Under the pieces are notes generated by a model that searched no databases, was not told the DNA's origin, and saw only the letters and a program-made list of their open reading frames with translations. 64,000 bases of DNA from Tubulanus polymorphus (Eukaryota > Nemertea > Palaeonemertea > Tubulaniformes > Tubulanidae). Location: NCBI RefSeq assembly GCF_964204645.1, contig NC_134026.1, forward strand, positions 26,244,650 through 26,308,649, read 5' to 3'. Below, in pieces: positions 1 through 64,000 of the stretch; the stretch's first letter is position 1, and every line of letters begins with the position of its first letter. The position numbers were made by a program, and so were the translations under genes.

Positions 1-1656
1 TCTACGCTTAAACTATCGAGCGTTCACATCACTCCTCAGAAGCAGTAGTATAGTCTGGGTTCGAGCCTGGGACACCCCTGTTCTTTTAGTTCGGACACCT
101 CACTGTAACACTTCGAACCATTTACGACCGCTGGGCCTGGGACATCCCTATTTATCCTCCATTCTCTCAAGACAATTAAGAATTTACAGGTATCAAGAAA
201 TGTTTAATTAAGAAAGACATTGTTTTTGTGTTCAATAGTCATATATTTTCGCAGATATTTCATCAATTTCAATACATTATTGTCGATCCTCTAACATCTT
301 GCCAGAGGTCCTATTTCACAGCCTCAATGCGAATTACATGCAGTATTACATTAGTTCACAGAATTCCCACCAGGGGAGCGTATGGTGCTGCCACCAAGCT
401 AACGGGATACCGACGAACTAATCATTCATGTCAGAGAACTCAAGAAAAACCTAAGAATCTTTCCCTTAAATTCAGATCTGCCAGGTTAAAGAAAAGAATA
501 AAACTTTTAATACAAGGATATTTGCTTTTTTATTTCTTCTAAAATACGTATTTACAAGTATTATTAAAATACATCTGATTAATGAATGGGGTTCTTAACT
601 TTAGGTAGAAAACAAACCTCGATATGAGAGGATAGCATCCAGTATCAACATCACTTATACACCTATTTACATTTTATCATTGTTGTTATTTCATTTAAGT
701 TCAATAAACCTGAGACTTTAAATGTGATTGATTACATTAATGTACTTTGAAAAGCCTTCAAGATTTTTTCATGATATGGTATTAGTTATTTTTCACATCT
801 TTTTTAGTATCTCCAAATGCGTTTATCTAAGCAGTCATTAGACAAATAAATTCAGACATTGCACCACCACGTTACATGGAAATTACCATATTGAACATGT
901 AAATGGTCCCTGATCACTCAGCTCGGCTACATTATACAGTGACAAGAGATACCTGCACATTATTTACAATGCGTCAACATGCTGTTATTAGTTCTCTTCC
1001 TCAACAATTATCAATGAAGATACAAGATCTTTGCTGATTTGTTTGTTTTTATCAATACTCGCCATCAGAGAAGATACAAGACTGCGATCTGTAGAAATAG
1101 ATCATTAGTGTCTGAGTGAAAATGTGGTAATCAATTCATCTAATACTGTCTGAAATTAGAACCTCAATGGACAGTCTTTATCTAGCCAAACAGTATCTAG
1201 CCAAAATCACTTAAAGAAGCTTGTCATATACAGATAAGAATTTGTCTATCAAATAATGTACATGTATTAGCAAACACACGTGATAAAATGTGCTTCTCTG
1301 AGGCTGAAGAGTAAAATGTATGATTGTCTACAGTGCTGAATGTTCAAAATGATCATGATCGAACATAGTACTAACAGATTAGCAGATGAAATGTTTGTTA
1401 ATGGAGAGTTTACACTTTCAATAGAAACAACAACACATTAATACAATCCGCACTGATCAAGAGCACGAGTGTGTCTACCTAGTACAAACATAGTCTAGTA
1501 GCCTTAGCTAAAACCTTGTCTCCAGTTTCCCTCTGTTTGCAATTCATCGCAACAACACAGGAATAGAAGAATACATGGTTTTTATACAAATGACTGCTGC
1601 CGTTATTTCATGATCAATATCGGCTAATGATTCCGTCCAGCGGAAATCACTAGACG
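1..1656. other. gene-free left edge
   Basis: I see no convincing coding exon here. The part nearest 1657 is probably the 3' untranslated region of the minus-strand gene ending there. Near the left edge a short phrase (cctgggacaccc / cctgggacatccc) occurs at about 65 and about 137, which may be degenerate repeat DNA. The 104-codon open frame at 228-542 has no recognisable domain and a composition expected by chance. Confidence 0.5.
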
Positions 1657-2088
1657 TTACACAGAAGTTACTTTACAAGTCGACGATGGAACTGGCTTCG
1701 TGCCGAGCAGCGATTTCTCCACTAAAGTTCGTAACGACGTTTTACCAGATTGAGATTCATAGAATTTTTCCCTTTTGACAAACTCGACGTAATAACCATC
1801 GTATATGGCCTCTTTGTTTTCCCGTTGTACATATTTGACCATCAGTACAATCATACTGAACGCATACGCTAACAAAACAACTATGATATATAACAATGCA
1901 TCGACATTGTTAGACTTTTTAGGCACTGAAGCAGAGGCAGAAGCCGCAGCGCTCAAACCTCGCTCAGTTAAATTCTGACACAATATCTGCGTAAGAAGAC
2001 GAATGGCTCCTGGTGACAAATCAGCCATATCGTTGTCATCCAGCCAGCGTGTCAGATTCACCGAGGAGGTAGAATTATTAACATTCAT
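1657..2088 (-). CDS. small single-pass membrane protein, KCNE-like topology
   Basis: This is an intact single-exon frame of 143 residues starting at ATG 2088. The N-terminal ~60 residues have no signal peptide but carry N-x-S/T sites (about N4, N5, N11 and N39). One hydrophobic helix spans about residues 64-85 (LLYIIVVLLAYAFSMIVLMV) and is followed by a basic/acidic juxtamembrane stretch (KYVQRENKE, then YYVEFVKREKF). The protein ends in TSV, which fits a class I PDZ ligand (S/T-x-hydrophobic). An outside, glycosylated N-terminus with one helix and a short cytosolic tail is the topology of KCNE potassium-channel beta subunits, but the juxtamembrane sequence lacks the vertebrate KCNE signature, so family membership is only an inference. 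The length and the combination of helix, glycosylation sites and C-terminal motif make chance unlikely. Function unknown. Confidence 0.6.
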   Translation of the reverse strand: MNVNNSTSSVNLTRWLDDNDMADLSPGAIRLLTQILCQNLTERGLSAAASASASVPKKSNNVDALLYIIVVLLAYAFSMIVLMVKYVQRENKEAIYDGYYVEFVKREKFYESQSGKTSLRTLVEKSLLGTKPVPSSTCKVTSV

Positions 2089-4512
2089 GTTAGTTCACTC
2101 TTGATCATATACACTTTACAGCTTTGCTACTCAATGTTCATCATATATACATGATTAGCTTCTCGTTTCTAATTGTATACTTAAAAAAAAGGTATCTTAA
2201 ATTAATACTTCTGAAACGTTTTTTGATTAATTGATTAATTTTCACAGATCAAGAGATGAAAACGCCTACTCACAACAAGATGTCGATTTAATCATCAAAT
2301 AGGGCTTTCAATTCATTCAAAATAGGTAGAATATACTCAATCAAATTACGAGAAATGCTCTCAGCTATAGACAATAGTTCAAGACAAGATTATGAGAAAT
2401 CATGAGCTGAATATAAAGCAGTATCTGTCGGACAATTCCACATGCAAGATAACAGAGAAATTTGACAGAAATTTGAAAAGTGCCACAAGTTTGACACGAT
2501 CACACGTAACTGGTTCTCAGTCCTAAAGGTGATGATATCCAGATTCAGACTTATTTTCAGTGGCTTCCTCCTCAGACGTAGACACGTACAAACAATACAA
2601 CCTTGATAAATGTTTCAGAGTTAGTTTCACTGTCTAATGGAACCTGGCTTCAACTTAAAAAAGATCTTGAACATCGATGACACTCGCACATAAATACGTA
2701 TTATTTAGTCAGTCGCGAAAATGGAAGCTTTGAATACAACGAGCTGAGCGAACAGAGTAATGTATTTCTAAACTAGCTTTGTTACTGATTTGAAAGCGAT
2801 ATCAACGCATCGCTAATTTGAGAACGCGTTATTTCGCACATTGTTTGAACTGATACGAACATTCTCGAAAAATCAATCAAACTTCAGTATGACGGATTAT
2901 TGCGCCGAAATCGATAAAGGAGATCCTGTTTTAATGGAAGGTATTCATTCTAGCTCGCAGGCACATCATGATCTGCGTACCAATCATTTTCTGCATCTTT
3001 AATAAACATTGTATAGAGCTATTTGACTATCAATGTAGCATTCGTTCACGCATTCACACGATAATTGTCGCTGTTGTCGCTAGAATAATCGCAATCCACG
3101 TTGAGTTCCACTGTTGAGACAATGTCCAATTTGTATCCCGATATATTAAGTCTGAAAAATATAAAGAAAAAGAAATAAGAAAAAATTGCAAAAAAAGTTT
3201 TCCGAGTCACATCTGATAAAAATGAACCGACTTATGCGAAGTCTCCTGTAAATACAAAATCATCAATAACTAAAGAACAATGATTTTTTTGTGATAAACC
3301 TAATATCTTGATAAAAGCTTCAAGTTTTTAGCCTGTTCACACTCCACAGTACTGACATCAGTAGTATTTATGATCAAGGCTGTATCAAATGACAGGAAAT
3401 AGAGGGCTATAACTAACGAATGATGATGAGGCTGTTAGAAGCTTTTTTACCTGGCAATTTTTGACCTTTGCGTCAGTAATCAATATAGACATCAATTACC
3501 TCATTAATGAGTTGTGTGAATTAATACATTTGGAGCAGTGCATGTATGTAAATTAATTTCCTGCATTTGATTCAATGCATAAAAGCTGTCAACCTTTTTA
3601 AAAAAAATCATTTATAAAACTAGCATTATATATGATAAATGGGTTGACATCACGATTTACTGACAATCTAATTGATGTATTTCTCACATTTATTAATCAT
3701 TCTATCCTTACATCATTTTATTGCCTACTACTACTACTACTTCTGCTGCTACTCGCCAAGGTTAATGGTCAGGACAAATTCAAAATAACCAAAACATAGT
3801 CACATGGAAGATAAGACCAAAAAATTATTGAACTGATCATGCGAGGAAAATTAGTTTACCTAGAATTATCGATTAATATAATTGCGTTGCCTGAAAAAAC
3901 AGTGCATGTTTCTTATCCCCATGAGTTCCTGTGATTGACTTTCTTCACAAAAATCTAAACTGTCGATGACCAATCTAAAGGGAAATAGCTTCCTATAAAC
4001 TGACGAAACCTGATTGGCATTCTCAAACCAAAAATTGTCTGATAGTATAATTCTTGAATGATGAATATGTCTGCCCATTCGAGTCTGAACTGACAACTAC
4101 CCAAAAAGTGAAACTGGAAGGCATGGAGTTGTCATATAGACATTAAAAATTCATCCGTATGAATTAAAGAGTATCACCAAAGTGGAAGAAAACCACACTA
4201 CCCCGGAGCGGTGCAACTCCCAACAAGCCAATAATGTCCATATCTACTGTTGCTTGCTCTTAGTTTTCTATGTTGCCTTTGTGTGTTCATCATTGTTGCA
4301 GAAATTCTGATCACAAACTAACAGAATTCCACTTAATTTAATCCAAAAAACCCACATAAAATCACCAATTGTTACACGCTAACACACAGGACTGATTAGA
4401 TTTCATCCAACATGGACATCTTAGCTCGTCGTTCAAATATTTACAGAATTTTTATGACAACCAGATGAAATTACAAGCACAACCAACCTTTCCAATTCAT
4501 CAGTGAGTCAGC

Positions 4513-4530
4513 CAGTCAGTCAGTCAGTCA
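4513..4530. repeat. (CAGT)n microsatellite
   Basis: Four and a half perfect CAGT units, flanked by degenerate units on the left. A simple sequence repeat in non-coding DNA. Confidence 0.9.
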
Positions 4531-7500
4531 GAGAAGAGCCAGGGCTATGAACTAGCTATAGAGGATTTACTCCATTTCTTGGTCATCTGTATATGCAATG
4601 ACAACAGCAATCACTATGCGTGGAGGTAATGAAATTTGCTAGACGGGTAAAAAAGTCAATTATCTTGAGGCGATCTGGCTCTTCAGATAAATGTACAGGC
4701 GCAATGACCACACATTCCTGTCACAAATATAACAAACTAAATATAGAACAGCGTTAAGAGTGGTTGTCATATCTTGAATATTCTAGTAGCGTATCGGATA
4801 TTGATAATCTCGCCGATAAACTACAGCTGAAAAAAAACCTGCAAATAATGTGTTCTATATGTATTTATATATAAGTATATACTGACTTACGAAACCACAA
4901 GCTGTGTACAGAAAACTCATCACTCAAATCCATCCATTGGAACAGATTTAAATGACATGAACTGCTGGCTTGACTTGAATTTAATTAAAGTAACCACATT
5001 CCATGTAACATGTATCTGTGTATTCTTCCCATACTCTTCACCACGCAAACTACAAACTGACTGCTTGGAATAAATCTACATCACCACCAAGAATACAGTC
5101 CGATCAATAGATATTTCAGCAATATCAAATTCATAACCATCCTCCTTTCACAAACTGACAGCAGCCAAGTTAATCTACCATCAGATTATTTCGAGGTTTC
5201 TTTCGGAGACCACATTTTTCAAAATACACTTTTTACGCATCAAATACCGCTGCCAAAAATATGAGAAAAAACCTGATCACAATGACTCGTTTGCTAATTT
5301 TATTTCTTCTTTTTTACTGAGAACCATTTCCCGTGTTTATATAGTAGGAAATCCCTGCGATGGTCAAGTATTCTTGTTCATACTACAATCTATGCCATGA
5401 GTAATCACCTGAATACTGATGAACTGTCATCTTCAGACTAATTGAGAGTATTTTCTGATATGCCTCACGTATTTGTTTGCTTGATTTCCTCACATAATAA
5501 GCTAGGAAATCCTACGCAATGTCACAAACAAGTTAGAGGAGATCGAGTTTGCTGTAGAAACCGGAAATCACCGAACATCTGTTGGATAATCTATGAAAAT
5601 CTGATTTAATTAAACCCGACATTATTCGCAAGCCATTAAGGCCTCATTTTAATCAGAATTGAGATGTTATCTCGATAGAAAATAGTGAAGGAGCGCTGAA
5701 GCAATGCATTATAAAATCCCAAAGCACATATCATCAGTCTACCCACGGAAATAAACATGTAAAATAATTTCTAAACGTCGCGGAGGTCTATATACCCGTA
5801 TACACATACTTTTAGATCTCTCTGTACGAGAATATTACCCTCGAAAATTGCATGTTTCCCTGCGGATTTTCAGGTTATTATATTACTCGTGCTCGAGATT
5901 TTTGATAAACTATACGCAAGTACCTAGTATCTACATATATCTAGGCATAGTAATTCACATTCTACTGATACCGACGCCCGACGGTCGAAGACATTGATTG
6001 TATTACTATTGATATAACTGTAGCCTGTATCATCCAGTAGCTAATCACTGAACATTATACTATATAATAGATGATAAGGCCCGAGTGATTGCCTATTTTA
6101 TTTCTAACTCATCGGCACTGATCGTGAATGCATGGTTGTCGACGTAAATTGAATCAAATGATGAGAAAAATGAACAGCAATGGATTTTTATTTCGCGTGA
6201 CTCTCCATCGAAATTGTGAGCTTCAGACTCGAAGGAAAATTGCGGGACAATTCCACAAATGAAACCAATAAGACTGACAAAAAGGAATAATGAAGTAACC
6301 TGCGCAGAACGTGCTTCGTCCATCCATTATGGTGATTTGATTTTGAGGTGCCACTGAAGCCGGACAGTCAACTCTCAGTGAGATTAAGACCGATGGTGGG
6401 TAAATGGAGAAGATTCTGACCGTATTGCGGCGAAATCTCTCATTAACTGTCGTCGGAAACTTCCCTTCCCTCGAGGATATCATTGCATTAACCCGAAGAT
6501 GATGATAAATCATTATACAGAATTAGCGACCAATTAACTAGTGGTCCCCCACATTTTCAGAAAGACTCCTACAAAGTACATTCATATAGCAGTTAAAAAT
6601 ATAATATCTTTGAACTGATTCTTGTCAGCGAAGTATAATCCACATCCTATCAGTAGGACTAGTTTTCTCATATCTTTAAAAACTACAATCATGAGAAATA
6701 TCTTGTAATTAAAACGTAATATTGCATGATTCTATGAAATGTTAATGACCAATATTAATGTCACTGACAGACCACTAATAGACAGGTCATCTTCCTGCTC
6801 ACTGAAATGAACACATCAATACTAAACCACACCCGATATTCATGATGTTTTCTCTTCGGTATTAGGAAAATATCGAATTACTTCATTAGGATATGATTGA
6901 ATAATAGCCGTCCAAGGTAGAATTCACTGAACAAACACATTCAGTACATATTCACGGAAAGTGAATCTACTGCCTATGGGTTAGTTTTCTGTATCTAAAA
7001 AGTGAACAAGATCAATTTGCAGCTACTGCAGGCTTCAATCGTGACCACTTTACGAACTATTTTTGTCCTGCAATCTATATTTGTGAACACGGAGCGATCC
7101 AATCTTCACATTACGCCTGCCGGTATTATCGCCGTAAATCAGCTTATCATGTGGATAAGTGATGACTTGTTGATGTACAGAAATACATACACAACGCGGT
7201 GCATATAAATACAGGGTGACAGACCGGTCAGTGGTCCTTCTGAATATCCGAATAATTTCATCTCTTCTGTTACTGACCATAATGACAAACTCTTTGCCGT
7301 TATCTGGTCATGAGGTTTTATGTGAGAGGCTTGTTCGAAAGATCATTTTATTTCATCGTGTGTTAGATCATTATTACTGATATTGGCACAGACTGCACAT
7401 ACAAACACAAACTGCTGCCCATGGCAATTTTTCATAATGGCCAAAGTAAATGGCCGTATGATTCCTAGTGATTCTCTACGTACATTTTGACAGAAATACG

Positions 7501-9166
7501 CCAGCAATCGTTTGATGTGAAATGTATAACCAACCGTTAGTGATAGGTCTCAGCAAACGTAAAACAGCAATAAAGTTGATTAATCGAGCTGGAAAATCAG
7601 AGGACCCATTACACATACCCGTCCGAAAAACTGGAAAACCATGAAATTATTGATATTACTGGTTATGAGTAGTGTCCGTGTATCCTATCATGTGGAGTTT
7701 ATGTCTATTAGTAAAAAGGATGATTTATCAACTGAGGCCACATCTCGAGTTTCAAGACGACTAATATTGAACGAATATGCAATGCAATCTCAATATCTAA
7801 AACCACTAACAACAGTAGGAAGCACTTCGTATTACTGCTGAGGATTCAGTAGATAATGACCAGTTAGAACTAGGAATCTTCAAACTTGAAAACCACTTAT
7901 TACACAAAAATTCAATTTACTGGAACCAATACTTCGAATAAGAGTTTCGATCTACATGTAATAAACCATTTTCAACCGACTGCGAATGTTACAGGAAATA
8001 CAGCAATTAAAACAGTCCATGCGAATACGGATGCACATATTACATTCCAATTTCCACACTGGAATGAGCATTGGCTCCATGAAATACTGGCACCGTATCT
8101 ATTCGCAGATCGATATGTTCACGAACTCCAATGTTAGTCTCGACAGTATCAAAACAACTCATGCCTATATCAATTTTAAACAGACAATTTGACTCAATCT
8201 GTACAAATAAAACAACGAATATAGATATTCAAATAGATATCGTCAGGTGTCTGGTGACGATTACCATATATAATGAAGCAAGGAAACTGGCATCGCCGAA
8301 GTCATTACATATGGTAATCCTACTCAAAGACTATGACGACTTTGACAAATAAAAACAAATTAACCCCTGATCTTCTAAAACGTTCACACAAATGATTAGA
8401 TTTATTTATGCTAGATGATATGAATTCTATTAGCGTTAAATAAAAGGGAAATTTTCTTTTTCTCATCAAAATTCGTGCAACGAAACGCCCACTTCGATGA
8501 GATGTTATCATAGAATAACCAATGGCATTTTCTTCGCGACATCAAAGCTTTTATTCACAGCAAGCTGATATACGTTAAAATACTGCAATAAGAAAACAGC
8601 TTACAGATAACTATGAATATAATGAAGAGGCTTAGTGCTTCTCAGACTCGGGTACGGTACATAAAGAAACCTCTAACATGATCAAAGGATAATACCCTTG
8701 TCATACACCTACGTGTGTGCAGCCATCAGCAAAAACTGAATAAACCACCTTTAAACAAATTATCGCTCCTCGATGGCGAAATTGGAACGGGGAATGAATT
8801 AAGAGTATACTAATGATTAGCAACAATAAGAAACTTGACTTCGAAAACAAAAGTTGAGAAGATATTTCTCTGAAAAATTCAGAATACTGCAGAGTTAAAT
8901 ACGAACTTCTTAGATTTTATATTTTCAACCACTCATTTTCAATACGAGATGGAAATATTAAAAAACTCACCTAATAAACCCACAGTATGGTTGTGTTATA
9001 TCAATTAATCCACACTGTCAATGACAATACAACGATCTGTTTTAAGCCACGTTTCCCTGGCAATCTCCGGCAGTATTCTGCCTGTCGCTGCTACCGATTA
9101 CTGCCTGCCTGCCCAGCCTGCCTACTCGCTACGTCTACACTCGCTCGCTCACTCACCACAGACGTA

Positions 9167-9181
9167 AGAGAGAGAGAGAGA
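9167..9181. repeat. (AG)n microsatellite
   Basis: An uninterrupted AG dinucleotide run of about 7.5 units in non-coding DNA. Confidence 0.9.
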
Positions 9182-12100
9182 TCGAGAAAGAACTATCATA
9201 CCATCATCTATCCTCGTACATCAATGCATTTTCGTTCAATAAGATTCGAACAATTCTCAATTAACTATCATCGACACGGTCATTTCCTCAGATATATCGA
9301 ATCAAAGAGCTAAACAGTCACGCTCCTACATTGGCAACATATCGATAGGCATCGAATTCCTGATGACATAAATTTGTTGATCAATTATCTAAACATTGAC
9401 TCAGCATTTTAATTTAAACGTGACTTTAGCCCGTAGTAATTACCTTACATCAGTTTCAGCAGGAATCTAATTAAAATTTGCGATTCACCACCAAAATCGT
9501 TGCCATTATCTGCTCTAGCAAGAAGACAACAAACAGCAAAAACTTATTCAAACATTAATTCCCGATTGATCGTTAGAGAATTGCTGAAGATATCCTCGAC
9601 ATTGCAGTTCATGTAGAAAATTTCCTTTGAAAAGTACTGTATAATCATCTGTCAACGAAAGCTGATGTACCTTGAATTTCTATTTGACTGCCTGAAGCCA
9701 GTTATTTGGCAATCATTTTTTGAATTCTCAGATTCATATTGCCATCAGGTATATCATTAGTGCGATGTAATTGATGGTGTTGATATTTTTTCTTATCAGC
9801 CACTCCACAATTTATAGAAGAATATCCAAATTGATAAGGTTAGATCACTGTAAGGTCATGTCCTGCCATTCCGATTAAATGAAAATGGAAAGCTGTCAGA
9901 ATCATAGACTTGTAGCTTCTCGCGTGATGTCAAATGCTCTTATCGCATATTTCATACATATTTAAAAACTAACTGCCGCTCGACGGTCTTGTTTCCCACA
10001 TTATACCTTAACCGGATATTACTCAAGTCCTCTTCATGAATGGACTTGAATCTCACACCTCCACATATTACCTGAAGTAAATGGGGTAGGCTTCCGGGAA
10101 CCGATTCGGGTAATTTTGCCGCGCAGAAAATAGAGACAGCTTGGGTGTCACTTGGTTACATATCGAGTGGACATTGGTTTCGATGAAGGAAATGACCAGC
10201 CATTAATGTAACTGGTGTCTTCATAGTAATGAATGACCAACAATGTCAGACACTATGATAAGAATGAATGACCTTGACTGCAGTTATTGCCACCAGTGAG
10301 ACCATTTTCTATTTGCTCCGATGCATTTGCACTATTTTCCAAAAACGTAAATCATGGAAATTACCTTTGCCTTAAGGGACGTCATTTTTAAGTTCAATAA
10401 CTATCTGCCATGACGTTCTGGCTCAAAAAATTACACATGATTCTACATCAATACATGGCAAGCCACTAGCGCGCATTACATCATGATTGGTTCATTCAGT
10501 GTGGAAGAAATGGTGGCAAGAAAAATTGACAGCATTTCTTACTGCAAGTAGATAAGAGTAGCACCACAGGACTTCTCTATGGGCTTTAATGCAATTCTGA
10601 CAGATTTCAGGACACGGCTATATCAAAAGATGTGCTACGACCATTGTGTAAACAATTGTAACATTATTATTATCGGCATCACTTTAGAGCAGCCATAAAA
10701 CTTGCAAATTGTTATTAATCGGTAATTGTGAAAATCGTGAGTGGAACTGAACGTTAAAGGCTTTCAATAAATTCCATCAATGAAACTAATTTACAGATAA
10801 TTGACGGCTGGTGAACATGACTGCAACAGCCTGAGGATCTACCCAAACAAAACTCAAAAATACCACTTTATTTCAACATCATATCATCAAGATTCAGTGA
10901 GAACCCTGATGAATATCTCATCAACAGGATTATTTGTTTGTATGATTTTTTGACTACCATTAACCCATTAAAGATCGATTCGAGTACAGCAGGGAATGGC
11001 ATATTTCCAGTTTTAATCGAATATCTGCTCTAAGCAGATTACATTTTCAGGCATATTAAAAATGATGAATCGATCAATCGACTGTCCTATCATCTCTAAT
11101 GATCATTCAACATAATTGGTCAAGATTAAGCGTCACCAAACTTCAAATGCACATTAAGAAGTTCACTGCAGTAGAGTGGCCACCCTGTCTAATCGAACAT
11201 GTATATGACTGGTCAAATCAAATCTACGCGCAACATCCATCAAATTTTATGCGTTCAGGCAGCACACAAATAAAACACATTTCCATCACAAACCGGAAAT
11301 AGTGAGCAAATGTATCCAAACAGATGAACACCTAGATAAAATAAAACAGCATCTGAATAGAGATATCATGTCATTTATGGCAGTACCGCTTGTCACACGG
11401 TAATCCCCATCAGGGAACTTTATATTTCAATAAATTACGGCAACCAGAAACCTCAGTGGATAACCTTTGGTTCACGTTGCCAATTCAAGCTTTGAAAACT
11501 GCTTATTACAAAGCACATTTTCTATGCACAAATCTGAATAGATTCCAGAAATAGAAAATGATTAAGCCTTGGATTCTTGCCATCACCAAAATTGATACCT
11601 TATCTGCCCTTGATACACAGGTGATAAAAAGAAGCCATATCCCAAAACCTGCTGCAAACAATTAGCTTGACTCCAGTGACCAGGACTTTGATGATTACCA
11701 TAGTTATCAGTCGCATTTCACACGGAGACCTACTGAAAACTTACAATTACTCTTAAAAAACAAGATACATGAAGTGTGAATATGAAATGATCAAGAGCAA
11801 TAAAGCCTGCTAAGCAAGCTGCGTGGCAATAGACTGATATTTTCACATCACACAGCGGCTGAAGACGCCATTAATACGGATTCTACCTCAATGGTGGTCA
11901 ATTGAAGGAGTAATAAATACCGTGTTTATAACCAGTGATAATTTACAGGTAATCGGCAAAAATTCGATAACTCAGGATTTACCACTGAGAAGAAAAGCGT
12001 GTGAATATTTGTATTGCTGAACAGAATACAGATATAGCAACAGACAGAACTAATCCCGACTGCAAAACAGAGATATTGTCGAAACTAGAGACGTGATATC

Positions 12101-14648
12101 GATATCAATAATATCTGCATGACAATGAATATCGTGAAAGATATGAAATCCTCGTTTATTACAGGTAGACATATAATCGGTGTTTTATCACGCGAGCTAT
12201 TTACTGCTAGATCTTGACAAACGAATCGAATCATCTAAAACTGTACGGAGCTTTTTGTTTGAGTAAATATTTTTGTCATTTGATATTAAGAGTGACATAC
12301 GCGTTTCATGCGTCAGTCATTTTTTCGCATAATGCCCACGTGTAATCATACCATTTATTGGCAATGAGACGTTATTTTACTTGCGTAAATGTTTCAGATA
12401 ACAGCTTCTAAATGGCAACACTTATAAGCAATGACATCAAGAATCCATTAAAGCAAATGCACTCAAGTCATGGGTATGGCACTAGCTTATACAAAGATGA
12501 GATCTATACCGTACTAGCGAGATTCAAATCAACCTTACCGCATTAATCTGCCAGACACATTGAAACATTCAGCGGCAGAAGACACGATTTTACTGTATAA
12601 ATTTTGACAAGGAAATGATCAATTAGTTGTCATCGACGTAAAAGTACAAGAATGACTTTCTTACTTGTCAAATGAACCTTCAAGCATTAATCAGAATAAA
12701 GAAGTGAAACTTTTACTGATTATGGATTTTCTTGTCAGCCGGTGATCTATCAATAAAACTAATATATGAGACGCATTGATGGCATTTCAACCGTGAAAAC
12801 AGTTACATGCTCCATTTTCATTTTTGATTACGTACATCTCCTGTTACAATTTGAAATCAGTCAACCAGTCAATAGAAGCGCAGCAAAATCCCTGCGTGTG
12901 CCTGCCTGAATAATTGATAATAATACTGTCTTCAAGAGAGAAGGCTACAAAACAGTAAAACGACTGATCGCATAACACCAGGAAAATAATACATGACTCA
13001 GGGTTCATCATGGCACTGCCGATCGAAATTCTCCGCTATTCGCTGCTACATTGAAACAATTTTCACTGCAAAATGAATAGCATACAAGGCGAATACTTTC
13101 CTGATTCTGAAAAATATTCACAACACGTTTCTGATGCCACAAATTGGCCCCATTTTTCAGTAGACGTTTATCTGGTCATGCCATTTTCACAGCCCTCTTA
13201 TTATTTCCAAATTCACCGCTATTCAAAAGCTCGAAAGATTTTTTTCAATTTCCTTTATTATCAGTCTACAAACAAGTATGATTGTAGTATTTTTCTAGAT
13301 ATCTCAAGATTTCAATCCAAACGCTTAATAATGAGAACTAATGCACATTCCAACAGACCCGCAGGCAGAAAGTCACTCATTTCACTTCAGCTTCCTGGTT
13401 ATAAAATCATTTATTGCCAATAAAGAAAAACTTCGCAATAAAATCAAGAGTAGCTGATTATAAGGAATAAATGCTCACAGCAACACCATCAGACTGGCAC
13501 GTCACTTTATTTCTCATTCACCGAGCTTTCCTCAGGGAATAACTTATGAAAACATCGACTTCAATCGTTGTTCGAAATTCTTATACATATACAGAAAATA
13601 TTGATTGAATACAGAAATATAAGCCATATAAGATCACGGGGTCAGTTAATTCCCATGGAAACTCAACAGCTGAACAGACCATTTTAGACATAAACATTTA
13701 ACAATAAGCAACATTAAATAAGGAATGATGTTTTCATGGATTGTTTTTTACATGTCAAGTTTAGATTCTGCTAAATTCAAATTACCATTAACGTTTCTAT
13801 TAAAACTTCTTGCCAACAGACAATAAAATGAAGAATGATTTAGGTAATTAATTTAGCGCTCGCTCGATACAATTTGCATAAAGGCCTAGCTAGATTGGAA
13901 TTAGCTAGCTGCAGGCAGGTGTGTCTGCAGATACACCACAATTCTAATGTAATTAAAACTTCATAAATGTATGACTTCAATTAGTGACTTTTAGCCGCGA
14001 GGATTCAATCATCTCACAACACTAATTCTCTCTCATCTATCAAGTGCATGCGAAGCTAATTAAATCCTTGATTTGGCAAATTCAACACCCAGTTGAAGAC
14101 TTTGCGAGGATTTACAGTTTTTATGTTGGCTGAAGAATAATTAATGAGAAAGTCTGAAATTTCATGTAGATAAGTCTAGATTTATAGGAATATCCAGACT
14201 CGTTAGTTGAAGATTATAAATATGTCATATGCAATCAAATTACCAAAACTCTGTAGTTAATTTACAACACTGCACAACCCTCTATGACATAATGAATGAA
14301 GGCTTACATTGGAAACTCTAATGGATTGTTATAGCAATGAATTAGAGCCAGATGAATTCATGAGCCAGAGAAAAGTGATCTTATTGGCAAAAACTCCATA
14401 CGATCAATATTTCATACCTTCACGTTACGATGTCCACTTATACAACAAGATACTTTTCCATTATCATCCGAGCCATATCATCAGAATTACTGGATTGATA
14501 AATGCGACACAAATTAAATGCCAATTCTTTGGTGAGATCAAATACCTGCAACATACAATAAGAGTTTTTTCTAAATATCATGAACAGTCATATTATTACC
14601 TACACATTTCTAACAGTGACAGCGAAATATCCATTAAGTAAAAACAAT

Positions 14649-14662
14649 TTTATTTATTTATT
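14649..14662 (-). terminator. poly(A) signals overlapping the GTF3C3 stop codon
   Basis: On the minus strand the last codons and stop run into AATAAATAAATAAA, giving overlapping AATAAA hexamers that begin within the final Asn-Lys-stop codons. If used, the 3' untranslated region would be only about 15-30 nt. A more distal signal cannot be excluded. Confidence 0.55.
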
Positions 14663-17600
14663 CATTGAACTCTTCTCCATCCACCTGTCTTTCAATGATA
14701 TAGCTTTTTTAACTTTACAGCCGGTTATTATTGTCATAGCAACATTTGCAGACCAGTAAGCACAATGTGAAGAATGATATTCTAAACTTACTCCGTCCTC
14801 TCCTTCAATGCAGGGTGATAAAGTCAGACCTTTCTCATAGAAATACACTGCAGCATGGAACAAACCTAAAGTGATAATTTCATGAATTACTTATGAATGT
14901 TTATTCTATCAAGTGAAAACTATTTCTATATTCATCTACAAGATGTGATAACATACTTAATTGATGCATAGCTCGACCCAAGTTGAAACAAGATTCTTGA
15001 CATTCTCCGCGTAACTGCATATACTGGTTCAAAAACGCACAACCCTGCAATTACCATTTTAATTATAAGAAAATAATGATTGCTTTTCGTACGGACTGAG
15101 ATAGTGGATACACACAAAATAATTGCTAACCTGAATAACTAGAAAATGTCGCCTCATGGAGAATTTAGCAGAAGCTAAATAGATAAACGACAATCCGATA
15201 CAAAGTGAAATAAGCGGATCCTTCGGAATACGGCGATAAGCAGCAATATATTCAGCTGAAAATAAACCCGACATTCAATCATTGAGTAACATGTTAAAAA
15301 CCTGATGTTTAAGGTGCTATACATACCGAGAGCGTATTTATAATTTCCATTGATCATAGATTGATGGCCATTCAAGATTCCTAATGGTAAATTATCAGTG
15401 GCCTGAAACGATGTTGGTGGATAAGATATTACACATTCGAGTACTTTCGTCGAAGATTTGTTTAATATCTAGTACGCACCTTTAGCATGTATCTCATTAA
15501 GAATCTATTGTGTCTCTGATGGTCAGAAATGTGGATAACTTGATTAAAAAGATTCCAAGCTCGATTGTTGTCTATTTCCTGAAATACGAGTATGTTAACT
15601 AATCTCAATACATAATAACCCAGAAATGAGAAGAGAGATGAATATTACTCAAATTTTTACCTTCATACAGTACTCCTTCACAAAGTTAAATGCATAATTC
15701 CCATTCTTGTTCAAAATGAATGATATCAAACAGATAAATTCTGCTTCCTACAAATAGAAATAAAATCATTGCCATAAAGACCAACCTACAGTTGAATTTG
15801 ATTCATTCATTTAGGACTTACCTTAGATTTACTTGAATCATCCATAAACTGAGGTACTGTTAAAGCTGTTATTGCTAGTTCTTCAAATTCCTGATATCTG
15901 TCCAAATCACAAAGTGTATTACAGACCTGTGAATATGCACATTTGAATAAGTTATTGTCAGATATTGGATGGAAGCAGGTATTTGGAGCAAATGTTACAA
16001 TTGTCAGTACCTTAAGATATAGTTCCCATACATCATCAAGTGGCAAGGCATTTGTCCCATCAAAACAGGGAGCTAGGATTTATCAAAGAAGCAACATTTA
16101 AATAACCATCTTTCGATATTAAGAAATTGGTCAGTTTTGCTGATGTTTACCGTCTTTCAAAACTGAATGCACATCCGATCCCAGCATCTGCCTCAAAGCT
16201 AGACTCCTATGTTTCTGAGTTCTATAACTTAACACAACTATAAAAGAGGAGCAATTCTGTCAAATTTATGGTATCTCTATCATAAGATCAATATTCTATG
16301 AATGTTATGAATGATTACCCGCAATGTGCTGTGGATTGAGAATTTCTTTGAAATGGCTGAATAACATCTTCTTCGCCAGTTCAAGAAATTCGGAATATTT
16401 TCCTTGAGAATGAAGTAACAGACAGCGCTGATGTAACAATCTGATATCTTGTCCAATAATTTCTTGCGGTTTTGAAATATCTGAAAGATGTGTAATTCAA
16501 GATGAAGTAAATTGTCTTTGATATGCAAAACCAAAGGATAGTAGATCCGGTGTATCAAATGGATCAATACCTTGCGTCAGTGCATTAAGAGCTTCCTCTG
16601 GTTTACCAAGTCTTTGTTGTATGGTGGATAATTGTACACGTGCGTTGAAATGAATTGGAGCCAGTTCAACTACATGTTTGAATGCTTCGGCAGCATTCTG
16701 TAGTTCACCCATCGCATTTAAACATTCACCATATGTGTTCCATACAGCAGCCTAGTCAAATAAACCAACACGTTATCAATGATTCTATGTTAGCTCCCCT
16801 TAGATCAAGAGTACGATAGATGGCGAATGTGTGCAACAGCAAATAACACAAAGTCTTACCAAGTTATATGTTTGTGAATTAACAAGAGTTGCCAGAATGG
16901 GTTTAGCTTCTTTAAATTGATCTTCTTCCATGTAGGCTTCAGATACATCCAAGAAAAGGTCACCATACTCTTCAGCACTCAATTCAAATAGCGGAGCAAC
17001 CAGAACCTGAAAAGAAATTATGCGCTATGTAGCACTTGAAAAGAGACGATAGAAGAGTACTAAACAGGTTCTAACGGAATGAGAATTGTTTACCTGGACT
17101 ATTTCATCCATTTTCAGATGTATCAAGCAAACAACGAGTTTAACTTGGAGATCAATCGGCATCATTTCAGGTACAATCACACTACAACGTAATACCGGGA
17201 AAAAAAATTCTCAAAATTTTTGATCCATAAAACATACAGATTATGTTGTCTCATTATCGAAATGCACCTTTTGATATTTTCTCGCAATTCCTTAGTTTCA
17301 AAAATATCCCTGGCAGTTTGTCCTTCGATTTCTTCATCTCTCAACAATTTCAATTTGATTCCACAATTTTGTACTATAACCTATCGTTATAAGCGATTAT
17401 TATGAAATGCATTAAATAAACAGTAAACAAGTAATATTGTAAGCATATTTTCTTCAGTTTCTTTACCTGAACTGGTTTAACATATTCTTTCTGAGACATA
17501 TGAAGCTCCACCAACAAATTAACATCTGAAAAAGTGGAAATTCATTTATAGATAGGAAAGAAAATTATTGATTGCAAAATATATGATGAATACTTACCCT

Positions 17601-19425
17601 CTGATGTAATACACGCAGGTCGCTCTTCAAACGCATTTTCTATGATTTGTATAGCTAGATCATTTTTATCTATTTCATGAGCGAGCTAATGAAGAAAATA
17701 ATACATTAAGCTGAATTATAAAGTTACAACATCATTGCTTATAAAAGATATATTCAAGTTTCATTCACCTTTGCGGTATCTCTAACTAATTGAATATAGC
17801 GATCTGCAGCATCGACGGGCAGCAACTTCAATATCTGAATATATCCATCGATCGCTTTATCTTTCTCGTCTAAATGACGATGCAAACTGCTGCGCTCAAA
17901 TATCAAGTCAATGTTACCAGGCTCAGCTTTTATCGCTAAATAATTCAGAACAATAAATACTCAATCTCCCTCTAGAATTTTCAATATGCCAGGGTAACTG
18001 TAATGCAAGGCTTCAACTCTACCTTTGCTCAGATAGGTAATGGCATCCTTCAATTTGTTAAAATCGACTGCCATTTCTGCTAATCTCATCCACTGTTCAG
18101 CATTGCTTGGCATCAAATGAGCCGCAATCAATAAGAACTACAAAGAAACAAAGATTATGGTAAGCCTTATGTTATGCCATTCTGAAAAGCTAAATAAGAT
18201 TTCGATCAGAACAAATTACCTGCATTGATTTTTCTGTATCGCCTATTTCGTCATACAGCATAGCTAATGTTTGGAAAGGTTCTGGTGCAGTAGGTGCTGA
18301 AACACAAACAGACACCCAGTAAAAACTACACCCATCATACCAGGAATGACACCAAAATTCAATAATAATCAACTTACCAAGTCTTACAACTTCCATGCAC
18401 ATTTTTATAGCCTCCATGTGTTGTCCTCTGGCATACATTAAATTGGCTTCACCCATGAGTCCCTGAAGATCTTTGGCGAGACGAGAATGCATCTTTTTTG
18501 GCTAAAAACATAAGAGAGGAAATATTTTAGTGAAGATTCAATTGTAAATATTCAGCTATAAAATCAATGATGGATTGACGTCAAAACATACACGTTTTTT
18601 GCGTTTTTTCACTGGAGGTTCTTCTTGCTTTACTACAGCTTCATTCTGTCCTAGAATTGCAGAAAATAACGATGTCAAATCAGATATGAAAGAGAAATTG
18701 ACTTGTCGTAATAACATATCGCTCATTCAACGTACCACTAGTTGAAGGTTTAGGTTCCTCTTCTTGTTCCATTTCAACTTCCTCATTATCTTCAGCCTCC
18801 TCCATTTCAATAGTTTGGTCAGCATCTTCTCTTTTGTTAAACATGGAATGTTCTTTCATAAACTGTTCAAATGAAATGATGCCTGCAAGCAAGAGATACA
18901 TTATTACCTTTATATGAATTACGTACATAATTCAATGAGATGAAGTTCATTTTTGATATTGATTCTTTGCTTACCATGGATGTACTTAATTGTCAATTCA
19001 TCATTGGGGTCAATTGGTTGAACCTCTAACTCTGATGATGTAGCCGGTTCAGCAGGGTTTTCAACGACAATATGAACTGTTTGTATACCCTGTTCATCAT
19101 CAACATATGTACTCTCCAGAAGCTCCGTGGTCTGAAAAAAAGTCATTAAAATCATTATTGAACAATTATACTAGGGTACTGGCTTGAAATGAAGGAACCA
19201 TCATGAACAAGAAGGTGCTGCCACCTAGCGTATAGTAGAATACCTCAATTCTAGCATGATTATCAGAACTTGTATAATAATTAAACGCAATAGAAATGTC
19301 AGAATAGCAACTGAAAATGATCTAAGACTGATAATTACCAGATTTTTCATCTGTTGAAGCTGCTGTATTTGTTCAGCAGTTAGATTTCCATCGAGACATT
19401 GAAAAACTATTTCTTGCGCGTCCAT
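14654..19425 (-). CDS. GTF3C3: General transcription factor 3C polypeptide 3 (TFIIIC subunit)
   Basis: This is a TPR-repeat subunit of TFIIIC, which binds tRNA-gene A/B boxes and recruits TFIIIB for RNA polymerase III. I trace 24 in-phase exons: 19425-19339, 19131-18975, 18882-18736, 18650-18592, 18501-18378, 18296-18220, 18137-18023, 17935-17769, 17685-17598, 17525-17467, 17380-17268, 17181-17094, 17006-16860, 16751-16571, 16480-16319, 16237-16151, 16072-16011, 15926-15822, 15747-15661, 15578-15480, 15402-15327, 15255-15131, 15044-14957, 14865-14654. They give about 903 residues (human about 886). The N-terminal 130 residues are acidic; a basic KKRKKR (about 145-150) resembles a nuclear localisation signal. 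TPR blocks follow, including GEANLMYARGQHMEAIKMCM and GYIQILKLLP-type helices, and the family-specific stretches RGECQESCFNLGRAMHQL and FCIGL-like ISLCIGLSFIYLAS are well matched. The start is the first ATG of an exon ending in a clean GTAATT donor. Head-to-head with the PHETA gene. Confidence 0.95.
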
Positions 19426-19736
19426 TTTGAAAAGTGTAGCTCGATTTTTCAAATTGCAGAATATTTTCATTTCCTGTGCAATAACTAGGTGTATCTTATC
19501 CATCAAAATAATATTGAAATTTAAGAAAATATTTGAGTTTTTAAAACTATACATGTATTCCTTAAGTTAATGCATAATTTTTAGTTACAGCAATAACAAA
19601 CTGTTAACAACTGATGCAACATTAATTCCACCATTTGCCTGCACTTCCGTGTTTTTGCGATGAATCGAAATGTTCTAAATTTGTAAAACAGTGAAAGCTC
19701 TAGAATATTACTTAATTCAGATTGCTGGTCATTCTA
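19426..19736. promoter_or_regulatory. head-to-head promoter region, GTF3C3 / PHETA
   Basis: The GTF3C3 start codon (minus) and the probable 5' untranslated exon of PHETA (plus) lie back to back here. A consensus donor GTAAGT at 19737 on the plus strand could end a non-coding PHETA exon and splice to the acceptor before 20292. No TATA box is obvious in either direction. Inferred from gene arrangement; the transcription start sites cannot be read from sequence alone. Confidence 0.45.
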
Positions 19737-19865
19737 GTAAGTTTATGTATTCGTTGTTGTTTCTGCTGTCAATGAGTTGAAAATTTGTGAATCAATACTA
19801 AACAATCTTTTATTGATTAAGAAACCACCCCTCGGCCCTCCCCCACATATGCCTGCCTATGGCCA

Positions 19866-20148
19866 TGCTCAATTTATTCTCGCTTGCCAGGGTTTGATAT
19901 TCTCCCGCCGAATCGAAGAACACAAACCCTGGCCACAGACCTGTCATTGGTGTATAGTACATCGCCCAAGATCCAATGAAACTGTCTAGATTCTTGGCTA
20001 GATATAATATAGAACCTGTCTGCCAAGAAATACTGTACTGGGCGGTGTACTGTGGTAAAAGACCAATGAAGGGTCTGCCGCCAGGGTTTGTTTTGGCGTA
20101 ACCTTCGGCAATCGTTACACCCTGGCAAGCGAGGGTGTGCTCAATCAA
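19866..20148. repeat. fold-back inverted repeat element, arms ~130 bp
   Basis: Two imperfect arms are mirror images around about 20006. CTTGCCAGGGT at 19883 pairs with ACCCTGGCAAG at 20119-20129; ACAAACCCTGG at 19922-19932 pairs with CCAGGGTTTGT at 20081-20091; TTCTTGGC at 19991 pairs with GCCAAGAA at 20022-20029. A nested 11-bp inverted pair (GCCAGGGTTTG at 19886 and CAAACCCTGGC at 19923) lies within the left arm. It sits in the presumed 5' intron of PHETA and creates chance open frames on both strands. It resembles a fold-back MITE; I could not define a target duplication. Confidence 0.7.
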
Positions 20149-20296
20149 ACAATATAAACTTTATTTAACCAACGCTCAACTTTAATACCTAATCGTTGGT
20201 GGTAAGCTTTTATAATCGGATATGGGTAGGACCTGGAACAGAAGTTGCAGCTACTGAATTGCAACTTTGATTTTTAATTTCCAATTTAGGACAAGT

Positions 20297-21100
20297 ATGA
20301 AAATAAATGAAAAGAACGTCATCAGTTTTGCTGTATGCAATTCGCCTATCGATAAAGAAGGTTTCCTGTTGAAGAAGGGCGAGGTGAATAAAGGATTTCA
20401 AAAACGTTGGTTTGTGCTAAAAGGGAATTTACTGTTTTATTTTGAGAAACCCGGTGATAAGGAACCTATTGGAGTTATAATATTAGAGGGTTGTACAGTT
20501 GAGCTATCTGAACGTGAATACGACGCGTATAGTTTTTCGATAGTTTATCCCGGACCCGGATGTAGAAGTTATATTCTGGCCGCGGAAACACAAGAAGAGA
20601 TGGAGGCTTGGATGAAAGCAATAACGTGTGCTGGATACGAGTATATGAAACTGATGGTATCGGAATTACAAAGACAGCTCGATGAACATAATAAAATGAC
20701 CACTTTATCCGGAATTAAGAATAACGATATCGGGAAAAATGTCACGGAATTAGGAACTTTAATGTTGGATACTCCAGTGCCTTCGGTTTCGAATGAACCA
20801 AAACCGACATCTTCGCAACGGTTTAATCCATTCAATAACCTTGACATTACGGTTGATGAGGAAGAGAACTATAACCCTTTACCGGCTAATCAGTTACCCT
20901 CGCCATCCTCTCCACCCATAACACCAGAGCTTATGATGGGTGTTTCAAACTTTGGCAATTCTAGTTTTTTCAGCGAGGTTTCTATTCCCCCGTTACCAAC
21001 GGTTACAACTTCACGATCGTTTGAAGAAATGCATGAATTGTTTGGGCAGCAAATTCATTCACTCAGGCAGAGTATGATGCTAGATAGTTCCGAAGCGTAA
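20297..21100 (+). CDS. PHETA: Sesquipedalian / PH domain-containing endocytic trafficking adaptor
   Basis: This single coding exon gives 267 residues. The start is ATG 20297, just after an acceptor (AG before 20290), so the first exon is untranslated; the N-terminus MKINEKNVISFAV matches the family start. The PH domain covers about residues 17-115 (EGFLLKKG, FQKRWFVLKGNLLFYFE, EPIGVIILEGCTVEL, YILAAETQEEMEAW) and is followed by a short helical stretch and a Ser/Pro-rich linker. Near the C-terminus FEEMHELFGQQI has the F-x-x-x-H spacing of the F&H motif that binds the inositol 5-phosphatases OCRL and INPP5B. Vertebrate PHETA1/2 act in endosome-to-Golgi and endosome-to-surface recycling. Vertebrates have two paralogues; I cannot assign this copy to either, consistent with an invertebrate single ancestral gene. 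Confidence 0.93.
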   Translation: MKINEKNVISFAVCNSPIDKEGFLLKKGEVNKGFQKRWFVLKGNLLFYFEKPGDKEPIGVIILEGCTVELSEREYDAYSFSIVYPGPGCRSYILAAETQEEMEAWMKAITCAGYEYMKLMVSELQRQLDEHNKMTTLSGIKNNDIGKNVTELGTLMLDTPVPSVSNEPKPTSSQRFNPFNNLDITVDEEENYNPLPANQLPSPSSPPITPELMMGVSNFGNSSFFSEVSIPPLPTVTTSRSFEEMHELFGQQIHSLRQSMMLDSSEA

Positions 21101-21591
21101 ACATGTTTAGAATCTTTGATTTAATCGACTGCTGATATTCATATGAATTGCTTTTGAGTGTCTATATAGTGACTGTGATACATGTTATATACCTGGCATG
21201 AGATTTTAATCTATTTTATTACTAATGTGTCCACAGCATTTTCATTAATTCGAATGTATGTGTCTGGATTTTGATGAACTTGAAACCTATCTATGTACAT
21301 TTATCTAAGATTTATTTTAGCTAATGCTTAAACTTGTTGTTATCAATTAACTTGTTCAATTAATGAACATTTGTCTTGCCTAGTGTAAATGGCTAATGAT
21401 GAGATTGCCTGACAATTCAGCTTTTCAGAGCCAGTATGTTCCACAGTGTGAGAGTGATTTACTCTTCATCATGATTTATTATGAAATGCAAAATTTACTA
21501 TAAATGTTCCATGCCATGCATGCTCGAGTCTGCAGTCTTTTATCTTTGAATTTATTGTATGAAGACAATTTAACTGTTGTAATTTCAACCA

Positions 21592-21597
21592 AATAAA
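21592..21597 (+). terminator. poly(A) signal of PHETA
   Basis: AATAAA about 490 nt after the PHETA stop codon, followed by T-rich sequence. It is the first canonical hexamer I noted in this 3' region. Confidence 0.6.
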
Positions 21598-21633
21598 AGT
21601 TCATGTATGATTACATCCTTTTTTGTTAAACAA

Positions 21634-21933
21634 TTATTTATGGGCATTGTTCCTATACAATTGGAATAGTTTCCCTGTCGGTAGGCTACTGCATCCTAAA
21701 CTAAATTTTGCGTATTTCTTATCGTCTACATTTGTATCTTCGACGTACAACGGCTGGTTGGTGTATGTTTCATATTGCTGCAATAAAGTATGATTGAATT
21801 GAATTTCGTCCGAGTCCGAGCCCGGAATAAATGAAAAATCGAAAAACCACAGTAATTTATAGATGGCGCCACGATGTACGTGTACATTTGAGGTTTTTGA
21901 ATCAAATAAAACAACTAACATCGACGGTACCAC
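21634..21933 (-). CDS. hypothetical small protein or terminal exon
   Basis: An open frame of 99 codons from ATG 21933. The C-terminal half (about residues 52-99: QYETYTNQPLYVED, KYAKFSLGCSSLPTGKLFQL) reads like real protein, and a good acceptor (tttattgcag) lies just before the QYET segment at about 21781. This may therefore be the last exon of a gene whose upstream exons I cannot find, or a small intact gene transcribed away from the HCFC1R1-like gene. No family recognised. Chance remains possible. Confidence 0.3.
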   Translation of the reverse strand: MVPSMLVVLFDSKTSNVHVHRGAIYKLLWFFDFSFIPGSDSDEIQFNHTLLQQYETYTNQPLYVEDTNVDDKKYAKFSLGCSSLPTGKLFQLYRNNAHK

Positions 21934-22368
21934 AAATTGAATGAATAATTTCGACCTGATTGATTGAAGGATTCGTCCTGCTACTTGACATACAAGTGAG
22001 TTATTTACTATAGTTGTGGCTCTTTTTATACGTGTACTAGGCCGTAGGTAGTGAAATAAACTCGTTCTGTAAAACGGGTAGTCTGTGTGAATTTTCTGTT
22101 TTAATATTTGAAAAATAGCAAAAACATCTCACAGGAGCTTGTGTCAGAGTTGTAGGTGCTGTTAAAACGATAATCTGTTAATTCTGTGTCTATGTAAAAT
22201 CTCCGAGAACATTCATCATCCTCATGCCTGTAATGAATGAATAATGACATTCATCACACTCACTCTCAGACAGAAAGGATATTTATTGGCTTGCTATAGA
22301 TAGGACTGTGGTGGGCTGCCACTTTATTACTTTTGTTTATTTTTCAGATGTATTGAGTATTATCAAGA

Positions 22369-23753
22369 ATGGATCCAACCACTGGCACTACTGGAGCTCA
22401 CATATGGAATCATTTCAGCAACACTGATGTTCTTGCTTCTGCTGGCACAAATCAACCTTATGCTGCTGGATATCAACCAGGTTCACTGAATGAGATGGTA
22501 GCCAATTTAACGCGTCCAAATATGCCATGGAATGAACCTCCACTGCAAAATTCATTCTTTTCTTCATCAAATGCTGCAATGAATTTGAATGGTTATACTC
22601 ATAATAGAACTATTCCTGTCACAGCTAGTGGTTCAGGAAATAGCCCAGGACTAGCCTGGAAAAAACGGAAAAAGAAAACAGATTCTATTTGGTAAACATA
22701 CATGCCAAGATTCAATATTCGTGGATATTATAACAATTTACAGGAATTTATATTTGTCCATTTTTTGTAGTTCAATGCCACGGAAAATGTTTATTAGTGA
22801 AGAGAAAATGGCTGAATGTATGAAGAATTTGTATATCGATGATAGGTTTAAGAAGCGTGCTGCCTGGTATTGTACATCACAAGAGGAAGCGATGAAAATT
22901 ATCCAAGAAATTGATAGTCGGTGCGTATCATATGCTCACACCTCTTCTCACTGTATTTTGGATTCACTCCAGCAGCTGTAGTAGTGAATGAAGATATTGA
23001 ATGATTCCAACCTTTTCGATTCTTGAAGAAATTGTCGTGCTGCTTTACATACCTATGGATCAAATTCTTTTTTATTCTTTTAAGTAGTAGTCTGTGCAGT
23101 TTCTGTTTATTTCAATTAGCTAAAACATTCATCATCATGTTTGTAATAATAGTAAGAATAAGGCCATTCATCATGAGATGTTAGGCCTATTACTTACTGT
23201 CAATCTATGAATTTTGTTTGAAGGTTTGTATATGAATTTTGTTTTAAGTTTATCCTTGGAAGATGAAGAAATAGAAGAAAAAATGGAGAATGAACAGGGT
23301 AGATTGGAAATCTGTGAAGCGTTAAGAGAACAAATGGTTAGCTGGCCTAAAGTAATGAACGAAAGGTATGATTTATTCTTACCGTTTTAGGTTATAATTA
23401 ATCATCTAATTTTTTGTCCATGTATTTTGAAATGGTATATTTCAATTCAGTAAACCATGTATGGAAGTAGTTCTTTGGAAATGTCCTTCATCAGTATTAA
23501 AGAACTTAGAAAACACTCCAAAACCACAGTCAGCCCCTAATATAGTTTGTGCACCTGTAGAGCCAGTTCATGTAGATTTCAAGCCGTAAGTGTCCATTGT
23601 TTTCGGTCATTCATCATAACCCATGGGGTGAAATATTTACTGTTGATATGTTTTTTTAGATTAAGTGTGCCGAGACCAGTGAATTCATCAGCAGAAATTG
23701 AACTATCATGGAACGAAGAAGATGAAGATAATGACAACAAAATGGATTTATGA
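22369..23753 (+). CDS. HCFC1R1: HCFC1R1 (HPIP)-like nucleocytoplasmic protein
   Basis: Five in-phase exons (22369-22691, 22771-22920, 23249-23365, 23451-23585, 23660-23753) encode about 272 residues; human HCFC1R1 is about 138. Three blocks resemble it: a basic then FISEEKMAECMKNLYIDD segment (compare FLSEENMATHFSQLSLHND), PCMEVVLWKCPSSVLKNLEN (compare PCSELLLWRYPGSLIP) and a C-terminus ending MDL (compare MEL). Human HCFC1R1 binds the beta-propeller of host cell factor 1 through a D/E-H-x-Y motif and helps export HCFC1 from the nucleus. I see no D/E-H-x-Y in this protein. The N-terminal ~100 residues are Asn/Ser/Thr-rich and have no vertebrate counterpart; KKRKKK at about 98-103 may be a nuclear localisation signal. 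The start is the first ATG after a strong acceptor with an in-frame stop upstream. The assignment rests on short blocks. Confidence 0.65.
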
Positions 23754-23995
23754 CAAATGTCTGGTTGAACTACTTGAAGAATTTATTGTATATAGAAGCT
23801 ATGATTATTTGGAATCTCTTGATGTGCGAGTGTTGTCCTCACAGCTGTCAAACTGGGTTTATCATAAATCAATGAACACTTTATTTCTGGCAATTGTAAT
23901 GGATTCCTGTGAACTGTTTACAGGCAACCTTGTTAGATTCAGTTGTTGTAATTCTAGTCTCTGTGAGAATTTTTACCGTATCGATTTTTAAGAAA

Positions 23996-24001
23996 AATAA
24001 A
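23996..24001 (+). terminator. poly(A) signal of the HCFC1R1-like gene
   Basis: AATAAA about 240 nt after the stop codon. OSBP converges from the right, with a minus-strand AATAAA (TTTATT on plus) near 24115. Confidence 0.55.
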
Positions 24002-26490
24002 ACGTTTAATCCATAGATATCATGTTCTACTTTTAAGTCTAGGATAGTTTGATCCTTCAGGGAAGAGGAAAAGGTCTGCATCTTTACTTAGATTAGATCT
24101 CGGATCCTTAAACATTTATTGGCATAATCATTTTATAAAATTAATTGATAGCCAGTTGAATACTTTCAATGCTAAGAATTTTCTTCGAATCCGACCCACA
24201 AATCGATAAATACTTTGTCCACTATGGCCATTCAAGGCCTTTGGCAAGTGAGTATTATCTTAGTTCTCGAGATGGTTATTTTTACTGCGCTGAGTAAATG
24301 GTTTCAATCGTCAATTCTTTAATCCAGCAAACCATTGAAGGTACGCTGAAATCAGTTTTGACTTAAACATAATACATTTTCAAATGCAGCTTAAAAAATT
24401 TCAATGAAAATGAATGTTTTAGAGCATTTGAAGAAAAGTACCAGTAACTTAAGTTTTCATTTGGTATTTTTATTGAATAAGGAGATAATTGCAACATTTG
24501 GTATCCAAATACCCACATATAATCTTTCCAACATTCACAAAGCCAGATTATATATATATATACTTATATATTCAATAATATTAATAATAATCAATAATAT
24601 GTACACAATGTACAAGCAAAAATCATAAACCTAACTAGATATTTATATTAGTACATACTTATTATCATCATACACATTCTTAAACTTGCATGGATGAGAA
24701 ATCATAATTTGTACACTTTTTGCAGCAAAGCAGTTTTTGAATGAGCCAACAATGTCCATGGTAGCCCGTCATGTGGACTAACTTTGCACAAAATCTCTTC
24801 AACAGGAGTGTCATAATTTTAGAAAAAAGATTGATAACAACAACAAATTACATACATACACATACAAACACTTCATAGAAAATTAACAGCAACGTGGTGA
24901 TCTAAAAGAGGAAAATGTCCCAACTATTCCTGGGATAAGAGAAATTGATCTTCGTTAGCTTTTAACCAGACACATTGTGTGGACACAGATCAGATTACCA
25001 TGGACTCTTTTTTAGAGTCCATGATATAACTGATGAGAAAGCTATAAGTCGTATCTATTAGTGTTTCATCGGTGTGTTCATCTAAAATTCATAAGTGTGC
25101 ATCAATATACATACATACATCTATACGCTGTGATGGAAAAAAACTCACACCAATCCTTATTTATCAATAAGTATCTAAAAATCCAGGGAAAGAGTAGATG
25201 AATCATAGCCAATATTTGTAATATATTAATAGCTGAAATGACAAGAGACATTATTCCTTCATACGCAAGCACATCTGTAGTTATTTTTAGGTATGTGCAC
25301 ATTGTGGCTAATCACAATATGACAAGGCATCAGCACCTAACACTTTAGAGGCGATGAATGGATCATTATTGTCGCTTCATTATTGCGATATGATGTTAGT
25401 TGTCAGTATTTTATGTTCAAAGTCACTTACAGCAATCAAAAAACAATATGGTGATAAATTCTAGTACATCGACAATTCAGAAACTTACAATTTTAAAATT
25501 GTTACAATTTTAAAATTGTTGCACAGTACAGCTCTCTTGTTTTCGTTGAAGATAACATACTACAACGCACCCCATTTAATTTTACCTACATTAACATCCA
25601 TCAATCATTTATTTACAATTTCAAACATACAGAAATATATCACAATATTAATCATCAGACAACATACTTCAGCCCATTGCCTTGAGAAATCTAATTCCCC
25701 TCTGTGGTCGGACATGAAAGATAAAATAAGTTAGCTGATAAAAATATCAAACCTATCATCAATTCAAATTATTTGATACATGCTGCTTTTTGTTCTCCAG
25801 AGTAAAATATAGATTTTGTACTATACCTTGATACCTTATCATATCTATATAATTCCTGATCCTATCTTGATACAAAGAATACCTCTCAGAAATGTGCCTT
25901 TTTAAATTTATCTATCAGCAGAAAAGGAATTAAGCAGCCGAAATGTTTGTCCACATAAAATGGAAATGTTCTAAATAAGGAATACTTACTCATCTGTGTG
26001 ACATGAAACACAATTCATTGAATATGGATTACCCCCTATTATTTGAATGTTTTTTATTCATTTAAGAAGAGAATTCCTGATCGGACCCTGTGACATTTTA
26101 TATGACTATAACATTTTCTTGGGACTATAGAAGTAAAACATTAAAATAACATGCATAACAAATGAGGATGCTAGCACTCAAACAAGGAATTGTGAACAAG
26201 ATTTCTTTGATTTTCATCAATTACTGGAACAAATTCATGAGTTGAATTTCAAAGAGACCCATACAGCCATACAATATATTGTGTATGTACAGCGTACTCT
26301 GATCACAGAAAGAGATCAAGTGCAGTAATACTCAAAAGTGTAAATTTCTATAGCTCATACTGTTATACATAAGATGACCGACTGGTTAAATGAATCGGCT
26401 TCAATAAAGCAAACAGCACACTGTTCTCACTACAGTGTCTGCAGTAACTTCACCAGCAGCTTTGTTTTATGCTTTTACAATGTAAGAATT
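24002..26490 (-). other. probable OSBP 3' untranslated region
   Basis: About 2.5 kb without coding potential between the HCFC1R1-like poly(A) signal and the OSBP stop codon. A minus-strand AATAAA near 24115 would give a 3' UTR of about 2.4 kb. It contains AT dinucleotide runs (about 24549-24575) and a tandem palindrome at 25487-25519. The 3' end is inferred from the hexamer only. Confidence 0.45.
25487..25519. repeat. two tandem copies of a 16-bp palindrome
   Basis: ACAATTTTAAAATTGT occurs at 25487-25502 and again at 25504-25519, separated by one T. Each copy is a perfect palindrome, so the pair can also fold as one long hairpin. It lies in the presumed OSBP 3' untranslated region. Confidence 0.9.
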
Positions 26491-29400
26491 CTAGAAAATA
26501 TCTGGACAGTCCGCCCAATCTTGCCTAGCTTTGCAATCCCAATATTTCTTGTTAAATGAATGGATTGGGTTCCCAGTGATCGTATCGGTTTCTAATGTGA
26601 ACCACATGGGTTTATATGGTTCGATATATTTGCCTGCAAACAAATAAAGAAGAAAAGTTCATCACAGGAAAACCATTTTCATTCAGAAAATTTATTTCAC
26701 AAACTGTACATACCCTCTGCAGCAGCTTTCTCAGTCTCAGATTCTCGTTTCCTTCTAACAGCTCGTTGTTTCTCTTCTAATCGCATTTTCTCTTTGTTTG
26801 CCTCGTCCCATTTTCCATCCTCCATAAATCGTTGATCAGGTCGCAATCGACAATCAGTCGGTGCTACACCATCCTCTAACTCATTTAACTCAATAGCCAT
26901 TGTGGTAAAGTAGTACATTTTCTCATTACCAGGTCTGCAAGTAAGTGATATTAAATTGCTTTTTATATTCAAGTTGGTTCTTAAATCGAAAAGTATTTGA
27001 ATTACAGATTGAATACTAACGGAGGCATTCTTCGTTTCCATAATATCTTCGATGGTCCAGTGGCTTCAAATACTGGCTTGCCTTTACTCGAATCGGAACT
27101 CTGAATCACAGGAGCTCCTTCAATCTTGTCATCCCACGTTCCATTCACATACCACTTGGCTTCACCTTCGGCATTTGTTATCACACCAGTTACCTACAAA
27201 TGAAATCAAAGATATAAATGAATGAATGATAACTTTTCATTTCAATTTTCAAATCTTTACTGAACATACCTTTCTGGGAGGCTCCCTAGAGAAATAACTA
27301 TAGGCCGAATATTTCAAGTGGCAGATATCACCATTCTTATGATTATGAATGTCCATTTCACCGTGATGATCAACCCACAAACGACCAACGATGATGTTAT
27401 GCACCGTTGATGTTACTTTACGCCACGTATAATGATTACCGGACTTCTTGAAGACTAGATGAGCAATACCTGAGATATACATAAGAGAAAACATGACACA
27501 TTTCAACCTAATATTCGACTAAAAAGCAATTCAAGTCAATTCTGGTAGGATACATACCCAGTGGAATAATTTGAAGATATTTCCCCCTAAATTTACTTGA
27601 CATAGTAAATTCTTGCCACAACATCCAACCTCGACCTTCTGTATACTGAGCAGCAGTTGGTGGATGGTGGCTTACCTGCAAAACACATCAAACCTCAATA
27701 TACCATGAAAAGTACACCAGAGCTTTATCTGAGAAAACACTTAGTTTCAATTGCTTGGTTCATAAAATGAAATGATCACCTGTTCTGCTACGGCTCTCCA
27801 ACCCATATCATCAGTCCTATCACATTCATATGTTTCACCGAGTAAAGGATTAAATGGTTTACTAGTCCTGTGCGTTGTTGTGGAGTATGAAGATACCGTG
27901 AATGCTGCTACATATGCAGCCTGTTCACAGGCATCTTCGCATAATGCTGCTTTATCCAAGCATTCAGAATATTCGAAATCTTCTGTCAATCTTTGGAGCA
28001 TAGATAAAGGCTCACTGAAATTTACCTGAAGATAGATTGAATATATTTTGATTCTATTCGAACATAATCAACACGACCTCGAAAACTATATTGGGAATAC
28101 ATACAGGCATAGGTATTTTTGAGAGATCTCTACCAATACAGTTCTTCATTATTCCCCAAAGATTAATACTAAAGCTTGGCTTCTCCATGATAACAGCCCT
28201 TCTTTTACGTTTCACTGTATTTCCGAATTTACTGATAGATCCAGGAGTGCCAGGCATTTCCCCACTTTTGAATGAGCGTGTACTATCTTGGCTAGGAGTC
28301 TTCCGATGGCGACTCTGTCAATAAAATAAAAAAGAAAATTGTTTACCTTTGTATTGTACAATAATGTTATTGTATACTATTATAGCAATCCTGGATAATT
28401 CACCTTAAGTTTTTTGTCTTTACGTTGGATAACTTTTGCCGTGGGACCAGGCTCATCCATATCTGAACTAGTATCGGTGTCCATGTCACTGTGTACCTCC
28501 ATATCAGCTCGCCTACAATAAGCAAATTTGGAATATCAGATCCAACAGAACTATCAATGAATCTATCCTTACTACGGATTGATAGTTTTTCTAAAGAAAT
28601 AATGAACTAACCCTTCGACGGGCAATGCAACTTTGAATATTTCAGCTCCATCCTCATTTTGTTCTGGTGCATCATAGAACTCATCTTCATCATCATCCGA
28701 CAATGGTGGTCCACCTTTTAACACAAAGCATAAACTATACATATTCCAAAACCTTGTCTCAAAATCTAATAATACAGACACATACTTCCTACTCCGTTAC
28801 ATGAAAATACAGGCATTGTTTGAGTTTGTTGAGATTCAATAGTTCAATAAAAAAATGTATAGCCAGATTTGGTTTGTCAATCTTATACAATTGTAATTCC
28901 AATGAAATATGACACATGTAATAGACGTGTCCTCGACATTTACAATCATCATGTATCATGCGTAATAAAGATAATTGCTCTAAAAACTAGAAATTGACCT
29001 TAATCAATATTTATTGATCGAGACATAAGACATTTGGATGCGTGTATCATTACCTACCATCAGATTCAACTTTATTAAGATTGACAGCAGCCAGAGATTT
29101 TCTTGCCCTCTTTTCTAATGAACTGTGCTGTCTGGCGATCTCTTCGACCATTTCTTCCAAGCGCAAACGCTGGTCATGTTCATGTTGTAGCATTCGTTGC
29201 CAGCGTTTTCCTTGTGCTTGAGCAAGGTCCAAATAGTCAGCACAAGCCTGCAATGATTACAAATAAGAAGTGTTATTATACATAATAATGACTGGTGATT
29301 AGCTTAGAATAAGTAAGCCTCTTAAATGTTGATTCTATTTTCAGAAATATTATCACGCTGAATAAATTAACTTGAATATAGATGAACATATATCCAAATT

Positions 29401-32400
29401 ACATACATCAAAGCATTCATGCATTGATCATCAAACAATAAAATTGAATTAATTAGTCAAAATTACATTATCAGCATCTGTGATATAGGGTTTCATGCAT
29501 ATGGATATATATATATATATAACTGTGTACGACAGAAACAAAAGCAGTTACCTATAACTACCATTAGCAAAATAATAATCATTCGCTAGGAAAATTGGCC
29601 GAAATATCATTTTCGAATGTAAAAAATATGACCTGGAATCATGGAGCATTAGCTCTGATACTGCTATATGTTTTAGGAATGATGACAGACCAAGTCCGTA
29701 TAAGCGGGGAGGTCACAGCCAGTACAAAGCTTATTGTCAAGTGAACTTTGGCACGTGTGTCATATTTGTTTTACAATCAGCCCACACATTGATATGGAAT
29801 TTGATTTTAGATCTGAAGTATATTCCCAACAGAGGGGCAATAAATGAAATTGTCTTGCAATTGAGAGATGGATGGTGGTCTAGGCTACTGCTCGGGAACT
29901 GTCCGTTTTAACTTACGTTGATCATAGCGGTAGAAGTGATGCGGAATAAAGTCGCTCGTTCATTGATGGCTTTGATTTTTGAAGCAGTGTCTGTCGCGTT
30001 GTCGAGCAACTCCACCTCGGACAGCGATCTCTGTAAAGCGGCGCCATGTTTCACGATCAGCTCGTTACACGTGTTCAAATCTTCCAGTTTCGAACTGAGG
30101 GTCCGCAGAATGTTCTGAATTTCATTCTTGTCCGGTTGATTCGGCACTTCTTCACCGTCTTCTTCATCTGTGAGGACAATGACTGAGATATATGAACAGA
30201 TTAGCTTCGTTTACAACATTGACACCACCACACATACAGCAATATCTACCAAACATCACCCATCAAGTTAAGCGAATTGCTCTCATGAGCAGTTTTTCTC
30301 TGAAAGTGGTTTGATCTGTATCAAATTATCATCACGATAACTGCTTTGTGAATTCATGAATTTTTTGTCATATACATTAACGCTATGGTATATCTAATCT
30401 TTCTTGAAAACGATGTTTGGTATTTTGATTCATTCATGCTATTAGTATTTGTTATGTATGGACCCTATTCATTACCCAACCCACAAGTAGCAATGCATAA
30501 ATGTACACCGGGACATTACAAAGAAATGTTGCGAAGATAGATCCAATAATCTGTAAACACATGTTGCAGACACATTGATTTAAGTATCATCTACATATTG
30601 ATTCGATTGATTAATTTGATTTCACGTTCTCAATCTAAGCAAATCACATAGTTGTATTGACTAAGAATCCAAAACAAAAAAGCATTAAGCTTAGGTGAAC
30701 AGCAATAACATAGAAACCAAGCTCTAATCATCACATTCTGATTTCTCTCTCTCTCTGACAATTCATCTAGCTAAAAATCCATACATCAGGTAAAATTGCA
30801 TCATATCCACTAAAAAGGGGGATGCTTATGTACTTTAGGAGAGAGTACCTCCATATAGCCTAAACAATATCTCAATGAATGTGCAAGAGATTGTTTGAAA
30901 ATACTCCTAACAAATACAGGATAGAAACAGTTGAAGTGTGCTCACCACCAAATCTGTGAATGACAAGACATCAATGCCGAGGAGACAGGAAGGCACAACT
31001 GATACAATATCTAGTGAATAATCCAAATAACATCCTCTCTCAGTTCAGACGAATCTTACCAACGTCGTAAGTACTTTCAGTATAACGTCTGGGACAAAGT
31101 TGTCGGCAACGGCAGTGCATAAAGAAATATAGAAACAGTGTGCAAACACTGTATACACCGCAATATTCCATACACCTTATCATTCTGATTATATCAGAAA
31201 AATTGAAAATTGGTGAAAAATCGAGCATACATTGAGATTCTTAAATCAGTTCAGGAACCGGTGACCTAGTCAATCCTGAATTAAATCTCATTTAAAAACG
31301 TTGATGGAAAATGAATGGTATGTTTTTCAGTCAAAACCCAAACACAGGAACATCCTGGATGGATGGTTGATCCATATACTGGAGTAGTTAGCTAATATAA
31401 TCACACAGTCGATTTACATCCGCCACGCTGATTTTTATGAAGAAACCATAAAAAAATCTATGGTATACAAAAATCCATTCTTCATACATAGCAGAATATG
31501 CACATATCCGCAATATTAACTGGAGTAACCTTCATTCTCCGGATAATTCGCCAACTGATATGATCACTAGCTATCCTTACACGTACGAAGGGCCTGGCTC
31601 ATACTAATTAATTTATTTCCAATAAATCATATTCTCTCGATGATTCGGTATAATTCCAGCATGTCTACGACAACGATGACGACCATCTTTCTACACCCAT
31701 TATCAGATCATTGGAATAAACGAAACATTCAGTTTCCTGAACTGAAATAATTGACTCCATTTATACCAGCGCTAGATCGCAATAACAACACAAAGCTTAA
31801 ACTATGATTCCTGATGCACTGTATTTCAGTATTCCTTGAATGACGATTCAATGTCTGCCGATTGGTTAAATACACAGTCGATGTCGCGTGTCGCGCAGAA
31901 AAACACGAATTAAATAAAACATAACCAGCATACGACATCAATAGGTGTAACATGACTGCAGAAAACTGCCACTGGGTGAACTGACTGACTTCCATCATTT
32001 CACCGAATTATCATATATAAGTATGGTATCAAATGCCAAATGCATCCGCGCATACATAGTTTCAGGATTGAGAAGAGAAACGATCTAAAAACCTTCCAAA
32101 ACATTCATCTTCATTAAGAGAGAGAAACCAAAAAAAAATATCGTTAACGTAAATATTCAATCACTCTAAATCAACACAAAATAACCGTTTAATGACATAT
32201 GATTTAATAGTTTGATTATGTATAGGATACATTGTATATGAAGAATCACACAATCTGTAGCTTAGAACAAATAATTCTATATGAAACGATGACTCATCTA
32301 TGTGACCACCCGGAGGCAGTTAAATACAGAAAAATCAATTTGTTCAAAAAGAGTAGTTATAATGTATCAATCCAAGTATATCAAAGAATCCGTCATATTG

Positions 32401-34508
32401 TTCTTAATTTCGCTTTAGGTTCGTTTCGAATGTAGATGTGAAATATGCCCTTAGAATATTTTACTCTTATTACGCGATACATGAAGTCAACAAAGAATGT
32501 GTCACTTTTTGATGTCGGAAACCGAAAAAGCAATATACTCGTGGAAATGGTAACTTGCGATCAGTAGCAGAACGGAGTTTTATTTTTTCTTAATCGTGCA
32601 AATATTTTATCACGTAGGAACATGGAAGTTCCGAGGTACCGAGTATTTAACAGTTAATAACTCAGATGATTATATCACATGTTTACCCATCATCACGTGA
32701 ATCATGCCATTAACGGTTACAGCAACTAGTTTTTATTACGCACTAAATCTGAGGTTTTGTATGAACTTGGAGTCAGGTCAACAATTGTCAATCATTATGG
32801 GATAGCTGTTAAATGGCAAGTTATACCGGGAAATGTCCAATAGAGACGAGTAGTATGTAGAGGAATGCTTAAAACGACATCATTTACAGATACATAAAAA
32901 AACCAACAAATTCCACCAGGTATGAATCGGCAAACTTGATCAGACAATTTTGCAAGCTGATGCATTTATAGGCAAGCGCAATGACGAGGGGCCACCTGTT
33001 ACCATTTCAGCTCTACATATAAACATATACACTGGAGACAAATATACGCTTTTCTGATATTACCCCTCTAATAACCTCTAAAACGGTGGGTAAAACATAT
33101 TTGCGATACGCCGGAAAGTCCCTTTATAGGCAATAAAAATGCCAAAGTAGAAGCTATTTAGACAAGCCTTGGAGAGAAGAATGGTCTAAAATACCATTAC
33201 AGCAATCGAGAGCTAGACTAGAAAAATATCCACCTGACTGTTACGTTCAGGTAGTTCCATAGTCAATTTGTGGTAATCCATTTCTCTATCACCTAAATGA
33301 GATTTAACAGATGCTACAAATTATATGATTTTGAAAAGCTAAATTTGAAAATTTCATCATGCGTAATTTTTTCCTCGTCTATAAAGCCACTGGTGAAGAC
33401 AGACCCGGGAACCTGGAAATTATAGCTGGATGAATTCAGAGTTATAGAAACAATAATATCCAAACTATAGCAGCTAAAAACTAAAAGAACTGGGAAGAGA
33501 ATTTTGTTGTTTAAGAAGCAGAAACATTGCACCATGCAAGCAGGTACGCAAATAGTGTCTACTTAAACAACTTACATGCTTCACGGGATATGAAAAGAAA
33601 ATTTGAATCTATGGTAAATATATGAGAAGGTAAAAATATGAACTCTTTCTAACATTGACAGAACTCGAGAAATGATGAACTCTTTCTACCATTTTGATAA
33701 CAGAACTTGAGAAATGATCATTCAAGGAAGAGACACAACTTCTAACAGGTTTTTCCCTGACTTCTAGAAATTATTCACTTGTACTATACTGGCTTGGAGG
33801 AATTGTGAGGATCAGAATACAAGCCTTATTCCTCTGGATTTGTAACGGGGCACACACATACAAAACATACAACCTAGAGAGGTAAACATACCTGATGATA
33901 TCAAATTTATCGCTTTCGTTTTTGCTAGTTCAAGGGCTGTTACCCATCTCTGGCGTTCCACTTCTGAGCTGGCTCGAAGGTGGAAACTCTGCGTTCCCCC
34001 GTTGGAGATAACCAATCCACACGAATCTTCTATATGTATAAATGCATTTGCTAGGTTCAGAGTACCACGACAAGTGTGGGCCATCTCTGCTTGATTTCTG
34101 AAATAGGATAAACATATCTATAAAATACAGGTGAAATGCAATGGAATGCAACGGCCCTCCACGAAGGTGTTGCAATACAGCATTTGTTTTGTGTAGGCCT
34201 AGTCCATGCATGCATACCTCATAGAATGAGGTACACGAAGTAAGAGGAAGGTGCATTCATTCTCAAATTAGCCAGGCTGGGTTGACATGAAAATGACAGG
34301 AAAGAATGGATAGGATAGGCTGTGCCTGTGGTGTGGATGGAAGTCGAGACTCGAGTCGAGGAGGAAAAAATGTAGTGTCAAACCTGTAGTATGATAGTAA
34401 TCCATTTTGGAGGACAAACCAGCGCTTCTGGTAACCTTTTATGTAATTAGTCCACTTATAGAGCCAGCCCTTGTATTGATCCGATTGATTGTGCTTTGCT
34501 TCAGACAT
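26491..34508 (-). CDS. OSBP: Oxysterol-binding protein (ER-Golgi sterol/PI4P exchanger)
   Basis: Thirteen in-phase exons (34508-34384, 34097-33892, 30167-29917, 29247-29058, 28714-28612, 28512-28404, 28314-28105, 28025-27780, 27675-27558, 27469-27270, 27193-27021, 26934-26714, 26633-26491) encode about 764 residues (human 807). The PH domain (about 10-105) begins with [20 protein letters not shown]; it binds PI4P on Golgi membrane. A central helical region (about 115-255) follows. The FFAT motif EFYDAPE (269-275), preceded by an acidic run, docks to ER VAP proteins. The lipid-transfer ORD runs from about 330 to the end; the family signature EQVSHHPP (479-486) is split by an intron after EQ. 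The C-terminus DWADCPDIF matches the family. The protein lacks the Gly/Ala-rich N-terminal extension of human OSBP; the ATG is directly followed by the PH domain. Intron 2 is 3.7 kb. Shares a promoter region with MZT2. Confidence 0.97.
30168..33891. other. large OSBP intron 2
   Basis: 3.7 kb between the PH-domain exon and the next exon. The flanking exons join in phase 1 and align to human OSBP without a gap, so no coding exon is missing. I see no separate gene inside; it contains a CT run near 30745 and the tandem duplication at 33640-33718. Confidence 0.7.
33640..33718. repeat. imperfect tandem duplication (~37/42 bp)
   Basis: A unit starting GAACTCTTTCTA and ending GAGAAATGAT occurs at 33640-33676 and again at 33677-33718 with a small internal insertion. 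Intronic (OSBP intron 2). Confidence 0.85.
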
Positions 34509-35058
34509 TTTGGGGGCGAAAATGAATATGATTTTCCGGCAACATTTGCAAGGGAACAGGAAGTAACAAAATGGCTGTAGATTATTGTCACATCAGTTAT
34601 TACAAAGGTCATTGCTACATCATTTTCTCTGATTTTCTTTTATCCATTGTAATAGAACAATTCGGAATCATTTGATATAATTTTCATTACTTTAAAATTT
34701 CTCGTGAAACTGAATATAATCGTCAATATGCTATTGATATGACTATTAATTGTTGTCACATAGATTTTGTTTCAAAATGGCCGCCTGACTGTTCAGTTTT
34801 CGAGTTTTCATTAGAAACACTCAGTTTTAGCGATTTTAACTGCTTGGCTAGAGAGTTTACAAATTTTTAGATAGTTTCTTAGTAAGTTCTTTAGTGTCTT
34901 GATTTAAATTCTTACTTTCACGGTTATGTTATTTATCATTCATCAAAAAATGATTAAATAATCATTGAAATTTGGAATTCTATACGTAAGTGCCACCTGG
35001 TGGTAGAATATGTAAATAAATGTAACATCGATCTTTTCAGGGATACAGAACCAGTGTG
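34509..35058. promoter_or_regulatory. head-to-head promoter region, OSBP / MZT2
   Basis: The OSBP start codon (minus, 34508) and the MZT2 start codon (plus, 35059) are 550 bp apart and divergent. The cttttcag just before 35041 suggests that the MZT2 start codon lies in exon 2 with an untranslated exon upstream. No TATA box is clear. Inferred from arrangement. Confidence 0.45.
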
Positions 35059-35512
35059 ATGACGACTCCAACTCCACAAGCTCAGATTGCCAAATCTCAA
35101 ACGATGAAATTTACTTTGCTTAGTAAAAATGTATTGAGTGCAGATGAAGCAGAATTGTATGAATTGGGTCATCTCGCTGGAGTTGTGATGGATCCAAATC
35201 TCTTCAAGTATGTTTCATTATTATCTTTTTATTCCGCGCTTATTTTGAGAGTGAAGCATGAATCCGCATAATATTTCTATTTACAGGATTGTATTGGACC
35301 TGTTGAAGATGAACATTGCTCCTACGGTGATAATGCAAATGTTGAAATCGATTCGTAATCAAAAACGTGCGAAAAAAGACGTTGCTAGTCGATCACAGAG
35401 CGTTGTTACAGTTCAATCAGCTGGATCAATGGAGTTCTCTGGAAATGTAATTAAACGTATTCGACCTCCATCTAGGGCTCGATCTGAGAAAACAGACTCT
35501 GATAGATCATGA
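35059..35512 (+). CDS. MZT2: Mitotic-spindle organizing protein 2 (MOZART2)
   Basis: Two exons (35059-35207 and 35287-35512, joined in phase 2) encode 124 residues. MOZART2 is a small subunit of the gamma-tubulin ring complex; it binds N-terminal regions of gamma-tubulin complex proteins and CDK5RAP2-type activators at microtubule-organising centres. The conserved core is at about residues 22-72: VLSADEAELYELGHLAG, MDPNLFKIVLDLLKMNIAP and IMQMLKSIRNQKRA, matching the human VLSTEEMELYELAQAAG..IDPDVFKILVDLLKLNVAP pattern. The Ser/Arg/Lys-rich C-terminal tail is variable in the family. The ATG at 35059 is chosen because it follows an acceptor; the codon just before it is GTG, not a start. Confidence 0.95.
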
Positions 35513-35573
35513 GATTGACCATTTTTATGAACTAAACATTTTCAACTTTGAATGCATTTTAATTGCTCTGCGG

Positions 35574-35579
35574 AATAAA
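35574..35579 (+). terminator. poly(A) signal of MZT2
   Basis: AATAAA 62 nt after the MZT2 stop codon, the nearest canonical hexamer. Confidence 0.65.
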
Positions 35580-36499
35580 ATATCATCCCCTTTCAACAGG
35601 AATATATATATTTTTTTAGTGTAAATAAATTATATAAAAGAAGTTTGCAGTTTTAGTTTTATCATATTTTGATTGTAGCCAGTCTGGCCTATATGACGGG
35701 TTTCCTTGTTTCACATGTCTTTATTGCTAGGTAACGCGTAGCCTTGTTGTTTCACATTTTCCAGCTATCAAGTGTGTTTTTGATACACACTGGCGATTGT
35801 AATACTACTTTATGTGGTTTGGTGATCCAGAATTTTAATTTCGTTGTAGAGACCATCTTAATGTCTCAAACTTATTGAAAAGTGAAAAAGTGAAGCACCT
35901 GGAAATAATAACTAAATTGTTTTGTGTCTAAAAATGAGATCATTTATTCTAGCACATAGTAGTGGTGAAAAACAAAATCCAAGAAAACAGTACAGCAGTT
36001 GAATAGTATGACCACATGAACAATTAACTCTGTAACAAATGTAGATTCTTCTGGTCAAACCTTATTACATCTATGAGGTCTAAAATCATAACATTATATC
36101 ATTTATGTAGAGTAGTTGATAGTTTGTGTTCTCCCACAAGCATTACACAAAGAAGAATGAATTTCCGTTGAAACCGGTTTGGTTTTAAAACAATCTATTA
36201 AAACTTTAATAAATAACAGATGACTATTTGTTCAGCACATTTTGTAGTATCACAAAAGTAAGGGAAAATCATGAAGTATAGTTTAACCTTTAACAGTCCA
36301 GCTAAGGTAGTAGTTGTACATTTCAGTTTTACCTTCACCAGGTTATAGAAAGAGTCTACAGCTCTATCTTGTATTGATAATCCATTTCCAATATTTTTTG
36401 CCCAGGGAAACCCAACCAGGATCCCAGATATGCCCTCAATAAATGTAAAACCAACTGATGTATTGAGCGACAATACATAATATATGTCAGAAATCAAGA
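35580..36499. other. convergent interval MZT2 / AACS
   Basis: About 0.9 kb, mostly probable AACS 3' untranslated sequence (minus). A minus-strand AATAAA (TTTATT on plus) lies near 35942. The 99-codon open frame at 36198-36497 ends just beyond the AACS stop and shows no domain; I do not call it. Confidence 0.5.
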
Positions 36500-39400
36500 T
36501 TAGAATCCTTGCAATTCAGGAATATTATCATACAGATCAAGTGATTCTGGATTTGAATATGCTCCTCTTTGTGTAACTTTCATGCCAGCTAAGATCTTAC
36601 GAATGGCTACTTCAACTTTTTTCCCACTGACAGTGTACTGAAATTAAGACAGAAAATTTGTTGATTTTATAGAACTTCGACATTAAGTTTGATATTATAT
36701 TCATAGTCATACCGGAATATCCTGGATTTGAAGAATGACTGATGGTACATGTCTAGCTGATAACTGCAGACGAATATTAGTCCTCAAACGCTTCACAAGA
36801 TCTTCATTAAATGGACTTCCATCGACCATTTTAATGAACAACACAACCCGTTCTTCCATACCATCCTTACTACGTTGACTGACGCATACACTGTCATCTA
36901 TCTCTTTAAAAGTCTCAACTACATAAGAAATTTAAGTGTTATATGATGTAATTGAATCATCATTCAATTGACAATTCAAAATTCTTAGATTCTTTGAAAC
37001 ATACCAATGTTATAAATTTCAGCACTACCAAATCGAACACCGTTGGGGTTCAATGTTCCATCACTGAAATAAAATACAATCATATTGGTATCGTAGATGT
37101 ATCAATTACTGTATTCATATTCAACAAATGTAAGCAAATTACCTTCTTCCTAACATAAGAATACCTCCTGTTTGAGAACTAATTGAACAGAAGTCACCAT
37201 GAGCCCAAACACCAGGAAATTTACTGAAATAGGCTTTCTTGTATAACGCGTTTTCCTCATCATTCCAGAATGAAGTCGGCATCGAAGGAAAGGGCTTGAG
37301 ACAAACCAATTCTCCACTTTCATCGAGTAGGGATTTACCTACAGTGTTAAATCAATGAAGATATATTATATTATAAAAAGTATGTATGTAATAGTTAAAC
37401 CGAATGGAATGTAATTCTAACCTCCTTCGTCCCAACATTCTATGGCCATTCCGAGGTGACGACTTTGGATTTCACCACGATAAACCGGGACATTCCAGTT
37501 CTGTCCCATAAAACAGGCAATTATATCAGTACCCCCTGAAAAACATGTACAATTATACATTGATTACCAGAGACATAGCAGTGTAAAGAACAGAGTTTGC
37601 ATTGAGGTATTTTACCCGAGATTGATCCAACGAGTAAATCTTTCTTGATATCGCAGTAGATATAATCAAAGGTTTGTGGTTTCAGTGGAGATCCAGTTGA
37701 GAGAATAGTATGAAGACTGGTCAGTTTGTGGGTTTTCACTAAAACATAAGACAATTTCAACACTTGATTATCCTCTGCGCATATGCAAATAGTTTTGGGA
37801 TTGACAATATGAATGTATATTTTTGTACATACTTGGTTTGATGCCTTTTTCATCAAGTACAGCCAGCCATTTTGCCCCTGTACCCAAAACAGTAATGCTG
37901 TAAATGAATGACAAAGACATAAGAAAAAATGTATATCTATATACATGTATCGGGTAAGTAATTGTTTTTCCAAATTACCCAATCTTGTCAACAAGGTCCC
38001 ACAGTACTGTAGCACTGGGAACCAGTGGTGAACCATCATAGCAGACTATTGCACTACCAACAGCTAAACATGTCACAAGCCAATTCCACATCATCCAACC
38101 ACTCTGGAAATAGAAATAAAATATGCTACGGGTGATGACTTCCTGAGCTGAAGATGATGCAAGAAATCATCTCTGCTTCATTTATACCGTTGTATAATAC
38201 ATCATTATATCATCTCTGTTCATGTTTCCTTGTAGCATGTGCTCTTCTAAATGTTTCATCAATGTGCCCTGTAAATAATACAACATCATTTAAATCTGAC
38301 TGGTGCACATTAAATCTTTCAATACATTTTAGTATAAGATGCAATTGACTTACCCCTGCTGAATGCACCATACACTTTGGAACCCCTGTTGTTCCAGATG
38401 AATACATTATAAATAATGGATGATTAAACGGTAATTGTTCGAATACTAATTCAGGCTCGTCACCATTTTTATCTAATCCCATTTCAAGAAACTCATCTAA
38501 GGAACAACTAGAAAATCAATTAATCAGACAAATCATTCATACACCGCCCTCATCACAAAACACATTTAGCAATAAGAAAAATCATCTAACCTATTGGGAA
38601 TAGCCGAAATGTCCATACTTGCTTCATTCACAAAGGGAATAACAACAACTTTGTTTAAGTCAGATAAACCTAGAAAATAATCAAAATTAAATATACCGGT
38701 ACTGATTATTAAAATTTGACTAAATGGCATGAATTCTATCAATAGGAATATTTTTTACCATTTGCAACCTTCAAAACTTTATCCAAGTGATTATGTGTCT
38801 TGCCATTATACTGTACAGCATTCACAGTAAAAAGCAGATTAGGACGGATTTGTGTAAAACGATCAAGAACTCCCTGTAAATACCATCTTTATGTACAAAT
38901 TTCTGTCAGAAAATCTATAACTGAATGAAATCTAACGAATCAACTTACAGTCACACCAAAGTCTGGCGAGGTAGAACTCCAAATTGCCCCTAAACTGGCT
39001 GCGGCAAGCATTGCTACTACTGCCTCAGGACAGTTAGAAATGTAACCTAAAAAAAAACAGTGATTTCTTTCATGTCGTGTGATAATCGAATTAGTTTTGT
39101 CCGATGTTATCTATGAACGAACCAACGACTCTATCTCCTTTTGCAATTCCCAGCTTTTTCATAGCTACAGCGTATTTTGCCACAAGTTTACGCAATTCGG
39201 CAAATGTTATTTGGCTCACATCTTTTCGGCCTTCACCTAGAGTGGTACAAGATACTTATTGTTATACAACAATATTGTGCATATTCATCAGATCAAACAG
39301 TATAGGAGTCTGACTAGTGAATACCTGTTGAATAAATGGCAACTCTGTCATCATTGTATCTAAGCATATTCTCCGCATAGTTCAATCTACTTCCTTCAAA

Positions 39401-40835
39401 CCACTGAGGTATTTCATCTATTTTTTTGTTTGGATCTACAACCTGAAACCAAAATACTATCTTTTCTTAACAGGGACGAAAATAGTATTGATTGATGTGA
39501 TTTCTATCAGTAATGATTCGCAACTGGAGAAAAAATCAATGATGTCAAGAATCAAGTTGCCAGTGCCATATGTTACAGTAGTTGTGAATGAAACAGACCC
39601 ATTAATCAATACCACAATTAGAATTCACTGACTACGTCAATCATATACCCACTAGGCATATAAACATATTCTGACTGACAGTACTTAGACAAACATCATT
39701 AGATAAAACAGTTGATATCCATTTGACCGAGGAATGAACTTATTTTGACTCAACTCACGACTGTGTAAAGCTGGCTCAAATGCACTGTAAAGATTTTAAA
39801 TGAACTGGTGTATCAGATAAATCTCCAATTGACAATAAACTCTGATTGAATATCAAATATTTCATCAACAGGATCATAGGCTCAAAAACTAATTGCATGC
39901 AGAAAAATCATCATGAATATAATGCATAGAACAGAGAACAATGTACCAGTAAATGCTCATTATTCAAATAAATGCTTGTATTATCATTATGGTGATAGTT
40001 TATAAAGGGTAGATAGTGAAATGCACCCATATTGTGAATACCCAGTATCTATTACGTCACATTGTCTATTCCATAGACTAGTAAGGCATAAAACCAAATA
40101 AATCATTAAAAACCAGACAGACAGGATAACCTCACTGGAAAGGTCAAGCTAGTCTTCCATGATAACATGTTGACACTGTATTGAAAAAGTCTGATATACG
40201 AAAATAGGTCTTGTACTTGTGCACTTCAATGTAATTCTTCTGAAGACACAGCATTCTCATTATAATATAGTTTGCCAGAATATTCTTGTAAGCGGATTAA
40301 ACAGGTAGCTATGTCTACACTAGATATTTGAACTTTTTGGCTAATATCTACACTAGATTAAAAAACCATGCTTATTCAAGTTCCGCCAGACAGATCTGTA
40401 CGAGACATTGTATTCAGTGAAATGTAATTAATGTTTAGCTTGAATTGTGATAACAATATGTTAAAGTAAATAATGAGAACATTTTGAAATTATTAAAAAC
40501 ATAACCCTATAAATTGCTTACCTTCTCAAATGGTTGTGAATGTATGATGTCAGCAAAGTGCCAAAACTCTTCCCAAAATACAGGATAATTTTCAATTGAC
40601 CAGTGATAGAACTCATGGTAGCTATCTTAAAAACAGAAAGAATTTAAAATACATGGAAAACATCATTGATTATCGTAATCTTTTCATATGTAATCAGGCA
40701 ATTGTTTGTTGCTTAAATACCTAATCGCAGCTGAAATTTATTGTTTATCTTCTTCCTGAATTCATCCATACGCGTTACTTGAATTTTATCAGGACACCAC
40801 ATCATTCGTGGCCCCATATCATTAGGTGCATCCAT
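36500..40835 (-). CDS. AACS: Acetoacetyl-CoA synthetase
   Basis: Cytosolic adenylate-forming enzyme that activates acetoacetate with ATP and CoA for sterol and fatty-acid synthesis. Seventeen in-phase exons (40835-40721, 40625-40522, 39442-39325, 39236-39123, 39046-38949, 38873-38759, 38669-38591, 38507-38354, 38268-38188, 38103-37979, 37897-37833, 37738-37616, 37535-37422, 37338-37143, 37063-37005, 36918-36713, 36637-36500) give 667 residues (human 672). The ATP-binding loop [10 protein letters not shown] is at 283-292. [26 protein letters not shown] (the GRSD hinge) and the C-terminal SGKKVEVA, with the lysine expected to act in adenylation, are all present. The C-terminus [13 protein letters not shown] matches the family. 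The start codon lies 18 nt after an acceptor; an untranslated exon ending at the GTAAGT donor near 41552 is likely upstream. Confidence 0.97.
39443..40521. other. AACS intron 2
   Basis: A 1.08-kb intron between in-phase exons, with no coding potential noted. It has a short repeated phrase (tctacactagat) near 40315 and 40347. Confidence 0.6.
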
Positions 40836-41076
40836 TATTGAACACGATATGCTACAAAACAACAAGGAAGGGTTGAAAGCAGAGTCCTAATGAGACCTCT
40901 GGCTTTAGCCAGGCTAACAAGTTATTAATGATAAGACATGTTGGATCGATTTATTAACCGTTACACAGTGAGTAGATCTAGATGCAGGAGTGATCAATTG
41001 AATTAATGATTGAGCCTACCCCATCTTATTTCGGTAAATAATAACATCTATCTTCTATTGTAATCTGGTGTGTCTG

Positions 41077-41191
41077 TAGTCAGTAACCTGTCTGTGGTTT
41101 AGTTTCACGATCGAATATTTTCACAAACCACAGTTGGTATAAGCCCATCCGATTATAAAAAGCTTACCACCAACGATTAGGTAACTAACTA
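41077..41191. mobile_element. 115-bp MITE, internally deleted copy with 9-bp target duplication
   Basis: Starts TAGTCAGTAACCT and ends AGGTAACTAACTA, which are imperfect inverted repeats of each other. The flanks GTGTGTCTG (41068-41076) and GTGCATCTG (41192-41200) match at 7 of 9 positions, fitting a diverged 9-bp target duplication. CTGTGGTTT pairs with AAACCACAG inside the left half and GTTGGT with ACC(A)CCAAC inside the right half. It equals the two ends of the 847-bp element at 49616-50462 joined directly. It lies in the presumed 5' intron of AACS. Confidence 0.8.
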
Positions 41192-42523
41192 GTGCATCTG
41201 TGAACCTTGAGTCTCAGGTGCTAACATGGGCCGGGGTAGGAAAATTTGCTTCAGCCCCCCTCTTTTTGGCCTTCCACTCCATAACCGTCTGGTGATGAAG
41301 ATTGGTGATACGTGACGGTGTTGATGGCCAGCAGCAGTGCCAGTGGACACTCACTGTGACGACACTGACTCTCTGTTCTCTCTGTGCCTGTGTGGTGTGT
41401 TACTGTTGTGTTGACTGACATTGACAAGACAGTGAAACTGACAGACTTAACTTTCAATCTCTCTTATAAAAGGCTTTAGCATTAGCCAGATAACGACCAG
41501 AATAACTCCTTACGTACGCCTTTCAATAATATAACATATGCTGTATACTTACTACTTGGTTGAACAACAGAGCGCAACGAAAGTCGATGTCTGTCTGTCT
41601 GCAATCAATTCAATTCAATTGTACCTAGCACTTCCTACTCCACGATGACCTTGGACGACCAAGCGTTCTTACAGTTGGTTCGAATCCCATTAATATGTAT
41701 TCCCACTGATCAGACATAACTTGGATTTCTGACCAACTGGGACCACCGATTATTTTCTGATTTACTCGGACTTATGCTTACCTCGGACGGATTTTACCGG
41801 TCCCAGTTTGTCTTTAGGTGACGTTTACTGTATATGAAATATTATTAATCCACATGGCTATAGACTTCAATCGGAGAAAGCTATCAAAATTTAACGACAC
41901 GCTGATATATCAATGGTCATTTTTATTTTTTCCTCAAGACATTACATTCATTTTCAACAAATGGTCTGTGCCTAATGGTATTTTGTAGTATTATCATATT
42001 ACAGCATAAAATCATGACCAAATAAGGATAAGGTGAAACAACAGTTTGTGTTATACAATATTAGAAACACACCGCAAATCTCTGAAATAATTAAAACAAT
42101 AAGTAATAATAAAACACATGCTTTCAAGATTTTCAATCAATTGATATATCGTCTTTCCTGGGCAATATAATTTTCATTGTTAAATTTTGTACAAGAAATA
42201 AATTACATGTTTACACCACATCCTGATTTTTGAATCAAATTTTAACGTTAAAATTTGAATTGTGGGACTTCTCATATTACCTACACTATACACGGACAAA
42301 TGTTTATTCGACTACTACCGAATCCTGTATGCATTGCATCCACACCTCATACTAGGCAACATGACATTGAAAGGCAATTCTGGGAGCTGCCAGGACTGTT
42401 GAAAATGACATTTTCTTTGATTTATCGAGTAGACTCATGACATACAGTCTATTGAATAATATAATGTCCAACGAAGTGACATACACATATTTCTCTCATT
42501 TAAAAATTACATAAGATCTACAT

Positions 42524-42690
42524 TGTAGAGGAACCTCCTTACAATGAACTTTTCGGGACCTGAAAATCAGTTCGTTATAACCGATAGTGTGTTATATCCA
42601 GTATGAAATTAGTCAAATTGTGTTACTTGGAGATGAAATTCTATATTTGTTAATATCCGGTGAATCGTTATTACGAGGTTCTACTGTACA
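42524..42690. repeat. GGAACCTC-type MITE, copy 1
   Basis: Begins TAGAGGAACCTCCTTACAA and ends ACGAGGTTCTACTGTA, giving inverted ends of about 20-25 bp. The interior includes GTTCGTTATAACCGATA. The same pattern recurs at 43014-43153. No coding capacity. Confidence 0.6.
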
Positions 42691-42930
42691 ACAATTGCCG
42701 AGTGAAAGTTTAGGAGCCATTTCAAACATCTAGCAATGGCAGATAATATCACAACACTAAACATAAAATCAACCAGTGCTATTCTTCAATACGGGTTTGG
42801 AGTAATTTTTCTGGATGTGTCTGAGGTAACAGCAGGCATCTCTGAATGACTACAGGATTGGTAACATCTGCATTATAAACCTACACGCACATATGTATAA
42901 AATAAAAACCTGGTTTGAGTGTACACTTGG

Positions 42931-42966
42931 AACAGATCAAGTTTTGTCAACAGATCAAGTTTTGTC
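42931..42966. repeat. 18-bp tandem duplication
   Basis: AACAGATCAAGTTTTGTC occurs twice in direct succession (42931-42948 and 42949-42966), a perfect duplication in non-coding DNA. Confidence 0.9.
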
Positions 42967-43013
42967 AACATATTAAGATGTTGCTTACGACGATTTGACA
43001 ACTGAAATATACG

Positions 43014-43153
43014 CAGTGGAACCTCATTTCAGGCGACCAGAAAATTTGTTCTCACAACCGATATATAGTTCAGTATGATGATATCCAGTATTATGTCATT
43101 AAATCGGTCATTATTGTTATATCTGAGGTCGTTATAACAAGGTTCCTCTGTAC
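43014..43153. repeat. GGAACCTC-type MITE, copy 2
   Basis: Begins CAGTGGAACCTCATTTCAG and ends CAAGGTTCCTCTGTAC, mirror images at both ends. The interior resembles copy 1 (ACCGATAT, ATATCCAGTAT). Same orientation as copy 1, about 0.3 kb away. Confidence 0.6.
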
Positions 43154-44331
43154 CCAGTCAGAATTAACCAAATACTTAGTGCATATCTGATTTTGATGAT
43201 TTACAGTCTCAATTCATTTTAGCATATCATGATTGAATGCTCGACTAACTCAATAGCATGACACTGAAATACTTATCACTGATTTTCAATACAAACCATG
43301 ATCTAGATAAATAATTAGTTAGTGAATATAGGAATCATAAATATGTTCATCAAAGATTTTTCATGATTGTCTGTAAGTCGAGAACTAAAGGTTTTGTTTT
43401 GAGCATGAACTACTACTGGTAATAGATTTTTTTTTCGGGGTATACTTTTCTGATACTTCATGAGCCATGTAGAAAGATAGGTAATATTAGTCACATTAGG
43501 CAAATAGGATGGGATAAAAATCTTCATTATATACGAGATAGTTGATGCTAATAGTGAAGCTTCATTTAACATAACCAATTGTTGGATTTCTTTACAAATT
43601 TTCTACCTGTTATACCTGTAAGTGCTACAACACTAGTAAATATCAATTAAGCTATAGTGATGAAGCAAAGAAAATGAAATTGCATTACCGTTAACACCTC
43701 ATCACACAAAATTAAGCCATCATATGCTACGAACAAGTTTATTTACATGTTGTACGACAAACTTGTATCACAGATCTCTGGGGACCATGAGTTAAGAGTG
43801 AAGAATACAACAGAAAGATTAAATATTTGTACAACACACAATATTAATAGCTGGGGATCACTTCACTCTTCCAGATCATACCATATCTTACATTCTAGAT
43901 AAATGTTAAGATGCAACTCAGTTTACATGAATCATGCATTGACTATTGCAATGGTGAATGTGAACTTTACAGTTATGTCTATTCAATGAAAAACCTGATT
44001 TGTGTATGCATGGTTTTCAAAATGAATTTACATCAATAGTAAACAATAGATGTTTTCTAGTTAGTCATGTTCCAAGTTCACCGATGATATTGAAGCACCA
44101 GCAAGCACATTAGAAATTATCGGTACCCGGTAAGTGCCTGATGTACTGATTATATCAACCACCAAATTGTAACAAGACTAACTCTTAGAAATTGTTCAAG
44201 TTCATTTTCTAATTGGCCGAAGATCACAGTTCTTGCGTACAAACATAAATTCTAAGGATCAAATCCATTCATTATTTACTACAGATCACCTAAAAGAGGT
44301 TTTACACATTGAACTAATTTTTCCTCAAGTC

Positions 44332-46637
44332 TCATGAAACACGTCTTTCTTCTGGTACACACATGAATAGTTTCTGCATCCATAAGGTAGACTCATCTGA
44401 AAAAAAGATAAACCATGCATCAAGTATATATCAAAAGGAGAATAGTCTTAAGAGTGGCTACGGCAGTTGCTACAGTACCAGTGACAAAACTTACTCATAA
44501 AGTTAAGGAAGACCTTTGGTTTCTTCTCCCATTTCACAAAGATTATGTAAACAGGAATTCCTGTGGCAATTATAAGGCAACCGAAGCCAGTTTCAACCGG
44601 ACTGGCATATAGCGGCAGTACAACCAGGAAAACAGTACAACTCACATACAAAATCGGCCAAAACAGAGCCACCTGAAATGAAATAAGAAAACATGAGACT
44701 TATATATATATATCATGAAATAGCATAAACATGTGCATATCATGAAATAAAATTTGTTATTAATCATTAAGTTAATAGAAACAACTATGTATGTACCTTT
44801 ATTGGTCTGTTCATTTCTGGACGTTTCCAACGGAAATATAACAATGCTACGACAGATAAACCAATGGAGAGCCAGTTGACAAATCCAACATAGTTAATCA
44901 AAGCATACATATCAGTAGAACATAGGTAGATCAGAGATGTTAAACCCATGAACAATACAGCTGGAAGGGGAGTCATTCGCTGTACCTGAACCATACTCAA
45001 TATCTGAGGCATATGACCTTCACGCGCACCGACAAAAAATAATCTGAAAAGAGAAAAGAAGGCATCGAACTAAAAAGAATTTCAAAATTCACTTTCAGAA
45101 CTTAAGGACCTGAAATAAATGTAAATATAATTTAGATAATTCAGTATCTAACCTAAATTCAACTGACATTGATTAACCAGAACAATAGCCAAAGTAAACA
45201 TACCCTAATTTTAGCAGTTAAGATATTTTACTTTTCTGACGTTCATGAAAACGATCAAAATCAACTAGCACAACAACAATAACCGATTTATCAATCATTC
45301 TAAATCAATGCTAGAATTGACACCTACCGAGAAGTGGTGAAGAGAACACCATTAACACCCCCGAATGTTGACAGCGATACAAAGATCGGCATAACCCACC
45401 ACATAATTCCATACAATCTCTTCGAGAAAGTCTGCAAAATAATCAAGAAACTCTAGTAGTCATCAGTCTTCAATGAAGGTTTGCGTGGGGTAATTTAATC
45501 GAAACTTTCATTGATAATATTGACATCAATCAGGACACCTCAGATCATTAGTAATCCTCATTGAATTTTGATACGTACCACGGCTACAGCAGACGATTCT
45601 AATATTTCGTCAGGCATAACAGTAGTGAAATATGCCACATTTGCAAACACATACACTACCATTACCAAAATACAGGAGATCCATATAGCTTTCGGCAAAT
45701 TCCTAGAACGAGAATTGGATTTCAATGTGAAATCAATCAATTATGGGCATATCAACATGATGAAACCATATAAAAATGAATGCTTACTTTACTGGATCTT
45801 TCAGTTCCTCAATTACATAGTTCAAGTAATTCCTGTAAGAAAAATTTCATTTATTCATCCATCTTTCTTTACATAAGTACTTCTAGTTTGAGACATGTAG
45901 TGACTTTTAACACATTTAAGCCTAACATAGCTAATTTTCCTTATACCTACCAACCATTATATGCAAATAAACCAGAATAAAATGCCAATGATATTTCGCC
46001 CACGTCTGTTTTAGAATTTTCGAACGGATTTTTGAAGGCTTCATACTTTCCTAAGAAAAAAATTAATTTCAAACAAAATTAATTCTACAGTGGACATTAT
46101 AAATCAATACCATGACTGGATAAACATGATCACTACAAGTATTACATTGGGAGAGGCCAGGAAGGTTAGAAACTGATGACATAATGCTATTGATACGAAC
46201 AAGAGATATTTTATCCTTCAATCAGTCATTTGTAGATCGATCGCCGAGAAATCAATACTAAGTTACTTAGTGGAGATTTACGTTAGAAGAAAATCAATCA
46301 ATTTTCATGATAGAAAGTGCCACTAAGTATTACAAAAGTAATCAGTTTATGCTTGCAGCTACGTTAGATGGGGCCGAAGAGAGATAAAAGAAATAACAGG
46401 CAGAAACCCTGATAGGAATTTCATCTATCGGTATATCACACCACTAAATATGACATAGCTGTTCTTTATACCTTAGTTTCTTTTTCAGCTATAAATTGAA
46501 CTCAAACAAACCTCTTCCTATTTGAACAAATCCAGTGATGATGATCAGTATTAGTGCAAGAACTTTCGCATACGTGAATATATCTTGAACTCTGGTTGCC
46601 CATTTCACATCAGCACAGTTAACAAATGTTAAAATCG
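44332..46637 (-). CDS. SLC7 LAT-type amino-acid transporter, shared downstream exons
   Basis: Eight exons (46637-46512, 46050-45951, 45832-45788, 45702-45579, 45431-45328, 45043-44797, 44672-44495, 44396-44332) encode the part from TM4 onward: [20 protein letters not shown], the TM6 substrate segment [62 protein letters not shown] and a short C-terminal tail with [11 protein letters not shown]. These match LAT1/LAT2 (SLC7A5/SLC7A8), light chains of heteromeric exchangers of large neutral amino acids at the plasma membrane. LAT1 has FAYGGWNYLN where this has FAYNGWNYLN, and VTEE where this has VIEE. The last exon is deduced from an internal GTAAGT donor at 44494; reading through it instead gives an unfamily-like tail. 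The first of these exons accepts phase-1 donors from three alternative upstream exons. Total lengths would be 516, 506 or 494 residues. Confidence 0.92.
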
Positions 46638-47666
46638 CTGAAAATACACATAAAGACCAGCATTATTATATCTGTACAAATTAGGGGCTTTACTGTTCTC
46701 ATCTGAACAATCATCGGAGTATGATGACGTAGAATAGAAAACATTAAGGTCATCAAACATTGGAATTGTCATAACTATAACTAGAATAGCTACCATATAG
46801 TGATTCAGCTGTAGAAAAGTATAAACTATAACAAAAATCATTTCTATCTACTGGAAAAACTATTGTAAGCTTATATTACATTATGACATAAATTTGCTTA
46901 CTGGTTTATTTATATCCAGCTGTCATCGAAATGAAATTAAAATTTCAACAAAAAAATTATATCAATTTCTGTAATAGCAGCTGTAACCCAATTCATGTTT
47001 AAACTACCAGTAGGCCTGGCCTATAAGTAACCTGCTGAAGCATGAATTGGGGACTCTGGTGTGAAATGACATTGCCATTCATAATCTTGATAAATTGTGT
47101 CTTTTGTCTTAAATGGTGCGCCAGGTTCAACTAACAACCCAATTTTATTGAGTGTGGACCCATAGGAAAACTAGTTTATTATTACCAGCATGGTAGTACT
47201 TCAAATGTGACCATTCAATGAACCATATGATAATAGAGCTATTTGAGTAAAGCCTCCACATTACTCGGCGACTGACTACTACTATCTACTATGAAATAAC
47301 ATACAGGTCTGAAATGAGAGACCATGCAGATGCTAAAACTAATAAAAATTTATATTCTAAATCCAGCATTAAATAAACTCAATCAAAATCTAACAAAAAT
47401 TTCACTAATTCTGTGTACGATGAAAATCCTAACGCATATGAACTCAAAATACTAATCTGAGTTTATCTAGAAATACATAATTTGCCTAATTTTTGGATTG
47501 GATGACCGAAATTTGAAGTCAGAGTTAATTAGAAAAAGAACTATGGTACTTTTGATCGAGTATGTCTGATTTTTTTAGAGCTTTCCAATATCGATAGCTG
47601 GTTTTCCGGTAACCAATTGTAACTAAGTCATGTTTACACTATACCTTTCGTGTACATGATACTTAC
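46638..47666. other. SLC7 intron between first exon 1a and the shared body
   Basis: A 1.03-kb intron between two in-phase coding exons. I see no further exon in it. Confidence 0.7.
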
Positions 47667-48228
47667 CAATACAAACAGTTGCCAATAGCCTGACAGCTGT
47701 ATCAGGCTGATCACAGTCTGGAAACAGTGGCTCTATAACATAGTACGCAAATGTAAGGGCGACAATTGCCTGAGAACATGGGCGGACTATCATACACTCG
47801 ACCCATAGACGTAAAAACGCTAATAATGGTCCAAATGCTTCAAATATATACGCGTAGTCAGCTCCAGATCTCGTTATTAGAAGTCCTAATTCGGCATAGC
47901 AATACGCGCCTACCATTGAAAACAGTCCGCATAATATCCAAACTATCAGCGATGTACCGACACTTCCACAACCATCCAGCACTCCTTTAGGGCTGACAAA
48001 AATTCCGGAACCGATGATACTGCCAACGATTACTGTAATTCCGTTGATGAGGGTAACTTTTGGTTTGAGATTAACAGCTTCATTTCCAGCGGCTGGTGGC
48101 GGTACATCACCATTCACGGCTGTTTGTTCATTGTCCACTAACGGAGATAAACCAGTTCCTGAACTTGAAGGTCCATTTGGAGGAGTAACTGGCTCGTACT
48201 CCTTTTGAGGCGAGTTGCGCTTCGACAT
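47667..48228 (-). CDS. SLC7 alternative first coding exon 1a
   Basis: Starts at ATG 48228 and ends at a GTAAGTATC donor after CI(G), phase 1; 187 codons plus one base. It encodes a Pro/Ser-rich cytoplasmic tail (1-52), TM1 with the unwound substrate-binding motif GSIIGSGIF (69-77), TM2 and TM3 ([18 protein letters not shown]), and C172 in PLFPDC, the position of the LAT1 cysteine that bonds the SLC3A2 heavy chain. It then enters TM4. Joined to the shared exon at 46637 the junction codon is GCG (Ala). A TATATA lies at 48274-48269 on the minus strand, about 40 nt before the ATG. It is the exon nearest to the body. Confidence 0.92.
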
Positions 48229-48268
48229 TTTCAGACAAAATCTAGTGCCGAATGTATGACCGTGCTAC

Positions 48269-48274
48269 TATATA
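48269..48274 (-). promoter_or_regulatory. possible TATA box for SLC7 exon 1a
   Basis: TATATA on the minus strand 41-46 nt before the exon 1a start codon, within ACATATATAG. If functional, transcription would start only about 15 nt before the ATG. AT-rich sequence makes chance occurrences common. Confidence 0.25.
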
Positions 48275-49615
48275 TGTCTGTCAGTTATATCAGGTGTGTC
48301 AAGATAACAGCTGTTCTTTTATAATAAGAACTTGACGATCAGGCGTCTAGAACAATTGATGACGCAATGAGTCCAAAAGCAGTCTCCTCAGTTACTATCG
48401 TAGACAGTGTTACTCACGTTTAAAAACCCGGAAGTAGAAATTCCACGTTACGATTTTCTTCAAATTTACCGGTTTATTAGTAGATTTTCACGTGATCTTC
48501 TAGTTCAGATCATTTCCAAGATATCCACATGTCGCCGATAAATTAATTGTCAACTTGAAGGCGGTGTAAAGCTACAAATGTCCGTTGACACGTACAAAAC
48601 TTCACGAAATTCTATCACGACCACGCTTCAGCAGCGCCAATAACCACGTGACTTTAAATGCGGCCCATTTATCGACGGGGCATAGAGGTCATGCAAAATG
48701 GAACTATGTCTTTCAAGAACAAAATCACACGGAACAATTATTCCGAGATTACACTTAAATAATAACGATTACTTAAATTTTGTTATATATGATATTTCGC
48801 TAAAATATATCCCGTTTTCAATAATCTTGAAATGAGCTACGGCTAACGAGGGAAATAATAAACTATTCCAAATACGTCATTGATCTCGGGCCAATCAACA
48901 CCTAGAATGAAGTTATGAATGAACACCCACGTGCACTTGTTTACTACACATTGAATACTATACTACACACGACCAAAATTCAAAACAATAGCGCGTATAG
49001 CATATATCGAATATACGACATAATGTCCATCGCATATCATACACTCTGAAAACTATCACATGTTTTCTATGGTGGCCGACCCGTGCCATATTGAAAAAGT
49101 ATAATTGATCAGTCCCCACCAATCATCTTTTTTACATTTTTGCTCGTTTCGACCAAAATCCCGCAAATGTTCGTTTCAATGTCGGTCTTTATTTCATTTA
49201 ACGTGGTATTTTTCGTCTTAAGGTCGTAAATCCAACTTGTCGTTTTAAACGCGCCGGAATGAACAAAATGAGACACAAACATTTTCCTTTAGATTACCAC
49301 GCCGTAGTTTGAAAGTAGGATAAGTGTCTAAAACGACAATTTGGATTTAACGCCACAAAATGAAAAGCGTTAAAAAAGAAATTTGTGCCGGCAGATTGCC
49401 GTGCCATATCTCTTATCAATGCGCCCCGAATAAGCCATCATAATTTTTGCATATCTGCTAAAATCTCGGGCTAGCATTTCATTTCGGAAACGCGATAGTA
49501 CCGTGGAAAATGTCTTACAAACGTCTCTACGTGTCGTCAACTTCGAGACCGTCGATTCTGGATTTGTTTTATAGATCGCCAAAAATATGCAAATACATTT
49601 TATCATGACTTTGTA

Positions 49616-50462
49616 TAGTCAGTAACCTGTCTGTGGTTTAGTTTCACAATCGGATATTTTCACAAACCACAGTCAGGAATGGGAAGGTCATTTTTGTATG
49701 AAATCTTCGTCAGCCAATTTGACTGACGAGTAATTTGCCTGGCATTTCATTGTCTCTTAAGATATCCGTCTATTTTTTGTTGTAATCGACGCACAACAGA
49801 TTCGTTGTTTGTCTGATACCTATAACACCTCACCTGACGATCTTAATCCATGTGCAAATCGGCCGTAAAGTGAGAGTAAATTTCCGTCGGGTCAACAGCT
49901 GCCATTTTGAAAATTACTGGAGGTGCTGGCACCTGTGGACTGAGGCCAGGACAACAGCACAAACTAACGAAGCGAAACGACGAAATTGAAAAAAATTAAG
50001 AAATCAACACTTATTCACATTTTTCTTTTACCAGAATTTATTATTTTGTAATTTAATATGGAAAACCTGAAGATTTGAAATATAAGTTGGAAAACCATCA
50101 AAAATAAAAATTGTCGTTTCGTCTTGAAAGTTTTATATAAATCCTTGTAGGTCCCCTTGTCTTATCATGCCACATGTGCAATACAGAGAAATGGCGGCCA
50201 ATGGCGAAATTGGTGGAGAAATTAATTAATTTCTCAAAATAATGTTGATTAACCACTCGAAACATACATAAAATTGGATTATTTCGAAAGGTACCTGTGT
50301 TAGATTGTGAATTAAGCCATTAATTGTGGACTGAAGTGAATAGAAAGTATATTTTTGAAGTGTTACTTTTTTCAACCGTGTTTTGGTCCTTGTCATCCCT
50401 AACGTTGGTATAAGCCCATCCGATTATAAAAAGCTTACCACCAACGATTAGGTAACTAACTA
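49616..50462. mobile_element. 847-bp non-autonomous DNA element with 9-bp target duplication
   Basis: Begins TAGTCAGTAACCT and ends AGGTAACTAACTA (imperfect terminal inverted repeats). It is flanked by a perfect 9-bp direct repeat GACTTTGTA at 49607-49615 and 50463-50471. The outer ~57 and ~62 bp are nearly identical to the 115-bp copy at 41077-41191. Each end contains its own small hairpin. A 9-bp duplication fits Mutator-like elements; no transposase is encoded. The interior (about 49840-50230) contains gene-like starts on both strands. It lies between SLC7 exons 1a and 1b. Confidence 0.85.
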
Positions 50463-51010
50463 GACTTTGTATAGGCCTACTCGAAACGGTATAAACTATA
50501 TTTCATTAAAAATCAGACCCTCATCTAAGAGGACAAGTGAAGCAGTTTCTTGAGACATTATCCTCGGCCCATACATCGTTTGGTTAGAGATCACCTGATA
50601 CATCATCTGACCATTAATATTATGATTTACTCTACGAATTGGTTGTCCTATTCCCCTCGCACTATATTTATTCATGTTTGCCAAGTTATCATTCGGAAGT
50701 TTGCGTGCATCTAGCGTAGAAGGCCATCCATTGGAAAAAGGGAAACTCTCTATTGATTATTCCTTAGTTTTTGTATATTTCAGACCTTACCATCATAGCG
50801 AACGAACCCCCTTTTTTCGGCTAGGTTTCTTCATTTTTTACTACATAGTTTTGTAAACAGCTTAATACTACGTATTTGTAAAGATATTATACATATTAAA
50901 TAAAACAAACACGCAATTGTTGTAATTTGTTTCTCCTCACGGTTCTCGTGTTTTTTTCCCGGAAGGTAATCACTCAAGGTGGCAGGAAAACGCTTTAAAT
51001 CGCTCCTTAT

Positions 51011-51090
51011 TTCCAAACCCCCCGTGGGGACTTCGAACCTCAGGTCCTTTTCAAAGGCGCCTTACTAGATTCGCCAAATCGCCGATGATC
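51011..51090 (-). repeat. possible tRNA-derived SINE fragment
   Basis: On the minus strand GGTTCGAAGT (about 51040) resembles a polymerase III B box, and TGGCGAATCTAGTAAGG, about 40 nt upstream, loosely resembles an A box. The DNA is locally GC-rich compared with its surroundings. No full cloverleaf can be drawn, so I do not call a tRNA gene. Confidence 0.3.
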
Positions 51091-51388
51091 GAACCCCCTA
51101 AAAATATCTATGTCCCGAATATCCTATGACCATGATGCTAGGTTTTCTATATAACGTACACAGCTCTTGACGTTACATACTATTAACTTAAAATGTGGTT
51201 TCAGATATTCAACAAATGACATTGAACGCGCATGACCTCTTCACTCTTTCACCCCGAGAAAACAATTTCATCACATCTTAATCGTGTCGCGCGTGAAAGA
51301 AATGAATGCCGCGTAGTAGAAAAATATAGGAAATATGGACAATGAGGTGACATTTAACAAACCTTCGCCTCACTCGCTAGATACTTAC

Positions 51389-51920
51389 TTATGCAGCCGG
51401 CAGCAAGAAGGACCACCGATGTTCGTGGCTGATCACATTCTGGGAAAATTGGTTCAAGCACGTAATAAGCAAATGCCAACGCTATGATAGCCTGAGTACC
51501 TGGCCTGACAATCATACACTCCACCCAGAGCCTTAAAAATCCCAGAAATGGTCCAAATGCGTCAGAGATGTACGAATAGTCAGCGCCTGACTTTTTTATC
51601 ATAGTTCCCAATTCGGCATAACAGTAGGCACCACATAGCGAAAATAATCCACACAGTAACCAAATAATTAGTGATATACCAACACTTCCAGAATGTTCAA
51701 GAACTCCAGTCGGGCTGATGAATATACCCGAGCCTATTATGCTACCAACAATTACAGTAACTCCATTTAAAAGTGAAACTTTTGGCTTGAGATTTACTCC
51801 TTTTTGACCATCTCCAGTATCTGATTGTTTGACTTCTTGAAGCAGGTTTTCCGGCCCTTCTGGTGATTTAACCACGGAACCATCTCCGGCTCCATTCGCC
51901 GATTTATCATCCACATTCAT
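51389..51920 (-). CDS. SLC7 alternative first coding exon 1b
   Basis: Starts at ATG 51920 and ends at a GTAAGTATC donor after CI(S/T), phase 1; 177 codons plus one base. An acidic tail of about 42 residues is followed by VNLKPKVSLLNGVTVIVG, the TM1 motif GSGIF (63-67), [30 protein letters not shown] and C162 in PIFPEC. From the NLKPK box on it is clearly homologous to exons 1a and 1c, while the tails do not align. Spliced to 46637 the junction codon is ACG (Thr). No second copy of the body exons lies between this exon and exon 1a, so a complete protein needs splicing over exon 1a, an intron of about 4.8 kb. Confidence 0.88.
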
Positions 51921-52506
51921 AGTTTTAATTCTGTTTTATTTATATGCGAAATTGCTGAAAAACTCTTTTAATAAAAATAGAGTTTTCCACGAGCGGATAG
52001 CATATGTCGGTCGTCTCGCAACGTCCGTGGAATGAAACACCTTGGAGATACGACAACGCGGATGCTTTATATTGCCATCACTACGTCACCCACACACGCG
52101 ATGATATATTTCTTTTTTCCATGTTTGAACTCAGAACAATCGTCCGTACATTTGAAAAGTGGCTCATATCTAAATGGCTGTGAAAAGTAATCATGTTATC
52201 TCCTCAAAATCAGAATAATTGATAGCAAAGTTCGCATATAAAAGAATAGATAAGCAGAATGGGCTAAATGAATAACCAACAAATTTACCAAACATTGTGC
52301 GTGTCAAAGCCTTTTGCAACCATCTGATATATAACTTTTCCTGTACTGGCATTTTTCCTGGTTTTTAGGCCAGTGAGCCCTTTGGTCAGAAAATATGAAT
52401 TAGGTAGGCCTATATCAGATGGCCGCCGTGCTTTTCGTTTGGATAGAAGTACTGATAGATCTTTTGAAAAACACCAAAAGTTGTAAAACAAATTCATCAT
52501 TCTTAC

Positions 52507-53002
52507 TTATGCAGCACATCGCTAGAAAGACAACGCCCAGTTCAGGTTCTTTGCAATCAGGAAATAGTGGTTCCAGAACGTAGTTTGCAAATACTAATGC
52601 CATAATAGCTTGTGTAGCTGGTCTTATGATTGTCACCTCTACCCATAAGCGTAAAAAGCCAATAAATGGTCCAAATGCTTCGGACATGTAGGCATAATCG
52701 GCGCCTGATTTTGTGATGATAGTTCCCAATTCGGCATAACAATAAGCTCCACACAAGGAGAACAGTCCACACGCCACCCAAACGACCAGTGACGAACCGA
52801 CACTTCCAGCATGCTTCAACACACCAGTTGGAGCCACGAAAGGTCCAGATCCTATGATGCTACCAACTATAAAAGTTACTCCACTGAACATAGAAATTTT
52901 AGGCTTTAAATACACCTTTTTATCATCGTCCGCAAAACCATCTTCTCTCAGTGAAGAAAGAATATTTTCCTGAATATCATCGTTAACAGCAGAGTGAGCC
53001 AT
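52507..53002 (-). CDS. SLC7 alternative first coding exon 1c
   Basis: Starts at ATG 53002 and ends at a GTAAGA donor after CI(S/T), phase 1; 165 codons plus one base. The N-terminal tail is short (about 32 residues). The TM1 motif reads GSGPF (51-55) instead of GSGIF, with FVAPTGV after it. [18 protein letters not shown] is present; VEVTIIRP replaces VECMIVRP; C150 in PLFPDC is kept. The frame is intact, so it is not an obvious pseudogene, but a proline in the unwound TM1 segment is unusual for this family. It would splice to the body over exons 1b and 1a (about 5.9 kb) with Thr at the junction. Confidence 0.85.
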
Positions 53003-54547
53003 TTAAAATCCATACAAGTCCTTCGTTCGAATAACTAAGGCCCAGGACACACCCGATATCCGCAATAAAGGGCTTATCTTCAACTCAGGGTATCTTCCAA
53101 TCAGCGACTTTAGGTCTGTTCAAACAACAAATCGGATTAAATACGTATGAATGCGTGAAAGATTTCAATTGAAAGAAATATAAATCATATGTAAAACGAT
53201 GTTTTTATTTGTGATACGAAACTATCAGTTTCTAATAATGTATGTATGTATATATTCGTAGTAAAACATATAAGAATTATAGTTGTATGAATTAACAATC
53301 GAAGGAAAATTTGATGAAAACGCTAACACGAAATTTAAAATCACCAGTAAGATCCGGTATTATATATCTTTTCTTCGTAAGACGCCATAACTGTGGAAAT
53401 GATAAATTTAGCTTTATTTGGCAAGTTTTACAATAGAAAGCCCACACCATGATTTATCATGGTATACACATGGTTTAACGTTTTCCAATAACCATCGTAT
53501 AAAGTGAATATTTTCCTGTAAAATCGGTCAGTGTCAGTGGGTCCCGGAATTTCATATTTGGTGCATCAGTCGGTTATGTGGTTTATGTTGCAATCAAAGA
53601 ACTTGGATTTTGTTCACAAACTGCCAGTGATCTACTCGTATTGCCGTAGGTATGTCCGAATTTAAAGACTTGTTCTGAAAAAACCCAGAAAAATGTGTAA
53701 TTGTTACAAAATTCGATTTCAAAACGCACGAACATCATGTTTTATTGATACAAAATGAATCTGAACAAATAAAATAACAACAAAGCAACAAAATTAAATA
53801 ACTTATAAAAACCAACAATTGATATCGAGCTTGTAATAGTTTCCTAAAATATAATCCCCTGACGACTGCATTCAATCCCGGATTTGACCGTACGGTGAAT
53901 GGTGCAAAAAGCTTTGCGTGATGAACCGAGCTACGTGCTGACAGGACGTCAGATAATCACTGAAAAACATTGTCGGCGCCAATTTGTTGATTGTGGTATA
54001 CAGAACTAATCACATTTGCTTATAAATCCGTGACACGTTTTGCGATGTTATTTGGTTATTGTTTTTGATAAATCAGTGTATATCCGTCAGCTGAATATAT
54101 CATATTATATTTGCCGCTTGTAGACTGTCCAATAGAAGATCTTTAAATAATTCGAAAAGCTACTAAATATAGATTTAAATAGCAAAAAGCATTAAACACT
54201 GATGTGATACGTATCATTTCTGACCGCCGTGAAGCTGGCTCCCGGTTCCCGGTTCCCGGTTGGGCTCCCGATTGAAAATGATTTTGAATCGGGAGCCCAA
54301 CCGGGAACCGGGAACCGGGAGCCAGCTTCACGGGGGTTCATTTCTGTAGTAGCCATAGACAACGAAAATAGTGTTTGGCTAATGTGATGTTGTACCTTTA
54401 ATTGCTTGCCGTTCTTTCTAAAACAAGAAATACATTTACGATGATTTTTTAGTAAGTCTACCTTTGTCCTTTTGATTTTTTCTTTGAACCACCGCATATC
54501 ACAGCAGACAGCTTTACATTTTTACTAGGTTTCATGAAATACACGAA
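53003..54547. other. interval upstream of SLC7 exon 1c
   Basis: 1.5 kb between the start of SLC7 exon 1c and the stop codon of the CIMIP2-like gene, both on the minus strand. It should hold the exon 1c promoter and the 3' end of the CIMIP2-like transcript. Apart from the inverted repeat at 54227-54333 I see no feature. Confidence 0.5.
54227..54333. repeat. perfect GC-rich 47-bp inverted repeat with 13-nt loop
   Basis: The left arm 54227-54273 and the right arm 54287-54333 are exact reverse complements, with the spacer GAAAATGATTTTG between them. Each arm contains short tandem GGTTCCC (or GGGAACC) units. GC content is far above the surrounding AT-rich DNA. Complementarity stops abruptly at both outer ends. 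It lies about 215 bp beyond the stop codon of the CIMIP2-like gene, so it may be in its 3' untranslated region. Confidence 0.95.
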
Positions 54548-55565
54548 TCACCGATATTTCTCGATAAGAAGTTTGTTACTGATTTTGGATGACTTACGAG
54601 GCAGATATCCTGTATAATTAGGTACCATTCCCTCTGGAGCATAGATACTTCGTGTACCTGGTGAATCAAGGCGGAAATTGACGTTGTACTTTTGAGGTGT
54701 CGGTCTGAAACACGCAAACAAAAATATATTGCCATTTCTACAACGAGTTGATATTTCAGCAAATGGTTGCACATAAATGTTACCTTTGATCCAGTGAAAT
54801 CGGGGCATTCCTGTTTGCTTGAGTGCGTTCCATTTCGTTGTAGAAAACGCTAAAACCATTTTTGCTAACAGTATGGTATCGAGCACCCAAACCAATTTCA
54901 GTCGGTTTCACCTTCGGGACATATCCTACGTAACCAGGTATCGGGGCCTCATCACCAGTGCGTTTCTCTTCTACAGTTACCCAAAATATGATCAATTATT
55001 TTGATATTTGAATTCCAAGATATTTAAAATTCAATAATCTATTGATCATGGTTTTGAAACTATTTACCAATTAAAACGTTTTGACGGTTTGGATTTCTTT
55101 CTCTGAATTGAAGGCAGGATTCTCTCACTTCGGAATCTGGTGCTATGGACTTTAAAACTGGTTGTCGGTTGACCGTGTTTCGTAAACTGGCCTCCTCGTG
55201 CGCGTTCTTCTCATTAGCGTGCATGAAATCATCGATACTTAAATCACAGATCACTCGGTACCGATTACCAAATTTATAGGGTGAAGTTGGAACATAGCCT
55301 GTAAAAAATAAACCGTGTAAAAACGAATTCAATTCTATTGTCTTATCTTGACAAATGCCCACGTGATTATCGATATATTCTTATCGAAAAATCTTCTTAA
55401 GTAAATTTTGCATTATTTTTGGGTCATTAGAATATCATATCAACCTGTATAACCGGGTACCATTTCTTTGAAGTATTTATTGTCTCCTGTAGCTTCAGGA
55501 ATTAGAAGTTCACGTGGTTTACCAGTAGTTACTTCCAACTCACCACCTTCAACCGTCCAGTTTTG
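54548..55565 (-). CDS. CIMIP2B: CIMIP2/FAM166-like ciliary microtubule inner protein, shared exons
   Basis: Four exons (55565-55445, 55298-55068, 54970-54784, 54704-54548) joined in phase encode repeated P-G-Y-x-G-Y-x-P modules: MVPGYTGYVP, APIPGYVGYVP and MVPNYTGYLPRK, each followed by variable linkers. This is the FAM166/UPF0605 family; vertebrate members lie inside the lumen of axonemal doublet microtubules of cilia and sperm flagella. The linker after the first shared module (FMHANEKNAHEEASL) resembles the FTHLHEKQGSEEL stretch of human FAM166B. The first of these exons starts in phase 0 and can receive either of two upstream starts (55808-55945 or 58004-58371), giving about 277 or 287 residues. 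The B-paralogue assignment is a best guess; the family is secure. Confidence 0.85.
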
Positions 55566-55807
55566 CTGCAAATATAATTAGATCACTTTATTTAAAACAT
55601 ATGATACACAATGAAATGATGGAATTATATTTGTCAGTAATTTCAATATAAAGGGATTTTGACTAATCGACTAAAGAGTATCGATCTGATGACGATGGTA
55701 ATGTTTTTTATTGATTTGCAGCTGAAACATTGCATGGATGCTGATGAATATGATTAATCATAGTGGCAGTTCCAAATCCGATTTGATATTTTCGAAAACA
55801 TTTATAC

Positions 55808-55945
55808 CTGATTGCATTGACTATCCTCCCATTTTCTCATAGATTCCTCCCATTTACGACGAAGTCTGCCATAACAGTATTCATCTACATATTCCGTATC
55901 GTATTCATCCTCAAATAAAATCTCAGGATCCTTTGTTTTCGACAT
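55808..55945 (-). CDS. CIMIP2-like alternative first exon (short, charged)
   Basis: ATG 55945 opens a 46-codon exon (MSKTKDPEILFEDEYDTEYV..., then Arg/Trp/Glu-rich RRKWEESMRKWED) ending in a GTATAA donor in phase 0, compatible with the exon at 55565. There is an in-frame stop just upstream and no acceptor that would keep the frame, so this is a first exon rather than an internal one. It lacks the P-G-Y-x-G-Y module. The product is inferred from splice compatibility only. Confidence 0.6.
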
Positions 55946-58003
55946 TTTTCAATCGAATAAATCCCAATCTTTATCGCATAAATCAACAAATACTATTCTA
56001 TATAGGCCGTACAAGTATGAATTGACGCCGAGTCGCTTTTCTAGATTTTTTTGTCGATGAATGTTTATTGTGTAGCTAGCCTAGAAAAATGCTCTTAGTT
56101 ACAAGCGCGAGGGATTTTAAAGCGAGCTACGTTCTATTTTTATTTCCATGGAATAGAAATTTGAACAAGGAAGAATATGTAGACGCTTTGGATCTTAACA
56201 CGATATGTTATCAAGATATGTTTTGAAATAAAAATCATACATTGAATGCATGACACATTTTGTCTATAAAGAAATATCAAGATGGTCGTAAATACACTTG
56301 TTAAACTCCAACGTGAATACCTGACTGACATCTTTGCGCGATGCACATCAATTAAGAATAAATCTGGCAAAACAATTTGTATATTTGAGGTTGTTTGATA
56401 ATGCATTTATTTCGTGTCAACCAGGAAATAATTCTAAGAGATTTCACCGTTCAGGTTAATCCAACTGATCCTTGGACAAATACGTGTAATGCATTTCACT
56501 TTATGAACTGTTTACCTTGTCACTAGTAAAAGTGTTCGTCCCTTTAATTCATGAGAATATCTGCCATTATCTCAGAGGTTGACACAAGACAAATCGTAAG
56601 AACAGGTTTTATTGTGAAGATTTCGTTCTCTTAATTAAAATTTCACCTGAATTCGTGTTAGTTATAGTTTATTGCGTTTTATTGTAAAGATCTGAAATGA
56701 AAATATTTGGTATCAAATGTTTTTTTCACCTGACCAAAACAGCTTGTAAATCTTTCAAAAACGTCAATTATGAGATACTAAATTCTAATAAATGAATAGA
56801 AATTTGACCTCAGTAAAATGTACATAAATCGATTCTTTTTGAATGTCTCCAGCCTCGTCATTTTGATTTTGAAGTAATAGTCGGATAAAACGGTAGGTCG
56901 TCACTTTAATCTTCATCCCTACCACAGCCATTTTGTAACCATAGCAATGGATGTAAATATTGACGTTAGCAATGGATTTTCAGCACTATGGTGAATATAA
57001 CTGTCCCATTAGATATGTTGATAATTTATTCACATGAGCAAGAAAGACAGCAACCATGCAACAGAGGTAAGTGAAATAACGTCATTGTTGGTATAAAGCT
57101 GACCTCTGACCAAATGATACCCCCTGGGATGAGTTGAGATGAACTTATCAACCACGAAATCAATTTTCATAAATCATAATCAAATAGGAACGGACTTAAT
57201 TACGCTGGTCATACGTATATACATGAGCAGGTCCAACGAATGCAGAAATACTGATTAGAAAAATATGTTCAGAATATAGCAAAATCCTGCCCTGCAGTTC
57301 TTAGGGTCTTGATATGCATAAACGTGTATATATTGTTAATTACCATTTGGAGGATTATGGAAAAAAACTGCAAGTCTCATTAATTAATTTATAATAATTG
57401 ATACCACATGCGGTAGTTGACAAATATACAACAAAACATGAAATAAAACCTAGGATTAACGCGCAGTTGGAAAGTACATTAGCAGCAGGGACAAGTGGAT
57501 CATTTAAGATTCCAGAGAATTTCAGTCACCAATTATCGTGATATCACACAGAGTTAAATCACCGTGCTATGTCCACTTGGTCATAACGCGCATTTCAACA
57601 CCTGTAGACAATATCCAATGTCCCCCAGCCATAACATTTTTCCTCACAAAAACCTCGAGTCCAATTTGTTTTGTATTGTCGCTTCGTCAAGCTTAAGCTT
57701 GAATCTTATTATCGTTTGAATGGATTCTTTAATGACCATAAAAGCACAATTTAAATCATACTTCATCTAAACACGACGGCAAGCTAGATGAGGATTTAAT
57801 TAATGTTAATCTATAATTTTGTATGAATAACATGTAGAACATTCCAACGTGATTCTATTATAGGATTTCTTATACAGATACGATACGATGTTTTCAGTTT
57901 AATTCAATTCTAGAAACGAAAAGTTTTACCTTGTATATGTACTAGTAGATATTAGAACTTTATATTTCATATGATCTACTAAAACTTATTTATGTTCACT
58001 TAC
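55946..58003. other. intron / upstream region of the CIMIP2-like gene
   Basis: 2.06 kb without coding potential between the two possible first exons. It would be intronic for the longer-range start and would contain the promoter of the short one. No feature seen. Confidence 0.55.
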
Positions 58004-58371
58004 CAATAAAGTATTAATCTCATAGGTATCCTTTCCATAAGTTTTTCCAATGCGATATTTGCGGAGAGGGGTATAACCCGTATAGCTGAAAAAATTCACC
58101 AAAAAGAACTCTTAAGAAGGAGTGAATGTAGGCCTAAAAATATTTCATCCTTTAGGCACAATTTTACTAGTATGCACAGAATATATCCTATTTAGAGTAT
58201 TTGGGAGTCGCAGATTCTCAAATATATGCTCCAAATTAATAGGATAAACATATATGATTTTAGAGATAATTAGCTACGTTTTTACCCTGGTATATGTGTG
58301 CCTTGTTTTATCCCAACACAAGCTCTCCGTTGTTCAATAGTAGCACCACCACCAGTTGATATAGCCGTCAT
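58004..58371 (-). CDS. CIMIP2-like first exons with the N-terminal module
   Basis: Two exons: 58371-58286 (ATG 58371, MTAISTGGGATIEQRRACV..., ending HIPG, phase 2) and 58085-58004 (YTGYTPLRKYRIGKTYGKDTYEINTLL, phase 0 end). The joined THIPGYTGYTPL..IGKTYGKDT matches the N-terminus of human FAM166B (HYIPGYTGHCPLLRFSVGQTYGQVT), so this is the expected family start. It must splice to an exon further left; 55565 fits in phase, over a 2.4-kb intron that skips 55808-55945. Confidence 0.8.
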
Positions 58372-59102
58372 CTTACTTCAGCATAAAAACATTCGCAGAT
58401 TTATTCCTTTATTTTTAACTGTGAACAGTCCGACTCTGGATATTTCAGCTTACACCAACGCTGTAAAGTTAATACTCAACAAAAACAGTGGGGTATCATA
58501 AAATTTTATTGGCTGATTTTGTAGCCACTGATTGACTGTCGAAATAATCGCGTGCGTTTCGTAAAATGACCGACAACTCACATTCGCATTGTTTCACTAG
58601 TATTTAACAACACGAATGTTGCCCGCACTGAAGTCTGAGTCGTTATGGTCCGCCTTCAACCACCCCACTGTCACTTCGTTTCTCCGTCAAGTCAACAACA
58701 AACAAACTTTTGTATTGTTTGCTTACAGTGCTTCTGGGCTTCAATACCTAGACAACGGAATAAATACTACTGACAGATTGGAGTAAACGAAACAAAAGAT
58801 GAATATACTGACTTTTAGATTATTAATCAACTCCTTGGTATAGCCAATTATTAGTAGCTCCAATAAAGGCATAATTGATATGTGGTTATCGCTATCAGTA
58901 GTTTCATCAGGGAAGTGTCTCATTACACTTCCCGACAGTTCAACAACCAAGACATCATTATTTCCATTCATACGAACTCTGACAAACCAAAATCCATAAT
59001 ATACTTTCTTTAATTGTTGAACACTTTATGACAATTAGCTAAACAATACTTACTTACTATACGAAATAGGTATAAGTTTTGAGAACAGTAAATGAAAGGA
59101 GA
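58372..59102. promoter_or_regulatory. head-to-head region CIMIP2-like / TRPV
   Basis: 730 bp between the divergent start codons of the CIMIP2-like gene (minus) and the TRPV channel (plus). It must contain at least one promoter. No TATA box, poly(A) signal or coding exon is evident. Motifs for RFX/FOXJ1-type ciliary regulators would be a reasonable thing to scan for; I did not recognise one by eye. Confidence 0.35.
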
Positions 59103-62100
59103 ATGGGAAATGCTGAGAGTCAAGTTGCTAGTGGCATCAAAGCTCAAGTAGACAGCGGCCAACGAAAACTATATCGACTCATCTCACTTAAAGGAGATGG
59201 TGAACTTGTAACATTAATGAAAGTGGCAAATAGAACTAAAGATTACAGCATTCTAGATGAGAAAATACGTACCGAAGTCCGCCCATTTCTATACAACGGA
59301 GGAGCGGGAAAATGGATCCCGAAAGGGGATATCGTCAAAATCCGACATGCTGATCGTGAAGATGAATTCCAAAATGTAGCTGGTACATACAAGTCACTGA
59401 AACCTGTGGATCATGTGCAGTTTGGTTGTATTGAAAATGGAAACGCACAATTTGGCAGTCAGAGTAATGGCATCGTACCATGTTACAAAGATCAAGATGG
59501 TAAGCGATTTGGGAGAGCTGATAACTTATTTTGCTGATGATTTTAACTCTCAATGTATAATTTTCATATAATTTTTAGCTTTTTCGCTTTTTCAGATTGT
59601 CCATATCGCTTCTGTTGTTGGGATCTTGATCAACGAGGAACTGTCGGTGAGACAATCCTTCATTTGTGCTTCCTGAATGCATCGTCATTACACGCTGATC
59701 TCGCTAAACGGCTACTAATGGCTTATCCAAATATGATTCGCGATATCTACGTCGGGGATGTCTATTACGGTATTTTTCTACGCATACCCCGGTAATAGTG
59801 TGCAATCTAAAGATACAATAAGCTTATGATTTTAAGGTTTATCATATAATTTCAGGTGAATCGGTACTTCATATGGCAATAGTAAATGAGGACCCGGCGA
59901 TTGTAAAATTCCTTCTAGATCGAGGGGCAGAGGTAAACGACCGTACGTGTGGCAGTTTCTTCACAGCCGATGACCAAAAAGACCATCGTAAAGATACGTA
60001 CGATCAAGAAAACCCCGATATACCCATACAAACTAACTATGATGGGTACGTCACGAGTCCCACTTCTATTTCAAGCAAGTAAACATTTCAAAAACAGTTT
60101 TTCTTTCTTCATTTTTATAGGTATTCATACTGGGGCGAATATCCACTGGGTTTTGCTGCCTGTTTAGGACAGGAGGAATGTGTCAGATTATTGTTAGCTA
60201 AAGGAGCTGATCCAAACAAACAGGATGGTAATGGAAATACAGTACTTCATATGCTTGTCATACTGGATAAAAAGGTAGCTGATTATATGAATAAGTAATC
60301 CACTTTTGCGTGGAATTGCAATTTACTATATAGTCTATGTCCATTAAGAGCTATCGCTATCATTGTCTGTTTTCTTTCCGAACAGAATAGCAAGAAAGTT
60401 GGAAAGGTTGGAATCTAATCTATATGTAATATTCTTGTCATCCATAACCATTTCAGGAATCCTCCTATGTTTGAGATATTTTTCGGCTGTTTCCATGTTA
60501 TATGGACCATACAATACTAATGTTGTGAATTGTCAGTTTAATATCAGTTCTGTTATTTTGTAATTGATGAAACAATTGAGATTTTTAAATTGCACTCTTT
60601 CGGATCGATCCATTTTTTAATTCCTCATTGGAATTTTTACAAAACAGCTTTACCATATAATGCTTGAAAAACCTGTTTACCCAACAATCGTTCTCTGTGG
60701 TTTGGTATTGTTCGTTTTCAATGTAGTTTTACTTGTAATATCAATGTTATAAGCGAATGTTGGAATAAATCTATTTTCAGTGGATAGATCAGTCAATCCT
60801 CAGAAAGAAATTCAAACCTCGAAAGGAATGTATGATGATATGAAATTTCACAAATTTCACTTTGATAACATAATCTATTCACGCCCCAAACTTTAACACG
60901 TGACCAGAATCTCACCCACTAAAACTAAATGTCTTCTTATTGTCTATGTGATCTAGTGTTTTACATAACACATCTTACCACTGAATTCTCTCGACGCTAC
61001 ATCCAGTGTAACTAATACACTTCAAAAATGAAAATTCACTACTTGTATCACTATATTGCTGGATGTATTCTATGTCAACGAAAGTGCGAATGAAATAATA
61101 CTCTGTAATATTTTCCGCATTTGCACGCACCATCATAATCTGCATGGATTTGATCCTTTCTTTGTCACAGTACACAAGTCCAAAGGTAATTTTTCTATCC
61201 ATTTTAAAATCATGTTGTGTTAGCTTACTGTATTCATATGGAAACAAACCTTAAGTTAATCTGGTTTTCGAAATCGCCATTGATGATTATATAGATTTAT
61301 GAAAACGTGTGTTTCTCGTGCGTGTTAGAAAAAGTTAAACACAGAAAATTATCTTTTTTCTCATCATAGGAAATGTTTGATGTTCTGCACAGTCAAGGAG
61401 CTAGATTACATATAAGAAATCGGAAGGGCCTCACTCCACTTACACTTGCCGCTCATTTGGCCAGGAAAGAGGTTTTAACCATTTCGTAAATTAACGAAAC
61501 ACCCAACTTCACCGGTTTCGACGAAATTGCATTAGTAAAATCCATATTTCTATGTAGATGTATGAACACATTTTGGAGTTATCGCGAGAAATTCAATGGG
61601 TTTTTGGCAATGTCATCTGTGCCGCGTACCCTTTGTCAGATATAGACAGTATATCACAGGATGGCAGTATCAGCGAATACTCTGCCATTTACAAAATTGT
61701 CCACGGTGTAAGTAGAAGAAATCCCTTTTAAGACTACCGGTATATGATTTATGTACGGAATATCACTACATCTAGCATTAGCTTACCATCAATTAAAATC
61801 ATTGGTTTCAATTAAAATATCTGCACATTTTTCAGGACGCATTAAGTCATGTAGAAATGTTAGATGGAGTTGTAGCGCAGATTCTACGACTTAAATGGAA
61901 CACTTTCATCAAATCCCAGTGAGTTCATCTGCATTTTAAGTTTCTGACTTACTGAGATGCCTCTTAAATGCAGACTAAGAGAATTTGTATTTTTCAGTTT
62001 TTATTGGCAGTTTGGGCTGTTCACGTTGTATTTTCTGATATTTATGTTGGCTTTTGTGATGAGACCCGGTCGTGATTTAAACCCAATCATTCGTCAGATG

Positions 62101-63946
62101 AACCTCACTACTTCCAATAACTCTCATTATTCCGTCAACAAAACAATAAATGATCCATGTTACCTGATGAAAAATACCCGTACAGAAGATTCTGTAAGTT
62201 ATGATACCTAATGAGTTCACGAAATATTTCCTATTTTGTAATGATATTTGTAAAGACATTTGTAAATGTTGAACTAAATTAGTTCTATGTTGAAGTCTTT
62301 GAAATGGAACAATGATAAGTACAAACTGATAGTCAGTTGATTAGAAGCTTAGATAGTTGTGTAATGTAAATTAGTTCGATATTAATTTCTATTCTAGGCA
62401 CGTTTTGTCTTAGAGTTGATGACTATTATCGGTGCAACCTGTTACCTTTACTTCGCTGCTTATGAAATACATCAACAGAAATTGAAAATATTCTTCCAAA
62501 CGTTGGTAATTTCAATCAAAAAATGCCACTCCATTCTTTAGTAACTTTTGAAATTGGAAAATTAAGTAACTTTGATTTTTGAAAAATCGTTTTGTAGAGC
62601 GCTGCGCCGATGAAGGCCCTATTTCTGTTTTCTTGTATTCTGGTTTTATTGATGGTACCAGGACGAGCAGCTTGTATGCCGATGTATGAAGATGTTATGG
62701 GCATCATGGCTATTCTCTGTACCGCTCCTTATTTCCTATTCTTCTGTCGGTATGTACCTACTTATTGACAAAAAACCACACAAAATCCATTATATTCCAT
62801 TCGTATTGAATTCCAAGAAACACTTTTTCGTCGAGAACAATATAGGCGACCTCTGTACCTACGAGGATGTATGAAAATGTGTGTACAGAAATTGTGTCGA
62901 ATTGAGTAAAATATCAAATCAGTGACAATGCTATAAATTTCTATAAAAAAGATCCAATTATACGCAGATTCCCAATATCGTTTGGTCAAATCAGAGGACA
63001 TCTGGCCACTGCCCCATAGATAAAGATGTTCGTTCCACTGTCACAATTCCGATCAAAACCAGATAATGTGTAATTAGTAAAGTGTAATTTACAGAGGTTT
63101 TAAGATGGTTGGCCCATTTGTCGTGATGATTTATAAAATGGTTCGAGGAGATCTGTTACGTTTTGTCATTATATACGCCGTATTTATGATAGGATTTTCT
63201 CAAGGTATTTTTGATGTATGAATATAGGCTATATTTAGTTAAAATGCTTGTTTTTTAGAATTAGGCCTGCACAACGGGTAGTCATTGGATCTATTGTAAA
63301 TATCAAATGTATACATTTAATGTTATTACAGCAATGTTTGTAGTATTTCGGAGAGTAGATGCTGATCAAACGATTTTTTCAAACGCCATAGAAGCTATGG
63401 TCGGTATGTTCATCATGTCACTTGGAGAATTTGGAGACATTTATGAACAATTAGAAGAATCAAACCATGCTAGACTTGGAAAGGTGCATAGATAATGAAA
63501 TCAACCATCAGAATAATTGATGATGTAGTTTCGTTCATTCAATCATTTGTAGTCAGGAAATTTTACAAAGATTCCGTATATATTTTGCTTAACCTAATTA
63601 AATCCGTTTTTACAATTGAAGGTAATATTCGTTGCACATATGGTACTTGTAACTCTACTCTTAGTGAATATGTTGATAGCTATGATGGGTAATACATATC
63701 AAATGGTAACTGAGACACAAGGAGAATGGTTGCGTCAGGTAACAACGATTCCCTCGCCCATTAACGACATCACCAAATTCGTTATTCAAATATTACCAAT
63801 TCCTATAATCTCTTTAGTGGGCTAGCATCTTACTGGTTGTAGAACAGGGAGTATCGGCAAATAAAAGGAAATTAATGCAAGAAATTTATTCACAACCGCT
63901 GTCAGACGGACAACAAAGAGCGGTCGTAATCAGATGGCATCAAACG
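59103..63946 (+). CDS. TRPV cation channel (OSM-9/Nanchung/Inactive type), cut by the window
   Basis: Fourteen in-phase exons are visible (59103-59499, 59596-59769, 59856-60045, 60121-60274, 61370-61471, 61558-61707, 61836-61918, 61998-62193, 62398-62505, 62598-62749, 63095-63204, 63332-63483, 63622-63738, 63818-63946), about 738 residues; the C-terminus lies beyond 64000. Ankyrin repeats are clear ([79 protein letters not shown]). S1 follows [17 protein letters not shown]; the S1-S2 loop has N-glycosylation sites (NLT, NNS, NKT). The pore region reads [14 protein letters not shown] and S6 [18 protein letters not shown], followed by a TRP-box-like W. MGNAESQV at the start fits an N-myristoylation signal. 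Invertebrate TRPVs act in sensory cilia; the exact subtype is not decided here. Confidence 0.93.
60275..61369. other. TRPV intron 4
   Basis: A 1.1-kb intron between in-phase ankyrin-repeat exons; the flanking exons join into a continuous family alignment, so no exon is missing. A 90-codon minus-strand open frame (60975-61247) shows no domain. Confidence 0.7.
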
Positions 63947-64000
63947 GTAAGCTCCGTTTCAACGGATTCGTTATTTTGAAAGAAAAATAGGTATCGTATT

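Follow-up and report, generated by a model that had tools for sequence, protein, structure and literature searches.

A chromosome of Tubulanus polymorphus carries, on its minus strand, three intact homologous first coding exons of an SLC7 transporter gene, arranged in the order 1c, 1b and 1a ahead of eight shared exons. The locus is quite probably a UGT1-like variable-first-exon cluster in one gene for a heterodimeric amino-acid transporter light chain of the LAT/y+LAT type, in which each of the three exons can join the one body by splicing. Transporters whose substrate pockets are built in different ways can probably be produced from this single gene, and an equal layout seems to have arisen in snails, a mite and a copepod.

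Structure, coding content and age of the first exons

Within the window (the whole stretch of 64,000 nucleotides analysed, in which all positions are counted), the variable first exons 1c (52507..53002), 1b (51389..51920) and 1a (47667..48228) measure 496, 532 and 562 bases, respectively, all equal to 1 modulo 3. Each begins with an ATG and is stop-free, and the three make up half of the six stop-to-stop open reading frames of at least 160 aa in the window. The bases directly after 1a, 1b and 1c are GTAAGTATCA, GTAAGTATCT and GTAAGAATGA, with a GTAAG donor in phase 1 in each. The body acceptor at 46637 reads ...TATTTTCAG/CG, with the slash at the splice point, and the junction codon is Ala with 1a (G/CG) and Thr with 1b and 1c (A/CG). 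Constant exon 2 (46512..46637), which accepts phase 1, was placed by GT-AG mapping of P0001; exon mapping also gave constant exons 3 (45951..46050), 4 (45788..45832), 5 (45579..45702), 6 (45328..45431), 7 (44797..45043) and 8 (44495..44672), as well as the start of exon 9 (44332..44396), whose TGA stop codon (44334-44332) was read directly. All of these lie on the minus strand. In-frame stops stand 39 nt (1a), 18 nt (1b) and 3 nt (1c) before the ATG, so the three exons provide separate translation starts. A tblastn search (E 0.01) of the window and the 20 kb past its high end found a single body; the locus combines tandem homologous first exons, one constant set and an equal phase, as a variable-first-exon cluster does.

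The NCBI model "isoform X2" consists of 1b plus the shared exons, is identical over 506 aa, and joins 1b to 46637 while passing over 1a. A Tubulanus protein made of 1a or 1c and the body would be expected near the top of both protein searches that were run, and none was among the 120 matches listed in each. In the same genome, 13 further first exons of the kind were examined, and 13 of 13 have their own downstream exons, a count based on a Pfam search with 22 of 64 candidates scored plus the loci fetched, and with six matches on contig C7 left out.

The encoded protein is by sequence an SLC7 light chain whose closest solved relatives are LAT2, y+LAT1 and LAT1 (LAT2 E 1.7e-170 for 1b plus body). 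It matches the Pfam family AA_permease_2, which indicates the amino-acid permease fold, and NCBIfam TIGR00911 at 643 bits, below its cut-off of 702. The GSG substrate motif in TM1 is present in 1a, 1b and 1c. All three also have a cysteine before TM4 in the column of the heavy-chain disulfide, that of LAT1 Cys164. The N-terminal tails are dissimilar, with 51 aa in 1a, 41 aa in 1b and 29 aa in 1c, and differ in lysines and prolines. Each first exon continues from its tail through TM1-TM3 and ends within TM4 (predicted helix 166-186, junction residue 178).

Most of what a first-pass annotation of this DNA had proposed is borne out here. Its coordinates for 1a, 1b and 1c, each with its own ATG and a strong phase-1 donor, are exact, and its single visible set of downstream exons, its Ala-versus-Thr junction and its heavy-chain cysteine in every first exon were all recovered. 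The exons do code for a tail and TM1-TM3 as it said, although their end falls inside TM4 rather than after TM3. Its reading as variable first exons is supported by the one body, the three intact old exons and the public model; the promoter that it assigns to each exon is probable at most, with splicing from a shared 5' leader as the alternative. As for its reservation that 1b or 1c might join exons outside the window or never be transcribed, that model splices 1b to 46637, and for 1a and 1c no protein with the body was among the matches listed.

By the NG86 method, dN/dS is 0.17/3.98 between 1a and 1b and 0.21/1.73 between 1b and 1c; among the three exons, dN ranges from 0.17 to 0.27 and dS is at least 1.7. 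Differences amount to 0.56-0.63 at third positions against 0.10-0.15 at second positions. The large dS together with the low dN indicates that all three exons are old and have long been constrained. At 72 near-invariant positions, 1a, which is of the canonical type, shows no departure, and 1c shows 10, including a Pro directly behind GSG at a site where all 215 background rows have Ile. These departures make the transport activity of 1c doubtful.

The TM3 pocket position and the layout in other animals

Column 142 of the alignment, in TM3, corresponds to LAT1 Ser144 and LAT2 Asn134, residues that structural work links to transport and inhibitor selectivity; LAT1 Ser144 itself is reported to play no role in Trp binding (PMC12444478). 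Ser occupies this column in 204 of 215 background rows and in Tubulanus 1a, Thr in 1b and 1c, and the column is altered in all six alternative exons compared (1b, 1c and four others). When Bonferroni correction is made for 136 sites, position 142 falls short of significance (0.14 or 0.20 for five events, 0.57 for four); the lowest corrected value, 0.08, belongs to position 60, where Tubulanus shows no change. The conserved TM3 columns 146 and 149 also change in the Tubulanus alternative exons. Enrichment of changes in the TM3 patch reached p 0.007 or 0.009 for 1c, was borderline for 1b (0.06, 0.09) and the mite Blomia (0.07, 0.19), and was not seen in the gastropod or copepod alternative exons. 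The proposal that each first exon brings a different half-pocket is supported to some degree by the repeated alteration of the LAT1 Ser144 column, although significance is lost after full correction.

To the same annotation the layout was unfamiliar in SLC7; it is not restricted to this gene, as two gastropods, one mite and one copepod show it too. Haliotis asinina (P0005/P0008) and Gigantopelta aegis (P0014/P0011) have X1/X2 isoform pairs whose bodies are identical and whose first exons differ, and the gene models of Blomia and Tigriopus (the copepod) contain two first exons in series followed by one body. The Tigriopus model also repeats one body exon and looks imperfect. These two were the only ones with two first exons and one body among 22 proteins of at least 560 aa; 19, all from nematodes, have two units, each with a whole or partial body, and one (Parasteatoda) is another kind of fusion.

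A single ancestral first-exon duplication for all lineages was considered and set aside, with one clade for all seven alternative-exon rows nearly rejected (p-AU 0.051). A lophotrochozoan clade of five rows is compatible with the data (p-AU 0.185), as are clades of the gastropod alternative exons (0.257), the three Tubulanus exons (0.66) and the Haliotis exons (0.58), so the gastropod and Tubulanus duplications may be either shared or separate in origin. The unconstrained 54-row tree groups a long-branched Schistosoma row with Tubulanus 1b and 1c (93/81), and its bootstrap had not converged.

Tentatively, and with slightly less than even confidence, LAT-type variable first exons might represent repeated independent single-exon duplications in several phyla that gave rise to pocket variants, in every case with a change at the LAT1 Ser144 position and with a constant half that keeps Val at the LAT1 Phe400 position and tolerates such changes. 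The solution would have recurred because the ancestral first coding exon already combines TM1-TM3 with a start codon of its own and a phase-1 donor. If the Tubulanus gene works as proposed, it would show that combinatorial construction of a LeuT-fold transporter is possible, in which one half of the substrate pocket (TM1/TM3) depends on the choice of transcription start or splice while the other stays constant, and up to four or five lineages would offer natural experiments on the LAT1 Ser144/LAT2 Asn134 position.

Proposed mechanism and competing explanations

The ancestral large first coding exon of an SLC7 light-chain gene was quite probably duplicated in tandem, and because no copy lacks a start codon of its own or the common phase-1 donor, any of the three could be spliced to the body. 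Each exon would most likely be transcribed from its own promoter, its donor joining the body acceptor with intervening exons skipped in the fashion of UGT1. The products would be common from the rest of TM4 onward, so that the side of the pocket formed by TM6 and TM10 is shared, and would differ in the cytoplasmic tail and in TM1, TM2 and TM3, where the counterpart of LAT1 Ser144 lies; different substrate preference or kinetics would accordingly be expected of the isoforms, as well as different regulation via the tail. What we infer is that 1a and 1c are transcribed, that the exons have promoters of their own and that transport is altered. No common motif was found upstream of 1a, 1b and 1c, the three local scores being equalled by 112, 163 and 174 of 200 shuffles. 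Separately, the 1b-1c intron pair, one of three pairs, shares a match of 22 nt that 1 of 200 shuffles equalled.

A far-upstream promoter with a common non-coding leader could also serve the locus, 1a, 1b and 1c then being three mutually exclusive internal exons, each with an ATG, among which splicing chooses as in NKCC2 exon 4. Acceptor-like sites do stand before every ATG (53115 and 53390 for 1c, 52040 and 52357 for 1b, 48346 for 1a), with crude scores of 7.5-8.5, where the eight acceptors of the body score 8.3-11.4, although matches of this kind are frequent by chance; likewise, the TATA-like element of 1b, 24 nt before the ATG, is too close to serve it, whereas 1a has two such elements, located 46 nt and 95 nt upstream of its own. 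The in-frame stops make an upstream coding exon shared by the three in these frames less likely and do not bear on a non-coding one, and an own ATG with a close in-frame stop suits separate first exons equally. We consider such a leader unlikely. Slightly easier to credit, if still on the improbable side, is that the alternative exons differ in regulation, through promoter and N-terminal tail, with equal transport; the unlike tails fit this, but the changes in conserved TM3 columns, of which column 142 also changes in the other four cases, do not.

Only one or two exons might be functional, with 1c, or 1b and 1c, a decaying copy seldom or never used. The departures of 1c, its end branch of 0.71 (the longest, against 0.24 and 0.13 for the other two Tubulanus exons) and the presence of 1b plus body alone among the database matches listed would fit, but the 1b-1c dN/dS of about 0.12 at dS 1.7 and the intact ATG, frame and donor in all three speak against decay, and in a simple simulation a core would stay stop-free after neutral change of the 1b-1c size with a chance of 0.008 (one branch) or 0.05 (half). 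Decay is thus rather improbable. That 1b and 1c had or have bodies of their own, missing through assembly error or recent loss, is highly improbable: whole-gene SLC7 tandem arrays exist in this genome (five genes on contig C2 at 20.56-20.59 Mb and two on contig C5 at 9.85-9.86 Mb), but neither the window nor the 20 kb past its high end holds a body remnant, 1c and 1b are spaced just 0.6 kb apart on a contig of 31.9 Mb, the NCBI model links 1b across 1a to the body, and the layout recurs in other phyla. An assembly collapse was ruled out by the missing remnant and this recurrence.

Comparison with known systems

The literature searched, which comprised titles and the starts of abstracts, yielded no published SLC7 variable-first-exon case, a partial coverage in which the known SLC7A2 case was likewise missed. 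In SLC7A2, mutually exclusive exons (CAT-2A/CAT-2B) alter affinity; that gene belongs to another SLC7 branch than the Tubulanus gene, and its alternative exon is an internal loop exon. NKCC2 (SLC12A1) is a transporter of the APC superfamily. Like the Tubulanus gene, it has tandem duplicated transporter exons, and its exons 4A, 4B and 4F alter a TM segment and ion affinity; they form an internal cassette for TM2 and a loop that is chosen by splicing, whereas the Tubulanus units are whole first coding exons with their own ATG, TM1-TM3 and part of TM4 (PMC7818487).

UGT1, GCNT2, UGT2A and the clustered protocadherins share with the Tubulanus gene large tandem homologous first exons, a variable N-terminal part, one constant set and an equal phase, as well as the birth and death of exons between species (PMC1885805). 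Unlike these clusters, the Tubulanus locus encodes a 12-TM transporter split inside TM4, so that a different first exon brings a different part of a pocket embedded in the membrane, and it has three exons only, an invertebrate host and separate promoters that we infer. The nearest match is offered by the LAT/y+LAT-like X1/X2 isoforms of Haliotis asinina and Gigantopelta aegis, with an identical body, a different first-exon part and the same junction, where two variants are seen against the three first exons of Tubulanus.

Exon layout, joining and transcription

Three homologous first coding exons of an SLC7 light-chain transporter gene lie on the minus strand of the window, on contig C2 of the 268-Mb genome: 1c (53002-52507), 1b (51920-51389) and 1a (48228-47667), each with an ATG start, an open frame and a GTAAG donor one base into a codon, and with an in-frame stop preceding the ATG by 3, 18 and 39 nt, respectively. 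They are followed on the same strand by a body of eight exons (46637 to 44332) with GT-AG borders and a stop codon read in the sequence. The first body acceptor (46637) takes phase 1, and joining yields Ala at the junction with 1a but Thr with 1b or 1c. The first-pass annotation had given these coordinates exactly, and its junction-residue change and single visible body were likewise borne out, with no second body found in the window or in the adjoining 20 kb at its high end. Its variable segment, comprising the tail and TM1-TM3, proved correct in content but too short: since junction residue 178 falls inside helix 166-186, which is TM4 in an AlphaFold2 model of the NCBI protein P0001 (mean pLDDT 80), exon choice is predicted to swap the tail, TM1 to TM3 and the start of TM4.

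The protein of 1b plus the body is identical to P0001 at 506/506 residues, which is named "large neutral amino acids transporter small subunit 2-like isoform X2 [Tubulanus polymorphus]". This NCBI model passes over 1a and joins 1b to 46637, exactly as had been proposed. The "isoform X2" label implies at least one further isoform, and the P0001 cluster holds two sequences. No 1a-plus-body or 1c-plus-body protein was found among the 120 matches listed in each of two protein searches, where a near-top rank would be expected, and this absence is either evidence against the full claim that all three exons feed the body or a database gap.

Most likely, each first exon would be transcribed from a separate start and its donor spliced to the body acceptor. 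Mutually exclusive splicing of the three exons onto a shared leader is a live rival, as acceptor-like sites occur upstream of the first exons. TATA-like sites are present there as well, and no motif is common to the upstream regions of 1a, 1b and 1c; the evidence for separate promoters is therefore weak. A near-perfect 57-nt inverted repeat (54223-54337; arms 96% complementary, 1 nt between) with internal CCCGGTT repeats lies some 1.2 kb upstream of exon 1c; within the window its 34-nt core, allowing up to 3 mismatches, is present in the two arms only. Unrelated to the transporter, a 280-aa open frame with a PH domain (Pfam PF00169, E 3.2e-23) was found at 20258-21097.

Paralogs and age of the first exons

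A Pfam search of the genome, in which 22 of 64 candidates were scored and on which the paralog count rests, gave 13 first-exon-type matches besides the three in the window, on contigs C2, C3, C5 and C8, and all 13 loci were fetched. Two tandem arrays account for seven of them, and the other six are single. Own body exons follow every one of the 13 (six C7 matches are outside this set), and their alignments to 1a stop at, or at most 5 residues from, its last codon, which together argue for the large first exon as the ancestral structure of the gene. Genes are thus usually duplicated whole, whereas in the window only the first exon was multiplied, and one body serving three first exons is unusual in this genome. 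The arrays, at C2:20.56-20.59 Mb and C5:9.85-9.86 Mb, comprise five and two complete SLC7 paralogs, and one SLC7 family in one genome has undergone whole-gene duplication alongside first-exon duplication. On C7, two AA_permease_2 matches (L001, 144718-145911; L002, 17330988-17332109) cover most of the domain, each within a single stop-free frame; these seemingly intronless loci may represent retrocopies, a different branch of transporters or genes of foreign origin.

Core protein identity is 75% (1a-1b), 66% (1a-1c) and 71% (1b-1c). NG86 dN/dS values were 0.171/3.98 for 1a-1b and 0.212/1.73 for 1b-1c, while 1a-1c gave a dN of 0.271 and a dS that was not computable. Third codon positions differ among the three by 0.56-0.63 and second positions by 0.10-0.15, and such high synonymous against low protein-level change argues that all three are old and long under protein-level selection. 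At 72 near-invariant positions (165 rows), 1a, 1b and 1c show 0, 5 and 10 departures, respectively, and 1a shows 1/74 under a laxer threshold with more rows; 1a is the canonical type. In 1c, Pro replaces the Ile directly after the GSG motif, which is Ile in 215/215 background rows. The three exons may form one clade (p-AU 0.66), and 1b and 1c are sisters (97/76) in the free tree.

The same layout in other animals

Three protein searches gave 241 proteins among the matches listed (up to 120 clusters per search, formed at 90% identity), 219 under 560 aa and 22 longer models. Among the 219, two species have pairs with identical bodies (323/323): Haliotis asinina (first-exon core 81.6% identity) and Gigantopelta aegis (76.5%), and in both the break between the identical and differing parts is the exon junction. 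The Gigantopelta pair shares a product name, is numbered X1/X2 and has contigs equal in size. The Haliotis pair, also X1/X2 with contigs equal in size, carries two product names, so that one gene is likely, not certain. Two of the 22 longer models, one from the mite Blomia tropicalis and one from a copepod (P0002, with gene tag Tk00957, taken here as Tigriopus kingsejongensis), place a pair of first-exon units before a single body. In Blomia the model seems to run on past the first donor as far as the second ATG, and Tigriopus californicus isoform X1 corresponds to the first P0002 unit on the same kind of body. The two P0002 units are sisters (98/92) within an arthropod clade of 14 rows (99/97), which also contains both Blomia units, but not together; these units therefore arose apart from the Tubulanus alternative exons. 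No identical-body pair with different first exons was visible in the remaining species among the matches listed. P0002 also repeats about 40 residues of its first body exon exactly, which could reflect duplication of a constant exon or a slip in the assembly. In many Trichinella models (P0172, P0173 and P0176-P0179 among them), a single protein carries two transporter units arranged head to tail, which may reflect fused gene models or a genuinely doubled transporter.

Pocket residues and known systems

Canonical and alternative exons were compared at 136 core positions in six pairs (1b and 1c against 1a, and one each in Haliotis, Gigantopelta, Blomia and Tigriopus). Position 142, Ser in 204/215 background rows, is changed in 6/6 alternative exons (Thr five times, Asn in Blomia); the sole other such position, 175, is poorly conserved. 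Position 60, Ser in 214/215 rows, is replaced by Cys in the alternative exons of Haliotis, Blomia and Tigriopus and unchanged in those of Gigantopelta and Tubulanus. By alignment to solved chains, with residues counted by hand, 142 corresponds to LAT1 Ser144/LAT2 Asn134 and 60 to LAT1 Thr62/LAT2 Asn52. With five events the top sites were 142, 60 and 98 (p 0.0010, 0.0014, 0.0014; 0.14-0.19 corrected over 136 sites), corrected values rose to 0.20-0.25 with 1c replacing 1b, and with four events (without Gigantopelta) position 60 leads (corrected 0.08) with 142 at 0.57. No single recurrent site is significant alone, and once the rows are thinned to 60, 142 proves less conserved (mean pairwise difference 0.26) than its raw count implies.

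The focus on 142 is partly post hoc, since the Ser144/Asn134 contrast was brought in after the alignment had been inspected. An outside reason to look at 142 and 60 is that PMC12444478 lists Thr62 and Ser144 among four pocket residues differing between LAT1 and LAT2, of which the other two are located in the body, not the first exon. The same paper reports that Ser144 plays no role in Trp binding in LAT1, which counts against the importance of 142. In PMC7653941, LAT2 N134Q retains about 20% of its Trp/Leu counterflow and 15% of its Leu/Leu counterflow, and in PMC11828871, LAT1 S144N abolishes Leu transport while F400V/S144N retains about 20%. By alignment, the constant body has Val at the LAT1 Phe400 position, like LAT2; it should tolerate a larger residue at 142, and 1b and 1c may be working variants. 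The neighboring TM3 pocket column 146 (LAT1 Val148) is Ile in 1b and Met in 1c. In 1c, departures at conserved sites cluster in TM3 135-149 (5/9, p 0.007); the other alternative exons showed no firm enrichment there.

As NCBI models already contain isoforms, the raw fact is already in databases, but seemingly undescribed within the literature covered: no SLC7 case of this kind was found by title or abstract start in the part of the open literature covered. The layout is that of a variable-first-exon cluster, and the Tubulanus gene would work like UGT1, GCNT2 and PCDH as described in PMC1885805. In its effect on the transporter, the exon choice may be likened to that of NKCC2 exon 4, as outlined in PMC7818487.
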